Assembly: GCA_030295235.1 (NCBI GenBank)
Contig: AP026123.1
Coordinates: 2,480,001-2,544,000, forward strand
From: Fistulifera solaris
Taxonomy: Eukaryota; Bacillariophyta; Bacillariophyceae; Naviculales; Stauroneidaceae
DNA: 64,000 bases
Direction: 5' to 3'
Below the pieces are notes generated by a model. The model ran no database searches and was not told where the DNA came from. It worked only from the letters and a program-made list of their open reading frames with translations. This document shows positions 1 through 64,000 of this stretch, in pieces (position 1 is the stretch's first letter; every line of letters starts with the position of its first letter). The position numbers and the translations under genes are program-made.

Positions 1-545
1 CTGTGAACACGGCTACTGCAATCGCAAAAATGATTCCGCCTCCGAATCCGGGTGCTATGCAAGATCGCAAAGGTGCTAAACGGCAGAAATTCGGGTCCGA
101 CAATGGATCCGTCGGAGACCGGCAGACACCCATTATTACCACCGTTCCACCTCCTGGTCCTCAGCGATCGATTCAAATCAACACCATACCGCCAATCAGC
201 AGCAAGAGCAAGCAGCCGAACAGCAAGTCGAAGCAAAAAGTGCTGTCCGAGACAGAGGAGGAAGCCGCTGCCGCCATGACATCCGAAGTAGAGCGAAGTG
301 TTTCAGCGTCGCTTCTGACCTTGGCTTCTACCCCCACTGGTTTATTCAAAGGTCTTTCAACCTTGTTCAGCAATCCTAGTACTAGCGTTGTCATGGGAGC
401 CCAGCCGATACCACCCATTGAACAAGCGCGGCCTCCGTCGCCCGATTTTCCCGCCGCGGGTTTGAAGAAATCAAAGAAGAGTTTGTTAGACGATGACGAC
501 GATGAGCGCCCTGAAGAAGCACGTCTTCGCACTGTACCCTGGTAG
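1..545 (+). CDS. C-terminal fragment of an unknown disordered protein
   Basis: The reading frame is open from the window edge to a TAG at 543-545, so the 5' part of the gene lies outside. About 180 residues are visible. They are rich in Pro, Ser, Lys and Glu, with proline-rich stretches (IPPP, TVPPPGP, IPPIEQARPP) and an acidic run of five Asp close to the C-terminus. No domain, signal peptide or membrane segment is evident, and the sequence looks disordered. An open minus-strand frame across the same bases is a shadow. No function can be given. Confidence 0.55.
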   Translation, partial: VNTATAIAKMIPPPNPGAMQDRKGAKRQKFGSDNGSVGDRQTPIITTVPPPGPQRSIQINTIPPISSKSKQPNSKSKQKVLSETEEEAAAAMTSEVERSVSASLLTLASTPTGLFKGLSTLFSNPSTSVVMGAQPIPPIEQARPPSPDFPAAGLKKSKKSLLDDDDDERPEEARLRTVPW

Positions 546-718
546 TGAAGGCTAGTGATAGATACTAATGTAGTGTATTTTCCGTAAATAATACCGAGTA
601 GATATTAATTTCTATTAAACCAACTACGTTCTGCGTGCTGGATCCCCTCCAGCGGAGTAAACTACTGCCAGTCGTTTTGCATTTGAACTCGGCGAATGTC
701 CCTTTGCACTCGATTCAA

Positions 719-1264
719 TTACAAAAGATCAAAATCATCCAGCTTGTCATTGTATTTTTGTACAGAGCGGCGAATCTTCGACTGGTCTACCCAAGTAACA
801 TAATCTTCCATCGATTTGGTTACTAGAAACGACGGATCGGTTACGACGTTGGGTCCAATTCGTACTTGTCCTTGCTCGATCCAAGTAATGGCAGCCTTGA
901 TTGTCTCTGCCATTTTCAAACGCACCATAATTACAGGTAATCTTCGTCGACACAAAGCGGATACGGTAATCTGTTCTGCCGTTTGTAGTGATTTAGTAGT
1001 ATTAATGCACCCCATATCGTTCAGTTTGGTGAGCAATTGTTCCGTCATGGCAATACGAAACGAGTTATCTGCAGGTAACGTTTTCAATTTGGCCGCTAAT
1101 TTTGTGACCATACCAACTATTCGATTGTAACTGGTGTAATCATCCCGATTCTGCAAATGATATCTTCTCATAACCTTGGCGACTTGCAAGTTGTCTTCGC
1201 CTTTCCATGAGTACAGATCTACTTTTCGGAGAAGTTTCTTTTCATGGTGCTTGAGTTGCCTCAT
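719..1264 (-). CDS. IMP3: U3 small nucleolar ribonucleoprotein IMP3
   Basis: The 181-residue protein matches the IMP3 family along its whole length. It opens with the typical RQLKHHEKKLLRKVD and ends with DDFDLL, both hallmarks of IMP3. The C-terminal half is an S4 RNA-binding domain (about residues 105-175) with the conserved CRRRLP segment and a TDPSFLVTKSMEDYVTW block. In known systems IMP3 binds U3 snoRNA and MPP10 in the small-subunit processome in the nucleolus and helps U3 pair with pre-18S rRNA. No intron is needed and the size is normal. It converges on the fragment at the window start. Other S4 proteins such as uS4 are excluded by the two terminal signatures. Confidence 0.93.
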   Translation of the reverse strand: MRQLKHHEKKLLRKVDLYSWKGEDNLQVAKVMRRYHLQNRDDYTSYNRIVGMVTKLAAKLKTLPADNSFRIAMTEQLLTKLNDMGCINTTKSLQTAEQITVSALCRRRLPVIMVRLKMAETIKAAITWIEQGQVRIGPNVVTDPSFLVTKSMEDYVTWVDQSKIRRSVQKYNDKLDDFDLL

Positions 1265-2433
1265 TTCTACGTTACTAAATTATCCAGCAGTCAGAAAGAA
1301 GTAGAATGATGAAATGCAGATTGAACTGGTTAAATGCTGATAGATTCCAGCGTTCTTGATCATAATGGCATGTCAATGCAAAAGCGTGGTTTTCTTTTCT
1401 TGGTTTTCGCAATGGTGGAGGACAAGGGACGACACGGCCAGACGGACAAGCGATCCGTAAAGGTTAGGGTTTACCATCTTACCGGTCTACTAACGACAAA
1501 AGCGTGACGCTGATGAATATACCACTGTACTCTTTACTATCAATCAGTGATAAAATGGGAAATGGGCCAACATTTTACTACAGTGAGTAGAGAAATGGTC
1601 TGTCCGAGCGGAAATTCTTCATACTAACTTTCGATTAAGAAGCTTAAATATCAATACCGCTCCAATTTGCCGTTCTTACATCAAGTGTACTGCGTTCAGA
1701 AAGGAACGTGGACCCGCGTCGACACTCTCATAGCAAAGAATACTAGTAGAATGATTGTGTCACACCGACCAACGCACCAGCCAGCCATCTCTTCTCATGC
1801 TCGATGAACTTTTTCTTTTTACGTTTACGAGGTTCTTTTTTTTTGCGAAGTGAACAAAGTCACGCTTGAATATTCATCTCAACCAGCTTACTAAACTTAG
1901 ATCTCAAGATACTAAGGGTGAGGAAGTTTCGGCTTGTAGTGATGATCTGTCTTGCTTGAAAATTGCTGCCCGGCTGGTCGAAACTCGGTCCTGTTTCGGT
2001 TGATTTTGGAGGTGCTTAAACGAAGGAGAAGGAGCAATGCATCCCGGTTGCCGTTCGGCGTGTTATCTTTGGTCGCATTAATTAGACGTCTGGGAAGTCG
2101 ACGTGGGGCTCCTCTTGCTTGAAAAATTCTCAATCAGCCGGTCCAGTTTGTTTTCGTGCGACCACGTGGGTCCGAGTTTTCCATCCACCTTTGCTTTGTT
2201 GAGTCAGATCATACACATTTTGATCTTCGCCTTCCCATTTAGCATCGTTGTTTCGACCTTTCTTTGTTATGAGCTTTGCCAAATGCAATTTCCGTTCGTA
2301 TAGCCTTCTCATCCGTTTTGTTTTCTTTTCGCAATTCTATTTCGCCTCTTTCCCTTGTTTCCCACCGACTCTCTCTGTGTAGATACTCTTACAGTTTAAT
2401 CAACCAACGACGAAACAAAACCCCATTTGAAAC
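1265..2433. other. 1.2 kb intergenic region, no supported gene
   Basis: This gap separates IMP3 (leftward) from the CCT gene (rightward), so it should hold both promoters. The short open frames on either strand look like chance. The last 60 bases read like a leader, and a pyrimidine-rich stretch ending in CTTACAG near 2394 could be the acceptor of a 5'-UTR intron. Nothing else is recognised. Confidence 0.4.
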
Positions 2434-4243
2434 ATGACGAACGGTGCTACTACCCTTGTGAACCCTTCTTCGGAACGTGTCTTGCGCTCCGCGACGAAGA
2501 ACCCTCTGTTGGGGCCCACGTCTGGAAAGGAGGAACATCTCCATGATGTTGCCCTTGTGGAAGCGGAGGAGAGGTTGATGGATGAGGAGATTACGTCAGT
2601 GGAAGATAATCATGAGGAGATGTCATCGGTCGAAGACAACATGGTCACGGCGGCGTTAGTTGAGAGTTCTCGGAGTGCGCTGAGGAACCATGTCCATAAT
2701 GACGATGAGAAAGGAGATCATACGGATGATGGTAAAGAGGGCCGTTATGGTCTAAGAAAGCGTAGGCGACCCACCGGTCAGGACTTGGAGCGCTTGGAAC
2801 ATTTTCAATCTTCCAAAGACGGCGGGTTGATGCGGTCGAATGCACCTCCGACTTCTCCGCGTGACCTAGATCTTGAGGGTAGGCCTGCCGAGTCACTACA
2901 GATTCGTAAACATGTTGGGACCGAATCAATGCGAAACAAACCGCCTCCGAATGCGAAACCTGCGGAAACGGGACCATCTCAAGTGTCCTTGAACCCGCAT
3001 GCTTCTGCAGTACGCTCAGCTTCACTTCGAACGAAACAACCCGAAAGTAAGGCTACAGCACCACGACCGAATCTTTCCAAAACAAACCCAGTATCGGTGA
3101 CATCTGTTCCCAATCCTTTGCTTCATATTACTGACACCGCTCCCATGGATGCTAGCAAATCGATTCTAGCCGCTTCGCCTTCCCTTCCTCCGCCCGTTGT
3201 TCATATATCTCATACTGTACCTTGCCCACTACCGGGACCCGCCGTCGATGAGTTTTCGGGGGTGCATACTTCTAGTGTGTCTACCAATTTCATTGACAGC
3301 AATCGATCAAATGCGCATAGCACACCGGCTCTGCGAAAATCTTCAGATGCATTGCCTGTGTCGGCGCCAACACCAAATGTCACCTTCGCAATTGGTGATA
3401 TTGATGACGGCGAAAAAGGTCGAAGAGTCACGTTAAATGAACAGCCTCATCTTGGTCCTCGTATCAGGGGCTTTTCCATTGACATGGATTGTAAGTCTCT
3501 CTTATTATTCGCCTCCAAGTCTAGTCGCCACCTAGCATCCATAAACTCACATTTTCATTCGCAGTGGGGCTTGACTTCGCCGACCTAGGATCTTCGCAGA
3601 ATGACTCGGTAGATGGACGCAGTGGCCGCGATCGGGCCTTCTCTTTCGAATGCTTCGCTTTTGGAATCAACGCTGATGAACCTCTTCCTCCGTTGGAGCA
3701 ACAAATGTCGATGATGCAGGGAAGACCAAGAGGTGATTCGCTGATTTTTGATCCCGCCAGCTTTCAAGATGGGGGCATTCATGAAAAGAACGCGCTGGAG
3801 ACGTCCTTTAGCCCCGCCCCGCAGCCGGAGGTGCCACCACCACCACCTCTCAAGGTGGTTCGAGCTCCCCAGCCTGTACCTTCCAAGCCACCGGCCAAAC
3901 TACCCACCATTGCGGAAGCCCCGCGCGTTCCTCCGCCGGTAGTCATGCCACCACCTCGCATCATTCCCACCGAGCCCGTAGTTAGCAGCTCTACCGCTAC
4001 GGCTACACTGTTGGTGAGTCCGGGCAGTTCCACTACGTTATCTTTGGAACTGGTGAACAAGGACGGACGCATCGGAATCTATTTACCCGACGCACGTCGT
4101 GCTCGCATCGCTCGGTTCCACGCGAAGCGCGCCAAGCGCATTTGGAGAAAGCGCATCAAGTACGATTGCCGCAAAAGCTCGCCGATTCCCGCCCTCGCAT
4201 CAAAGGTCGTTTTGTGAAACGCACCGACATGGATGACGAATAA
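2434..4243 (+). CDS. CCT-motif regulatory protein (one frame break in the CCT domain)
   Basis: Two exons, 2434-3490 and 3565 onward, are joined by a 74 bp GT-AG intron (3491-3564); the junction reads DMDLGLDF. Most of the protein is Ser/Pro-rich and probably disordered, with polyproline runs. At the C-terminus is a CCT motif (CONSTANS/CO-like/TOC1): RRARIARFHAKRAKR, then WRKRIKYDCRK in the raw frame, and LADSRPRIKGRFVKR in the next frame. The raw frame ends at 4217 with an unrelated tail. One extra A in the AAAA run at 4173-4176 restores a complete CCT motif ending at 4243 and a protein of about 578 residues. CCT motifs act in nuclear localisation and DNA or NF-Y binding in plant flowering and clock regulators. 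I take the break to be a base-calling error. Confidence 0.75.
3491..3564 (+). other. Intron of the CCT-motif gene
   Basis: A 74 bp intron with donor GTAAGT and acceptor TTCGCAG. Removing it joins codon 353 in phase and avoids the stop that closes the first open frame at 3588. It is typical of the short introns in this window. Confidence 0.85.
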
Positions 4244-4349
4244 TCGTTTCGTTATTGTATAATTAATTCTCATTTGTCGTATTAAGTCAAGCTTGTGTTT
4301 TTTGTTACGGTGTGTTCTTAAACAGATCATGAACATGTTTTACTCTTAA

Positions 4350-4849
4350 TTATTTGAGAAAATCGTAAAAGCCCACACCTTCCGAGATGGCATACGCCCC
4401 TCGACCCACAACCGACAAAACGACAGTCGACCAAACAAACACGAGACCGAGCTCTTTCGGCTTGATCTCCGAATAATTGACTTTGACGCCTTTGCGTTGC
4501 GACTCAAATCGCTGATAGGCCCAATCGTTGGGATTGCGCAAATAGGCATCCATATTTCCCTGCGCTTCATTGCGACTGACGCCATCTTGTGCCATGAATT
4601 TAAGGACCGCCTGCTCGTAATCTCGTTGTTGAAAAATGCGGGAGAAGAATGGTTTCGGGCCGTGCATCAACAATGTTTTACCGGGGCCATAACCGGCCTC
4701 GGGTCGTTCGTCGGGTGAATTGGCCACCCATTGGCCGCCGACGAAACGGGGGCCATGAAATGTGTCGTTGCTGCCGTTCGGCCTGGCGAAGAAGGCGAGA
4801 AGGCTTGAGTAGCAGTGATTAGAAGTGAAAGAAGGAGTAGTGATCGCAT
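4350..4849 (-). CDS. Plastid-targeted small membrane protein, unknown function (one frame break)
   Basis: The start at 4849 gives a hydrophobic leader, MRSLLLLSLLITATQAFSPS. It looks like a diatom bipartite plastid presequence: signal peptide, then cleavage before a Phe (TQA/FSPS), then a Ser/Thr/Arg-rich transit part. The body lies in the neighbouring frame (from about 4755 down) and contains PKPFFSRIF, QDGVSRNEAQGNMDAYLRNP and one C-terminal membrane segment (LGLVFVWSTVVLSVVG). The frames join cleanly if the G run at 4749-4753 is one base short, giving about 166 residues. A longer raw frame begins at 4859 but lacks the signal peptide. The body looks conserved but I cannot name the family; a thylakoid or envelope role is inferred from targeting only. 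Confidence 0.65.
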
Positions 4850-5586
4850 CTTTTCTCACGAAGTAATGATATTAGATACGAAGTAGATTTGGTTGTTGCT
4901 TTGCAAAAGTTGTCGGAAAAAAGCGCACCCGTTTTGTCCTTGAGGTTTGTGACGTGTGACGTGGTTATCGGTTGTCCGTTGCACATACCGGAAAGACGAG
5001 AAGACAAATTTGCATTGTGCAAAGTGCAGAGAGAGTTCTGCTCATCAAAAAGAATAAAAGGGAATTTCAAAGCATAGATTGACGAAATGCAACATAGTGA
5101 ATACCAAAAGACCTGTCAAAGGGCGCTTTACGAATCATTGAATCTTTTAGGCCCGAAACAAACAAATATTCATAACCGAAAAGCAGTCGTAGTAACATTC
5201 CTCCTACATTTTTAGATAAATAAATGCAAAATCAACAATCCGCAAGTTTCTGGGTATTTCTTTAGGGCAGTCAAAGGGAAGGCGTGTCCTGCACATGATG
5301 CGTAAAGTATTTTGCTGTGCATAGCTATCCCAGGTCGGTCTCGGGAAAATACTTGATTCATGACTAAACGCAGTCTTGTAAAAGTGAGACTACAATTGAT
5401 AAGATAGTCATCTATAAATACCGGAAAGACACTCTGACATCGGGCATCCGCCTCGTTTTCATCTGCGGTAATATTCCATGCGTGAAAAACATCGCATTGA
5501 ACGCTCATCATTGTTTTCGATGTAAACATCCATCGACGAACTATTGCACTGTTAATCATTCAATCAACCCAAAAAACCTACATTTC
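4850..5586. other. Intergenic region between divergent genes
   Basis: About 0.74 kb between the divergent plastid-protein and coiled-coil/HTH genes, so it should contain both promoters. The open frames here overlap each other on both strands and show no protein-like composition. No repeat or RNA gene was recognised. Confidence 0.4.
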
Positions 5587-6686
5587 ATGTCCGCGGACGA
5601 CATTATTGCGCCGACCGAATTTGATTATCGCGCCAAAGTCAAAGAAAATGAAGATCTCCGGAAACGCATTGATGCTTTGAAACAGCAAGTTCGTAGTTTG
5701 AAACACAAATGCACAGCGTTGGAAAAATGGAAAGCGGAACAGAAAGCCGAACGAGCGAATCAAAAGAAAATGCAGAGCAGTGATACTACTATGGTTTCTA
5801 TGGAACAAGTGCAACAATTTTTGGCCGAATACGGAGGCCTGAGTCGATATACCATTGTCGATGACGAGTGGCACAATAAACACCCGAAAGCGGCGAATCA
5901 TTTATTAGGTTTTCCATCGTGGGAAGAAGGGAAACAAATTATGAAATTGCATTTCCCCGACTTAGTACAATCCTGTCCTAAGTTGTATCTCAGTCGCAAC
6001 AGCAAGCGACTGCAGTTGAAACGGGCACGACGCTCTTTGAGCGCTGCGTCGCCGTGAAGCTTATGGAGCGACTCGGGTTGGCGGCGAGTAAGTGTGGGTC
6101 CATTTATAGTGCGGATGAACGAACAGTAAAGAGTTGGCGGGCCGAATGGCAACGGAAATGGGGGATTGATGAGATTAAAGTATTTCAGTGTCAGCCATTG
6201 CTCGGACCTTCCGCGGTCAAGAAACGAAAACGGATGAATGAAATGATAACCGCCACCGAAATGACGGCCCCGACGTATGAAAGTGGAGTCATCGAGCGAA
6301 GCAGTGCTTCCAATTTTACATCCAGGCCTCCCATGGCGCAAGATGCGTCCAGTCAATCACAACCTCTCGGCAATCTAGTCAGTACGGGGCAGGGGCATGA
6401 CGAGTATTTGATGCATCAAGACACCATGAATAGACAAGCGGAAGAAAGACACCATGAGGCTGGGGCATTAGCACCCGCATACATGATACACGAACCATTG
6501 CCACCACCGCCTTTAGCGGCAGCAGTTGCCGCTTTTATTCGCAACAACAACGGAGGCATGCATCCATCCTATCGTGGACCTTACGACACGGGAGGATATT
6601 TTTATAATCAACATGTCGCGATCTGCATAATTGAACCTGCTGAAAACTATAATATTCAGAGTCCTTTGCTCCTTGCGGATGACTAA
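5587..6686 (+). CDS. Coiled-coil protein with a transposase-type helix-turn-helix (one frame break)
   Basis: ATG at 5587 starts a protein with a coiled coil at about residues 15-60 (KVKENEDLRKRIDALKQQV) and a block LGFPSWEEGKQIM. After a change of frame it continues with TTLFERCVAVKLMERLG and ADERTVKSWRAEWQRKWG. The latter arrangement resembles the helix-turn-helix (HTH_Tnp_4 type) that precedes DDE domains of Harbinger-like transposases in diatoms. No DDE catalytic domain follows; instead there are about 150 polar, low-complexity residues with a polyproline run. The two open frames (to 6057 and from 6054) join if one base is missing between 5980 and 6050, giving about 366 residues. It may be a transposase-derived host protein or a diatom-specific DNA-binding family. 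Confidence 0.5.
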
Positions 6687-7540
6687 AGTCTCAAAGTGCG
6701 CTACCTCTAGAGCACTACTTTATCCAGCATCCTTATTGATTATTGCTTTCGTGTTTGCAGCAGCTCTGTGCAAAGATAAAAAGACGCAATCACGGATCTA
6801 ACCATCTAGATTTCCTTCTTGATCGTTCTTTATCCATTATTTGGGTTTAATGCCATCAAATGGTATGATACTGCCAGAGCTAGAGAGAAGCTTAGACGAG
6901 AGAGAGATGCTTAAACTAGAAAAAGACAATAGTCGATAGAGTTCATTTTGCATCCCCTAAATCCTAGCAAATGAACTTTGAGACGGTCCCTTCATCAACT
7001 GACGACTCTCCACTCTGCACACTGGGTCATGAAGTTGTCTTTCTTTGTTGTTTCGTGTCTTGGTAAGAAGCAAGGAACAACAAAACGTGCCATCGCGTCG
7101 ATCTCCACTCACGACCAGATGCACGACGACTCACGACTCACGTATCGGTATCCCCCCTACTAGATATATGCCCTGCCTACTGCTTGGTCCAGAGTGAGGA
7201 TTGGACAACTCTTTATTTAAAGACAAGATAAACATAAGCCCTCTATGTGTTTTGTACGTTCACCATAAACAATTATGGCTGATTCACGGATTGCTTCTTT
7301 CGCCTCTTCAAATGGAATGTCACTTTTACAGTAATGTTTTAGACGTTAGGCGTAGCCGTACTGACACGAATTTAAGCCCCTTGTTGAGGGACTCAGGACC
7401 TTCACGGAGAAGAACGCAAAGAGCAAAGATCAAAGATGCGAGATGCGCTCTCGAAAACACACTCCGCTCTAAAAAAGGACCTCTTGTTGCATTCAATGAT
7501 CATCGCTAAAGGGGAACAAGTACATTAGCAATAGCAACAG
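6687..7540. other. 0.85 kb intergenic region
   Basis: No gene is supported. The stretch is fairly AT-rich. A purine-rich segment (GAGAGAGA-like) lies near 6880-6910, and several copies of ACTCACGA occur around 7105-7140. It presumably holds the terminator of the HTH gene and the promoter of the next gene. Confidence 0.35.
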
Positions 7541-8634
7541 ATGGATCGTAACAATATACACAGATGCATATCGTCCTACAAGCTGCGGCCGCGATCCGAG
7601 CCGACGCGAGGCGTCGTTCGGCGTTGTTCCTCGTATTATCCCTCCGGAAATCGAACCGTGTCGTTTAGTAAGGAGCCTTCGTGGTCGTACGTCCCATCGC
7701 TGGACTGCATGTCGAAGGAAACTATCTCTGCCGTGTGGTTTTCGTCGAAAGAATGCGATCGGATGAAGGACGATGCTCTCCGGCATGTCTCCGCTATTGA
7801 TGCCGGACTCGTCGACGTGGACGCCCGCGGCTTGGAGGAAAGGACCGCCGCTGGAGCGTGGGAGGCCTTTCAATCCCGGAGTCAAGCTTACAATCTTGTT
7901 TTAGGATTACAAGAACGACAAAAGAAAGCCAAAGAGGAGGATCCACATGCTATTGCTGAAGTGTATGCGGAACAAAGTCGATTACGCATGGCCATAGCAC
8001 AAGCACGAGCTCAAGAAGACGAAAAAGTCGCCCAGAAATACTTGAATTCTACCAAACTGGAGAGTCGTATGACAGTACGCCGTATTTCTCTGGCAATGCT
8101 GGACATACAAAAGAAAGCAACCCCACAGCGTTCATCCTCTGTCGAGAGCATGAACAATTGGGAGAATCTTTGCTGGAAACGAAAGAATCCTTGCGTAGCA
8201 TTCAAGTACCTGACGATGACGAGGAGGAGGAAGCGGAAGCGGAGGAGCCCAGCGACAATAAGGGAAAGAAACTTATCAAAGTAAGAGTCAAAATATCCAA
8301 ATGTCTCAGCGAACTGACCGATTCTACCGAATCGACGGGAGCAATGACGGATGAGTCGGAGTCGTCATCCATATCGGATGACTTTACCGATGAAACCGCT
8401 TGCCTCATGGAAAGCCGGGCATCCTTATGCTCGGTCAAACTGAAGACGAGTAAAGACAAAAAGAAGAAAGAAGATAAGGAACACAAGAAAGATAAGACCA
8501 AAACGAATCGAAAAGCTAGAAGCAAGGAAGAACTCAAGCGTTTGTCGCCGCTAGGGGCGCCCACATCACAAGTATCTGCAGAGGAAAGAGCGTCTTTGCT
8601 AACTATCATCACCCGACCGAATATTGTTTCATAA
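7541..8634 (+). CDS. RGLE-motif diatom protein of unknown function (one frame break)
   Basis: The N-terminal half carries a block I associate with a large diatom/stramenopile family: a segment starting SYVPSLDCMSKETISAVWFS, an acidic Lys/Met-rich helix, then the tetrapeptide RGLE and a helical QERQKK stretch. The C-terminal half is acidic and then Lys-rich (KDKKKKEDKEHKKDK), probably disordered. The raw frames 7541-8284 and 8158-8634 join smoothly if the TT at 8158-8159 was originally TTT, giving about 364 residues with the reading NNLGESLLETKESL. No catalytic motif, signal or membrane segment is visible. Function is unknown. Confidence 0.6.
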
Positions 8635-9104
8635 TACCATTCCGCTCATACCGTTCGCTCTATTTGACAAACCGGGTTTTTGGTTCTTGCATTGTAGTAA
8701 CTTAGATAAAAAGAATTAAAACTTGATTTGATTCTATCAAAGCGGAATGCTTATGATATTGACCTCGTACGACTTCTATTTCGTTCACTGGCTTGACCTA
8801 GTCTGCGATACTATGTCTGCGTATTTTACTACCAGTATGAACCCAAGTGTTGTTCGTATTTCACCACGACTGCTCTCAGTCATGAGCAGATTGTAACTGT
8901 CACTAAGGGCGCTAGTCTGGTCGAAAGTGTACATATGACGGTTCCTATTTAACGGGGTCGATCGAAGCGACCTAATTTACTTATGTCGAAAAACTGATAT
9001 TAGAAGGTGGTTGGCGGTTGATGATATTTTTTCCGCAACGCTTGGCAAAGCCAACCTCATTTTTCATTTGTCGCAATCCATGCAACACGGATAAGATCAG
9101 GATC
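8635..9104. other. Intergenic region with one copy of a dispersed dyad element
   Basis: No gene is supported. Around 8820-8890 is TTTACTACCAG, about 35 bases, then CACGACTGCTCTCAGTCATGA. This is the same arrangement as elements near 26.15, 26.37, 36.65, 36.89, 50.12 and 50.35 kb. The longer open frame from 9018 runs through the upstream leader of the MYND gene and is not used. Confidence 0.4.
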
Positions 9105-9830
9105 ATGTCTTCCTCAAGTCATCTTTGTGCAGTTTGTCTTCAAAAGGCGAAGTACCGTTGCTCGCGCTGCCAAGAGACTTGGTATTGCTCGGTCGAACAT
9201 CAACGACAAGATTGGAAGTCGCACAAGGCGTCCGTCTGCTTGTCAGAAGATCCTCGTGTGCTCCAACTGATCGAAGCGATCTCGTGTGACAATAAAGCAG
9301 TAGTGAAGAAGTTGGCTTCCATCCCAGCTGTATTGAATGGAAGAGTCTCGTCGTATAATCCTACAGGACAGCCGCGAAGCTTGCGCAAGAAATGGTCTCC
9401 TTTGCATGAATGTACCCGAGTCGCCAACCTCACAGTGCTCAAGCTACTCTTGAAACAAAAACCCAATCTCGAAGTCGAAGACGAGACTGGAGCAACGCCT
9501 TTGTTTGTTGCAGTCAGTGTTAAGGCACATAAAGTCATTCGCACTTTACTCAATGCAGGAGCCGATCCAGATGCCACAACCATGGAAGGCTGGTCGGCGT
9601 TGGTGATTGCCGTTCGTAACTCCGACATTGAAACGGTGGAGACGCTTTTGCAAAACGACGTTGATGTGATGGGTAGTCGCGACCCTCTGGGACGTAACGC
9701 CCTAGACGTAGCTGAAAAGGTCGCCGCCGGTCGAGGGATGGCTTTCGGACTTGGCAAGACGACTTGGGAAACGTGCGAGAATGCGCAGGATATTGTGGAT
9801 ATGCTCGTTGGTCACTTGGATGATTGGTAG
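9105..9830 (+). CDS. MYND zinc finger-ankyrin repeat protein, copy 1
   Basis: The start at 9105 places a MYND finger at residues 8-45 (C8, C11, C19, C22, C28, H32, H40, C45; core CSRCQETWYCSVEHQRQDW). Three to four ankyrin repeats follow at about residues 95-215 (SPLHECTRVANLTVLKLLL, ATPLFVAVSVKAHKVIRTLL, WSALVIAVRNSD). The total is 241 residues. MYND fingers bind short proline-containing peptides and ankyrin repeats bind protein surfaces, so a scaffold role is likely; no enzyme domain is present. The gene is one of a tandem pair with the gene at 10418, similar throughout. An upstream in-frame start at 9018 would add residues with no counterpart in copy 2. Confidence 0.85.
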   Translation: MSSSSHLCAVCLQKAKYRCSRCQETWYCSVEHQRQDWKSHKASVCLSEDPRVLQLIEAISCDNKAVVKKLASIPAVLNGRVSSYNPTGQPRSLRKKWSPLHECTRVANLTVLKLLLKQKPNLEVEDETGATPLFVAVSVKAHKVIRTLLNAGADPDATTMEGWSALVIAVRNSDIETVETLLQNDVDVMGSRDPLGRNALDVAEKVAAGRGMAFGLGKTTWETCENAQDIVDMLVGHLDDW

Positions 9831-10417
9831 TGACGAGAATGTACTTGATTGTAGCTGCGATCTCGGTGTTGGTGATAAGAAGGGCACTGGACGAACTAAA
9901 TTTCGCAACCTATCCAAATAGACTACTAAAAAGCATAACGGAGTACTTTATAATGCATGAAGTTTCCGCATGACTGAATATCTTTCTAGTTTTTGGGCTA
10001 CTTACCCCGTAAAATCACAGCGTACTGACTGATTTTACCATGACTGCTCTTTCTATCCAGAGAGGACGTTGTTTTACTCGTTGAGCTTTTGTGTTTCTTT
10101 CCTGCTCTGCCTAGTTTGTTTCTTCGTGTGCTGACACTACCAGAAAGCGTCGGTCTGATTGGTAAGCAACTACAAGTACAGTAATGGCTATTCCATCCTT
10201 ACAAAGTCGAGATCGTAAACTTAGCGAACGATCTTCGATAGTCGGGACTGAAAATCATTTCAGTCGGAGAAATCTTGATTCCGGAGTACTTTTATTGCTA
10301 TACTAGACCCACCATCGTTTCGCGGATTTTTCGAAACGCCAGTTGACCACAAAAACACAAAAAGATCCGATTGCAACTAGCTCAATAACAAGAAGCTGCC
10401 TATAGCCTGTACTTGTC
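9831..10417. other. Spacer between the tandem MYND-ankyrin genes
   Basis: This 0.59 kb spacer should carry the terminator of copy 1 and the promoter of copy 2. A half-copy of the dyad motif (TTACCATGACTGCTCT) lies near 10036. No open frame of interest. Confidence 0.35.
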
Positions 10418-11131
10418 ATGCCCATGGAACGCCCTCTTTGTGCCGTTTGTCAGCAAGAAGCGACAGAACGATGCTCGCGCTGCCAAGAGACCTGGTATTG
10501 CTCAGTCGAACATCAACGACAAGACTGGAAAGAACACAAGGCAACGGTCTGTCTCGCCGAAGATCCTCGTGTGCTACAGTTAGTGGAAGCGATTACGAAC
10601 AATAATAGAGCCGTGGTAGAAGAGTTGGCGTCTATTCCAGCCGTGTTGAATGGCAAAGTTGCGTCGTATACTCCTAACGAACGAACTTTGCAGAAATGGG
10701 CCCCATTGCACGAATGTGTTCGATCTGCCAACCTCGACTTGCTTCAACTACTGCTACAAAAGCAACCCAAACTCGAAGTCAAAGACGATGACGGAGAGAC
10801 ACCCTTGTTCATTGCCGCCAGTGCTCGAGCGCCCCGCATCGTGCGCGCTTTACTCACTGCGGGCGCCAATCCGAACGCTTGCGGACAAGATGGATGGTCG
10901 GCCTTGATGATGGCGACACGGAATGCGGATTTGGAAACCGTACAAGCATTCTTTGATAGTGGTGCTGACGTCTATGCGGGTCATGACATGTTTGGTCGTT
11001 CCGCAATGGATTTCGCACAGGCATTGGCCACGGGTCAAGGATTACATTTTAGAGAGGGCGAGGATTTTGAAGAAGTCTTGGAGAGGGCGCGCCAAATGCC
11101 GGCTTTGTATCAGGCCTATTTGCGTGCATGA
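10418..11131 (+). CDS. MYND zinc finger-ankyrin repeat protein, copy 2
   Basis: The protein has 237 residues and the same architecture as the gene at 9105: a MYND finger at residues 8-45 with near-identical core (CSRCQETWYCSVEHQRQDW), a linker EDPRVLQLVEAI, and ankyrin repeats (APLHECVRSANLDLLQLLL, ETPLFIAASARAPRIVRALL, WSALMMATRNADLETV). The C-terminus diverges from copy 1. The two genes are direct neighbours in the same orientation, so a tandem duplication is the simplest origin. All eight zinc ligands are present. No targeting signal is seen. Confidence 0.85.
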   Translation: MPMERPLCAVCQQEATERCSRCQETWYCSVEHQRQDWKEHKATVCLAEDPRVLQLVEAITNNNRAVVEELASIPAVLNGKVASYTPNERTLQKWAPLHECVRSANLDLLQLLLQKQPKLEVKDDDGETPLFIAASARAPRIVRALLTAGANPNACGQDGWSALMMATRNADLETVQAFFDSGADVYAGHDMFGRSAMDFAQALATGQGLHFREGEDFEEVLERARQMPALYQAYLRA

Positions 11132-11409
11132 AGAATACGATACTTTTTGAGTTATCGTATCTTGCCAGAAACACAACACGGCTGCAGAGTTTTTAATCAT
11201 TCATGACTACCCAAAACATTTTTAAAAATAAATTAAAAACTAAGCTACTCTTTCAACGACGTATAAAAGTGAACGTCCTCCACTTCCTAGGTACGACTAG
11301 TCCAGCTAAAAAGTAACTTGGCGTTTCAAAGCCTTCAGCGATCTTCGTCAACAACGTTCGCTGCTTCGTCTCCAAATGATACTCGATACATCATTATGTT
11401 TTGTTATTC

Positions 11410-11413
11410 AAAA
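11410..11413 (-). terminator. Pol III terminator of tRNA-Sec
   Basis: A run of four T on the minus strand directly after the discriminator base, the usual RNA polymerase III stop signal. Confidence 0.7.
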
Positions 11414-11500
11414 CGCGGACAAGGTGGAATCGGACCACTACGCCTCTCGGCGTCCACGGATTTGAAGTCCGCGCCCAACACCAGTCAGGATCATGCCCGC
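11414..11500 (-). tRNA. tRNA-Sec (anticodon TCA)
   Basis: The minus strand folds as a eukaryotic selenocysteine tRNA. The 5' acceptor strand GCGGGCATG pairs over about nine positions with CTTGTCCGC (one G-U, one mismatch). The D stem has six pairs (CCTGAC/GTTGGG) around a TGGT loop. The anticodon loop is CTTCAAA with anticodon TCA. There is a long variable arm (ACGCC-GAGA-GGCGT) and a four-pair T stem (GTGG/CCAC) with loop TCCGATT. Discriminator G is at 11414. A TTTT Pol III terminator follows at 11410-11413. The 9+4 acceptor/T geometry, six-pair D stem and TCA anticodon together are specific to tRNA-Sec. Its presence implies that the organism decodes UGA as selenocysteine in some genes. Confidence 0.93.
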
Positions 11501-11623
11501 TTTTGTATAACTCTACACACTACAAACAAATAAAAAAGAAAAGTTACACTGACCTCGGCTCCATGTTTTGTGGGCGTCAACAGTCCAAAGTGTGAAATAG
11601 TATATCATTCTTAAAACAGCAAT

Positions 11624-12517
11624 TTACGCACGTCCCAAAGACGCCAATTTCTTGGCTTCTTCTTCCGCCATGGCCTTGGCTCGCTTGTCCAACTTGGCCT
11701 GCGTCTTGAGACCCATGATACCACCACCCCACTTGCGCAAGGCATCGGGATTCTTGTTGAATTTCTCTTCGGCCAAATTTTGCAACAATTGCAATTGCGA
11801 GGCGTCGGCCTTTTCGACTTGCGTCAAACAGACGGCGGCGGCCGTTTTCATGTGCACGAGCGCACCGAGGCGGGCCTTGTCCTTGACAATCATGTACGGG
11901 ACGTTCATTTTACGGCACAATGCGGGCAACCACATGACGAGTTCAATGGGATCCACGTCATTGGCGATGAGTACGAGTGACGCTTCCTTTTCTTCAATGA
12001 GCGAAGTGACATTCTTGAGTCCATATTGAACCGTCTTGGGACGGGTGTACTCGGGTTCCTTGCCGGCGGCTTTGGCAGCGGCCGCTTCCTTGATGCGTTG
12101 CTTCTTGGCAGCCGGTGTTTCGGGACGGTACTTGTTCAACAACGTAAAGACAGTCATGGCTTCATTCTTATTGAGTGGCTTGGTGAATTGGTTGATCGCC
12201 GGTGGCACTTTGAGACGTTGGTAAAGAACGGACTTTTGACGTTGCAGACGCACGTAGGCGGGCCATTTGACGAAACGACTCAAATCCCGCTTGTTGGGCT
12301 GAATATCACCTCCAATGTTAAAGTTACGAGGACGAGAAGGAAAGAGAGGATCCGCGGCCTTGACGACTTTGGGCTTTTCTTCCGTCTTTTTGGTGGATTT
12401 GGTAGACTTGGTTTTCTTGGCCTGTAACGAGAAAGAGAGTGTGTGTGAGCGAGACTGTCCGTCAATAGAAAGGAAAAGAGAGAGTTGAGACCGGATCTCA
12501 TTGATAACACTTACCAT
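11624..12517 (-). CDS. RPL7A: Large ribosomal subunit protein eL8 (L7a)
   Basis: Exon 1 is only the ATG (12515-12517). A 93 bp intron (12422-12514; GTAAGT...TTACAG) separates it from exon 2 (11624-12421). The spliced 266-residue protein begins MAKKTKSTK and contains the L7Ae fold (LVLIANDVDPIELVMWLPALC, then VPYMIVKDKARLG) typical of eL8. Lys-rich ends fit rRNA binding in the 60S subunit. A raw unspliced frame extends to 12709 but runs through the intron and leader. The gene is divergent from mitochondrial EF-Tu across about 340 bp, so the two translation genes may share a promoter region. An intron right after the start codon is common in ribosomal protein genes. Confidence 0.95.
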   Translation of the reverse strand: MVSVINEIRSQLSLFLSIDGQSRSHTLSFSLQAKKTKSTKSTKKTEEKPKVVKAADPLFPSRPRNFNIGGDIQPNKRDLSRFVKWPAYVRLQRQKSVLYQRLKVPPAINQFTKPLNKNEAMTVFTLLNKYRPETPAAKKQRIKEAAAAKAAGKEPEYTRPKTVQYGLKNVTSLIEEKEASLVLIANDVDPIELVMWLPALCRKMNVPYMIVKDKARLGALVHMKTAAAVCLTQVEKADASQLQLLQNLAEEKFNKNPDALRKWGGGIMGLKTQAKLDKRAKAMAEEEAKKLASLGRA

Positions 12518-12854
12518 GATGAAAAATTCTAAGAGGGTGTGTTTAATTTTGATTGACAACAAAGTGACGAGATAGAGGACTCTGTCGGATTTTTGTGTGA
12601 AAAAGCTAGTAAAGCGGTAAGTTGGCAGCGTCTTGCATGCCATCCGACAATCTTTCTGTGACGTGCGAGGTGCGAGCCACATCATCCGCGTCTGGTCGTC
12701 CCCCGTCATTCATTCATTTGACGAAAAACGGCAACAAAATCAACCACGCAAAACAACACGGCAAAACTCTTTTGCTCATTTCTTCACTTCATTTCCTGAG
12801 TTCGTTATTATCTCGAATCTTTGTTGCTATCAATTACTCAACTCAAACATTAAC
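12518..12854. promoter_or_regulatory. Shared upstream region of eL8 and EF-Tu
   Basis: This 337 bp stretch is the only space between two head-to-head genes and must contain both promoters. No TATA box can be called with confidence. An imperfect CATCCGACAATC/GACGTGCGAGG segment lies in its middle. Confidence 0.45.
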
Positions 12855-14193
12855 ATGACAACTGCCGGACTTTTATTGTTTTCGCATCACGCATTGCGTC
12901 GTAGTCCTCTGCGTCTTTCTTCGACGTGCGTTCGCTCGTTCGCAACGCAATTCAATCGCGACAAACCGCACGTCAACATTGGTACGATCGGACACGTCGA
13001 TCACGGCAAGACGACCTTGACACAAGCCATCACCAAGGTATTGAGTGAAAAGGATGGTCGAAAAGCATGTCGTACGAAGACATTGATCGAGCACCCGAAG
13101 AAAAGGCCCGAAAAATTACCATCAATACGTCGCACATTGAATACGAAACCGCGAATCGTCATTATGGCCATATTGATTGGTGCGTTGTCGTGTAATTATT
13201 GATATTGTGTGTATTATTCGCCTTTGTCTCACACACTCATCCTCCGATACAGCCCCGGACACGCCGATTACGTCAAAAACATGATTACCGGTGCCGCACA
13301 AATGGACGGTGCCATTCTGGTCGTCGGAGCGACCGATGGTCCCATGCCACAAACCCGTGAACACATTCTCTTGGCCAAACAAGTCGGTATTCCCAATCTC
13401 GTCGTCTTTTTGAACAAATGCGATCTCGTGGATGATGAAGAATTGTTGGAATTGGTCGAAATGGAAATTCGTGAATTGTTGTCCTTTTACAAATTCGACG
13501 GGGATGCCATTGAAATTGTACGTGGGAGTGCCTTGGCGGCGGCGAATGGCACTAACGATGAGTTGGGCAAAGACGCTATCCTCAAATTGATGGATGCCGT
13601 CGATCAGCACATTCCGGAACCGGTCCGAGAAACGGACAAGCCCTTCTTGATGCCCATTGAAGATACATTTTCGATTGCGGGACGTGGAACCGTCGTGACG
13701 GGACGTGTCGAACAGGGTATTGTCAATGTGAACGACGAATTGGAAGTCATTGGTTTGGGAAATAACAAAAGACTGTATGTACGGGAGTCGAAATGTTCCG
13801 CAAATTGTTGGATCAAGGTCGGGCGGGTGATAACATTGGTGCCTTGTTGCGTGGTTTGAAGCGGGATGATGTCCGACGAGGACAAGTCTTGTGCAAGCCC
13901 GGATCGATTAAGGAAGCCAAAAAGTTTGAAGCCGAAATTTATGCCTTGAACAAGGAAGAAGGTGGACGACACAAACCTTTCATGACCAACTATCGTCCCC
14001 AATTCTTTTCCGAACAGCCGATGTCACGGGGTCATTGAATCTGAAGGAAGGTGTGGAAATGGTCATGCCCGGTGACAATACTTCGATTACAGTGGATTTG
14101 ATTGCTCCCATTGCTCTGGAACCGGGATTGCGTTTCAATATGCGAGAAGGTGGTATGACCGTGGGAACGGGTATTGTAACCAAGGTTCTTTAA
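12855..14193 (+). CDS. TUFM: Mitochondrial elongation factor Tu (three homopolymer frame breaks)
   Basis: The N-terminus ([18 protein letters not shown]..., then [19 protein letters not shown]) is an Arg/Ser-rich mitochondrial presequence followed by EF-Tu. GTPase motifs are present: GHVDHGKTT (P-loop), [21 protein letters not shown] and a GSAL element. An intron at 13180-13252 (73 bp) interrupts the DCPGHADY switch II region in phase. Three single-base losses disturb the frame: A runs at 13061-13064 and 13767-13770 and the T run at 14006-14009 are each one base short. Restored, the protein is about 422 residues and ends [10 protein letters not shown]. It delivers aminoacyl-tRNA to mitochondrial ribosomes. 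Because all three breaks have the same character, I treat the gene as intact. Confidence 0.88.
13180..13252 (+). other. Intron in mitochondrial EF-Tu
   Basis: A 73 bp intron with donor GTGCGT and acceptor GATACAG. Splicing joins HIDC to PGHADY exactly as the EF-Tu family requires. Confidence 0.85.
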
Positions 14194-14493
14194 ACCACGA
14201 AAGTAAGTAATAAAGAAGTTAGGAAGGACTCGATTGTCTACAGTAGAATGTAAGATAAGAAGTCTTGAAATAGTAGATACGGAGTAAAAGATTACTCAAG
14301 TACTAGAACGAATAGTCGAGCGTGTAAACGAGCAAAGATCAAGCAATGAATGTAAGCGCTCTCTGCAATGAATACATGCGAAAATAAGTCGTCTATGGAT
14401 CAAAGAAACAGCCGTTTACTTTTCTTTAAATATTTCTCTACAATACGAAATGTCGATGCGTAATTCAAGTTCATTGTTGTTATTCTTTCGTCT
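14194..14493. other. Convergent 3' spacer
   Basis: A 300 bp AT-rich spacer between the converging ends of EF-Tu and the SOD-like gene. It should hold both polyadenylation regions. Nothing else is seen. Confidence 0.35.
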
Positions 14494-15133
14494 TTAAACG
14501 ACTAAACCAATCACACCCGCCGCAATGCGGGGACCCGCATTCCCGGTCGTACCCGAATTTTCGTGTCCACCTCGTCCCAAATCATCTTCACCCGCATATA
14601 CCACAATCGATCGTCCAATGACGGAATGCGGACCCAATAATTGGACCAAGGCATTGTCGGGAATGTTCACCACACCCGAACCATTTTCACCAATTTCGAC
14701 ATTGCCCAAATCACCGGCCATGCGATTTTCGTCCGTCGGGGCGCCGTGTGTTTTGCCTGTTTTTGAAAGGAGAAGAAATAAGTTTGAGTGTAACGAGTAA
14801 TTGACTTGTACATGAAAGTAAGAACAACGAAGAAAGGAACGAGAGAGGCTCCTATATCGTCGTCGACTCCAACTTTGTTTTCCTCTTTCTTCGGATCAAC
14901 ATCACATGCCGATTCTTCTTTCAGAACGCACCAAATGGATTGAAAATAGGCCCACACGAATTGCCTCCTTGCGAAAGATCTCCGGCGACACAGATCGAGA
15001 GACCGTGTTTGCCCGGCGTCAAACCCGACAGAGTGCCGTGAATGCTCGTACTGCCTTCACTGGACGTTAACGTCAATGTCCCCACAATACTGTTGTTCGA
15101 GTATACGACACAAATTGCTTTGCAAGTGGCCAT
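14494..15133 (-). CDS. Cu/Zn superoxide dismutase-like protein lacking metal ligands
   Basis: Exons 14932-15133 and 14494-14756, with a 175 bp intron (14757-14931), give 154 residues, the normal length of Cu/Zn SOD. The fold signature is clear: [56 protein letters not shown]. Aligned to human SOD1, all four copper ligands are replaced (H46 to Ser, H48 to Cys, H63 to Ile, H120 to Tyr). Zinc ligands H63 and H80 are lost (H80 to Met) while H71 and D83 remain. The active-site Arg (R143) is kept. No signal peptide is visible, so it is probably cytosolic. Superoxide dismutation by the usual chemistry is not expected. It may be a structural, binding or regulatory relic of the SOD fold; a broken gene is less likely because frame and length are intact. 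Confidence 0.85.
14757..14931 (-). other. Intron in the SOD-like gene
   Basis: A 175 bp intron, the longest found here, with donor GTGCGTTC and acceptor AAACAG. It splits the Gly codon in the NPFG/KTHG junction and restores the SOD zinc loop. Confidence 0.8.
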
Positions 15134-15480
15134 AGTTGTTGATTGAAGTGGTATATTATTATTATGATAGAATGAGGCGAGGATATAACGAGATTTTGTT
15201 GTTGTTGTTGTTATTTTTTGTTATGCTGCTTTTGTTGTCTGCTCATGAAGGGATGAGGTTCAAAATGGTTGTGCGGCTCCAACGTGCGACAGTCTGTCTG
15301 TGGGTCCGATCTCTAAAACCCGGGATTCAACAAACAAATGACTCAACTATGGGAAATGTCGGCGTATAACACGACGAAACGTCCCGCATCTCCGGACTTC
15401 GAGGTCTCGACAGGAACCGCAACAAAACTTAGATACAAGTATGAGTCAAAGTAGCAGTACTTGTAGTAACAAACTATCTA
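15134..15480. other. 0.35 kb intergenic region
   Basis: Between the SOD-like gene (its upstream side) and the 3' end of the membrane-protein gene. It contains a short TTG microsatellite near 15195-15215. No gene is supported. Confidence 0.35.
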
Positions 15481-16152
15481 TCATAAGCGAACAAACGATA
15501 CATAGCTGCCCTGTGCACCCTGTTCCTCCAAATGCCATTCACGGTCGGTCGACTCCGGCAGGAAAAAGTATCCTTTGGACAACCAGTCGCGCTTCAGCCA
15601 GTAAGCGTATCCCGTACGAGCGTTCCAACATCCTTCTGTAATTTGTACACCCTGTGAATCGATGCCGTGAATCTTCCACAAAGAAGAATCATGTGGCTCG
15701 AAACGAAGATTCGACGTTTGATGCACCAACTTCTGGGTCGTCTCTCCATCCACAACCCTGTAGAAACTGGCTTGATACGCCCCGTTGGTGGGTGGCGGTG
15801 ATGCTGGTGATTCTTCTTCCGGTACAAGCAACACTGTTTCTCGGGCTTCCTGCAACGCCAGATGGAATGCCTTTTTTCGATCTTGATTCGCGAGATAATT
15901 GCCAACAACACAGAGCAGCAAGGGGAGAATCACGAACAGGAAAATGATTACCGACATGAAAATAAGCATAAATAAATCCCATTCTCTGGAACATTCTTCT
16001 TCTTTCTCGGTGGAATAGCAGTGATCCGTAAAAATCCAATGTTTCTGTAGCGAATAGGTTACTGTCCCGTTCCAATCGGTGTGCTGCGCCCGACAAACAG
16101 TCATCCATGTCAACAACAGCCAACGAAATGTGATGCTCGACAACATGAGCAA
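15481..16152 (-). CDS. Type I single-pass membrane protein, unknown function
   Basis: The 223-residue protein has an N-terminal signal peptide (MLMLSSITFRWLLLTWM...CRAQ). A short lumenal part follows with one N-glycosylation sequon (NGT) and several Cys. The membrane segment lies at about residues 60-87 (LFMLIFMSVIIFLFVILPLL). The cytosolic part is about 130 residues and contains WKIHGIDSQGVQITEGCWN and YAYWLKRDWLSKGYFFLPE, which read like a small beta-rich domain. I do not recognise the family. The gene is intact with no intron. Neighbours give no clue to its role. Confidence 0.65.
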   Translation of the reverse strand: MLMLSSITFRWLLLTWMTVCRAQHTDWNGTVTYSLQKHWIFTDHCYSTEKEEECSREWDLFMLIFMSVIIFLFVILPLLLCVVGNYLANQDRKKAFHLALQEARETVLLVPEEESPASPPPTNGAYQASFYRVVDGETTQKLVHQTSNLRFEPHDSSLWKIHGIDSQGVQITEGCWNARTGYAYWLKRDWLSKGYFFLPESTDREWHLEEQGAQGSYVSFVRL

Positions 16153-16516
16153 ACGAATAAAAAATGGAATGATGTGATGTTGAGAGTATCATGAATGAGA
16201 CTTTGTGAAGGGAGATGATGATTCCATAGTATGATGGTTTCAGCTTCCGAATGTCAAAGCTTGGGTATCATTATTTTTCTTCGAAAGAAAACGTCAAGTT
16301 AGTTGAACATGACACGTTATGCCAGTACCGGTCAGAATGCGTTGTGAAGGAAAACGAAAAGTCGATACACCCCTCTTAGACCTAGACCTACTATTCCGGT
16401 AACATTTTCTTAGTAGAAACATTGTTGCGTCCTTAGCTTGAGCTCGGCTTGCTCGGCTTCATTCAAGTCTATTTTTTGTCTTTTTTCAATTATACTTTTG
16501 CATTTCGTTCGGACCG
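16153..16516. other. 0.36 kb intergenic region
   Basis: It lies downstream of the third MYND gene and upstream of the membrane-protein gene. It contains a small direct repeat (GACCTAGACCTA near 16378) and a tandem GCTTGAGCTCGGCTTGCTCGG. No gene is supported. Confidence 0.3.
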
Positions 16517-16945
16517 TCATCGCTTGGCAGCCGCAAATCCTGATTTGTTTGCAACATCAATGGATTGTTGTTTAAACTTGACTCCCACTTGAATCCATTC
16601 TAAAAAGACGACGGCTTCTTCGGGTGTCGTGCCGAATTTCTCGGCAAATTGGGCCGCCGACACGGAACCCTCTTCGCCCGCGGTCAAGAACTCGGCAATC
16701 GCCGAAGACTTTTCTTCCGTATTCAATTTGTATCGTTGAATGATACGATCAAACTCTTGTTTGTGTAATGTGTATTGATCGGCCTGATAAGCATCATCGC
16801 AAACACTCTGCTTGTGACGTTTCCAATCTTGTTTTTGGTGTTCCGTCGAACAGTACCACGCCTGTTTGCAACGCGAACAGCGTTGTGTGGCGACTTGCTG
16901 ACAAACAGCACATGCCTGAGTGCTCGGGATGGCGGCGGTGGACAT
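16517..16945 (-). CDS. MYND zinc finger protein, third local copy
   Basis: The 142-residue protein has a complete MYND finger at about residues 12-49 (CAVCQQVATQRCSRCKQAW, then YCSTEHQKQDWKRHKQSVC) closely related to the two MYND-ankyrin genes 6-7 kb upstream. Ankyrin repeats are absent. The C-terminal part is helical (EEKSSAIAEFLTAGEEG, FGTTPEEAVVFLEWIQVG) and looks like a small helical bundle with no family I can name. All eight ligands are present. The gene faces away from the LRR-like gene at 17394. Confidence 0.8.
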   Translation of the reverse strand: MSTAAIPSTQACAVCQQVATQRCSRCKQAWYCSTEHQKQDWKRHKQSVCDDAYQADQYTLHKQEFDRIIQRYKLNTEEKSSAIAEFLTAGEEGSVSAAQFAEKFGTTPEEAVVFLEWIQVGVKFKQQSIDVANKSGFAAAKR

Positions 16946-17393
16946 GGGTGGAAGAATGCAACAAATTATAAGCGATTACTTTGGGTACTGCCAGGAGAAG
17001 AACGAGAATGAGGCCATGGCGGTTTCTCGGCCAACGAAAAAAAGCGTCGAGTGGCAAATGGCGGGAGCGTCTGTACGTCGTACCTCACTCCTCTTTTCCT
17101 GGTCAGAAATTCAGTCAAGGAATGTACAAACACTCTGACGTTACCAGTAACATGTAACGAGAATGACACCGATGTTCGCCAAGACTACTCTTTTTCCCTC
17201 ACATCAGTACCGCATGCAAGTGACACACGGACGCGTCATGCTGGATACTTTTTTCATTTTCGTTTTGTTCTTTTGGATCGTTCGATCGAATGTAAATCAA
17301 CCGTTCGGATTGAACTCCTGTATCTTTCATTCCTTTCTTTTAGACTACAAACAAGCACAAAGGGCGAACAACAAAGAAGATCATTACAACATC
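16946..17393. promoter_or_regulatory. Divergent promoter region of the MYND and LRR-like genes
   Basis: A 448 bp head-to-head spacer. An open frame from 17163 runs into the LRR-like gene, but its N-terminal part is not protein-like and I prefer the ATG at 17394. No specific site can be called. Confidence 0.4.
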
Positions 17394-18880
17394 ATGAGTG
17401 CACCAGACGAAAAAGACGGCATTCTCCAAGTCCCTCCGACCAAACAGCTGAATGCCATCGTTCACGATGCGCATTTCATCGGAGGGGAAGCTTTCAATCA
17501 ACGATGGTCGTTTGCGCTGCCAATTTATCGATTGAGTCGGCCGCCGAAGGATATGCTCGAGTTACTGGAAGGTTGTGCTCCGGGGCCATCGCTGCGTCCG
17601 AAACTACTCCAGATCACCGAACAGGCTCTGCTCTACCTTCTTCCTTTGGATAGTGGGCTTTACTGGAGTGATGAACGGCAATGTTATCGACACAAACTCT
17701 CTTTTACTATTTCGACCAGACGACGAAGTAGCAGGCATGAAAGTAATGTCTACAATGTCCACATTATGGGTGTTTCTCCGTCGGCCACCGCAGAAGCATT
17801 ATTAAAAGTACTGCGGTTCCCCACTCCACAAATGCTGACCATCGAGTTGGGGATTCGATCCGATAGTATCACTCCTCTCATTTTGCAACAAATACTGTGT
17901 GAATGCGGTGGTCTCGAATTTCTGTTTTCGCAGGAAGCCTTGTCGTCGGACGAGTGCTATCGACTGGCACGACACGCTTCGCAGCTCGTGTTTCAGGAAT
18001 GCATCTTTTTGGATTCGGGTGCGGCCTTTGTACGGGGTGTACAGGAACGGGAGAATCCTCTTTCTTTGGCTTTTCTAGGGCGTGATCGACCTTTTCCGGA
18101 TTTCATACCTTTACTGCGTTGTGCGAACTTGTACGAGTTGGAGCTTCGACAGGGATTTTCTTTGACCGAATTAGAATGTCAAGCACTGGCGGATGCTTCC
18201 ATGGAGTCTCTGACCTTGGATGAATGCCGATTGCACGATCACGGCAAATCCCTGTTTATGGCGATTGCGAAACGAATGGGTCCACAACATTTGCGAGTCC
18301 GTTTTTGGGACGAAACAGAACCACAACATCAAGGGCTCCTACCGGCTCTCTGCTCTGCACAATGTCAACTCGAAAGTATAGGTTTGATTGGACCGAAGCA
18401 TATACCAAGTTTAGTTTCCTGGCAAAAAATGCTGAAAGCCATTCTTGTGACAAACCGTTCGCTTCAGTCGCTCGAACTCGACGCCTTTCGTGTAACAGAT
18501 GACCATTGGGATATTTTCCTCGATGCTTTGGAACAGAGTACGACAATCAGCCGACTAAGTTTGCTGAATATGACCAGCATTGCTAGTGATCAGCACGGAT
18601 GCATGGCTCGTTCTCGCCGACTACTCGACATTTTGCAAAGAAAACGACATTTGGAAGACATCGAGATAGCCGGCGACTGTCCCTTCGACCCAATTCTATG
18701 GTCCACACAAATCGTCCCTCTTGTCCAGGAGAATCGATACCACAATTGTTTTGGTAAATTGCAACGTGATCCACACGGTGCAGCTCTTTAGCACATGCTA
18801 TGGCTCGACCCGAATTGCAAAACGAACACATTTCTTACGGCTTCCTTCTCTTGGAATCGAGCGTGAACTTGTTGGCGTAG
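17394..18880 (+). CDS. Diatom LRR-like (RNI-type) protein (one frame break near the end)
   Basis: About 495 residues containing irregular leucine-rich units (LTIELGIRSDSITPLILQQ, LYELELRQGFSLTELECQAL, SLTLDECRLHDHGKSLFMAI, SLELDAFRVTDDHWDIFLDAL). This composition resembles ribonuclease-inhibitor-like repeat proteins that are abundant in diatoms. The raw frame stops at 18791. If the TTT at 18786-18788 is one T short, it continues with ALLAHAMARPELQNEH and ends at 18880, which reads like the usual C-terminus of this family. No signal peptide or membrane segment is present. A protein-binding role is inferred; no partner can be named. Confidence 0.65.
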
Positions 18881-19582
18881 TAATTTTAAAAGAGTTCGCT
18901 TTGAACATACAACAGCTCTTATTTCCTTTGGATTGATCTCGTGATTGATGCAATTTGATGTTTGAATAATTTGTGACGGATGCGAGCTCAACTTTCTCCG
19001 ATAATGATCGTGAAATTTGTACGTAACATAAATAAAAAATGTGACTGCAATTTCGTTTGCCTTCAAGTAGCATTCGGCCCTTTCTACTCTCATCGACTAA
19101 CACATCGTATGACTATTGAGTAGAATGTATGATCTAGATTTATTGGACGTTTTCAGAAAGTACCTAGTATCGGATACTCTATGTATCGATAAATGTCTCG
19201 ATCATGTCCTGTGTCACTCTTTACTATGATTTGCAAAGTAGATCAAGCGCGCTTTCGAAAATCAATCAGGCCTATGACCAACATACAACCGAAATGCCGT
19301 CCATTCGCTCGGAACTTTCGGACTTCACCGTGTCGAGCACGGCCCAATGAAATTTCCGCTTCGGATGGCGGAAGATGCAATCTCAAGCAAAGTGTAGTAT
19401 GGCACTCCGTACTCCGTAGGGTCGCACTCGTTGATTTGCGCCCCCGTCACTCATTATGAGCAACTTCGCCCCTGCAGTCATTCTTTTCTCCGCCCAAAAC
19501 GCCTTCTATCATCTTGTGTTTCGGGTTGTTTAGTTGTTCATTCCATTGACTTTTGTTCTATTTTAAAGACAAGACAAAGCAC
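18881..19582. other. 0.7 kb intergenic region upstream of the cyclase gene
   Basis: The open frames here overlap on both strands and are not protein-like. It presumably holds the cyclase promoter and leader. A GTTGTTTAGTTGTTC stretch near 19525 is unremarkable. Confidence 0.35.
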
Positions 19583-22500
19583 ATGGACTCGGCTCCGTCA
19601 ACACCCGGCAGCAGCCATGAAAATGGCGGCGCCAAATTGTACAAGACGAACAAAGAATTGTTGGCCTACATGTCGCAAGCCTTCAATGTCAACCGCGGTG
19701 ACGATTTCGAAGAACGAGGATCGGATGACAGTTCTCTGGATTTGGATGATGACGATGATTTGAGTGTGGGTTCCAGTTCTTCGTTTTCCGTCTCATCGTA
19801 CGCGACGAGTGTGCAAGATACCAAAACGATGGGTGACGAAACGCGCATGTTGACCGAAGAAGGTGGACTCGTGAAACGCAGTAAAGTGGCCATCTTCATA
19901 GGCATTGTGGCGTTGGCTTGTACCAGCGCTTTAGTGACCACGTACTTTGTTCGTAAAAATGAAACGACGACGTACCATGAACGCTTCGTTTCGTTCAGCG
20001 GTGATGTGAGTGAGAAATCGCAAAAGGCGCTCCGACAAGCGTTTACGGCGACCCAACAGTTGAGTCGGACCATTACCGATGCCATCGTGAGTGCCGATAA
20101 TTATTTTGTCGCGGTGCCTTTGTTCGAAATTTATGGTGGGGAAGCGAAAGAAGCCGCTCAAGCCGAGGTGATCTTTTGGACGCCGCGGATCGCGGAAGCT
20201 CGGTTGAGTGATTGGGAATCGTTCGCTGCAGAGAACCAGCAATGGATTCTCGATGGATTGGTGTACGAGAACTCGACCGTCAATGATCCCGGCAGTATTC
20301 CGACCACGGTGCACACCCGCAACGGGCCCCATGTTCATCACGCCAAAGATGACATTCACATTCAAGGTTACCATTTCCCCATTTGGCAAATGGTGGGAGC
20401 ACCGGAATGCCTCCATTGTGAACTTGGATCTCATGGCGGATTCGACACGCATGGAACACGACATGATCGATGCCACCTTGTTGCGTCAGCCACTCTTGTC
20501 CTCGATTCAGGACTTGCAGTATTTGACGGTGCACGCACATGATACACCGGTCAATACGTCGCAAGAAGAATGGCTCGAAGAAAACAACATCACCATTGGC
20601 CTGGACAAATACTATCCTCAAATGTATCTGGAGCAGATGCAACAATCCTATATTCTCCAGCCCATTTTCGCTACCCGCGATGGTTACTTCTTCAGCAACG
20701 CCGGAGTAGCGAGCGTCACACGATCGCAAACATTGCAATCGGATGTTGTCGGCTTTGCCGTGGCTGTGTTCCGCTGGGACTCGTTGTTTGCCGATATTCT
20801 TCCCAGTGGCGTTTCGGGAATGGTCGTCGTCGTCAGCGACGGTTGTAGTACGACACTCTCCTATCAAATCAATGGCAAAACGGTGGAATATCTAGGGTTC
20901 GGTGATTTGCACGATCCCATGTTTGAGGAAGAGGTTGTGAATATCACCGACTTTGGAAGCCTGGCGGACTTTTCGGTCGTCACGCATTTGCATCGAGAAA
21001 TCAATGGCACTTCGTACGATGAACGTCATGCTGGAACCAAGAAAGGACATTGTCAGGTACGAAAGAACGAGGAGCTACAACCATGTCACTACATACCAAG
21101 CCGTTATACTAACTTTTCCATCGTTTTGCCAGTTTACTGTTCAAATTTACCCCTCCGAAGAGTTTGTTGATGTCTATAACTCGGATACACAAACACTTTA
21201 CATTGCTGTTATCGTTGTTATCTTTGTGGTTGTGATTTTCCTGTTGTGCATGTACGATCTCATGGTCATTGCTCGACAACGAAAGATCATTCACATTGCC
21301 AAACAAACGAATACATTGATCAGCAGCTTATTTCCAAAGGCAGTTCAAAAGCGCATTCTGGAAGATGCCGAGAAAAATGAAAAGTTAAAACTGTTATCCG
21401 CCGACGAATACGATCAAGTTCTTGGCGATGACAGCAAAGCCAAGTCCGTAATGGAAGAGCATATGAAAGGACAGTATCAAACCAAAGCCATTGCTGATTA
21501 CTTCCCTTCGGCGACAATTTTTGTAAGTATGAACTGAACGTAACTACTATCGAATATCGTTCCCTCGTCCATCTCTAACTTTTCCTCCCATGGTCGCCTT
21601 CTCGATGGCAAACAGTTTGCAGATATTGTTGGTGCGTAAACTGTTCGATCTCAGATCTCGCCCTTTTCATAGTTCGTTTCACTCACTTTCCGCTGTAGGT
21701 TTCACAGCTTGGAGTTCGACACGAGATCCGACGCAAGTGTTTGAACTTTTGGAGACTCTGTTTCATTCATTTGATCAACTAGCGAGAAAACGAAGGGTGT
21801 TCAAGGTTGAAACAGTCGGTGACTGCTACGTGGCTGCAACTGGTTTACCGGAGGCGCGCAAAGATCATCCCGTTGTCATGGCTCGTTTTGCTCGTGATAT
21901 TCTCTACAAATTCGGTGTCCTTGTAAAACAACTGGAAGAAAAACTAGGACCTGACACGGGTGACCTGGGTTTGCGAGTCGGACTGCACAGTGGGCCAGTA
22001 ACTGCTGGTGTTTTACGAGGTGAAAAGTCGCGCTTTCAGTTGTTCGGTGATACTGTCAATACTGCGGCACGAATGGAGAGTAACGGAGCTCCCAACCGCA
22101 TTCATCTTTCCAAGGAAACAGCTGACCTTCTTATGCAAGCGGGGAAAGTCAAATGGGTAAAGCCAAGAGAGGAATTGATCCATGCAAAAGGAAAGGGAGA
22201 GCTGCAGACCTATTGGTTGGAGTACAGCCGTAGCGAAAGCAGGAAAGGAAGTGTCAACAGTGTCACCGATTCCATTCGGAGCTCGCTACAGAGTGATTAC
22301 GATGAGAGCAAGAAGATTCTTTCTGAGATCTCATTCAACCCAATGTCGGAGAAACTGCAGCGTCTCGTCAAATGGAACACGGAGTTGCTCTCAAAATCCT
22401 TACAACTCATCCTTGGACGACGTGTTGGAACTCAAATTCAAGTCGATGATGATGATAAAATGCGCGCACTGGAAATGGCTAGCCGAACCGTTGCTCGTCA

Positions 22501-23599
22501 GGGAAAGCTGGTCTTTGACGAAGTCGTAGAAATCATTAATCTGCCCCCGAAAGCGGAAATCAGCGATTCCGATCCACTCCAACTCGGTGTGGAATCAGTC
22601 GACCTGTCACCGGAAGTGTACTCCCAATTGCATGATTATGTCCGAACAATTGCTGCAATGTATCCCGAGGACAATCCGTTCCACAACTTCGAACACGCAT
22701 CACACGTTTGCATGAGCACGATCAAGTTGCTGGCCAGAATTGTCGCTCCAAACGATGATAATGGCGCCGGAAATCTCCACGATAACACTTACGGAATAAC
22801 ATCTGATCCGCTCACGCAGTTCGCTGCCGTTTTCAGTGCGCTTATTCATGACGTGGATCACCCGGGCGTACCGAACATGACGCTAGTTAGCGAAGGCACG
22901 TCTCTTGCTGCTTCTTACCAAAATAAAAGCATCGCAGAACAGAATTCCATCGACCTCGCTTGGGATTTACTTATGGATCCAGCATACGAGGACCTGCGAC
23001 GTGCTCTGTACGTCAATGAAACCGAATTCAACCGATTCCGTACACTGGTTGTCAATCTGGTCATGGCGACAGATATTATGGACAAGCAAATGGGCGCATT
23101 CCGTAAAGCCAGGTGGAATAAAGTATTTGGAGACGACGACGAGAAGGATATTCGTGGGTCAATCTCCCAGAAGGATATCAATCGCAAAGCGACTATTGTT
23201 CTGGAACACTTAATCCAAGCCTCGGACGTGTCACACACAATGCAACATTGGCATATCTTCGTGAAGTGGAACGAGAGACTTTTCCAAGAAATGTCCCTTG
23301 CTTATGACGAAGGGCGCGCCGAAAAGAATCCTGCGGAAAACTGGTACCAAGGCGAAATTGGTTTTTTCGACTTTTACATCATTCCTCTTGCCAAAAAACT
23401 TGAATCATGTGGTGTTTTCGGTGTATCTTCCGATGAGTACTTACAGTACGCGCAAAACAACCGCAACGAGTGGGAGCGCAAAGGCCACGAACAAGTTCAG
23501 ATATATATTGAAAACTATCGAATGAAGCGAGAAACTATGACCATGGCGACCCCTCCTTCGGTGATTCCACAAGAAGAAGAGGAGGAGGAGGAGTCATAG
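19583..23599 (+). CDS. Receptor-type class III nucleotide cyclase fused to a cyclic-nucleotide phosphodiesterase
   Basis: Exons 19583-21056, 21133-21522, 21616-21631 and 21699-23599 give about 1260 residues. The order is: acidic cytosolic tail; membrane segment at residues 102-122; extracellular sensor-like domain; second membrane segment (LYIAVIVVIFVVVIFLLCMY); class III cyclase domain; PDEase_I domain. Cyclase metal motifs are present (FADIVGF and VGDCYVAATGLP), with a guanylyl-cyclase-like Glu in VETVGD and LFGDTVNTAARMES. The Cys typical of guanylyl cyclases is Gln here, so purine preference is uncertain. The PDE has HNFEH, SALIHDVDHPG and SDVSHTMQHW metal-site motifs. One protein may both make and destroy cNMP under an external signal. 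One frame change near 20400-20412 (one extra or two missing bases) is taken as an error. Confidence 0.88.
21057..21132 (+). other. Cyclase-PDE intron 1
   Basis: A 76 bp intron, donor GTACGA, acceptor TTGCCAG, phase 0. It joins KKGHCQ to FTVQIYPSEEF. Confidence 0.8.
21523..21615 (+). other. Cyclase-PDE intron 2
   Basis: A 93 bp intron, donor GTAAGT, acceptor AAACAG, phase 0. It precedes a 16-base micro-exon. Confidence 0.8.
21632..21698 (+). other. Cyclase-PDE intron 3
   Basis: A 67 bp intron, donor GTGCGT, acceptor CTGTAG. It follows the 16-base micro-exon 21616-21631 that encodes FADIV plus one base. Together they build the metal-binding FADIVGFTAW motif. Confidence 0.85.
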
Positions 23600-23841
23600 A
23601 TATGCACCGGATCTTCACCAAGACAATCGACCTTGTCCTATACTCGCTTTTACTGACGATTCACATTGAAAGTCCATAACCAGTTTGTAAAATCTTCGTG
23701 AAACTTCAAGCCTTTGTTGCTAGCCAATTTGGGAACACGGTTATCTGTTTAACCTTGTAGAGGCACCATGCGGTAGTCCCTTGACCGCACAATGTCGATA
23801 CGCCACCAAATGACTCTAGTTCTGTAAAAGTCTCCTTTCAC

Positions 23842-25094
23842 CTATTCGCCGTTCTTCGCCTGGTATTTCTTGAAAGCTTCTTTGTGCTTTTTTGCTCCGC
23901 ATATGGTTTTCCATCTGTCCGGCGCTCTTAAAATCTTTCCGACAACACTCGCAACGCCAAAAATCAGGCTCTTCTTCCTCTTCCTCTTCAGATGAAACAT
24001 CAGGAGACCCATCATTGCTCACTTCACCATGACTACTCCTCTCGTCTCCATGGCTGTCAACTTTGAATTGCGCGTTCGCGTTTGGCAAGTCATTGCTATC
24101 ATCAGCAATGTCGCCCTCTGCTTGTTCACTATTTTCCTCCTGAAGCTCCTCATCTTCTTGAGATTGCTCTGTGTTCTTATTTTTCTTATTTTTCTTATTT
24201 TTCTTTCCCTTCTTCTTTTTTCCTACACCATATTCGTAATCGTCGTCTTCCAAATCCGCCAGTCGTATCCGACCAGCTTGTCGATCCTCTTCTTCCATTT
24301 TAAGCCATACGGTCGGCCGCCTCCTGTCGCCACTCTTCAACTGCCGCTTTTTGCTCTTCTTTCCGTAACGCCTTTTCTCGCTTCGACGCGGCTTCCTTTT
24401 GTAGCTTTTCTCGTCGCACTTCCTCCGCTCGTTGGGCCACCCGAAGATCCCGCTTCTTCACAAAGTGTACGAGGGCTTGAATTTCCGCATTCCGATCCTT
24501 GCGGGCCGACTTTCGGGCCTTCTTATTGGCATCGTCCATGGCGCGACGAATGCGACGATTCGGTTCGGACAACGTGTCGTACACGTCCGCCCAAGCAAAC
24601 GAAAGCTGGGAAGCAAAGGATTCCCAAGCCTGATAAAACGCCGTAACGACGGACCAATCCGACTTCTGATTTCCAAATTCCACGGGCAAATGCGACTCGG
24701 ACGATGCGGCGGCTTCTTCTCGTGCAATGGCGGCAAACACTTTTCCATAAACGGCATAAAATCCATTTGAGGTCTCGTCATCAAAACCCGAAAAACAACT
24801 GGGATGCAAAAATGGGGCGACTTGAAAAATCAAATCATTTGCGTTGGTTCCATCCGTAGTCGACCATCCCTGTAGGATTGCCGATCGATGCTCATCGTAC
24901 CATTGCCGTTCGGCGGGATCCGATAAGCATTCGTACGCTTCTTGGATTCGTTTGAAAACTTCCGGGTCACCGCCCTTGTCGGGGTGATGTTGGAGTGCGA
25001 GTTGACGATGGGCCTTTTTGATAGAGGCCGCGTTCGCTTGCATTTCCACGCCGAGAACATCATAGTGACACTGTATTGTTGTTTCTGTTGTCAT
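23842..25094 (-). CDS. DNAJC21/JJJ1-type J-domain protein with C2H2 zinc finger (two frame breaks)
   Basis: The start at 25094 gives MTTETTIQCHYDVLGVE, a J domain with the HPD motif (LALQHHPDKGGD) at about residues 10-75. Next come a middle region with NRRIRRAMDDANKKARKSAR and VKKRDLRV, typical of DNAJC21/JJJ1, a Lys-rich charged region, an acidic stretch and a C2H2 finger (CECCRKDFKSAGQMENHMRS). The raw frames 24300-25094 and 23816-24340 join if one T at about 24299-24303 is extra. A second extra base in the T6 run at 23888-23893 hides the family ending KKHKEAFKKYQAKNG. The restored length is about 416 residues. Family members stimulate Hsp70 in release of factors from cytosolic pre-60S particles. 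Confidence 0.82.
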
Positions 25095-25423
25095 GAGATT
25101 GCGGGTAATTAAGAGAGAAAGCGATACAATTATGCTACTTTTACAACACAGCGAGAGCAAAGAAAAAAATGAAACGGAAAAAATGCGTGGTAAGGGCTGG
25201 TTTCGCGAAAAGGAGCTCCGCGATAGCACGCGCATGTACATAAAAAGACTATAGTGCAGGTTGATTCACGAAAACATTTTGATGACAAAAACCGCAGGCT
25301 GCGCTGAACAGGCTGGGGTGTCAATCGTTGTAATGTAAACGAGTAACCAAGATATTGTGAGATTATTATAATTTTAAAGAGGCGGATCCAATGGTGTGAA
25401 AGTTATTGTCATGCTGGCTCGGG

Positions 25424-25990
25424 TTGAGGCGTAATTCAAGAAAGAAAAAACATGTCGGTGGCGTCAATATACTCGAAAGCGGACATCTAAAGCATGTCGA
25501 CGTTCTAGCGGTTCAATTTTATGCAGTTTCCTTCTATTACATGATTGTAATGCACTGCTTGCAAATTGAACTGCTACTTTGCCTCTAGGGGTAAGATACA
25601 TGCACATAAACGATGCTGTGAAATCACGTCGCATTGATGTCGCGGTGTCGATCGCCACGCTACTGACGAATAACCATGATATTCTAACATTATAAATAAA
25701 AGATAAGAAACGTTTTAATGATGTGTTTATTATTGTCATATTCGCTAGAACTGAGGCGTAATACAAAAGAAGCAGAGCATCCCCGCGACGGAAAAATACT
25801 CGAAAGTGGATATCTCACGTATTTTAGCGTTCTAGCGGTTCAAATTTTCACAGCTGTCTTTCCTTTAAATGTTTTTGATTTAGTGGTTTCAAATTGAACC
25901 GCTGGATTGTCATTTAGCAAAAGATACAAGCGCATGAATTGTCATTTCGCCATGGTCGTCGTGTAATTACCGCGTTAAGATTTTCCCTCC
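25424..25990. repeat. Diverged direct duplication, each copy with an internal inverted repeat
   Basis: Two units lie about 325 bp apart (near 25424-25640 and 25745-25965). They share GAGGCGTAAT, ATACTCGAAAG and GTTCTAGCGGTTCAA blocks in the same order. In both units AGCGGTTCAA is followed 40-60 bp later by its reverse complement, TTGAACTGCT in unit 1 and TTGAACCGCT in unit 2, so each could form a hairpin. Loops differ in sequence. No coding potential or terminal target duplication is obvious. Confidence 0.55.
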
Positions 25991-26119
25991 TTTACTATAG
26001 TGGTGTTATGTAGCTGCGTAGAAATCTGGTACAAATCTACAGAGCAATTTTTCCAGTCCCTTCCGACGTGTGACCAGCCCTTAAAAAAGTTTCACCGGTC
26101 GGTCGGACGAAGGCAAGAC

Positions 26120-26560
26120 ATTTTACTATAGGCCAAAGTGTTGCCCGTGTTTACCAAGACTGCATTTCAGTCATGAACCATATTTTTCAAGCCACTTTAT
26201 GGTCGCTAAATTCTGATTGTTGGACTCAATGTGTGAAGTTTACTGCCTTCGCTGCCTCAAGAAGCATTTGCAGTGCGTGCCTTGACTCATCATGTCAAAA
26301 TGCTGTGCAGATCGTTGACTGCACTATTTACTATAGGCTCAAAGTGAAGACGACTTTTACCACGACTGCATTTGGTCATGAATCATGGGTAACTAAGGTT
26401 TTACAATACATTGTATACCAAGCCTTCGTGCGTTCGGCTCGCTTGATAAACTAGACTTCTTTTCCAAACCATACAAACACCTTCAGTAGCATTTGCAATG
26501 CATGCTTCAATGATTCATCGTGTCAAATGGATTGCAGACCGTGGAGTGCAGTAGTCAATA
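26120..26560. repeat. Tandem duplication containing the dispersed dyad element
   Basis: Two units about 206-228 bp apart. TTTACTATAGGC...GACTGCATTT...GTCATGAA occurs at about 26123-26180 and 26327-26386. A GCATTTGCA...ATCRTGTCAAA block occurs at about 26262-26305 and 26490-26530. The units are diverged and non-coding. Confidence 0.5.
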
Positions 26561-26720
26561 TGGACCCAAATTTAGATCTATGACCTATGGCCTAGACAAA
26601 GTTTTATTATAGAAGAAAACAACACCTAACATGTCCCCAATATCATTTACTCCACAAGATGTACAAGCTCTACACGACAAGTTCCCCGAATGGCGTGTCA
26701 AAAGCCTTCTTCGTTCATAC

Positions 26721-28386
26721 TCATGCCAAAAGAGCCAAAACATCCTTCGCGAAACCGTGCTTCTTGGCAATGGCATAGGGTGCCTTCCCCTTGATCTCCA
26801 TCTTCTTGGAGGCTGGATATTTCTCGACTAGAAATGCAATTATTTCTTTGGGTGTCGTTTCCACGGCGAGCGCAACGTGTAAAGGCAATTTCCCCTTGCC
26901 GTCGGCCTTTTTCACAATGTCTTTGTTTCGTTCGACGAGAAACTTTACGACGGCAAACGGCAACTCATGGAACAGGGCCAAATGCAGCGCGGTGGCCCCC
27001 GACTTGGTTTGTGTTGTACAAACGTCGGCATGAGACGACGGAGCGAGTTCTCGAATGACGGCAAGATCGGCACCCTCGCGACAAGCTATATGCAATGGCC
27101 TATTTCCTTGATCATCTTCCATATACAAGGCTTCCGGACACCGTTTGGCCAAGAAATGAATAATTACCGGAGTTGTCTCACTCCATGCAGCTGTATGCAA
27201 AGGTGTCCGTTTGTTCAGTCCAGTACTCAGCAACGAATCTGGATGCTGCTTGTACAAGAAGCGCACCATACCCTCTTCCCCGTGAAAAGCACAGGCATAA
27301 TGCAACGGACTGCCCAATCCATCATCAATGTCTTTGATAGCCTCTTTGTTTGCGGCATAACATATAACTACAGTCTTCTTGGTTCCCCCCAAAGCACAGA
27401 TCAACGACAATGGATACACCAGACTCTTCTTGCCTTTGACAATGAAATCCACTTCCAATTTCTCTTTCGCCAACCACGGATTCTTCTCCAGTAAACTCCG
27501 CGTCTTGGCGTCGTCATAGTTCTTCTTTTCTTTCTTCTTTTCGGATTCCAATTGATTTGCGCAAAGAACTCTTTCCTCACCTTGTCCTTGTCTTCCTTTT
27601 TCATCTTGGTCTTTTTCTTTTTCTCCTTACTTTCACCTTCGTCCGGTGCATCGTCCGACAAACTGTTGATGGTCAACACGGAAATGGAAGAGTGGGCGCG
27701 TCCCGGCGCTTTGCGGGTGGGAACACTGGCCGGAACAATTTTCGTGGGCGATTTGCGCACGGCGACCCGAATCTTTTGGGACTTTTCACCGGCGTCATAA
27801 GACGAATGGAGTCATCATCACTGTCACTTTCACTGTCCGATTCAATGAGTCCCTTTTTTCGTAAACGATCTTGAAATTTCGTCGACATGTTGAAGGTTTT
27901 GATGCGGCTGGCAATACTCATGTCATCGTCTTCGTCCGCGACGTGCAACCACTCGGCGTCACTTTCGTTCAACTCGGGCAAATCGGAATGCGTAAAGACG
28001 GAATGACTGGCATAACTCGCATCGTCGGGATTGATTGTCACGTATCTTGTTTTGTAGGGATTGTCCGGATCTGGTTCGAGCTTTTTCAATTCTTCTTCGG
28101 AAATACCGTATTGATTGAGACGTGATGCCGTTCCGGTCACAATCAAATCCGAGAAACTTCCGGATGCCTCGTTCAGAAAATCGTCGTCGAACTTTCCAGG
28201 AACCGGACCCGGACTGCTGAGCGACCGAAGACTGGCATTCAGTGACGCGATGGACGACACCGACCGCAGTGATGAAACGGAAGCATTGGAGACTTCTTTT
28301 GGCGCTGTCTTTTTCTTGGATGTCTTCGAGTCGCTCTCGGAGCTTTTTGTCTTGGATGACGACTTTTTCTTGGTCTTTTCGCTCAT
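26721..28386 (-). CDS. Ankyrin-repeat protein with disordered N-terminal half (two frame breaks)
   Basis: The start at 28386 gives a Ser/Lys-rich disordered region (MSEKTKKKSSSKTKSSES). Acidic segments follow (DAEWLHVADEDDDMS), then a Lys-rich linker, then about six ankyrin repeats in the last 250 residues (GSPLHYACAFHGEEGMVRFL, TPLHTAAWSETTPVIIHFL, NRPLHIACREGADL, GATALHLALFHELPFAVVKFL, KLPLHVALAVETTPKEI). Three raw frames join if the TTTT at 27774-27777 and the AA at 27550-27551 (plus strand) are each one base short. The restored protein is about 555 residues. No enzymatic domain is present; a cytosolic scaffold is likely. The 3' end is next to the repeat-rich gap. Confidence 0.7.
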
Positions 28387-29092
28387 TGTTTTAATTCTTC
28401 TTGTCGATGCTGTTAGACTTCTACGATGACAAGAATAGCATGCGCATAACAGGACGAATGAATGATAGAAGATGATAGGTCGTCAAGGTGCGCAAAGTTT
28501 GAATTTTGGAAAGGGGTTCGTAGTACTAAATGTATCACTCATGTCCCCCTCCCCGAAGAACTTTCAAACGTAAACCACGATCCAGTCATCGTACTTTTCT
28601 TGTGTTAGTCGCCACACGGTCAGCAATGACAGTAAGACCAAGTGTGACGCAGGTTGAATGTGGATTCCAAAAAATTTCTAAGTACGTGTAAATTTTACGT
28701 TTCAGATTTAACAATCATTTTGTCCCAACTAACTTTAACATGACAAAATGACTTTTAATAGTTTACAAAACTCGACAAAAACGAAAAACGTTTCACACTG
28801 GCATCTGGCATTTGTTGACAAGCGATAGTCATTTGTAGGTGGAAAGTGATTGGTACCGGAAAGACAAAGTGGATGACATTTATGTAGGTGCGCCGCGCGC
28901 CGTTTGTGATGACAACTGCATTGCGTTTCATGTTTCATCGTTTATTAAACAAAAGTGCTCCGTTTCGACTTGTTGTAGACTTATACGCATTGAAAGATCT
29001 TCTTAACTGATATCCTTCTCACGAAAGTCTAGCTCGCCAGCGCTCAACCAGTCCTACATAGAACCAGTCCTACATAGAATAGATTCAATAAT
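28387..29092. promoter_or_regulatory. Divergent promoter region of the ankyrin and galactosyltransferase genes
   Basis: A 0.7 kb head-to-head spacer. A perfect short duplication (two copies of CAGTCCTACATAGAA at about 29049-29079) lies just before the galactosyltransferase start. A GGTGCGCCGCGCGCCG palindrome-like stretch lies near 28888. No gene is supported. Confidence 0.4.
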
Positions 29093-30230
29093 ATGAGCAG
29101 CCAAGACCCTCACATCAACGATCCTCTTCCCCCGGGCTGGTCTCGTGGCTTCTCCAATTCACAAAAACGAACTTTCTATTTCCATTCCGAAACCAAACAC
29201 ACACAATGGCATTTTCCGACGGCGTCCGAGGCCAAAGATCCCATGAAAGCGCTCGAACGCGCCAACGCCGCCAAGGAACGTGAGAAACGAAAAGCCGCCA
29301 CCACAGCTCCGCCCGAAGCCAAACGACCCCGCAGTGAGAGTGACAATATATTAGAAGACTTGGAGGCGAGTTCCGTGGCGATCATTGTTCCCTTTCGGGA
29401 TTTGCATGCGGCACAGAAACGCGCCGCGCATTTGCAACAATTCATTCCGCATATGGTGCAATTTCTCGGCAGCTTAACAAAGGACGGGAAGATTTCCAAC
29501 TATCACATTTACATTATTGAACAATCGGACGATCAACGCAAATTCAATCGCGGCAAGTTACTCAATATTGGTTTTGATGTCGCGCGGAAAGCGGCGGCCC
29601 GGAACCACGATGTGTTTATTTTTCACGATGTGGACCTGTTGCCGGATGCCGCTTTGGGAGATTGGTACGCGAAATTTCCAAAACGGCCCATTCACATTGC
29701 GCGGGTTTGGAAGCGCTATTCCAACAACCCCAAGTACTTTGGGGGAGCCGTCAGTTTTTCGTCGTCCGACTACAAACGGATCAACGGGGTACGTACAGAT
29801 TAAGTGTATTGCTGAGGGCGCTATCAAAAGCAATGAGCAGTTTTCTAAATTCGTTTAATACGAACAGTATCCCAACAACTATTGGGGTTGGGGTGGAGAA
29901 GATGACGAAATGCAACGTCGTTTAGAGAGACTGGGTATCACGTTTGAAGCGCCGACACGAGGTAGTCTCAAGGATTTGGAAGACATGACTCTAACAGAAA
30001 AGTTGGATTTCCTTCGATCCAACAAAGCATGGAAAAACAATGTAAAATGGGAACTGAATGACGAACACGAGAAAACGTGGAAAACGAATGGCTTAGCCGA
30101 CCTGAAATATTCTGTCTTGAAAACGACCGAATTGGAAGGCGGAAACAACCATGCCAGCAAGATCACAGTCGATGTCAAGCTAAATGGCAGTCACTGGACG
30201 AACGATAAGGTTTCGGTAGATTTAATTTAG
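29093..30230 (+). CDS. WW-domain beta-1,4-galactosyltransferase-like protein
   Basis: Exons 29093-29788 and 29868-30230 give 352 residues. A WW domain occupies residues 11-43 (W16, Y29, W39, P42). A charged linker with a nuclear-signal-like PPEAKRPRS follows. Residues 93-270 form a family GT7 (beta-1,4-galactosyltransferase) domain: IVPFRD, EQSDD...FNRGKLLNIGF, FHDVDLLP (DxD, D179/D181), KYFGGAVSF and WGWGGEDDE. No signal peptide or membrane anchor is present, unlike Golgi GT7 enzymes. A soluble nucleocytoplasmic enzyme with a proline-motif-binding module is the simplest reading. UDP-galactose or a related UDP-sugar is the expected donor; the acceptor is unknown. All catalytic motifs are intact. 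Confidence 0.87.
29789..29867 (+). other. Intron in the WW-galactosyltransferase gene
   Basis: A 79 bp intron, donor GTACGT, acceptor CGAACAG, phase 0. It joins KRING to YPNNYWGWGGEDDE as the GT7 family requires. Confidence 0.85.
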
Positions 30231-30395
30231 TAAAATATAAAAAATAATGAAGTTGACTAGTTGCATTCAGACGATGGCTTCTAGTTAGCATTGTAATCAA
30301 ACCAGAGCACGACGCTGAAACCCAAGCACTTAAAAATTTGAGCGATTGATTCTTTTATTTGAATTTATGTGATAATATGCCTTAAGTCGTTCGGG

Positions 30396-33158
30396 CTATG
30401 ATGGTTCAGTTGGAATTTGAATGGACTTGTAATATACTCGGGCAAAATCGATAAATGATATCTTTCCACCACGTTCCGAGTCAGCCATGTCCATCCATTT
30501 AGCAAGCTCGTCGTCGTTGACGGGCCCATCCCTCGATAACCGCAGCATTACGTCACCGAGCTTTTTAACTTCAATGAACTGCTCACCGTTCACTTCGGGG
30601 AGGGATGTGAAAACATCGTACAAGTTGATCAAACTTTTCCTTGAGCAATTGAATTCTTCTGTAAGATCATTTAATCGATCATCGGGTAACCCAGGAATCG
30701 TGGCTTCAAGGGTCATTGATGAAAGCAGGTCGCGTTGAGACGAAATCATTGGCCGCAGTCTTGCAATATCTTTTTCGCGGATAGCACCTAGCAGCACAGC
30801 AAATCGAAGTGCGCTCTCGGTTCGTTCGCTGACGACATCAGTCGCCCCTGCCTCCAACAACTCGGTCTTCCCGAGAAGTTGGCCACTCACAGCGCGAGCG
30901 TAAATGGGCGTTCCTGGTGGCAGCCATTCTCGAAGACGTTCCGTGGCTTCTAAACGCTTTGCCTCAGACCGAAACGCTATTACTACTCCTTTTGGGGATT
31001 TTATTCCAGCTGCTCTAAGCAAATCTGGCGAAGCAGCATCCCCGAAAACAACATTATCGCCGGATAACAGACCGGCAGCAACCCTAGATGGGTTCAAGTC
31101 GAATGCAACAACACCGCCATTTTTCGTAGCCCCAGAAGCTTTCAAAACAGCAAACATTTTTCTTCCGAACTCGGTGTAGCCGCAAATGACAATGGCATCC
31201 GGTGCAATGTCCGCGGCAGGGCCAACCGTCTCTCCTTCACCTGATGGGACTGTCAATGCACTTGCAAGCAACCCTTTCTCCAGTCCAGCCAACCATTCTT
31301 CTTTCGATATGGTTCCATCACCGTTAGTGTCGAACGCCACAAAGAACTCCGCTATTGAGATATAGCTGAGTCCTCGCTCTACCAGAGCCGATCGCAACTC
31401 CTCAAAATCTATTGTCCCCGAGTCATCCGTATCAATTCTAGAGAACAACTCCATAGCCTCTGCTAACGGAACCCCACCGTCCGCGCCCTCACTGCTTTGG
31501 TCGAGTCTGTCAAGATACTCTCCGGTAATCTGTGCGATTTCGCCGAGGAAGGGCGTTAATGCCATAGAAATGATGACGGTGGCTACCAAAAATTTGTAGA
31601 GCTCGGTCGGCAAAACTCCCAAATCTCGGGCAAGATTGAAGAGAACCAACGAAAATTCACCTCCACCGGAAAGAGTAATAGCAACTCGTGCAGCCTGGGC
31701 ACGCGTTCGTCCCAAAGGGAGCGAGGCGCCGTAAAGAACAATAGCTTTAGCCGCTATGAACATTGTAATACCGATAATCAGAGTCGGAAGATCTTCCAAC
31801 ACCACTGCTGGGTCCACGCTGGCTCCCGCCGTCATAAAGAAGATGCCCAATAAGATGCCTTCAAACGGGCGCACATCGGCCTTGATTTGTGCTCGGTATC
31901 GGTTATTGGCCAGCAGCACACCCGCGGCAAACGCACCGGTGGTGGCCGAAAGTCCCAAAAAGTCCGCCGCCTGTCCCATACCCAAAGCGACCAAAAGGGC
32001 CGCGGCCACGAACGTCTCGGTCGACCGCGCCGCCGCCACGGCATCAAACACGTATCGCAACAAAACGGAACCAATGTACAGAACCGCCCCGAATCCAATC
32101 GTCGCTTTCGCGGCCAGAATCCCCAATTCCGTCCCGGATTGAGGTCCGGAACCCGCCACGAGCGGCAACAGCACCAACAACGGTGCGACGGCCAAATCTT
32201 GCAGCAGCAATACCGAGAACGCCGCAATGCCTTCGGTTTTCTCTTTCCATCCCTTCTCGGCTAATACGGGGAGCACAAATGCGGACGACGAGAGCGCACC
32301 CGCGGACGCAATACAAAAGGCCAAGGTCGGTGATTCAAAGATTTGTTCAATGTAATCGTCCATTTGCAAAATCGGTGCGACGTATTGCAAAATAATGGGC
32401 TCGAGCAAGAGCAAGCCAAAGAAGAAGATGGACATGGAAACGAGAATTTGAGCCACGCCCAGTGTTCCGAAGGCCCCCAATCGTTTGAGTCGTTCGGGTG
32501 ATAAATTGAGACCTTCACTGAATAGCAAAAACAAAATACCGATATCCCCCAACTCAAAGGCGGCCTCTTTGTTGGCAAAGGCATCCAAACAGTAGGGACC
32601 CATGAAATAGCCGGCCGCAATAAAGCCGAGGACGGGCGTGACACGAAAATATTTGGCCAACGGAACGACGGCTACGGTGGCCGCCAAAAAGATTAAAATA
32701 TCTTGACCCAGACTTTCGAGCGCATCTTTGGTGACGACATCGTGCACATTATTGTCATGAATTACAGCCGTGTCCGGAGACAACACGACATCACTGGCCG
32801 TGGCCAATCCTTGACTGATGGTGTGTATGACGCTGTGCGTAGTTGTTGATACGGGTTCCAGCAGATCGACAAAGGGAGGTAACATGGTAGCGCTGGCTTG
32901 TAGAAAACTGGTAGCCGCATCGAGAAAGCTGTCCGGTGAGAATATATGCAGTTGCGTGGTCACTTTCCTCCTTAATTTTGGGTCTCGATATACCAGATTT
33001 CTGTGTCTTCCATATGTTTTTGTGTGAAACGCGTCACACAACGAGATTATTGTGTGCAAAACGAGCAGCAAGCCCATTGAAGGCACAATAAAGCGACCGT
33101 GTCTCCGTCTCGATTTCCAATCCTTTCTGTCATCGTGCTCAGCACTGTAGGAAACCAT
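30396..33158 (-). CDS. KEA3: Plastid K+/H+ antiporter of the KEA family with EF-hands
   Basis: The 920-residue protein has no frame breaks. A leader (membrane-like segment, then SLCDAFHTKT) fits a bipartite plastid presequence. Residues 150-545 are a CPA2 exchanger with about 12 membrane segments (LLLQDLAVAPLL, ATTGAFAAGVLLANN, LSGGGEFSLVLF). Two EF-hands at residues 576-587 and 610-621 (DTDDSGTIDFEE and DTNGDGTISKEE) sit between the channel and a RCK/TrkA-N domain starting near 653 (IVICGYTEFGRKMF). A further EF-like helical region lies at the C-terminus. Thylakoid KEA3 exchanges K+ for H+ and tunes the pH gradient and photoprotection. EF-hand insertion is a known feature of diatom KEA3, so calcium control is likely. 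The gene is divergent from histone H2A. Confidence 0.9.
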   Translation of the reverse strand: MVSYSAEHDDRKDWKSRRRHGRFIVPSMGLLLVLHTIISLCDAFHTKTYGRHRNLVYRDPKLRRKVTTQLHIFSPDSFLDAATSFLQASATMLPPFVDLLEPVSTTTHSVIHTISQGLATASDVVLSPDTAVIHDNNVHDVVTKDALESLGQDILIFLAATVAVVPLAKYFRVTPVLGFIAAGYFMGPYCLDAFANKEAAFELGDIGILFLLFSEGLNLSPERLKRLGAFGTLGVAQILVSMSIFFFGLLLLEPIILQYVAPILQMDDYIEQIFESPTLAFCIASAGALSSSAFVLPVLAEKGWKEKTEGIAAFSVLLLQDLAVAPLLVLLPLVAGSGPQSGTELGILAAKATIGFGAVLYIGSVLLRYVFDAVAAARSTETFVAAALLVALGMGQAADFLGLSATTGAFAAGVLLANNRYRAQIKADVRPFEGILLGIFFMTAGASVDPAVVLEDLPTLIIGITMFIAAKAIVLYGASLPLGRTRAQAARVAITLSGGGEFSLVLFNLARDLGVLPTELYKFLVATVIISMALTPFLGEIAQITGEYLDRLDQSSEGADGGVPLAEAMELFSRIDTDDSGTIDFEELRSALVERGLSYISIAEFFVAFDTNGDGTISKEEWLAGLEKGLLASALTVPSGEGETVGPAADIAPDAIVICGYTEFGRKMFAVLKASGATKNGGVVAFDLNPSRVAAGLLSGDNVVFGDAASPDLLRAAGIKSPKGVVIAFRSEAKRLEATERLREWLPPGTPIYARAVSGQLLGKTELLEAGATDVVSERTESALRFAVLLGAIREKDIARLRPMISSQRDLLSSMTLEATIPGLPDDRLNDLTEEFNCSRKSLINLYDVFTSLPEVNGEQFIEVKKLGDVMLRLSRDGPVNDDELAKWMDMADSERGGKISFIDFARVYYKSIQIPTEPS

Positions 33159-33670
33159 TTGTTGGTAGATTGAGGTTCCTTATGAACCTTTCTTTACATA
33201 AAACAACAAACTGCGTTGTTCAAAGACCTTCTTCGGATGAGGCAAAGGTATTCTGCCACCGTTTCATCATCATCGCCGCAACGAGAAACGCTGACGATTT
33301 TGGCGTTGTTTTGTTGCTTCGTCGTTGTCTCGGGTTGAGACAGCTGTCGAGGTGGCGAATGGTGATCTCACGAAGGTTGAGGTTCAATGCATGCTAAGGA
33401 TGACGTGTTCTACGACACAATGAGTGAGTCCTGAGTCTCAGCGTCTGTCAGTCTACCCCCATCGTTTTCGACGGCGCGTTTTTTCTGGTAGACTTTGTAC
33501 AGGCTTCTACGTGTACACAAAGACTATCAGTTGTAACTAGTACAAACTCTACGTGAAACGGATTGGAGGCAACTTTCATCACAATGGCTGCGCTTTCTTT
33601 GCACTCACAATCTTGTTGTGATTCTTGTATTTCATCGCTTTGCAAACAAACAAATAATCAACATCGTAAT
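33159..33670. promoter_or_regulatory. Divergent promoter region of KEA and histone H2A
   Basis: A 512 bp head-to-head spacer with no supported gene. It should carry a cell-cycle-controlled H2A promoter. No known histone-promoter motif could be called with confidence. Confidence 0.4.
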
Positions 33671-34159
33671 CATGTCTGGAAAAGGTAAGCATTGTTGTAG
33701 ATGGCACATGCATCGCGACGCTCCGATTTGCTGACACTTGCGAATCAATCATCATCATTGACAGATAAAGGAGGCAAAGGCAAGGGCAAGGGCGGCCGAG
33801 GTGAAAAGAAATCCACCAGCAGTTCCACCAAAGCCGGTTTGCAATTCCCCGTCGGTCGTATCGGACGTTATTTGCGTCAAGGCAAGTACGCGACGCGCAT
33901 GGGAGCCGGTGCTCCCGTGTATTTGGCGGCCGTGTTGGAATATTTGTGCGCCGAAATTTTGGAATTGTCGGGCAATGCCGCCCGTGACAACAAAAAGACG
34001 CGCATTGTGCCCCGTCACATTACATTGGCCGTCAAGAATGATGAAGAATTGAACAAATTGTTGGGTGGTGTCACCATTGCGTCGGGAGGAGTCTTGCCCA
34101 ACATTCATGCCGTGTTGTTGCCGAAAAAGGTCAAGCCGTCGGCGTCGCAAAACTACTAG
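33671..34159 (+). CDS. H2A: Histone H2A with C-terminal SQ motif
   Basis: Exon 1 (33671-33683) encodes MSGK plus one base. An 81 bp intron (33684-33764) precedes exon 2 (33765-34159). The 135-residue protein has a basic Gly/Lys tail and the H2A fold ([52 protein letters not shown]). It ends SASQNY, so the Ser-Gln phosphorylation site characteristic of H2A.X-like histones is present, followed by Asn rather than the usual Glu or Asp. It forms the H2A-H2B dimer of nucleosomes and may serve in DNA-damage signalling. The upstream ATG near 33701 lies in the intron. Confidence 0.95.
33684..33764 (+). other. Intron in histone H2A
   Basis: An 81 bp intron, donor GTAAGC, acceptor TTGACAG, after codon 4. 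It rebuilds the tail MSGKDKGGKG. Confidence 0.85.
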
Positions 34160-34458
34160 ACGAAGAAAGGAAGAGGTATCATCCTGACTTTTACAACCAT
34201 TTCTTCTCCGATCGCTCAGCTACAGTACTACGGGGTCGTACCTTGGGGAACGCAAAAGTATTTCATGGGTAGTTGGGTCGGTGTAAAATATAATCTCACA
34301 TTCATATATCTCTATTTATTTATGACTGTTGTTTTGCCTTCTTATTCTTAAGCCTCATGCCAATCTCGGCTCTTCGTTTCTCCTGATTCTTTCGCTTCGC
34401 GGCAAGCTCAGTTTTTGTTTCGCTTCGAGCAAAGCCGCCAGTCGGCGGCGGATGCGCG

Positions 34459-36154
34459 TCACATCCCCTGCACCGAATAGGCCAAAAATCCCAGCAATAG
34501 ATGAAATTTGGCTTCCTTGTCGTCGAAAGTTCGACTCAAATCACAAACCAACGGACGCGAGTGAGCGACTGCTTTGCTCTCCGAAAAGTCGTCCGAATCA
34601 TCATCCTCATCCTCGGGAAACAAACTCGACAAAGTTTCAAAGCCATACCACACGCGACTCTTGGCAAAGAGTCGTTGACGATCCAAAAAATCCAAATAGT
34701 GTTCAATATCCCCATGGGTCAAATGCGCAAAATGACATTCATTCCACGGAATGTTGACTTTGCCCGAAAGACGAAACGACCAGGACATCCACTGTGGGTC
34801 CATCAAACACGCCAAGGCCACCAGGGCCAAAAAGTCTTCGGTGCGACTAAAGTGATCCAACGAAAGTCCCGGCCATGGTGTCACGCCTTCTTCGAGTCCC
34901 AATAAACCCAAGGATCGCTGGTAAATGACGGCCGGCAACTGCGTCTGCTTCACCAAAAACTTCAACATGGCCGGGATGGCCGACACGGAATGAAAGATGA
35001 CTTCTTGATGCGTCTCGGACCAATTGTTACAAGTTTTCATTTGACACGCGGCCGCCAACCACGTCGTCAAATCTTCCAATGTCCGTGGTCGTGGTGCACA
35101 CGGAACGGCAAAGAAGGAGGATTGCAAGAAGGTAGCTTTGCGTTGCAAGTGCGGCGGCAATAAAGCGAATGCTCGCAACAAGGGACTCTGGGACATCCAT
35201 TGACACGCTTGAAAACTGGTAATCCCTTGTTTGGAACATGCCAACCACACTATGGCCATTATTAAATCCATCGATGGTTCGATGCGCAGCGCCGCTCGTT
35301 TGTAATCGGATCGTTCCCCCAAGGACGCAATCAAACGTTCCACGGTCATTTTTTTTGGTCGATGGGGTTTTGAGTGGACGTTTGCGAGTCGTTTTGCCGG
35401 TGGATTTTTTCGGGGTAGGAACTGTTGCGGATGGGGCAGTTGTTTTCGTATCCTTAACGTCAGCTCGGTCGTTCGATTCGTCGTCTTCTTGTTTGATACT
35501 AGCTTTATTCTTGCGTTCCTCGGTCAATTGCTCCTCGACTTTACGTTTCGACCAGTACGCGAGATTGGCCATCACCAATCCACGCGTCGCGGACGGCAAG
35601 AACAAGTCGCGAAAGGAAAAGCGCCACACGGGATACTTTTCGCCCATCTCCTGGGCGCCTTCCTTCCACGCACACAAGTAACGCAACCACAAGCGTTGCA
35701 CCGTTTGTAAATAATCGTGACGCTCGTGGATTGTACGCAATTGCAGTACTTGGATAGCAAACAATCGAGCGGCTTCCATGATTACATGACTCATGGCTTC
35801 CAAACACACTTCTAAATTGGGCAACGGCTGCGATTGATCCAATTCTTCGAGCGGCCGTTTTCCCTGCTTGGTGGCACCACCATAACTCGGTCGCATCGCT
35901 TTCAAGGCGGTTCCCCGACGCGCCGCCAACACATGAATGTCATCTTCATCGACTTCTTGTGTCACATTGACTTGCGATTGCGTGAAACACGACGTACACA
36001 CGTCTTGTCCACTGGTGGGATCGTGATACGAATCGGTACTGCCACAATGTTCGCACTGAAACTGTGGTTGACTGAATTGACTGAGATGCGATTCGCGACC
36101 AATTTTGATGTCGTCGTCATCGTCTTCTTCCCACCAGTTGAATGAAGAAGACAT
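34459..36154 (-). CDS. TAF1B/Rrn7-like RNA polymerase I core factor subunit (one frame break)
   Basis: The N-terminus has a TFIIB-type zinc ribbon (CEHCGSTDSYHDP, then DVCTSCF) at about residues 33-57. A helical region follows, with a motif typical of Rrn7/TAF1B (HDYLQTVQRLWLRYLCAW) and a cyclin-like core (ALRIEPSMDLIMAIVWLAC, TLEDLTTWLAAACQM). The raw frames 35027-36154 and 34459-35349 join if the T8 run at 35349-35356 has one base too many, giving about 564 residues and the reading TPSTKKMTVERLIAS. Rrn7/TAF1B recruits Pol I to rDNA promoters. Alternative calls are another TFIIB-related factor; the ribbon alone would not decide, but the following motif favours Rrn7. Confidence 0.6.
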
Positions 36155-36507
36155 ACTATGTTGAGAAAAGAAGGAGAAGTAGTTACGAACTTGTCATTAT
36201 CACGCGAGAAAGACAAAACAAAACGAAGGTTGTCGCGTTTTTTCTGCGTGCTTTTTCTTTTTTCGTGCCGGTGCGCGGTAACGTCCTTAGTGCGCGGTGC
36301 ATGAATCGAATAAACGGTAAACCCACAACAAGAGGTTCCGTTTGGCGTCTCTTGCATCCGTCCAATGTTGTCAGATTGAGGGTCTGGACGTCAATCAGAG
36401 TGGCTTATATATCATGGATCGGGGGTAGAAATACGACGTGATTGGGATGGCTCTGTGGTTCAATTCCACAGTACGTTAGTATTTTTTTAAAACATAATGT
36501 CATATCA

Positions 36508-36910
36508 TTATAATTTCTGGTAAACCAGGTCGCAACAATGATGATTCTGAGCTACTTGTTAAGAGATTTCTTTATTTTCACGTTGAAAATCCGAGGATCG
36601 ACACCTTGAATTTTTACTATAAAACGGAGTGTTAGTTTACCCCATCCAAGACTGGATTGTACAGCAGTCATGAATCGAACAACAAAGGGTTCCGCGTTTT
36701 GCGTCTCTCGTATCCATCCATTTTCATTCAACTGCGAATACAATTATAATTTCGGGTAAACAACGTCGCAACAATGATGATGATTCTGAAATACTTGTTT
36801 AAAGTTTCTTTTATTTATACGTTGAAAATCCGAGGATCGACACCTTGAATTTTCACTATGAAACGGAGTGTCGGTTTACCCCATCCAAGACTGGATTGTA
36901 CAGTAGTCAA
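36508..36910. repeat. Tandem duplication of about 240 bp
   Basis: Two units share long near-identical blocks, for example GTTGAAAATCCGAGGATCGA at about 36582 and 36821, and CCCATCCAAGACTGGATTGT at about 36641 and 36880. Each contains a copy of the dispersed dyad element (ACTATRAAACGGAGTGT...GACTGGATTGTACAG.AGTCA). Similarity is high, so the duplication looks recent compared with the one at 26 kb. Confidence 0.65.
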
Positions 36911-37041
36911 GTAACGCAATTGCTTGATTTATCGCGATGCCTTTCACAATAACAAAACGTCGCCTTTGACATCAAAACAAAACATTGCCTACTCCATCAC
37001 CATCCTTTGCTCGTCCTACTATACTAGATGAAATCAATAAA

Positions 37042-37300
37042 CAGGTGTTTCTGCTTCGTGAATAATCTCTGTGTGACTCAAAGCACCGATGTTTCCAGAT
37101 TTTCTGAAACTTGCACAAAATCTCTGACTGATGCAAAACATCGATGATTCTTCCAGAATTTCTGGAACGTGAATGAATTTCTGTGTGACGGAAAAGCTCC
37201 GATTCCAGATTTTTGGAGCTTTGCACAAAATTTCTGTTTGACGCAAAACACCTATTCCAGATTTTCTGGAACGATCCAAAAATTCTGTAATGTGCACATG
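37042..37300. repeat. Small cluster of the palindromic satellite monomer (about 5 copies, ~52 bp)
   Basis: Five head-to-tail monomers carry a palindromic core of the TTCCAGATTTTCTGGAA type, followed by TTGCACAAAATTTCTGT, GTGACG and AAAACACC. It is the same family as the large array at 51-52.5 kb, but without the four-monomer higher-order structure. Confidence 0.65.
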
Positions 37301-37486
37301 CACATGGCTTTAAGGTCCTATACCTCGCATTGTTTGTCTTTGGATCATCTTTGGTTGCGTTTTGTTTGACGAAATCTTAAAAAACCACAAGAGAAAACTG
37401 TTTGGAGTAGAAGGAGACGAACGATCATTAAGGACGACTTTCGCTCTTCCGCGACGACGACGACGACTCTTTTTTTTTTCACTACA

Positions 37487-37990
37487 ATGCCTGCCGATGA
37501 GGAGGACTGGTTGCCTCGCAAGAAACCATCAACCAGCATCTTTTTTTTGTCCTTGTTGGGGAACGGCTAATAAATCGAGACATGTTCGATTTGCGGAACC
37601 AATAACAATGCCAGATGATTCTGGTAAGACGAATCTTCGTGTTGTTGTATTCTTGGATGTTGTTCTTTTCGTATCTAATCGTCTATTCTATTATATTGTG
37701 TTCTACAAACAGACACGATGATGATCCCATCGGTCGTCGACGACGACGGACCATTTCAAGAATCCTTTCAAACAAATGCCGAACTATTGGCGTCGTCCGA
37801 ACATGAATCGGCGTTCGATCGGATTCTGGGACCCTCTCAAAAACAAATCATGGAAGAAATCATTCGATTGTTTTTGTTTGTGATCTTATTGCGATGGAGA
37901 GAGGAACCCGCGCGGCTATCGAACGAGACGACCAAGACTACCAACAATAATGATCCTGTTAGGTACAAGCCAACAACTTCTACTCTGTGA
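37487..37990 (+). CDS. Small unknown protein with an RVxF-like motif (one frame break)
   Basis: ATG at 37487 and a GT-AG intron at 37624-37712 give a protein of about 137 residues once the T8 run at 37541-37548 is read as T7. The sequence starts MPADEEDWLPRKKP. It contains SRHVRFAEPI, which fits the RVxF docking consensus for protein phosphatase 1, then an acidic stretch (VVDDDGPFQESFQ) and one hydrophobic helix (IIRLFLFVILLRW) near the C-terminus. No family is recognised. The PP1 link is only a motif-level inference, and the gene itself rests on the clean intron and the continuity after one base change. Confidence 0.45.
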
Positions 37991-38125
37991 CAGTATTTTT
38001 TGTATTAATCCATTTTTGTATCTTATATTGCTTTTGTTAGCGTCTTTGAAGAATATGGTTGTTTGCATTTGTGTATTTCATCCTGTTTTTAGCTCCGATC
38101 GACGACGATCTGCACTTCAACGTGA

Positions 38126-39756
38126 CTACATGCGCCCCGCAAAATGAGCCATGTCGTGCGTCGTTGTCGTAGGAACATCTTCCACTGCCGGCCAACGGGT
38201 CGTGACTTTGATGCGATTCGAAAAAATTCCATACCGCCATCACCAGTAATATCCATATCTCCGTATTTACTCAAAGTCCCGTACAAGCCACCGAAACTAA
38301 AGGGTTCCCGAGGAACGGGAATGCCAATGTTGCATCTGTCGAATGGATGGGATGAGTGAGACAACAACAAAAGCACACATAACCGACCATTCAACACAAC
38401 GTACCCCAACATGGACGCCCGAAAGCGTTCCAAAAACCATTCGGCATGACCTCCATTCGTCGTGTAGACACAGGCCGCATTCCCAAAGGGATTGGCATTT
38501 TCAATCCGCATCGCTTCCTCCCACGACGCACACTTATAGACGGACAAACACGGACCAAAGACTTCTTCCTTCATCATGGCATCCTCCGACGATTGATGCA
38601 ACACGATGGTAGGTCCGATCCAATGTCCACCACCTTCTTGATTCCACGTCCGACCATCCAACAAGAGCGTCGCTCCACATTGCTCGGTCGCTTCTTGAAT
38701 GTACTTACAAATCTTTTGATACGAGCGTTCATCAATGACGGGTCCCATTTGTCCCGGACCGGTTCCGGGTTGTATGGCCGCCGCTTTCTTTACAATCGAA
38801 TCCAACAATGCTTGACTCTTGTCACCAATCAATAACAAGACAGAGGCCGCCATACATCGTTGTCCGGCACATCCGGCAAACGACACCACAATATCGGATG
38901 CCGTCGATTCGATATGACACGTATCCGTCAAGGCCACCAAATGATTCTTCGCGCCCCCCAAGGCGGTACAACGTTTGTGGAGGGCGCGACATTCCGTCGC
39001 CACCGATGCAGCAATGGGACTCGAACCGACAAAGCGTGACCGCTTGGACGGCAGGATGTTGAATGAGCGATTGAATGACTGCTGGTTGATTCGTTTGCAA
39101 CAAGGTGACGACCCCGGGAGGAACCCCGCTTGTTGTAACAATTGCGCGACTCGATGCATGGTCATGGGCACTTTTTCCGATGGTTTCAAAATGAAGGTAT
39201 TCCCCATCACCAAGGCAATTGGTAAGGTCCAACACGGCACCATGAAGGGAAAATTGAACGGTACAATACTGACAACGACCCCGAGGGGGGTCCGACGATC
39301 GTGACACACGACGTTGCCACTGCTCACGGGCAACACCCGTCCGGCCGCCAATTGCGGTAAACTGCAGGCATATTCGACCGTTTCATTGCCTTTGGCGACA
39401 TCCGCCAAGGCTTCCGTGATATTTTTACCATTTTCTTGGACAATGAGTGCGGCCAGTTCTTGGGCGTGTTGACGCACGAGAGAATGAAATTGCATCATTA
39501 TGGCGGCCCGGGCTTTGATCGTGAGCGCTTTCCATGCCGGAAACGCCGCTTGAGCCGCTGCGACGGCGGTTTCGACGTCCTGCTGATTGGAAACCGCGAC
39601 TTGCGCAATGGTCGCGCCCGTAGCAGGATTGACGACGGGAATGTATTCGTTCGAATGCGGCTGGACAAAGACGCCGTTGATGTAATTGTCAATGATCGGA
39701 ATTTCTGCGTCCTGTTCTTCTTCCGTTAGTTTCATCTTTTTGGGATTCGGAGTCAT
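38126..39756 (-). CDS. ALDH6A1: Methylmalonate-semialdehyde dehydrogenase (ALDH6 family; three frame breaks)
   Basis: Exons 39756-38405 and 38335-38126 flank a 69 bp intron (38336-38404). Family features are INGVFV, NPATGATIAQV, a segment FNFPFMVPCWTLPIAL, KPSEKVP, SFAGCAGQRCM with the catalytic Cys, EEVFGPCLSV and GIPVPREPFSFGG. These point to the CoA-dependent ALDH6 enzyme of valine and thymine catabolism, usually mitochondrial. Three single-base faults are inferred: a short C run at 39124-39127, an extra base near 39034-39037 and a short A run at 38221-38226. Restoring them gives about 520 residues ending HFAGRM. A weak N-terminal extension exists upstream of 39756; no clear mitochondrial signal is visible from the ATG chosen. 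Confidence 0.85.
38336..38404 (-). other. Intron in the ALDH6 gene
   Basis: A 69 bp intron, donor GTACGT, acceptor TCGACAG. It splits a Gly codon and joins RASMLG to CNIGIPVPREP. Confidence 0.75.
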
Positions 39757-40333
39757 AGTGTTGTCTTTTGTAAGTGTGATGTATGGAAAAGTTGCAACTG
39801 AATGGAGGATCGGATACTGATGATTCTTGTGAGAAGCTTTGTGTGTCATCGTCGTCGTCATGGTGTCGAAGTTTCGCAAAACGTCGAGAAAAACGAATCT
39901 CACCTCGATGACGTCATTATCGTCTGGCCGTATCTTCCAAGAATATGATCGAGTTCGGCGGAACACGCGACACTACTTGACAATTGACAACTGTATACCA
40001 AAGAGCATCCTGGTCCCATCGTCTAAGTAAGTGGATGAACAAGACATTTTGCGGTATTTTTATGCTAAAGGAAAACCATCTTTCGTCTGCAAGTCCCATC
40101 CAAGGAAGAACACGAGGCCATTCACACGACGACGACACTCTTTGCGACGATGGTGTCTTATTTTTTTTCGTTTACAGCGCACGGCTGGGAATACGGGGAT
40201 AACGATTGATTATTGCTCTTGCGTATATAATATTCAATCCGTCTTGTAAATACATCGTTACTTCTTGACGCTACACGCGTGCGGGGAAACAACACAAATT
40301 GGCATACATTTATACGACAATAACACGACAAGA
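39757..40333. promoter_or_regulatory. Divergent promoter region
   Basis: A 0.58 kb spacer between the divergent ALDH6 and coiled-coil genes. A frame open upstream of ALDH6 to 39966 is not protein-like. No repeats were seen. Confidence 0.35.
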
Positions 40334-41115
40334 ATGAACTCACAACAACATCGCCGTCGATTCGAGGAGGTCAAACACGCCTTTCAACACACGGTGCGTT
40401 CGGCATTACAAGAGTTGCAAGAGCAACACGGCTTTTCGCATGAACATGCCGTACAAGCGGTCTTGCACGAATTGGTACAAGGCATTCGTATTGAAGATGA
40501 AATGGTACGTAGAGAAGGAATGTAGTGTTTTTCTTTTTTTAAAATCTAAATCATCTCATTCACTCTTCTAATTAACGCCACAGGTCTTTCCCATTATGAA
40601 ACAGCACGATCTGTGCTGGGAAGAAGCTCTTGCGGGCACTGGCCGTGTCCCGCGCGGTCGAGCAAGTAACGCAAGAAACGCATTGCACTACAACCGCCGT
40701 AGAACAATTGACGCAACGATTGCAAGCGGCCGAATTGTGGAAACATCGGGGTGTTCTGCCCATTACATCGCATGTATCGCGCAAGCCGAGTCAGTTACTG
40801 TCTTTGCATTCTACGAGTCAAGAGACTCGCGCCAGTGAAATACTCACGTCTTCTAATCACGAGAATGCTATTCCCAAACGAGACAAGCCATCTTCCGCAG
40901 TCGAAGCGACGACTTTGCCCATTCCGGCCGAAATTACTGCCGATTTTGCCACTACTACTCATAATAACAATTTAGAAGAGGCCAAGACGAAAAGTAGCAC
41001 AGCCAAGACAGTTGTTGCACGCAAAGTCACCAACAAGCCCGAGTCGAATCGGAAGCGTGCCGCAAAACGGAGTCGGGAACACGAAGAAGAATGCAGTGCG
41101 AAACGATCTTGCTAA
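40334..41115 (+). CDS. Coiled-coil/basic-tail protein, unknown function (one frame break)
   Basis: Exons 40334-40504 and 40584-41115 flank a 79 bp intron (40505-40583). The N-terminal 130 residues are helical (RRFEEVKHAFQHTVRSALQE, AVSRAVEQVTQET, AVEQLTQRLQAAELW). The C-terminus is disordered and very basic (KPESNRKRAAKRSREHEEE), which suggests nuclear localisation. The frame changes near 40629-40634 (one extra base or two missing); joined, the protein is about 233 residues. I do not recognise the family. The gene sits between two aldehyde dehydrogenase genes, but nothing links it to them functionally. Confidence 0.55.
40505..40583 (+). other. Intron in the coiled-coil gene
   Basis: A 79 bp intron, donor GTACGT, acceptor GCCACAG, phase 0 after IEDEM. 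Confidence 0.7.
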
Positions 41116-41231
41116 AGTATGTAGTAGTAGTAGGTTTGAATCATTATACGAAATTAGCGACTTGTTGATTCGAAGTAACCAAGATAATTGTTTAGATAAT
41201 TAACTATTCGATATACCCAGTTCCCGCTCTG

Positions 41232-43147
41232 CTACGAGCCGTATTTGATTAGACCGAAAATAGCTTTCAACTTGCCCAACCAACTTTCGTCGTACATGAG
41301 TCCTACCAGCGCATTCGCAAACCCAATCCCCTTCTCCTTGTCAATTGGATAACTCAACGGCGGTGGAATGGAAGTACGAACTAAAGACGGGAAACGATCC
41401 ACCAATATGGAACGCTCCAAACACAAGGCTTGCAAGCCTTCCGGGCCCGCAAAGCGTCCAAAGCCCGAATCCTTGACTCCACCAAAGGGCAAGGCTTGGA
41501 CCAAATAGTTCGATCCAAAGTCGTTGACACAAAACATACCGGTCCGGAATTGCCGGCCCATGGCGAGTCCCCGCGATTGGTTGCCACAAAAGACACTGGA
41601 TCCCAAGCCAAAGTCACACTGATTCACCAAATCAATGCACGTGGCATCGTCGTCCTTCGGGACTTTGACGACGGTCATGATGGGACCAAAGGCTTCTTCT
41701 CGAAACAAACGCATGTCGGGTGTCACGTCGGCCACAATGGTGGGTTCGTAGAATTGCAATCCCGCCGTCGTATTGCGTTTCCCACCACAAATCACGCGGG
41801 CTCCTTTTTGAACCGCATCATCCACTAACGCTTGCACAATGTCCAATTGCTCTGCGGTCACCATGGATCCACAATCGACGGCACCACTGTTTGAAGGACA
41901 CGTCGCCAACGGGACCCCTTGACGCAATTGCTGTACCATGGGCGCAATGCCGTGCAAGAATTGTTCATAAATGGATTCGTAGACCAAGACGCGTTCAATG
42001 CCGACACAATTTTGACCACAATTTTGGTAACAGCCCCGCATCACCCAGGGATACACATCCTTGAGTTGGGCGTCCTCTAAAATGACCATGGCATCTTTGC
42101 CACCCAGTTCCAAAATGACGGGTTTCAAACAGTGTGACGCCGTTTCCATGACTTTGCGTCCAATCCCCGGGGAACCCGTAAAGATGACTTTATCGACCAA
42201 GGGGTGCGAACACAAGGCCGCTCCGGCGTCCGCAAAGCCCGTAATGGTTTGACACACATCGGGATTGTGACCATTCACTTCCAGAGCACGCTGCACGATC
42301 CGGGTAAAGTATTGCGAACTCCACGAGGTATGTTCCGACACTTTGCCCACGACGGCATTGCCCGCAAAGAGACCCGAAAGAATGTGATTGACGAAATTGT
42401 GGAAACTGACGAGAACGTGAGTGGATAGTACCAGACATCATCACATCACATATCACAAATGACTTACGGATAATTCCATGGCGCAATGGGGGCAATGACC
42501 CCCAACGGTACATATTCGACCATGGCGATTTTGTGCATCATGAGCGGCCCCGTGGGACGATACGAAGGTTGCAACCACAATTCGCCCCACGCATTGAGTG
42601 TGCGAATTTTTTCCGTCGTCGTCAAAATCTCACCCAAACAGGCATCGACGACGGGTTTTCCGGAATCTCGAGACGAGACGCGACAAATGTCGTGGACATG
42701 ATTTACGACGTAACGCTGCAACGTCCGCAACACACGACGGCGTTGCGCAAAGGTCGTTTTCGACCATTCCTTTTGTGCCGCGGCGGCTTTGACACAAGCT
42801 TCGTGAACATCTTGAGCGGTCATGGCTTTGACTTGTCCCAAATACTGACCCGTCGATGGATCAAAGCATTGAATGGTTCCAGGATGTTCTGGATCGTGCA
42901 ACGATCGCTTCTTCTCGGCAGAAGAAGAAACACCATCATCACGAGCTTCGGCGTCCGTCAGTTCGACAGCAATCAAAGGAACGGGTCGTAGAAATTCGAG
43001 CATGATTTTCAAGTGATATACAACATTCCATTGTTGCAATTGACGAACTACCAGCAAGACAACGAGACTGGTAAGGAACCAAGTGATTGCTGTCGTCTCC
43101 GTCGTAAAGGATGCCATAACAGCGGGACATTCTTTCATATCGCTCAT
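41232..43147 (-). CDS. Membrane-anchored aldehyde dehydrogenase, ALDH22A1-like
   Basis: Exons 43147-42468 and 42405-41232 flank a 62 bp intron (42406-42467; GTAAGT...CGTCAG). An N-terminal membrane helix (AITWFLTSLVVLLVVRQL) is followed by a complete ALDH: IQCFDPSTGQYLG, APWNYPFHNFVNHILSG, VSEHTSW, FTGSPGIGRKVM, LELGGKDAMVI, NCGQNCVGIER with catalytic Cys, EEAFGPIMTVV, and LPFGGVKDSGFGRFAGPEGL. This matches plant ALDH22A1, a secretory-pathway membrane enzyme. The natural substrate of that subfamily is not settled; the chemistry is NAD(P)+-dependent aldehyde oxidation. The frame is intact in both exons. It shares strand and neighbourhood with the ALDH6 gene, but the two are only distantly related. 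Confidence 0.88.
42406..42467 (-). other. Intron in the ALDH22-like gene
   Basis: A 62 bp intron, the shortest found here. It joins APWNYP to FHNFVNH in phase. Confidence 0.85.
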
Positions 43148-43409
43148 ATTCTTTATAGTATGACCAACTGATACGGAGTAGTATTAACGAATCTATTTTT
43201 TCGACAAAACAAATAAAGGAATGTAACACAATACTTGCATCGGATGTTTGGTTATTGCGTCTCTCATCGTTGTTTTTCTCCTCCGTCATTTTTTCGTCCG
43301 CGCACATGTTCCTGTCGCACCGTCTTCGAAAGAAGCTATGGCTATAACGGTAGCTGATTCAGTCAATTTAACAACATTCTTCCTAAAAAAATTAACATTC
43401 ACATTCTTT

Positions 43410-45254
43410 TTAACTATATTCACGGAGACATACTGGATCGTGTTTTTCGTTTCCCACTGCGCAAGGCCCTTTTGGACGATAGAATGGGAACCGACGGAGT
43501 TTTCTTTTGACGGGTGTCGTCTTGGCTTTGACGGGAGTTGTCTTTTTCGTAGGAATTTTCTTCGACAATGGCTTCTTCGTAGGACTACTTGTCTTCGTCT
43601 TGATTTCTTCCTTCCTGTGAAACAAGTTGGATACATTTCCCCATAATCCTCCTCCTTCCTTCGAAGCTTCCTTCACGTCCGTACTGTTCTCATTGGATAC
43701 GACGACCTGTGGAATCACTAAATGATGAGTCAATGGTGGTGAGTCGATGATGGATTCATCGACTCTGATTCGCTCTTTCAAGACTCACCATCGGCCGCTT
43801 TCTTTTGATCGTACGCTTCCTTTTGTACCTTATAAGTAGCTTGTTCCTGTTGTGCCATTTGCTCATACGGTTGTTTTTCGTGCGGGGTCATGGCCGCCCA
43901 TCGTTCTCCCAAGAGGCGCAGAATCTCTTGCGGCGTCGCGGCCGGATTCTGTGTTTTCAACCACGAGCGGACTTGGGCATCCGAGTTGAAGCACAGATAG
44001 GCTGTTTTGGGGCGTTTCGGTGCATTTGGGTCTTTCGGGCGGCGGGGACTTTTTCCAATTTCTTGTCGTTTGTCTAGCAAGGAAGAACAGTATGATAATG
44101 AGAAATGTCTGAGGCTAACTTGACACATATCAGTCGAATACACAGATAACGAACGAACGAACCTCTTTCTGTTCCGGTTCATCATCGACTTGCATGGCTT
44201 CTTCTTTCTTATTGGCTTGATACGCGGCCGACTCGATTTTGTACTGCTCCTTCAACGCTTTTTTCTTTTTCGAGATAGGGTTGTTTTTGGGCTTCGGTAT
44301 ACACATGTTTCCACAAATGCGATGCCAAACCGTTGATTTCGTTCGATGTCATGTGCGGATTGGCCTGACGGAGTTCGGCGCGTTTGTCGTTTTGAAACAA
44401 AAGGTAGGCCGAAGTGGGTCGTTTCGGGGCGTCGGGATCCTTTTTGGCGCGTTTGCGGCCTGTGGTCGTGAGAGCGTCCCCTGAAGAACGTTTCGGTGTC
44501 GGTGTCTTGGTGGTGGGAGCCGCTGGGGCGCGGGGAGGTGTCATTGCCGTACTGGTAGTTGCTTTCGCTGGCTTTTTAGTCGGCGATGCCGTCGTTTTGG
44601 TAGCGGTAGTCGTCCTTGCCGGGGAGACTGGCGTCTTTCCGTTGAGACCTTTAGGAGGTTGAGCAAACATATTGGCTTTATCAGTCTTTTTCGCTGGGGA
44701 TTTTGTGGCCTTTGCGGGCGTGGCGGCTGTGATGTGTGTCAATTTGATGATGATGATGATGATGTGTGAGTTTGAGGATGCCAGCAGTTCTTTGACAACT
44801 CAAGCAGTATGAATCACTTACGCTTTTCAACTTCATCACCATTCACTTCTGCGGCGACAGATGAGCTCGTGAAATCCAGCCATCGTCCCAATTTGATGGT
44901 TTTGAGCAAAATCAGAACCGCGAGAAGACCAAAAATGATGGAAAAATAAAACCCCAAAATCGACCACAACGCCGACTCGGATTTCGCGCTCGTCATGTCC
45001 AGTTCGGTAAAGACTTGTTCCGTTCGTATGTCTTGTACCATGATTTGTGATGAATTGTTGAAGTAATAAAAAAGCTGATAACGTGGTTTGTCACTATTCA
45101 CAACAATGGTTGATTCAACCGCAACGGAGTGACAATGAAAATGACTGCTCCGCGCCGAAGTGCTCGCATTTGCAGCCGTTGAATTCAATGAAATCGATCT
45201 TACTATTCCATAAAATGTACTTGTAGAATTCCTACTTGGAAGGGTGTACCTCAT
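43410..45254 (-). CDS. Two-HMG-box protein, possibly with an N-terminal transmembrane exon
   Basis: HMG box 1 lies at about 44240-44440 (KKDPDAPKRPTSAYLLFQND, NEINGLASHLWKHV). Box 2 lies at about 43800-44060 (DPNAPKRPKTAYLCFNSDAQ, LRLLGERWAAMTPHEKQPYE). A Lys-rich exon follows (43410-43706). Between the boxes is an intron near 44073-44160, and another lies at 43707-43788. The T6 run at about 44259-44264 appears one base too long. Upstream, an exon 45254-44822 encodes sequons, a membrane helix (ALWSILGFYFSIIFGLLAVL) and SSSVAAEVNGDEVEK; a GTAAGT donor at 44821 and acceptor at 44727 join it in phase to the HMG part. Without it, no ATG starts the first HMG exon before MFAQPP. HMGB-type boxes bend DNA. 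The final exon's phase is off by one base, so exon structure is provisional. Confidence 0.6.
44727..44821 (-). other. Putative intron joining the membrane exon to the HMG part
   Basis: A 95 bp segment with donor GTAAGTG and acceptor ATCACAG, including a (ATC)n microsatellite. Splicing gives EVEKPATPAKATK in frame. It is unproven, and the upstream exon could be a separate gene. Confidence 0.45.
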
Positions 45255-45657
45255 TCATCCGTTCAAAATTTCAAAATGAATTTGAGTTAACGAAAAACCT
45301 TGTTCTGGTACTACGTTTTATACAGTATAAAGTGTGTCGGAACGGCGTGCCAAGTTTTGGATAACACTGTGACAAGAGTAAGTATTTTTCTTTTCCCGCC
45401 TTCATTTGTGTTTCATACATGGCAAAGGAGAACCGTTTTTGTGAAATACTTAGCTTGCGGTATTCGATCTTGTTTTTTAGAAGACAAGGTTCATTTTGTT
45501 GTCGGGCGTGTTGCGCGACGTGTTGATCACGACAAACTGTTTTGATCGTCGTCTGGAACAAACTTTGAAGCTTACCAAAAGCAAGGAAGATATTGTTGGA
45601 TCAGGTAACGAACAAGGATTCAATCAATTCCACAGGAGAAGCTGTTGCGGCAAAAGT
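45255..45657. promoter_or_regulatory. Divergent promoter and WAPL-like leader
   Basis: A 0.4 kb head-to-head region. A GTAAGT near 45378 and several AG sites before 45658 could mark a 5'-UTR intron. An in-frame extension to 45496 is possible but is not protein-like. Confidence 0.35.
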
Positions 45658-48600
45658 ATGGCAGACGATTTTGAATTTGACGATTTTGACGACGATGACG
45701 AGGGAGGGCGCAATGTTCGTGCAAAGAAAGAAACAAAGAGCGAGCTTGCGTCGCACATTAAGCCTACTGCGAGTCAGAAGAGACGATTCAACATGAATCG
45801 TGACAGGGTTTCGGAAGGAAGTAGTGAAACATCATCATCGCCGTCAGTCACTTCTTCATCAGTCGGACCCCAACAGTCATCTGTTGACGATGCGGAAAAC
45901 CAGAAATGCAGCCAAACCAGCCAAGAGTCTGGTCTATCTCAACCTTCCAATCCGTCCTTGACAACATACGAAGATAGCTTGGAGACGCGGGCGCCAACTT
46001 ACGGTGACGACTCGCAATCGCAATTCACTGCGTCGCCCGGCAAACGAGTTCATTTTCACGCAAAAGCAAAAGATGACGTTTCACACGCTTCTTTGGAGAA
46101 TGCTCCTACCGATAGTGGGGCGTCCGATCGTTCCGTCTGTACCAAGGATCCCAACGAGTTGTCGATTTCCACCAACGGCGACAACACACAATCGCAGTCG
46201 ACGGAAGTGTCCTCGACACTGCCATCACAAGCGACGGAACTATCGTCGACACAACAATCTTCGTGTCGAAGCAGTGAGCCGCGAGACACGAAACGATCAC
46301 TTGTCAAGACTGGGGGAAAACGACCGAAAGGTTTTAGAGACAAAGCGTGGATGAAAGAGCTCGAGGACCATCCTGACAAGCCACGAAAGAGGCGCATGGT
46401 GCCGCGTCCACTCGTGGAAAAAGACAACCTGATCGGGTCGATCGGACGCAGTTCTCAATCGTTGCGGGAGGCCGGCAGCTCGCAGCTGTTGCACGATGAA
46501 TTTGTACACATGTGCAGCACTTTAGAGGGTAGTCTGTCGCCCAACGGTCCGGATCGAGAACAGTTGGCTTCGCAATTGCTACACTTATTGTCGACACCCG
46601 AAAATCGCCGCGCCCTTTTCTTGGAGGGTCAGATTGTACAAAAGGGCGAAGACTCACCACTGGAAGCGCTATTAAATTTGATCGGCGCGCTCGATGAACT
46701 CAATGCTTTGGAGTTGATAAATTCGGAAAACAATTTGAAGCCTAGTGATAGCAAATCTCAACAGTTTTTTGACACAATGGGCATGATTGTGTATTTGTTG
46801 GCCTTTGACTGCACGGTCTCGGATGAGGGAATTTCGGAAGCTTCGGCGCGCAACGCTCGAGATATCCGTCACGAGATCATGGCTCATCCGAATGCTTTGC
46901 GAGGAATACTGCGTCTTATAAGAATTGATCCCATCGTGTCCAGCTTAAGAGCGAATAATGCAGAAACTTGCGGTGGTATACAAAACATGCTCTTTGAATC
47001 GTCTCCAGGGAACTCATCATCGGGTAGCGTCGCGGCTTCAACAGTTTCATCTTCACATTCCGTTGCCGACCCCACAAAGATGGGCCGTTTCCGAAAAAGA
47101 AGGCGACAGCTGTTCAACGACGAATTGTGTCCCCTCCCGGAACAATCTGTTACGGAGGCACCGGGAACGTCGTCAAGAAAGTTTGTACCCGATTCGTCGA
47201 AGAAAGGCAATGACGATTCGGAATTTGATTTTGATGATCTGCCACCCAGGAAACAAACCACGCCGGTCAAACAAAAGCTTGATAAAATTAGTTCGCGTGT
47301 CATTGACTCGCTCCCTTCTCCAAGTTCGACAGCCGACGCGACACCAATGCATACCTGTTCGTTACCTACATTATCCGAGCATCGAATCGTAGGAGATGTT
47401 TCACATTCGATTCCGCTGATCGCACTTGTTAGAATCGTTAGCGGAAAAACGGAATGGTGCGAGAAATCCTGCTTGGATATGGAAGTTTCTAACGGAAACG
47501 CCAGAGAGTTTGGTGCCAATTCATGTCTTCGCGAACCGAACCCCAATGAAGAGGGAAAAGAAGATGACGACAATCCACTTCTTCAAACCAACAATATGCT
47601 GGGAAAGAGCGGGTGCCTTCCTCTTTTGTCACGAGCGCTTTGTGAAACTCTCGCAGCGATTCTGTGGGTTCTCGACAAGCGCTCTCCATGTCGACCATGC
47701 ATCTCCTATCTATACGACAAATTTTCCTCACTCACGGTTTTGGTGGATGATGCCTGTCTAATGAACGACGGGAATCGTGAGCAGCTCTGTCGAGAAGGTT
47801 ATGCCTCGGAATTCGACTGCAGCCTTGTGGTTAGTCTAACATCATTTCTTCGGGTGCTCTACGGCAAGCATCTAATCTTTGACGGAAGGGCTAATTTCAA
47901 GAACAGGATATGGGACGAAATGGTATTAGAATCGCTTCGGTCGTTGACGAGCTTGACACACGACAATGGTTATGCAGCAAAGGAAGTATTGAAGAGGAAA
48001 CTAAAGAGTCGCTTTGATAAAGAGAATATTGAGGTGACATCTGTGGAAGTCATTTCGAAAGTATTACATGCTGCCGCCTCTCGGGGCGCAAACCCCGATG
48101 CTAATTCTTCTCAGAACAAAAAGATTCGGTACGACTCCGTTATCTTTTGTTTGAATATTCTGACGAACTGCATTGAAAGTAGCGTGGGTGTATTACTATC
48201 CACCTCGCTTTTATCGGTCACTGTTCCGGTCCAGGCGAATGGGGCTACGATTAGATCCAGCAACACAACAAACTTTATCAGCTGGTTGACTCAATGGCTT
48301 GTTGGGCAAACGGAGAGCTTTCGCGACGCAATATGCGCATTTGGATCCGAGTCGACACATTCCCAGAGAAGGTTAGAGGCCAGCGAGAACGACCAACTGG
48401 TCACCGCCGGCAACGGGTTTGTTTTACTTGCATCTATTTTAGCCCTCTCGGCGGATGTTTCAGCGAGTTCCGTCGATACCTTCGAACAAAGCATTCACGA
48501 TTTGATTTTGACCAATCTCCCCGGAATTGACTACCAAACCAAAGTTGGATTTGTGAAGAATCTTCTGACTGTATTTTGTAATTTCTACCAAGTTTCTATC

Positions 48601-48678
48601 GGGGATCTGAGTGTAGCCGTCACTGGCCCCGTCAAGGCATTGATTCGAAAACTGGATTATCTATCACTTCCGGCATAA
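45658..48678 (+). CDS. WAPL-like cohesin-release protein
   Basis: ATG at 45658 opens a 1006-residue protein with no frame break. The N-terminal 270 residues are acidic and Ser-rich (MADDFEFDDFDDDDEGG). A basic block follows (GKRPKGFRDKAWMKELED, then RKRRMVPRPL). Next is a helical-repeat region that begins DEFVHMCSTLEG, with LASQLLHLLSTPENRRALF resembling the start of the WAPL armadillo domain. Long helices continue to the end (ISWLTQWLVGQ, FVLLASILALSADVS). WAPL removes cohesin from chromatin in concert with PDS5. The match is by pattern only: the DEFVHMCSTLEG-to-LLSTP segment is the main support and the C-terminal half is diverged. A different armadillo-type chromatin protein cannot be excluded. 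Confidence 0.55.
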   Translation: MADDFEFDDFDDDDEGGRNVRAKKETKSELASHIKPTASQKRRFNMNRDRVSEGSSETSSSPSVTSSSVGPQQSSVDDAENQKCSQTSQESGLSQPSNPSLTTYEDSLETRAPTYGDDSQSQFTASPGKRVHFHAKAKDDVSHASLENAPTDSGASDRSVCTKDPNELSISTNGDNTQSQSTEVSSTLPSQATELSSTQQSSCRSSEPRDTKRSLVKTGGKRPKGFRDKAWMKELEDHPDKPRKRRMVPRPLVEKDNLIGSIGRSSQSLREAGSSQLLHDEFVHMCSTLEGSLSPNGPDREQLASQLLHLLSTPENRRALFLEGQIVQKGEDSPLEALLNLIGALDELNALELINSENNLKPSDSKSQQFFDTMGMIVYLLAFDCTVSDEGISEASARNARDIRHEIMAHPNALRGILRLIRIDPIVSSLRANNAETCGGIQNMLFESSPGNSSSGSVAASTVSSSHSVADPTKMGRFRKRRRQLFNDELCPLPEQSVTEAPGTSSRKFVPDSSKKGNDDSEFDFDDLPPRKQTTPVKQKLDKISSRVIDSLPSPSSTADATPMHTCSLPTLSEHRIVGDVSHSIPLIALVRIVSGKTEWCEKSCLDMEVSNGNAREFGANSCLREPNPNEEGKEDDDNPLLQTNNMLGKSGCLPLLSRALCETLAAILWVLDKRSPCRPCISYLYDKFSSLTVLVDDACLMNDGNREQLCREGYASEFDCSLVVSLTSFLRVLYGKHLIFDGRANFKNRIWDEMVLESLRSLTSLTHDNGYAAKEVLKRKLKSRFDKENIEVTSVEVISKVLHAAASRGANPDANSSQNKKIRYDSVIFCLNILTNCIESSVGVLLSTSLLSVTVPVQANGATIRSSNTTNFISWLTQWLVGQTESFRDAICAFGSESTHSQRRLEASENDQLVTAGNGFVLLASILALSADVSASSVDTFEQSIHDLILTNLPGIDYQTKVGFVKNLLTVFCNFYQVSIGDLSVAVTGPVKALIRKLDYLSLPA

Positions 48679-49215
48679 ACGTTCGTTGATCCGGCATTGT
48701 GGTCTAGCTAGCGTGTTGCGCTGTTTACATTTCACCATGCTATTCATCATGCTAGAGTCTAGAATTTCGGCTTGGATGCACGCACCCTAGCTATAACACC
48801 AAATTTAGTGTTTCGTCGGTGTTTTCAATAAGTGATAAGGCAGAACTGAATAATCATGCATGTCTTAGCACTACCAACACCCTAAATAATGATGGATAGA
48901 CATTCGTCCAACTTCGACCAAGTTCTCGACTTAATCTGGATTAGGTTCCCAATCGCTCACTCACGAGTGTATCCTTTCCGCTCTTCTGATTGGTCCGCGG
49001 AGACATCCACCGTCGACATGCGTTCGAGGGTTTGAGCGTATCTTGGGGGAGATAAACTTTTGAAAGTTGTACCGGACTTGCGTAGAAATCTACGACACGG
49101 GAATAGCGCTGCGGCCGATCAATCATGAAAAAACACCCGATCCGTTCGACACACAAAATCGTTTCGCACTCATTTTTGCTCGTCTTTTCTCTTTTCCATC
49201 CTTCTCATCTTGATT
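48679..49215. other. 0.54 kb intergenic region
   Basis: No gene is supported between the WAPL-like and methyltransferase genes. A short minus-strand frame (48941-49156) is not protein-like. Confidence 0.35.
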
Positions 49216-49911
49216 ATGTCACACGGTTTTGTCGTTCCCGCGTTTGTCTTTCAGCAGATGGCCGTCTTGGAAGAATGGAATGCCGTTGCGGACGAGTGGG
49301 ATGAACGCGACGGCGGTCGGGCCCAGTGGGTCTATCATTTGGTGAAAAAACACGTGCCCATCACACCCGACATGACCGTCCTCGACTTTGGTTGTGGCAC
49401 CGGCTTGATTGCCGATGCATTGCGTCAAGACGTAAAAAAGGTCGTCGGTGTGGATGCGGCCGTGTGCATGGTGGAAGTCTGTGAAGAGAAAGTGGAATTG
49501 CAGAAATGGAAGAATGTGCAAGTCTATCGTGCCTTGTTGGGTGATCCGAGCGATGAAGACACGCAAGAGATTCTACGCAAATACAAAGACAAGTTTGATG
49601 TGATTATTGCAAATTCCGTGCTGCTTTCGGTCATCCCCGAGACGATCGGAACGACCATGTCGGCGCTAGGTTGGCTTCTCAAGCCGAATGGCTATTTCTG
49701 TCATACCGAGAAGCCCGGTGACGAAAAGGGCTTTACAACGGAAAAAGCTCAGATTTTCTACGAAAAAGCCGGGCTAGAGATGGTTTCGACGAGCGTCGTC
49801 ACGTGCGATATCCAACCGGCGAGCGATGTCTTTTTCGGCATTGCACAGAAACGTTTCGGTCGCAAGCATTGCTGTGAATTTGAAGTGCCCTGCATCGACT
49901 ATTCCGAGTGA
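49216..49911 (+). CDS. Class I SAM-dependent methyltransferase
   Basis: The start at 49216 gives 231 residues; a second possible start, MAVLEEWNAVADEWDE, lies at 49258. Motif I is VLDFGCGTGLIADAL (about residues 57-71). VVGVDAAVCMVEVCEEK follows with the acidic residue after strand 2, then FDVIIANSVLLSVIPE (motif IV region) and LKPNGYFCHTEK. This is the standard seven-strand Rossmann methyltransferase, close to the small UbiE/UbiG-like type. Substrate cannot be deduced. The C-terminus has KHCCEFEVPC, an unusual Cys-rich ending. No targeting peptide is obvious. Confidence 0.75.
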   Translation: MSHGFVVPAFVFQQMAVLEEWNAVADEWDERDGGRAQWVYHLVKKHVPITPDMTVLDFGCGTGLIADALRQDVKKVVGVDAAVCMVEVCEEKVELQKWKNVQVYRALLGDPSDEDTQEILRKYKDKFDVIIANSVLLSVIPETIGTTMSALGWLLKPNGYFCHTEKPGDEKGFTTEKAQIFYEKAGLEMVSTSVVTCDIQPASDVFFGIAQKRFGRKHCCEFEVPCIDYSE

Positions 49912-50109
49912 TTATTCATTTGTCAAGGTTTGATAGAAAACTATAAGGTATTTATCATTACATAGAGCTTCATTATTTCAATTCCATTCATCCATTCAAT
50001 CTCTCCGCAGCTGCGGCTGCGGGGATGGTGTCACCGCATTCACAGAAAATCTGTGGGCTTGCAGTCTTCACCTACCCAGAAAATCTTTGAGAGTGTTGCG
50101 TATTTACGT

Positions 50110-50580
50110 ATTGTGATTCATGACTCAAGACTGAAATGTAGTCGCGGTCTCTTGGAACCTACAGAATGCGACTATAGTAGATACGGAAGACAACTCTTTT
50201 CGCAGGGCTCTTCGACGTGAAAGACAATGACATTTGATGCCAACGCTACCAAAGACGATGAAATAGCAACAACGACACATGGAGCTCAAGGAATTGGGAG
50301 AAAGATCGAATGGTAGGCAGCATTGTCGCTCAAAAGAGTATTGATTCATGACTCCTCAAGACTGAAAAGCAGTCTCGGTATCCTAGAACCTACAGAATGT
50401 GACTATAGTAAATACGGACGACGACCTTTTCGCAAGGCTCTTCGACGTAAAATAGAGGGATGTGTAATGAAAACGCTGCTTAAGACTATTTATAGCAGTA
50501 ACAACAAATGGAGCTCAAAAGATAATGCTGAACGATCGAATGGTAGGCAGCATTGTCGCTCAAAAGAGTATTTTTTATTC
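50110..50580. repeat. Tandem pair of a ~235 bp repeat
   Basis: Units begin at about 50112 and 50345 with ATTCATGACT and end with GGCAGCATTGTCGCTCAAAA. Shared internal blocks are GGAACCTACAGAATG, GACTATAGTA, TACGGA, GGCTCTTCGACGT and GGAGCTCAA. Each starts with the dyad element (GACTGAAATGTAGTC and GACTGAAAAGCAGTC). It is non-coding. Confidence 0.7.
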
Positions 50581-50929
50581 AGTCTCCGGTTGACGAAACT
50601 GGAGGGGCGAGGTTCGATACGGTGGTTGGTCGATCTTGGCGCCCAGCGCCGTAGATGAGAGTCTTGAGACGATCGGTGGTCCCCGGTCGTGCCTGAATCA
50701 AATAGGAGTCCCTCTGTTCGCATGATTCACATGTTTGACCTGGCAGCGGTTCGTTGTTAGGTGGATTTCATCCGTTGTCCATTGGGTCAGTTGTGTTTCT
50801 CTAACTTGTATTAGGGATTCGGTTCTGTTGTAGGATAGGACACAACTCGGCTGATCTGGGCTCATCGTCACGTTGAATTTCCTCGCTCCAAGCTCCAACC
50901 AAAACAAAAAAACAGGAGAGAAGGAAGGA

Positions 50930-52480
50930 CCGCGATTCCAGAATATCTGGACCAGTCCCACAGTATTTCTGGTTGAGGGAAAAAGCGCGGATTAAAGAAA
51001 TTTGCAAATTTGCACAAATAGGCTGTCCTTCTCAAAACACTTAGTTTTCAAATTTCAGAAATGTCCACAGCATTTTTATATAATCCAAAACACCGAATCC
51101 AGAATATTTGGAACGTCCACGAAATGTCTGTTTTTGAACAAAAATAACTGGCCCAGAATTTTTGGACCAGACACACAGAATTTCTGGTTCATTAACCAGG
51201 ACTCCAGATTCCAGATTTTCTGGAATCTGCACAAACTGGCTGCTACTCTCAAAACGCTAGTTCAAGCTTATCATGAATGTCCACAGCAATTTATGAGCCA
51301 AAACAGTGATTCCAGAACATCTGGAACGCGCACGAAATGTCTGTTTGACTCGAAACAATAGGTCCTGAATTTCTGGACCAGTAAAACAGAATTTCTGGTT
51401 GACACAAAACCACGGATTCCTGAATTTCTGGAATTTCCACAAACTGGCTGTTATTCTCAAAACACTAGTTCTTGACTATAATGAATGTCCAAAGCATTTT
51501 ATGAGCCAAAACACCGAATCCAGAATATTTGGAACGTCCACGAAATGTCTGTTTTTGAACAAAAACAACTGGCCCAGAATTTCTGGACCAGTAAAACAGA
51601 ATTTCTGGTTGACACAAAACCACGGATTCCAGAATTTCTGGAATTTGCACAAACTGGCTTTAATTCTCAAAAACTAGTTCCCGAAGATCGCGAATGTCCA
51701 CAGCATTTTTATATAATCCCAAACATCGATTCCAGAATATCTAAAACACGCACGAAATGTCTGTTTGACACGAAACAACAACTGGTCCAGAATTTCTGGA
51801 CCAGTCACACAGAATTTCTGACTGACTAATCACGGATTCCAGAATTTCTGGAATTTGCACAAACTGGATTTAATTCTCAAAAACTAGTTCCCGAATATCG
51901 CGAATGTCCACAGCATTTTTATATAATCCCAAACATCGATTCCGGAATATCTGGAACGCGCACGAATTGCCTGTGTGACGCGAAACATCTAGTCCAAAAT
52001 TTCTGGTTGAAACAAAACCATGTATTCCAGATTTTCTGGAATTTGCACAAACTGTCTGTAATCGTCAAAGCACTAGTTCCAGCATATCAGGAATGTACAC
52101 AGCATTTCTAAATGACAACAAACACCGATTCCAGATAATCAGGAACGTGCACGAGATTCCTGTGTGATGCGAAACAACTGGTCCAGAATTTCTGGACCAG
52201 ATACACAGAGTTTCTGCTAGACACAAAACCACGGATTCCAGATTTTCTGGAATTTGCACAAACTGGCTGTTATTCTCAAAATGCTAGTTCCACAGCATTT
52301 CTGAATGACCACAAACACCGTTTTCAGAATATCTGGAATGGGCACAAAGTACCTGTGTGAAGCGAAACAACTGGTCCAGAAATTCTGGACCAGACACACA
52401 GAAGGTTTGGCCGACACAAAACCATGTATTCCAGAATTTCTGGAACTTGCACAAAAATCTCTGTGTGACGGAAAACAGCG
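50930..52480. repeat. Palindromic satellite with four-monomer higher-order repeats
   Basis: About 22 strong palindromic cores, plus several weaker ones, are spaced some 50 bp apart. Four monomer types alternate. Type A carries GATTCCAGAATATCTGGAAC, then CGCACGAAATGTCTGT. Type B carries GGTCCAGAATTTCTGGACC, then ACAGAATTTCTGGTTGACAC. Type C carries GATTCCAGAATTTCTGGAAT, then TTGCACAAACTGGCT. Type D has a decayed palindrome, then GAATGTCCACAGCATTT. Type A recurs at about 51094, 51309, 51516, 51728, 51938, 52127 and 52319, so the higher-order unit is 189-215 bp with about seven copies. The last two units are shorter. It is non-coding. Confidence 0.8.
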
Positions 52481-52509
52481 ATTTTGATAAGCATAGTAAA
52501 TTCTAGCCA

Positions 52510-52745
52510 TTTTTATTTTACTGAAGTGCAGTCGTGGCGAAATACGGACAACATTTTGGGATAAAAGTAAATACGGAAGAAAACGTTTTGCAAGGCTCTT
52601 CGACGTAATTATAATTACGTTGAATACAGTTGCTGTTAAAGCCTATACCATGGCCACGACGACAAAGGGAGCTCAACAATACGCTGAACAAACAACATTT
52701 TGTCGCTCCAAAAATTTGATACATGACTGAATTGCAATCGTGGAT
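52510..52745. repeat. Diverged third copy of the ~235 bp repeat
   Basis: It shares GTGCAGTCGTGG, AAATACGGA, GCAAGGCTCTTCGACGTAA, GGGAGCTCAA and TTTTGTCGCTCCAAAA with the pair at 50.1-50.6 kb, in the same order. It lies directly after the satellite array. A further ACATGACTGAATTGCAATCG at its end begins another partial copy. Confidence 0.65.
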
Positions 52746-52956
52746 AAGTTGCGATACACTTTAGACAATAGTAGCTGTTGTTGTCCTTCTTTTGAAGCGG
52801 ACGGAAATTCTGAGCTGTGTGAAAACTTCTCGAAAAACGAAAACATTCTAATTCCATTTTCCATCGTCGAATCAAGCGAATGAATCTCTTAAAATCAAGA
52901 GAGATGGCTTTATAAGTAAAAGGATACGACTAAAGAAAGGGTGTACAAGTCAGAAT

Positions 52957-54681
52957 ATGACAGAGAATGTGAAAGAAGGATCCTTTAACGATGATGTGAC
53001 ACTCATTCATGTGCCGTCGTCGCTGTTGGCACTATCGGTGGTGCCCCTTCTCGGGATTGCTATCGTATCGTATCAGATGAATCTGGGATTGGAAACTTCC
53101 ATCTTGTGGGGAACCGTACGATCCTTTGTGCAATTATCGATTTTGAGTGCTATCTTGCAGCCGATCTTTTATTGGGGACAAGACAACCCCTGGGTGGTTC
53201 TGGCGTACCTCTGTTTTATGGTCCTCCTCGCGTCCTATGAAGCAACCAGTCGGTCTCAATATCACTTTCAAAATGTCTTTACGTACATGTTCTTGGCCAT
53301 TGCACTGAATATCACTGTGGTTTCCTTGTTTGCCTTTGGGATTATTCTCAAACCACAGCCCTTATGGAATCCTCAATACGTCATTACGATTGTCGGCATG
53401 CTGCTGGGCAATGGCATTACGGGCATCAGTCTGGCGTTGAATAGTATTACCAGCAGTTTCGTCGAGCAACCCTTGGAAATTGAACTGCATCTTTCTTTCG
53501 GAGCTTCTCCAGTGGAAGCGTGTCAACGCCTCGTGCGCGATGCCGTTCGTGTCAGTACGACCCCCATGTTGAATTCCATGGCCGTCATCGGATTGGTGTC
53601 GATCCCGGGCATGATGACAGGACAAATTTTGGCGGGATCGTCGGTGATGGAAGCGGCTCGCTATCAACTGTTGATCTTGTATCTCATTGCGGTCACCGCC
53701 TTTGGGACGGTGCTCACTGAAATTTGGCTGGTGCAGAGAGTCGCGTTTGACCGGCAGGCACAAATACTGCGGCCTAATTTCTTTTTTCCAAAGCAATCTG
53801 CATTTCACGATATAAAATCATTTTTAGAAAATGTATTGAAACGAAGAGAGAATTCGCGTTTACAGCGTTTGAACGAAAACACCAATCTGCCCGACTACCG
53901 TTCTATTGATGATGCTTCAGCAAAAAACTCATCCGAAACGACGATTGAGTTTATACTAGCGGTGGATCGCGCTGCAGACGGTTGCGAAAATCAAACAAGT
54001 CTTTTGTCGTTTCAAGATCTGTCTCAAAGTATAGAACGGACAGAAAAAGACCCCTTACTGCTGTTTGACCGAATTTCACACACAATTCATTACGGTGATA
54101 TGGTGTTTGTCGTGGCACCCAGTGGTGCTGGCAAATCAACTCTCTTGCGAATGTTATCCAAACTAATTTTTACCGATGCAAGCAATCGTATCCTGTTGGA
54201 GGGACGTTCGACGTATTCCCCCACTGTTTGGCGCAAAAGGATCCGCTACGTACGCCAGAACAAAGTTGACATTCCAGGCACGCCTCGCGATATGATTGTT
54301 CGCATTTTGACATTTCAATCCTGGAAGATTTCGAAACACTCCATGCCATTTACAACGCAGCAAATGATCAGTTCGGTGTTACACTTTATCATCGAATTCG
54401 GCTTGGAGGAAGAGTGCATTGACAAATTGTGGAAGGACCTTTCGGGTGGCGAGTCTCAAAGAGTCTACCTTGCAATCGCGCTGGCATCACAACCCGATGT
54501 TTTATTGTTGGACGAAAGCACCAGCGCTCTCGACCTGGATTCCAAACTTCTGGTCGAACGCGTGCTTTGGAAAATTGTCTTGGAAAAGAGAATGGGTATA
54601 CTCTGGATCACGCACGATACGGAACAAATTGATCGAATGACTTTCCCTCCCAAAGCATTTCAAGGTAACTCTTCGAGTTAG
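52957..54681 (+). CDS. One-chain ABC transporter: FetB/STAR2-type permease fused to FetA/STAR1-type ATPase
   Basis: The 574-residue protein has an N-terminal UPF0014 permease (about residues 20-265, seven or so membrane segments). Family marks are GNGITGISLALNSI, FGASPVEACQRLVRDAVR, TTPMLNSMAVIGLVSIPGMM and TGQILAGSSV. A polar linker (270-365) leads to an ABC ATPase: Walker A APSGAGKST (387-395), signature LSGGESQR (495-502), Walker B VLLLDEST, and H-loop WITHDTEQ. Bacterial FetA/FetB (iron export) and plant STAR1/STAR2 (aluminium tolerance) use two separate polypeptides. Here both parts form one frame with no break, so a homodimer would be a complete transporter. Substrate is unknown; a metal or sugar-nucleotide is inferred from the family. 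No targeting signal is clear. Confidence 0.87.
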   Translation: MTENVKEGSFNDDVTLIHVPSSLLALSVVPLLGIAIVSYQMNLGLETSILWGTVRSFVQLSILSAILQPIFYWGQDNPWVVLAYLCFMVLLASYEATSRSQYHFQNVFTYMFLAIALNITVVSLFAFGIILKPQPLWNPQYVITIVGMLLGNGITGISLALNSITSSFVEQPLEIELHLSFGASPVEACQRLVRDAVRVSTTPMLNSMAVIGLVSIPGMMTGQILAGSSVMEAARYQLLILYLIAVTAFGTVLTEIWLVQRVAFDRQAQILRPNFFFPKQSAFHDIKSFLENVLKRRENSRLQRLNENTNLPDYRSIDDASAKNSSETTIEFILAVDRAADGCENQTSLLSFQDLSQSIERTEKDPLLLFDRISHTIHYGDMVFVVAPSGAGKSTLLRMLSKLIFTDASNRILLEGRSTYSPTVWRKRIRYVRQNKVDIPGTPRDMIVRILTFQSWKISKHSMPFTTQQMISSVLHFIIEFGLEEECIDKLWKDLSGGESQRVYLAIALASQPDVLLLDESTSALDLDSKLLVERVLWKIVLEKRMGILWITHDTEQIDRMTFPPKAFQGNSSS

Positions 54682-54725
54682 CCATAAATATTTCATATTA
54701 TCAATTGATGCTGAAACAAGTTTGC

Positions 54726-55966
54726 TTATAAATTAAAAAGCTCATCTTCGTCGAAGGAACCGTCGGAGTCGATCGATGGATCCATCGCATTCATCGCTAT
54801 CTGACCGGACAATCTCAAGTCGATTTCTTCAATCAACCCAGTCGCCATGACATTTAACACCAGTTGAGCATTGTACGCTCCCCGTAGGCTGGGCCGTTGT
54901 AGTTCATTCACCACTCCTATCGTCAAGCCCATTCCAAATACCAGAAACGACAAATACCAAGATTGTACGGCCAATATTTCGCTGCCACCAATTGTTTGGG
55001 AACCGGCACCCAACAGCGGAAACGTAAATAACACAACGGCAAATAAGGTCCACAGCAAGGGCATGTGCAATTCCGGAAGTTTTCGTTGCAAAGCACCGAG
55101 ACGCTGTGCTCGTGCCTGACGCAATGATCGAACGGTTTGATAAATGATGGAAGGCTCACCGACACTAGTTAGATACAGAATGTCCTCCAAAGGATCATCC
55201 GACGGTGGCGCCGAGATCATGACCGCTGGATCCGCGGTAGTGAATTGGGTCAAATCTTCATGCACATACGTGTGCATACAAGACAACATGCGGCTGTACA
55301 ATTCTTTTCGGCCTTGAGACACCAAGGCGATTTGTTCGAGCAACGATTTGGCCATGGTCACTTCTTCAAATAACGCCAAGTAAATTGCTTCTTGTTGTTG
55401 ATACTAAGAAAGGAAGATAAGTAACCAAAGTCTTGCGGTCGATGAAACATCCCGCGCATTCTTTCGCTTACCATAAAGTAGTATGTCTGACCCAGTAGAA
55501 GTGCAAAGACGAGACCCGACGTTGTCAAAATATTTTGAATGAATTGCGACGCATCTTGTGATACTACCGCGAAAACGCCGGAATCATCAATCAAATTCGC
55601 TAATACCATAGCAATCGCGGAATACGTTACTTTAGCACTCGCTGCTAGTCCAAACGAAGGAAGCACCACACGTAAAATGGTGACCCAATTGACAAAATTT
55701 TGCAATTGATCGGGACGATCTTCCACATTGGTCAAATATGCAGCCGTACTTTCGTATAAGTTGTTGTAATCAATGTTGAGAGACGATGTTCTGATGGGGC
55801 TTATGTCGGAAGAGACTTGGGACAAGCGACGAACGCGACTATAATGGTTGGTAGATGCGAAGCGGATTTCTCGAACCGTCGATTGCGATCTTTCTAGTGT
55901 GGCAAATGCTGCGGTTGTTTCTATTGACGCCGCTGCGCTGATGAGAAATAACACGATGATCATCAT
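54726..55966 (-). CDS. DUF4239-like (bestrophin-like) membrane protein, probably plastid-targeted
   Basis: Exons 55966-55472 and 55403-54726 flank a 68 bp intron (55404-55471; GTAAGC...TTCTTAG) and give 390 residues. The N-terminus (MMIIVLFLISAAASIETTAAFATLE) fits a signal peptide with a Phe-type plastid cleavage motif. Four membrane segments follow (ILRVVLPSFGLAASAKVTY, TSGLVFALLLGQTYYFM, MPLLWTLFAVVLFTFPLLG, YLSFLVFGMGLTIGVV). The arrangement with EEVTMAKSLLEQIALVSQ and a C-terminal ATGLIEEIDLRL resembles DUF4239 proteins. Function is unknown; a channel role has been suggested for related proteins. The gene is convergent with the STAR-like transporter with only 44 bp between them. Confidence 0.65.
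55404..55471 (-). other. Intron in the DUF4239-like gene
   Basis: A 68 bp phase 0 intron between GQTYYFM and YQQQEAIYLALFEE. Confidence 0.8.
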
Positions 55967-57140
55967 TTCTCCTTATTTTTTTGTAGAAACAGAGATAAGA
56001 GAGAACAGCAATCACCGTAAGGTGTTGCTATAGTGTGCATTATTTTGCTTTTTGTCATCGTCGGCATCCGGCGTCGCATCGTTTGTTTTATTCTTCTTGT
56101 CGCGACTGTCCGTCGTCCGGAAACCACGTTGGAGTAACTGTACGACATAATCACTATACTTTGTAATGCCTTTACAGTAATGCATCGTGAAAGAATTCAG
56201 TATGGCATAGTTGTGTAGAGTCTTACTTTTTGATCTAACACGCAATCTTGCTGCTAATCACGAATAAGGCTCTGGATTTAAGCTCAGCATGACAACGTCC
56301 GGAGATGGCAAGAACACCTGTAAAATATTGAGGAAGAAGGCATATGCGACATACTTGAGAAAGACATAAGCCTTATCTTGCATTTTGGATTTTGGTTTCT
56401 AATTTTGTAACAATAATTGTTTTACTTATATTCATCATTCATCCTCAAACTCAGGACTCAGGCGCTGAAATCTGAAATGAACGTCGAAGAATACACCGCA
56501 TACTACGTAGAAAATAAAAGTCCCTATTAATTCGCAACGGACGTTAGAGTAATACTCAGTACTAAATAGTATCCTGTGCTTGAGACGTGTAAGTCGATCG
56601 GAGTAGAGGAAAAAATCGACATTTTACGCGACAATTCACCGAGACAACAGACAAGGCTTAAGTACGTTGTAAGCAAATCATACCGTAAGGAAGCACTTTC
56701 TGGAGGACCATGAATAAAACGTGAAACAAGAAACGAGCTCAGAATCGTCGTTGTTAGTTGTTAGTTGTTAGTGACCGAGATTTAAAAAGATTGTCCCGAG
56801 CATCTGAATTAGTACGAGAGACTTTGAAATGAGAAGTTGAAACTTGATGCATTGATAATTCCATACAGTTACTTTCCTATCTTATGAATAGTACATCATT
56901 TAGTTTCGTTTTAGATTTAAGGTCACAGATTGCACCATTAATTCGAAAACGTACATTTCAGCCTATACAATCCATTTCAAATGAGTCGGCCGATTTCCTA
57001 TTTTTTCCGGCGCTGTCAATTTCGGGCCCTGCCTTTTTCATTCTCATTTCAATCCAAAGACAACAACAGAAAAGCAAAGCTTCCCCTTGTAATTTATCCA
57101 AAACGTAAAAAGACTTCAACAGCACAAGCTACAGAGAAAG
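55967..57140. other. 1.17 kb divergent intergenic region
   Basis: AT-rich and without a supported gene. A short tandem GTTGTTAGTTGTTAGTTGTT lies near 56750-56770. It should contain promoters for both the DUF4239-like and the first LRR gene. Confidence 0.4.
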
Positions 57141-59090
57141 ATGAGCGAAACAGGGTGGCTTGATGAAGACGAGGTCAACTTGTCGGCAAACGCATTCGCC
57201 GAGCGCGATTCTTGCTTCCAAGACGTCCCTGACCGAAAAGCGGATTCTCCTACAATTCATGAGTTGGAGACGACCGAAGGTGTAACAGAATTTGATGACT
57301 TACATCTCAATCAGGGACTGGATGCAATCGTCCGTGTGGATTCGCAGCGCAAACGGCGCCGGGTTGGAGCCATTCCATTGTATTGCATCTTGATGGGTGT
57401 CATCGCCGTCGTTGCTATTACAACGATGGGCATCATGCTTCCCAAGTCGAACAACAATGACACTAGCGAGCCACGTACAGTCCAATCGAACGAGGAGCAA
57501 GTCACTGAGATCCAAAAGGCCCTGGTAGAACAAGGTATTTTGAATGAGAATGATTCCGTGGAACCTGGTTCTCCTCGATACAAAGCAATACAATTTGTCG
57601 CCGTTCATTCGGAATCGGTTTCTCAATCGGATTCACCTTCACAAGAAATCAACTCGTATGCATTTATCGCACGTTACGTTATCGCTCTGACGCTATACAC
57701 GTTGCGCGGACCCTGGTTCACCATTAATTCTCCGATTTGCTCATTGTTTCACAAACAGGGCGAACCGTTGTCTGGAATCCGCTGCGACGAAAAGGACATC
57801 CTACGTCCCTCAACTTAGGTACGTATTCTTTCCCTCTCGAACAATTAAAATTCACAAAAGCTCATTCTTTGAACTTGTTGGACTCGCAGAGGGTCAAGCG
57901 CTTTCAGGACAAATTCCTACTGAATTTGGTCTGCTCACATCTGTACAGCACCTGAACTTCGTCAACAACTCTCTTGATGGCTCGATTCCTTCTGAATTGT
58001 GCAAACTTGATCAACTCTTGTCATTAAAGCTCGGTTGGAACAAGCTCCGCGGCACGGTTCCTGAATGCATGGGTCAAATGGAATCTCTCCAGCTGCTCAA
58101 TCTCAATTTCAATGACCTGGGGGCTCGCTTCCGGAAAAATCATTCCGAAATCTGCACGAAATGTATATCAATGCCAACAACTTCACTCAGTCTCTCCCAG
58201 ACTTGGTTGGTAACATGAGTAAACTCGTAGGATTTTCCGCGCGCGACAACAACTTTTACGGAAATGTCGCGTCCGCGTTCGATCGACACGCGGAAAGTTT
58301 GGTGTTTCTGGATTTGGGCTCCAATAGACGATTGGGAGGTCAATTTCCTCAGTCCCTTCTCACAAATGCGCCCAATCTCGAATACTTGTCGATTGGAAAC
58401 AATGCTATTGAAGGCAGACTGCCGTGGAATATCCCACAGAATGACAAGCTCAAGGTCCTATCGGTTTACAGCAACAGAATGAAAGGCATGATTCCTCCTT
58501 CCATCGCAAACTTGACTTCACTGACTCAGTTCATCGCTTCTGATAATCAATTTAGTGGCCCGCTGCCATCGAAGCTCCCGACAGGCCTAGCAGCGCTGTT
58601 CTTAAGTGGAAATCCTTTTTCTCCAGGACCGATTCCAGAAGAATGGGCGTCCTTACAACGCATGATAGCATTCCGTATGCGAAGAACACGTCGAAATGGT
58701 AATCTGCCCGCATGGGTGGGACAAAACTGGACCGAGCTTACTTTGTTGGATATCGGCGCCAACAATTTCGAAGGTAGCATTCCTGCCTCTTGGGGCAAGC
58801 TGCCGCAGCTCGAGTATTTGTTCCTAAATGGAAATGCACAAGTTTCAGGGGGAGTTCCGGAATCTTTTGCTACGTCTAGTTGGAAGAAAGTCGTCGTTTA
58901 CCAGACAAATGTTACGGGGAATTGGGAGTTCGCCTGCCCTAAAACAGACCCCGAACCTGCTGTTCTTGGCACGCACATCGACAAATGCTCATGCTGCGTG
59001 TTATGTGATGAGTGGACTTGTGCCAAAGAGTTCATAGATCGAACCGACAAGACTGTGAATTGGGTGTACCGTAACTATTTGGGCGTCTAA
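57141..59090 (+). CDS. Type II membrane LRR protein, copy 1 (two frame breaks)
   Basis: Exons 57141-57818 and 57890-59090 give about 626 residues after two single-base repairs (C/T run near 57805-57808, G5 at 58119-58123). An N-terminal cytosolic region is followed by a membrane anchor (IPLYCILMGVIAVVAITTMG). An extracellular cap then precedes about ten plant-type LRRs (SGQIPTEFGLLTSVQHLNF, GSIPSELCKLDQL, LVFLDLGSNRRLGGQFPQSL, LEYLSIGNNAIEGRLPW, PASWGKLPQLEYLFLNG) and a Cys-rich end (CSCCVLC). There is no kinase domain. Diatoms have many such LRR proteins; ligand binding or cell-surface roles are inferred. It resembles the next gene in plan and intron position (inside the first LRR). Confidence 0.75.
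57819..57889 (+). other. Intron in LRR gene 1
   Basis: A 71 bp intron, donor GTACGT, acceptor ACTCGCAG, phase 1. It sits at the entry to the LRR array, as in LRR gene 2. Confidence 0.75.
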
Positions 59091-59869
59091 TTGTCTAATG
59101 TAACTGTACCGGGCGCTGTAAAGATAAAGTGGTCGATTTTTGTGTTGTAACAACCAGTGTTCGCTTTTTATAAATCATAGTACGCTCGGCTTTATTTTCT
59201 GATCGCTCTAAAACGTCCTTGTCTAGAAGGACATCGATCGTGTGTGTGTGTGTGCTTAATTTCCTCTTGGTGTGTGCAACAAACGTTAGTTTTCGTATCG
59301 CCAGCGTATCTTTTCCCTCGCACTGGCACTCAGAACACAGGTCACAAAACTTCTTACACATAGCCTGAGTCCCGTAAAGAGTTGCTATAGTAGATAGTAG
59401 ATTGGGAGAAAATGTAGGATTGATACTTTCCTTCGTACTTAAACCTCGTAAGTTTGGGTAATGAGTAATGACCATTGCTCTCCGCGATTCATAAGCTATC
59501 TCTGAAACGTGCTATTTTCTATTAATAGACTTTTTGGATATAAGCCACCTCTCGAATGTGGTCAATGAAGTAGTCTGGAAACGGGCCAATTTGGGCGACA
59601 AACAAAATTGTATCGTGTTGGGCTTTTAACGTGACTGATGTTTGTAGTAATATTTTTACGCAGGGTCATGGTGCACTCCGTCGAATTAGTCCGATGCCCG
59701 CGAAGATCGATCCGTTCGTTTGAATTTTCTTCTACAAGAGCCGCTCTCTCTCATCGCGCACCCCTAATAAACGGTCGTTTGTTCTGCTGCAATTGAGAAG
59801 ATTCAAACGAACGAGGCAGTTGCTTACCATTGAACTAGAAACAGCTAAAAAGAAGAATAACAAGGCACC
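59091..59869. other. 0.78 kb spacer between the LRR genes
   Basis: No gene is supported. A (TG)n microsatellite occurs at about 59239-59254. Short frames on the minus strand are not protein-like. Confidence 0.4.
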
Positions 59870-62072
59870 ATGAGTCACATGTGGGCCGACTATTACGATA
59901 GTCGTAAAGACGAAATCATTTCTTTCGAATCCGACGGTGAAAATGAGATGGACCATGACGAAGAAGCTATCATGGTCGACAGCCGATCGAAATCCAGAGA
60001 GCCCGATGGTCTTTTCCTCGTCGAAGACGACGATAATCTCAGTGATGATGACGAGATGCCGGATATGATCTACCGGGATGACCCAACGCCGCTCACGAGT
60101 CCCAAGTCGAGACAGCAAGCTTCCAAATTCTCGTTGAACGACCACAGCATGCCTTACGTCAACAATCTCCACAATCTTCGCAATGTACAGCCGGAAAAGA
60201 TCAAAATTTACAAGTTTCGGACAGTGCTCTGTGTGGTTCTCGCCATTTTCGCGACGGGCATGACACTCGGTTTTGTTCTGCGCGCGGAGGAGGACAAATA
60301 TATGGCGGCACATCCGAAGCCGGGGGCACCGGTGAATAGCCCAACGGGAGGAAGCTCCCCGGTGTACCGGTCGTTCCGGGAGGAGATTCCGAGGCGGCCG
60401 ATACAGGAAAATTGGGTCAAGTGAAAGAACTACTCATCCGCCACGCTGTCTCCAGCTCGGATGACCTAGGTACGATGGGTTCTCCGCAGTGGAATGCCAT
60501 GCACTGGATTACGTTAGTGGACGAAGCGCAAATGCCGCTACCCGATGAAAATGACAAGGATGCTGTTTACAAGTTCGTACAGCGCTATGTGATGGCCCTC
60601 CTTTACTATGACACCAACGGACAGGCGTGGGAGCATGGATTGCACTGGCTCTCGTCGACGGGAATCTGCGAATGGTTGGACTTTGTAGGAGATGTGAATC
60701 ACCAGAAACACAATACAGGACTCGGTTGTGACGCCGACGGAAATCTCAAAATTTTGTCTCTGGGTAAGACGATCTTGCAATGAGAGCACTGGAGTGCACG
60801 TGTCAAAACTAACACTTGTTTTGTGTCGCAGACTACGAAAAAATGAGCGGTTCGATCCCGACTGAATTTGGACTATTGACGACGCTAAAAGAGATCAATT
60901 TGGCAGGAAACTCGATTGAAGGCAGCATTCCGACAGAAATTTGCCGACTGAAATACCTTGAAATATTTGCCTTGGATCAGAATTTCATTGAAGGGACGCT
61001 ACCGGAATGCTTTGCCAATTTGATTCGACTCGAAGGTTTAGGACTAGGTGACAATCTTATGACAGGAAAGCTCCCGCTTGGATCGTTCGACAACTTGAAA
61101 GACCTCTTGATCAACGACAACGAGTTTAGTGGTGATCTTGACATCAGTAAACTCACATTCCTCGAGGTGCTTGACGTGAAAGGAAATTCATTCTCGGGTA
61201 CGGTGGATGCCAATCTTTTCGGCGATTTGAAAAACTTGCAATATGTCGACTTGTCGGACAATGAATTCTCCTCCACTGAATTCCCCAGTTTCTTTTTTAC
61301 CTTCCCTAACCTGGGTGTATTGGACCTTTCCCAAAACAACATTCAAGGCGAATTGCCCGCAGATATCGGTCTCAACACTCAGTTAAAGTACCTGGCTGTT
61401 CATTCGAATAGTTTAAGCGGTGAAGTTCCGTACAACATTGTCAACTTACAGAACTTGACACACTTGAATATTGGTCAGAATGACTTTATCGGCAGATTCC
61501 CGATTCAGCTGAGCCGCATGACGAACTTGGACGTTTTGTATCTGCCTGATTTGCCTGGTTTGGACGCCGGACGAATGCCGGATGACTTTATCACCTTGGA
61601 CAAGTTGAAAATCTTATCTTTGCGCAATACGAATCGAAATTACTTTTTACCAGCGGAATTCGCTCGCATGAGACATTTGGAATACCTCGACATTTCTCAC
61701 AACGCGTTGACGGGAGGATTACCCGTGGCATGGGGCACAGATTTTCTTTACATGCGGGTGTTGTTGGTGAATGACAATCCCAATTTGCAAGGTGATATTC
61801 CCACCACATTTACCAAGCTGGGTGCTTTGGGACAACTGTTTATTCAGGGAACCAATCTCGGAAAGAGCACTCTACCTTCATTGTGCACGACCATGATACG
61901 GTCGCAAGGATCTCAATCCATTTTCGCCAGCTGCGAGAATGGTCGAATTGACTGCCCCTGTTGCATGTGCTGTTCTGCGAATGATGACAAGTGCGGAGCC
62001 AATTTGATGGGCGAGTACGATGCCAACTGGGATGCCGAATTCCGTGTAGGACAGGTCCCCTCCTCAAGGTAA
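59870..62072 (+). CDS. Type II membrane LRR protein, copy 2 (one frame break)
   Basis: Exons 59870-60763 and 60832-62072 give about 711 residues when one base is added near 60389-60392. An acidic cytosolic N-terminus (about 105 residues) is followed by a membrane anchor (TVLCVVLAIFATGMTLGFVL). A cap domain (YVMALLYYDTNGQAWEHG, then GICEWLDF and TGLGCDADG) leads to about eleven LRRs (SGSIPTEFGLLTTLKEINL, GSIPTEICRLKYLEIFALD, GTLPECFANLIRLEGLGLG, FPNLGVLDLSQNNIQGELP). The C-terminus is Cys-rich (CENGRIDCPCCMCC). No kinase is present. It follows LRR gene 1 head to tail and shares its plan, so an old tandem duplication is likely. Confidence 0.8.
60764..60831 (+). other. Intron in LRR gene 2
   Basis: A 68 bp intron, donor GTAAGA, acceptor TGTCGCAG, phase 1, joining KILSL to DYEKMSGSIP. 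Confidence 0.8.
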
Positions 62073-62266
62073 AAGAAAGGCATCTATTGCTGCGTCAAGA
62101 CCTCTAAATAATGAAACGAAAGTACATGTAATAGCCCCCAACATTTATTATCAGTTCATTCTTTTAAACTGATAACCCGAGTCGGTGTATTCAATGCAAT
62201 AAGTAATAGTTGAAAACGTTTTGGCTTTAGGCTGACCTGCAATGTGCGCAACTCTTTATTTCTTCG

Positions 62267-62548
62267 TTACTTCTTGCTCGACCGCGGCAGCGATTCTTTC
62301 GCTCGAACATGCTTGGACGAGTAGATAGTACCACTACCGCCGCTACCACCTCGATCCTGTTGTCGCTTATCTATCTTGCTTCCCGAAGTTGCTGCAAAAT
62401 CATCATAATCATCGTATTCATCGGCCGCTTCGAAAAACTGCGTACTATCGACACTATTTTCACGCGCGGTCTCCTTTCCTGGAGCAATCTCACTAGGTAG
62501 CGTACCGCCCTCCTCGTCTGTCGCTTGCTTCTTCGATTCAAAAGACAT
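62267..62548 (-). CDS. Small acidic protein, unknown function
   Basis: The 93-residue protein has an intact frame. The middle is acidic and Tyr-rich (FFEAADEYDDYDDFAAT). The end is Gly-rich, then basic (GTIYSSKHVRAKESLPRSSK). The last block looks like a conserved C-terminal motif, but I cannot assign a family. No membrane segment or signal is present. It converges on LRR gene 2. Confidence 0.5.
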   Translation of the reverse strand: MSFESKKQATDEEGGTLPSEIAPGKETARENSVDSTQFFEAADEYDDYDDFAATSGSKIDKRQQDRGGSGGSGTIYSSKHVRAKESLPRSSKK

Positions 62549-62898
62549 ATGTACCTGTATTTGGATTACTGAGCGGTCTGATACGAGATAATAACGACTT
62601 CAGCACCTGTTTCTGCAAAATGATGAAAACTGCAACGGCTTTATTTTTTGCGGCTTCGTTTCTGGTGTCTTTCAAGTCGTATCGGGAACGCCAACGGTGT
62701 CTTTTACGATTCATTCCGCATTCCCGAGTCCCGAAATCTATGGACTGATGTTCTTTTCGTTTCTATTTCCCTTCGACTTCTCAATGGCCGTTCGTATCTT
62801 CCAAGGCATATAGTATGCACACGCAATTCATAAAAACAACACCATTGCAAAATTGCAGCCATTTTTTGTGAGCTTCCTTCCGTCATCCACCACTGAAC
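62549..62898. other. 0.35 kb divergent spacer
   Basis: Between the small acidic protein and the first mitochondrial paralogue. No gene is supported. Confidence 0.35.
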
Positions 62899-63340
62899 AT
62901 GACTCTTCAAACTATTTTCCGACATAGCACTAGATTGGCTCGACGTCGCTTAGCTTCGACCGCAGCAGTCCCCAAGCCTCCCGTTCCCGAGGCCATCTTG
63001 AAAAGAATGACTTCAAAACGAACTACCTTAGTGATCCGTCGACCTATCCGTTATTTGGGGGTCATGGCAGCGGCGGGGTGATTGTCGTCATCTTTACGGT
63101 CAATATGGTGAATTACAAGAACTGGAGTATCCTTCCTTCGTCGAAAAACGAGACTTTGGAAAAGATCCAACTCCGACCAAGAAGTCAATTACGGAGATTG
63201 TTTCGCGAGAACCGATTACGTTTCACCCGCAGGCCATGAAGGACACTCGAGCGGAAAAGAAAGGTCTTGGTGTCGAACATAAGGAAATGTTGAGCGCACC
63301 CGGGTCCATGAAGCCTTCGGATCAGTATGAAAAAATTTAA
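62899..63340 (+). CDS. Small mitochondrial membrane protein, paralogue 1 (two frame breaks)
   Basis: The N-terminus MTLQTIFRHSTRLARRRLAS is Arg-rich and amphipathic, a good mitochondrial presequence. The frame breaks at the A4 run 63001-63004 and the TTT at 63155-63157, each one base short. Restored, about 147 residues read KRNDFKTNYLSDPSTYPLF in part, then one membrane segment (VIVVIFTVNMV), NYKNWSILPSSKNET and SITEIVSREPITFHP. This parallels paralogue 2 at 63430-63834 block by block (DFKTTFLSDPSTYPL, GYKNVKITPSAKHET, LVEIITREPRGFH). It may be a small inner-membrane complex subunit, but no family is recognised. Confidence 0.65.
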
Positions 63341-63429
63341 TGAATTATTCATAGTGTATAATATGTCGATGTTTTTTCTATTTAGATACATTCATGGTGA
63401 GAAGATTTTATAGATGTAACATTTGCTGT

Positions 63430-63834
63430 TTATCGTCCTTTGGATTTCAACCACTCTTCATGGTCAACTCCAAGTCCTTCTCGTCGAATATCCTTAAATC
63501 CTTGAGCGTGGAAACCTCTAGGCTCTCGGGTAATGATCTCGACGAGCGTGGTTCGGCGACCCGAATCTTGTGGCATCGTCTCGTGTTTCGCCGAAGGAGT
63601 GATTTTCACATTCTTATAACCAAGTCCATTGATGGACATGCCGACCATGAATGTCATGGCCGTTGTCATGATCACAATCAATGGATACGTCGAGGGGTCG
63701 CTCAAAAAAGTAGTCTTGAAATCTTTGTTCTTGGTAAGAGATGCCGGAATCGGTGGTTTGGGGGCGGTCGCAAGAGAAGCAAAGCGTCGGCTGGCCAAAG
63801 TGGCGTTGCGCTGCATGATGGTACGGAGACTCAT
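63430..63834 (-). CDS. Small mitochondrial membrane protein, paralogue 2
   Basis: An intact 134-residue protein. It begins MSLRTIMQRNATLASRRFAS, an Arg-rich mitochondrial presequence with a likely cleavage after the RRFAS segment. A Pro-rich turn (APKPPIPASL), DPSTYPLIVIMTTAMTFMVG with one membrane segment, a Lys-rich loop and EEWLKSKGR at the end follow. Only 89 bp separates it from the convergent paralogue 1. The conserved DPSTYPL and REP.(G/T)FH blocks suggest the same role for both, possibly in a respiratory complex. No database match can be claimed. Confidence 0.7.
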   Translation of the reverse strand: MSLRTIMQRNATLASRRFASLATAPKPPIPASLTKNKDFKTTFLSDPSTYPLIVIMTTAMTFMVGMSINGLGYKNVKITPSAKHETMPQDSGRRTTLVEIITREPRGFHAQGFKDIRREGLGVDHEEWLKSKGR

Positions 63835-64000
63835 GGTTTAGATTTGCTAGAGCAAAGAAAGATATTTGAAAGTTTTTGTGAGATATTGGATTGTGAGAAG
63901 AGAATGTGTTAGTTTGAAACTGTTTTGACACGACGAAGATGCAAAGAATTTGCGAAGAATGCGAACCCGACGGGCCCCCAATGAGAATTTTTGACGCGAA

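Follow-up and report, generated by a model that had tools for sequence, protein, structure and literature searches.

Is a 1.5-kb array of short palindromes, lying between two genes, a centromeric satellite on a small scale, a cluster of sites for a DNA-binding protein, or a repeat grown by amplification? The window, i.e. the whole 64-kb stretch of DNA analysed, holds such an array at 50930-52480, where the initial annotation had correctly placed it: nhmmer matches to a 53-column monomer profile span 50933 to 52476. The most likely explanation is either a cluster of sites for a protein, multiplied by amplification, or a neutral minisatellite, and not a centromere. The array and its irregular parts are as follows.

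50932..52480, + strand: main array, about 26 monomers of ~52 bp in ~210-bp A-D-C-B units (TRF, autocorrelation, nhmmer, monomer listing)
50932..51096, + strand: diverged first unit (nhmmer E 8.9e-9, then 9e-4 and 1e-3; monomer listing)
51988..52020, + strand: truncated B monomer of 33 bp, with 22 bp gone between its two AATTTCTGG copies (monomer listing, alignment of the higher-order units)

The array is non-coding. The longest stop-free frame overlapping it has 141 codons and extends outside it, and the unit lengths vary from 188 to 211 bp, which counts against a protein-coding repeat. Rfam gave no match in the array region. Each monomer is composed of a 17-bp dyad, whose consensus and purest form is TTCCAGAA-T-TTCTGGAA, and of a spacer of about 35 bp with the common elements GCACRAA, CTGT and CAAAACA. 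Cut at the dyads, the monomers measure 49-58 bp, truncated or diverged ones excepted. The autocorrelation of the array has its top peak at 210 bp (z 13.0), inside the 190-215 bp range in which a peak had been predicted, followed by 52 bp (11.2), 420 bp (7.0) and 608 bp (6.1), with minor peaks at 20 and 32-33 bp; TRF called periods of 210, 189 and 193. Periodicity at both the monomer and the multi-monomer scale (52, 210, 420 bp) is that of a tandem minisatellite with higher-order repeats, as is the fact that monomers of the same type are more alike across units than monomers of different types inside a unit. The mean identity inside types is 0.88 (A), 0.81 (B), 0.75 (C) and 0.71 (D) against 0.41-0.64 between types, so the four types are real. 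The hierarchical structure that had been described is thereby confirmed. The order of the types had been given as A, B, C, D, but on the + strand it is A-D-C-B; moreover D is degenerate, and the diverged first unit has a clear dyad in its first monomer only.

Type A had been said to return every 189-215 bp for about seven units, and seven starts are indeed found (51209, 51417, 51627, 51837, 52025, 52236 and 52429), separated by 208, 210, 210, 188, 211 and 193 bp. The two short steps are due to deletions: the 188-bp spacing results from the 22-bp loss in one B monomer, which is the exact distance separating the two AATTTCTGG copies inside B, and the 193-bp spacing from an 18-bp loss in one D monomer. 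The neighbouring units at 51627 and 51837 share 0.91 identity, and the C monomers at 51097 and 51518, 421 bp apart, are identical across 52 aligned bases. Such near-identities, together with the deletion footprints, are marks of unequal exchange and slippage. The dyads also give a helical phasing vector of length 0.44 at 10.5 bp, a trivial outcome of the regular 52.5-bp spacing from which we claim nothing.

The four types are represented by these dyads.

51626..51644, no strand: type A dyad, perfect copy ATTCCAGAATTTCTGGAAT; other A dyads start at 51209, 51417, 51837, 52025, 52236 and 52429
51781..51805, no strand: type B dyad with perfect 12-bp arms, ACTGGTCCAGAATTTCTGGACCAGT; others start at 51151, 51362, 51572, 52181 and 52374
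51310..51326, no strand: type C dyad, TTCCAGAACATCTGGAA; others start at 51097, 51518, 51730, 51940, 52129 and 52322
51678..51694, no strand: type D dyad, degenerate, inner pair 4 being C-G and not A-T; others start at 51261, 51469, 51888 and 52077

At least 6 of 8 arm positions pair in 21 of the 26 monomer dyads, and at least 7 of 8 in 14. The array has 17 centres at which 7 or more of the 8 positions pair, against about 1 in Markov-shuffled copies and 0-3 in each of the other 1551-bp tiles of the window. Type A has TTCC/GGAA arms and is symmetric as far as pair 9. Type B has GGTCC/GGACC arms, its symmetry reaching pairs 11-12 in good copies. The centre of type C is asymmetric (A-A at pair 1), and type D retains the outer TTC/GAA. 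A weaker second dyad, like CACAGAATTTCTG(T/G), lies in the spacer 19-22 bp from the main one; it averages 3.6-4.8 of 7 pairs (A, B, C and the copies at 37 kb described below) against 1.8 at a random centre, figures that are indicative only because the offset was picked as the best of 22. This second dyad suggests that the 52-bp monomer may itself have begun as a shorter CAGAATTTCTG unit, present in two copies that diverged.

It had also been proposed that the arms changed together so that symmetry was kept. Between types this stands, in a few events: relative to A, type B has pairs 8-9 replaced (T-A and A-T by G-C and G-C) and its symmetry extended outward through pairs 10-12, and in D pair 4 is swapped from A-T to C-G relative to the other types. 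Inside types A-C it does not stand, for there the arms mutate independently: the 17 single-arm changes at paired positions all break their pair, none is compensated, and no paired change occurs among copies of one type. This absence of compensation is weak evidence, since few double changes are expected at such divergence. The pair-breaking changes nevertheless show that symmetry is not enforced in every copy; it is a property of the types and is not repaired copy by copy. The outer arms of type B, furthermore, duplicate a half-site (CTGGtCCAG and CTGGaCCAG), so that several paired changes could stem from one template-switch or duplication event.

The surroundings of the array include two genes, a separate repeat family and a second array of the same monomers.

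49210..49911, + strand: upstream gene, class I methyltransferase (Pfam Methyltransf_12 E 1e-13)
50114..50572, + strand: tandem pair of a separate ~230-bp repeat (AAATACGG...GGAGCTCAA) upstream of the main array (80% identity, alignment)
52520..52773, + strand: third, diverged copy of the ~230-bp repeat, downstream of the main array (64-67% to the upstream copies)
52957..54681, + strand: downstream gene, UPF0014/FetB-like permease fused to an ABC ATPase (Pfam UPF0014 E 3.1e-67, ABC_tran 7.3e-22)
37061..37303, + strand: second, older array of the same monomer family, 4-5 monomers (TRF period 52; blastn 62-82% to the main array; nhmmer E down to 2.3e-10)

Some 470 bp separate the end of the main array from the ATG (52957) of the downstream transporter gene, in which the FetB-like permease and the ABC ATPase share one reading frame; its best NCBIfam matches are FetB and FetA, both under their cut-offs. 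The second array, overlooked in the initial annotation, also between two genes and 13.8 kb from the main one, is without the A-D-C-B order. Its dyads are nearest type A, with an identity of 0.87 against 0.66 for the spacer and 0.57 for the shuffled null. About 300 bp downstream of it lies a probable + strand gene with a start near 37609, which was read by eye with one intron. Thus both arrays are intergenic, in the same orientation, and ~300 or ~470 bp upstream of a + strand gene; nhmmer revealed no third array on either strand of the window. The ~230-bp family occurs in inverted orientation at 26122-26570 as well (the copy at 52520-52773 is 61% inverted to 26124-26373) and is tandemly doubled at two places. 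Rfam had no match to it, and blastn did not find it around the 37-kb array, so the ~230-bp and the palindromic families are probably independent.

Other duplications are present in the window. A tandem duplication (36502-36916, 86% identical, 236-bp step) lies directly upstream of the 37-kb array. Neighbouring duplicate genes with a MYND finger and ankyrin repeats occupy 9018-11131 (71% DNA identity), and an inverted fragment is found at 16811-16912. At 62898-63835 a small gene occurs in two inverted, convergent copies (about 59% alike across 940 bp), of which the + copy is apparently frameshifted relative to the - copy. The window further contains introns, a tRNA-Sec, a guanylate cyclase fused to a phosphodiesterase, and LRR proteins, content that points to a eukaryotic alga and probably to a diatom.

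We then compared divergence within types at dyad and at spacer columns. The values were 0.055 and 0.141 for A, 0.090 and 0.269 for B, and 0.188 and 0.273 for C, respectively, whereas in type D the dyads show no better conservation than the spacers. In a stratified permutation test p was 0.0027 (A+B), 0.0021 (A+B+C) and 0.0048 (A-D), the test using paralogous copies, which exchange sequence, and excluding the array-edge monomer 52429. The lower divergence of the dyads in A-C hints at constraint; homogenisation among copies could mimic it.

The motif content was examined with regard to heat-shock factors (HSF). CCAGAAnTTCTGG occurs 7 times in the main array, 0 times in shuffles and once elsewhere in the window (37 kb), and TTCnnGAA occurs 17 times against 1.1 expected (16-fold enrichment), although such an excess arises in any tandem array regardless. 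An oomycete HSF binds TTCTAGAA by EMSA (PMC11267843). The HSF family, binding TTCnnGAA in another stramenopile, is thus a possible source of binders, with an incomplete fit. As in heat-shock elements, the arms of A and C read TTCCAGAA/TTCTGGAA, with at most two TTCnnGAA units per dyad; these two-unit sites sit in A, C and some D copies. The array differs from heat-shock elements in its middle gap, of 1 bp (GAAnTTC) rather than 2, in type B, where no TTCnnGAA is found, and in three-unit elements of alternating nGAAn with 2-bp gaps (TTCnnGAAnnTTC, GAAnnTTCnnGAA), of which the array has 0. It is therefore not a set of canonical heat-shock elements.

Searches elsewhere returned little. The array pattern matched once among 84,980 bacterial and archaeal species genomes and once in IMG/VR; both matches have periods divisible by three, appear to be coding repeats from unrelated proteins, and were rejected. 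An earlier version of the pattern had no match in the prokaryote and viral collections. The 17-mer TTCCAGAAnTTCTGGAA alone matches 43 IMG/VR stretches, with one site each and no arrays. A search with the flanking transporter gave no related eukaryotic contig and one partial match at 25%. In the literature searched, the core sequences appeared in no relevant paper, and no higher-order repeat was described from a diatom.

Several explanations have to be weighed against these results. The comparison with centromeres made in the initial annotation finds no support. A centromeric satellite or kinetochore-binding array would be formally alike in its monomer and higher-order structure, yet is barely conceivable for 1.5 kb of intergenic sequence in gene-dense DNA of about 43% GC with a second small array nearby, and the centromeres of one studied diatom are AT-rich and non-repetitive (PMC7082073). 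That the array is transcribed into hairpins, as the precursor of a small or structural RNA, is very unlikely: both strands of one higher-order unit do fold better than shuffles (z -3.5 and -3.8), but palindromic DNA necessarily folds so on both strands, the arm changes inside types are uncompensated, and Rfam is without a match in the region. We also consider it unlikely that the monomer reached 37 kb and 51 kb as part of a non-autonomous mobile element (e.g. as subterminal repeats). The two dispersed arrays would fit this, as would the other repeat family on both sides of the main array with its inverted pair at 26.1-26.6 kb. Against it, the array edges have no terminal inverted repeats, all listed inverted repeats coming from the dyads; the flanking repeat is missing around the 37-kb array; and the proteins scanned contain no transposase or reverse-transcriptase domain.

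How the array arose is clearer than what it does. Amplification through exchange and slippage is the best-supported account of its origin, as the pattern itself shows in the 210- and 420-bp autocorrelation, the 0.91-identical neighbouring units and the 22-bp deletion between the AATTTCTGG copies. The ~52-bp monomer, which bears a strong dyad and, 19-22 bp from it, a weaker one, multiplied first and diverged into four types; the four-monomer block then multiplied in its turn in ~210- and ~420-bp steps, as by unequal exchange or slippage. It is quite possible that nothing more is involved and that the array is a neutral minisatellite, its dyads useless to the host, promoting amplification through fork hairpins, slippage and unequal exchange, and kept alike by exchange, while the paired changes between types would be single template-switch events. 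The lack of compensatory change inside types A-C, the visible slippage-type deletions of 22 and 18 bp and block duplications of 420 bp, and the folding of both strands agree with this, as does the half-site repeated in the B arms, from which one event could yield several paired changes; template switching at quasi-palindromes is a known mutational route (PMC7202029, PMC3820800). The conservation of dyad columns relative to spacers (p about 0.002-0.005) and the dyad common to a separate array 13.8 kb away speak against neutrality, and exchange tracts longer than 17 bp would not alone single out the dyad.

As to function we place slightly ahead, and tentatively prefer, a homotypic cluster of candidate dimer-binding sites amplified by unequal exchange and slippage. 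The dyads would be bound by a dimeric or tetrameric DNA-binding protein, with the main array acting as a site cluster upstream of the gene that starts at 52957, and the array at 37 kb likewise upstream of its own neighbour gene. This reading is favoured by the lower divergence of dyads than spacers in A-C, by the retention of the dyad at 37 kb next to a spacer of only weak likeness, by the excess of CCAGAAnTTCTGG and TTCnnGAA over background, by the placement of both arrays upstream of + strand genes, and by the binding of TTCTAGAA by the oomycete HSF. Against it stand the 17 of 17 uncompensated arm changes; the D dyads, no more conserved than spacers, so that symmetry is not maintained in many copies; the missing TTCnnGAA in B, the type with the longest symmetry; and the missing three-unit element. 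A broader proposal, which we regard as improbable, is that the two arrays belong to a dispersed, lineage-specific family of palindromic arrays serving an algal nuclear genome as a cis-regulatory or origin-like module, like viral hr elements, with A and B as two site classes for different dimeric proteins or subunits in a fixed order.

Upstream of a predicted FetAB-like transporter, a bound array would present symmetric sites that range naturally from intact to degenerate, and this could help to find a regulator in a group where few factors have been mapped. A neutral array would be a clean example of short palindromes seeding higher-order minisatellites in gene-dense DNA.

Among known systems, homotypic clusters of transcription-factor sites, including tandem-repeat enhancers, resemble the array in having many near-identical symmetric sites, intergenic and upstream of genes; its regular 52-bp spacing and four-type order are unusual for them. 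The baculovirus hrs and the family of repeats of EBV oriP are non-coding arrays of direct repeats, each with a palindrome bound by a dimer, and serve as viral enhancers or origins. Our array is likewise made of direct repeats each with a palindrome in non-coding DNA, but those systems are viral and unrelated in sequence, while it lies in apparently nuclear eukaryotic DNA. With alpha-satellite-like centromeric repeats it shares monomers of fixed order forming a repeated higher-order unit; it differs by units of 52 and 210 bp in place of nucleosome-sized monomers, and by 1.5 kb in gene-rich DNA in place of very long arrays. Minisatellites and VNTRs with higher-order structure are likewise built of short tandem monomers grouped in multi-monomer repeat blocks, and show block duplications and slippage deletions; the array is distinguished from them by a dyad in each monomer, strong in A and B, that diverges less than the spacer in A-C.
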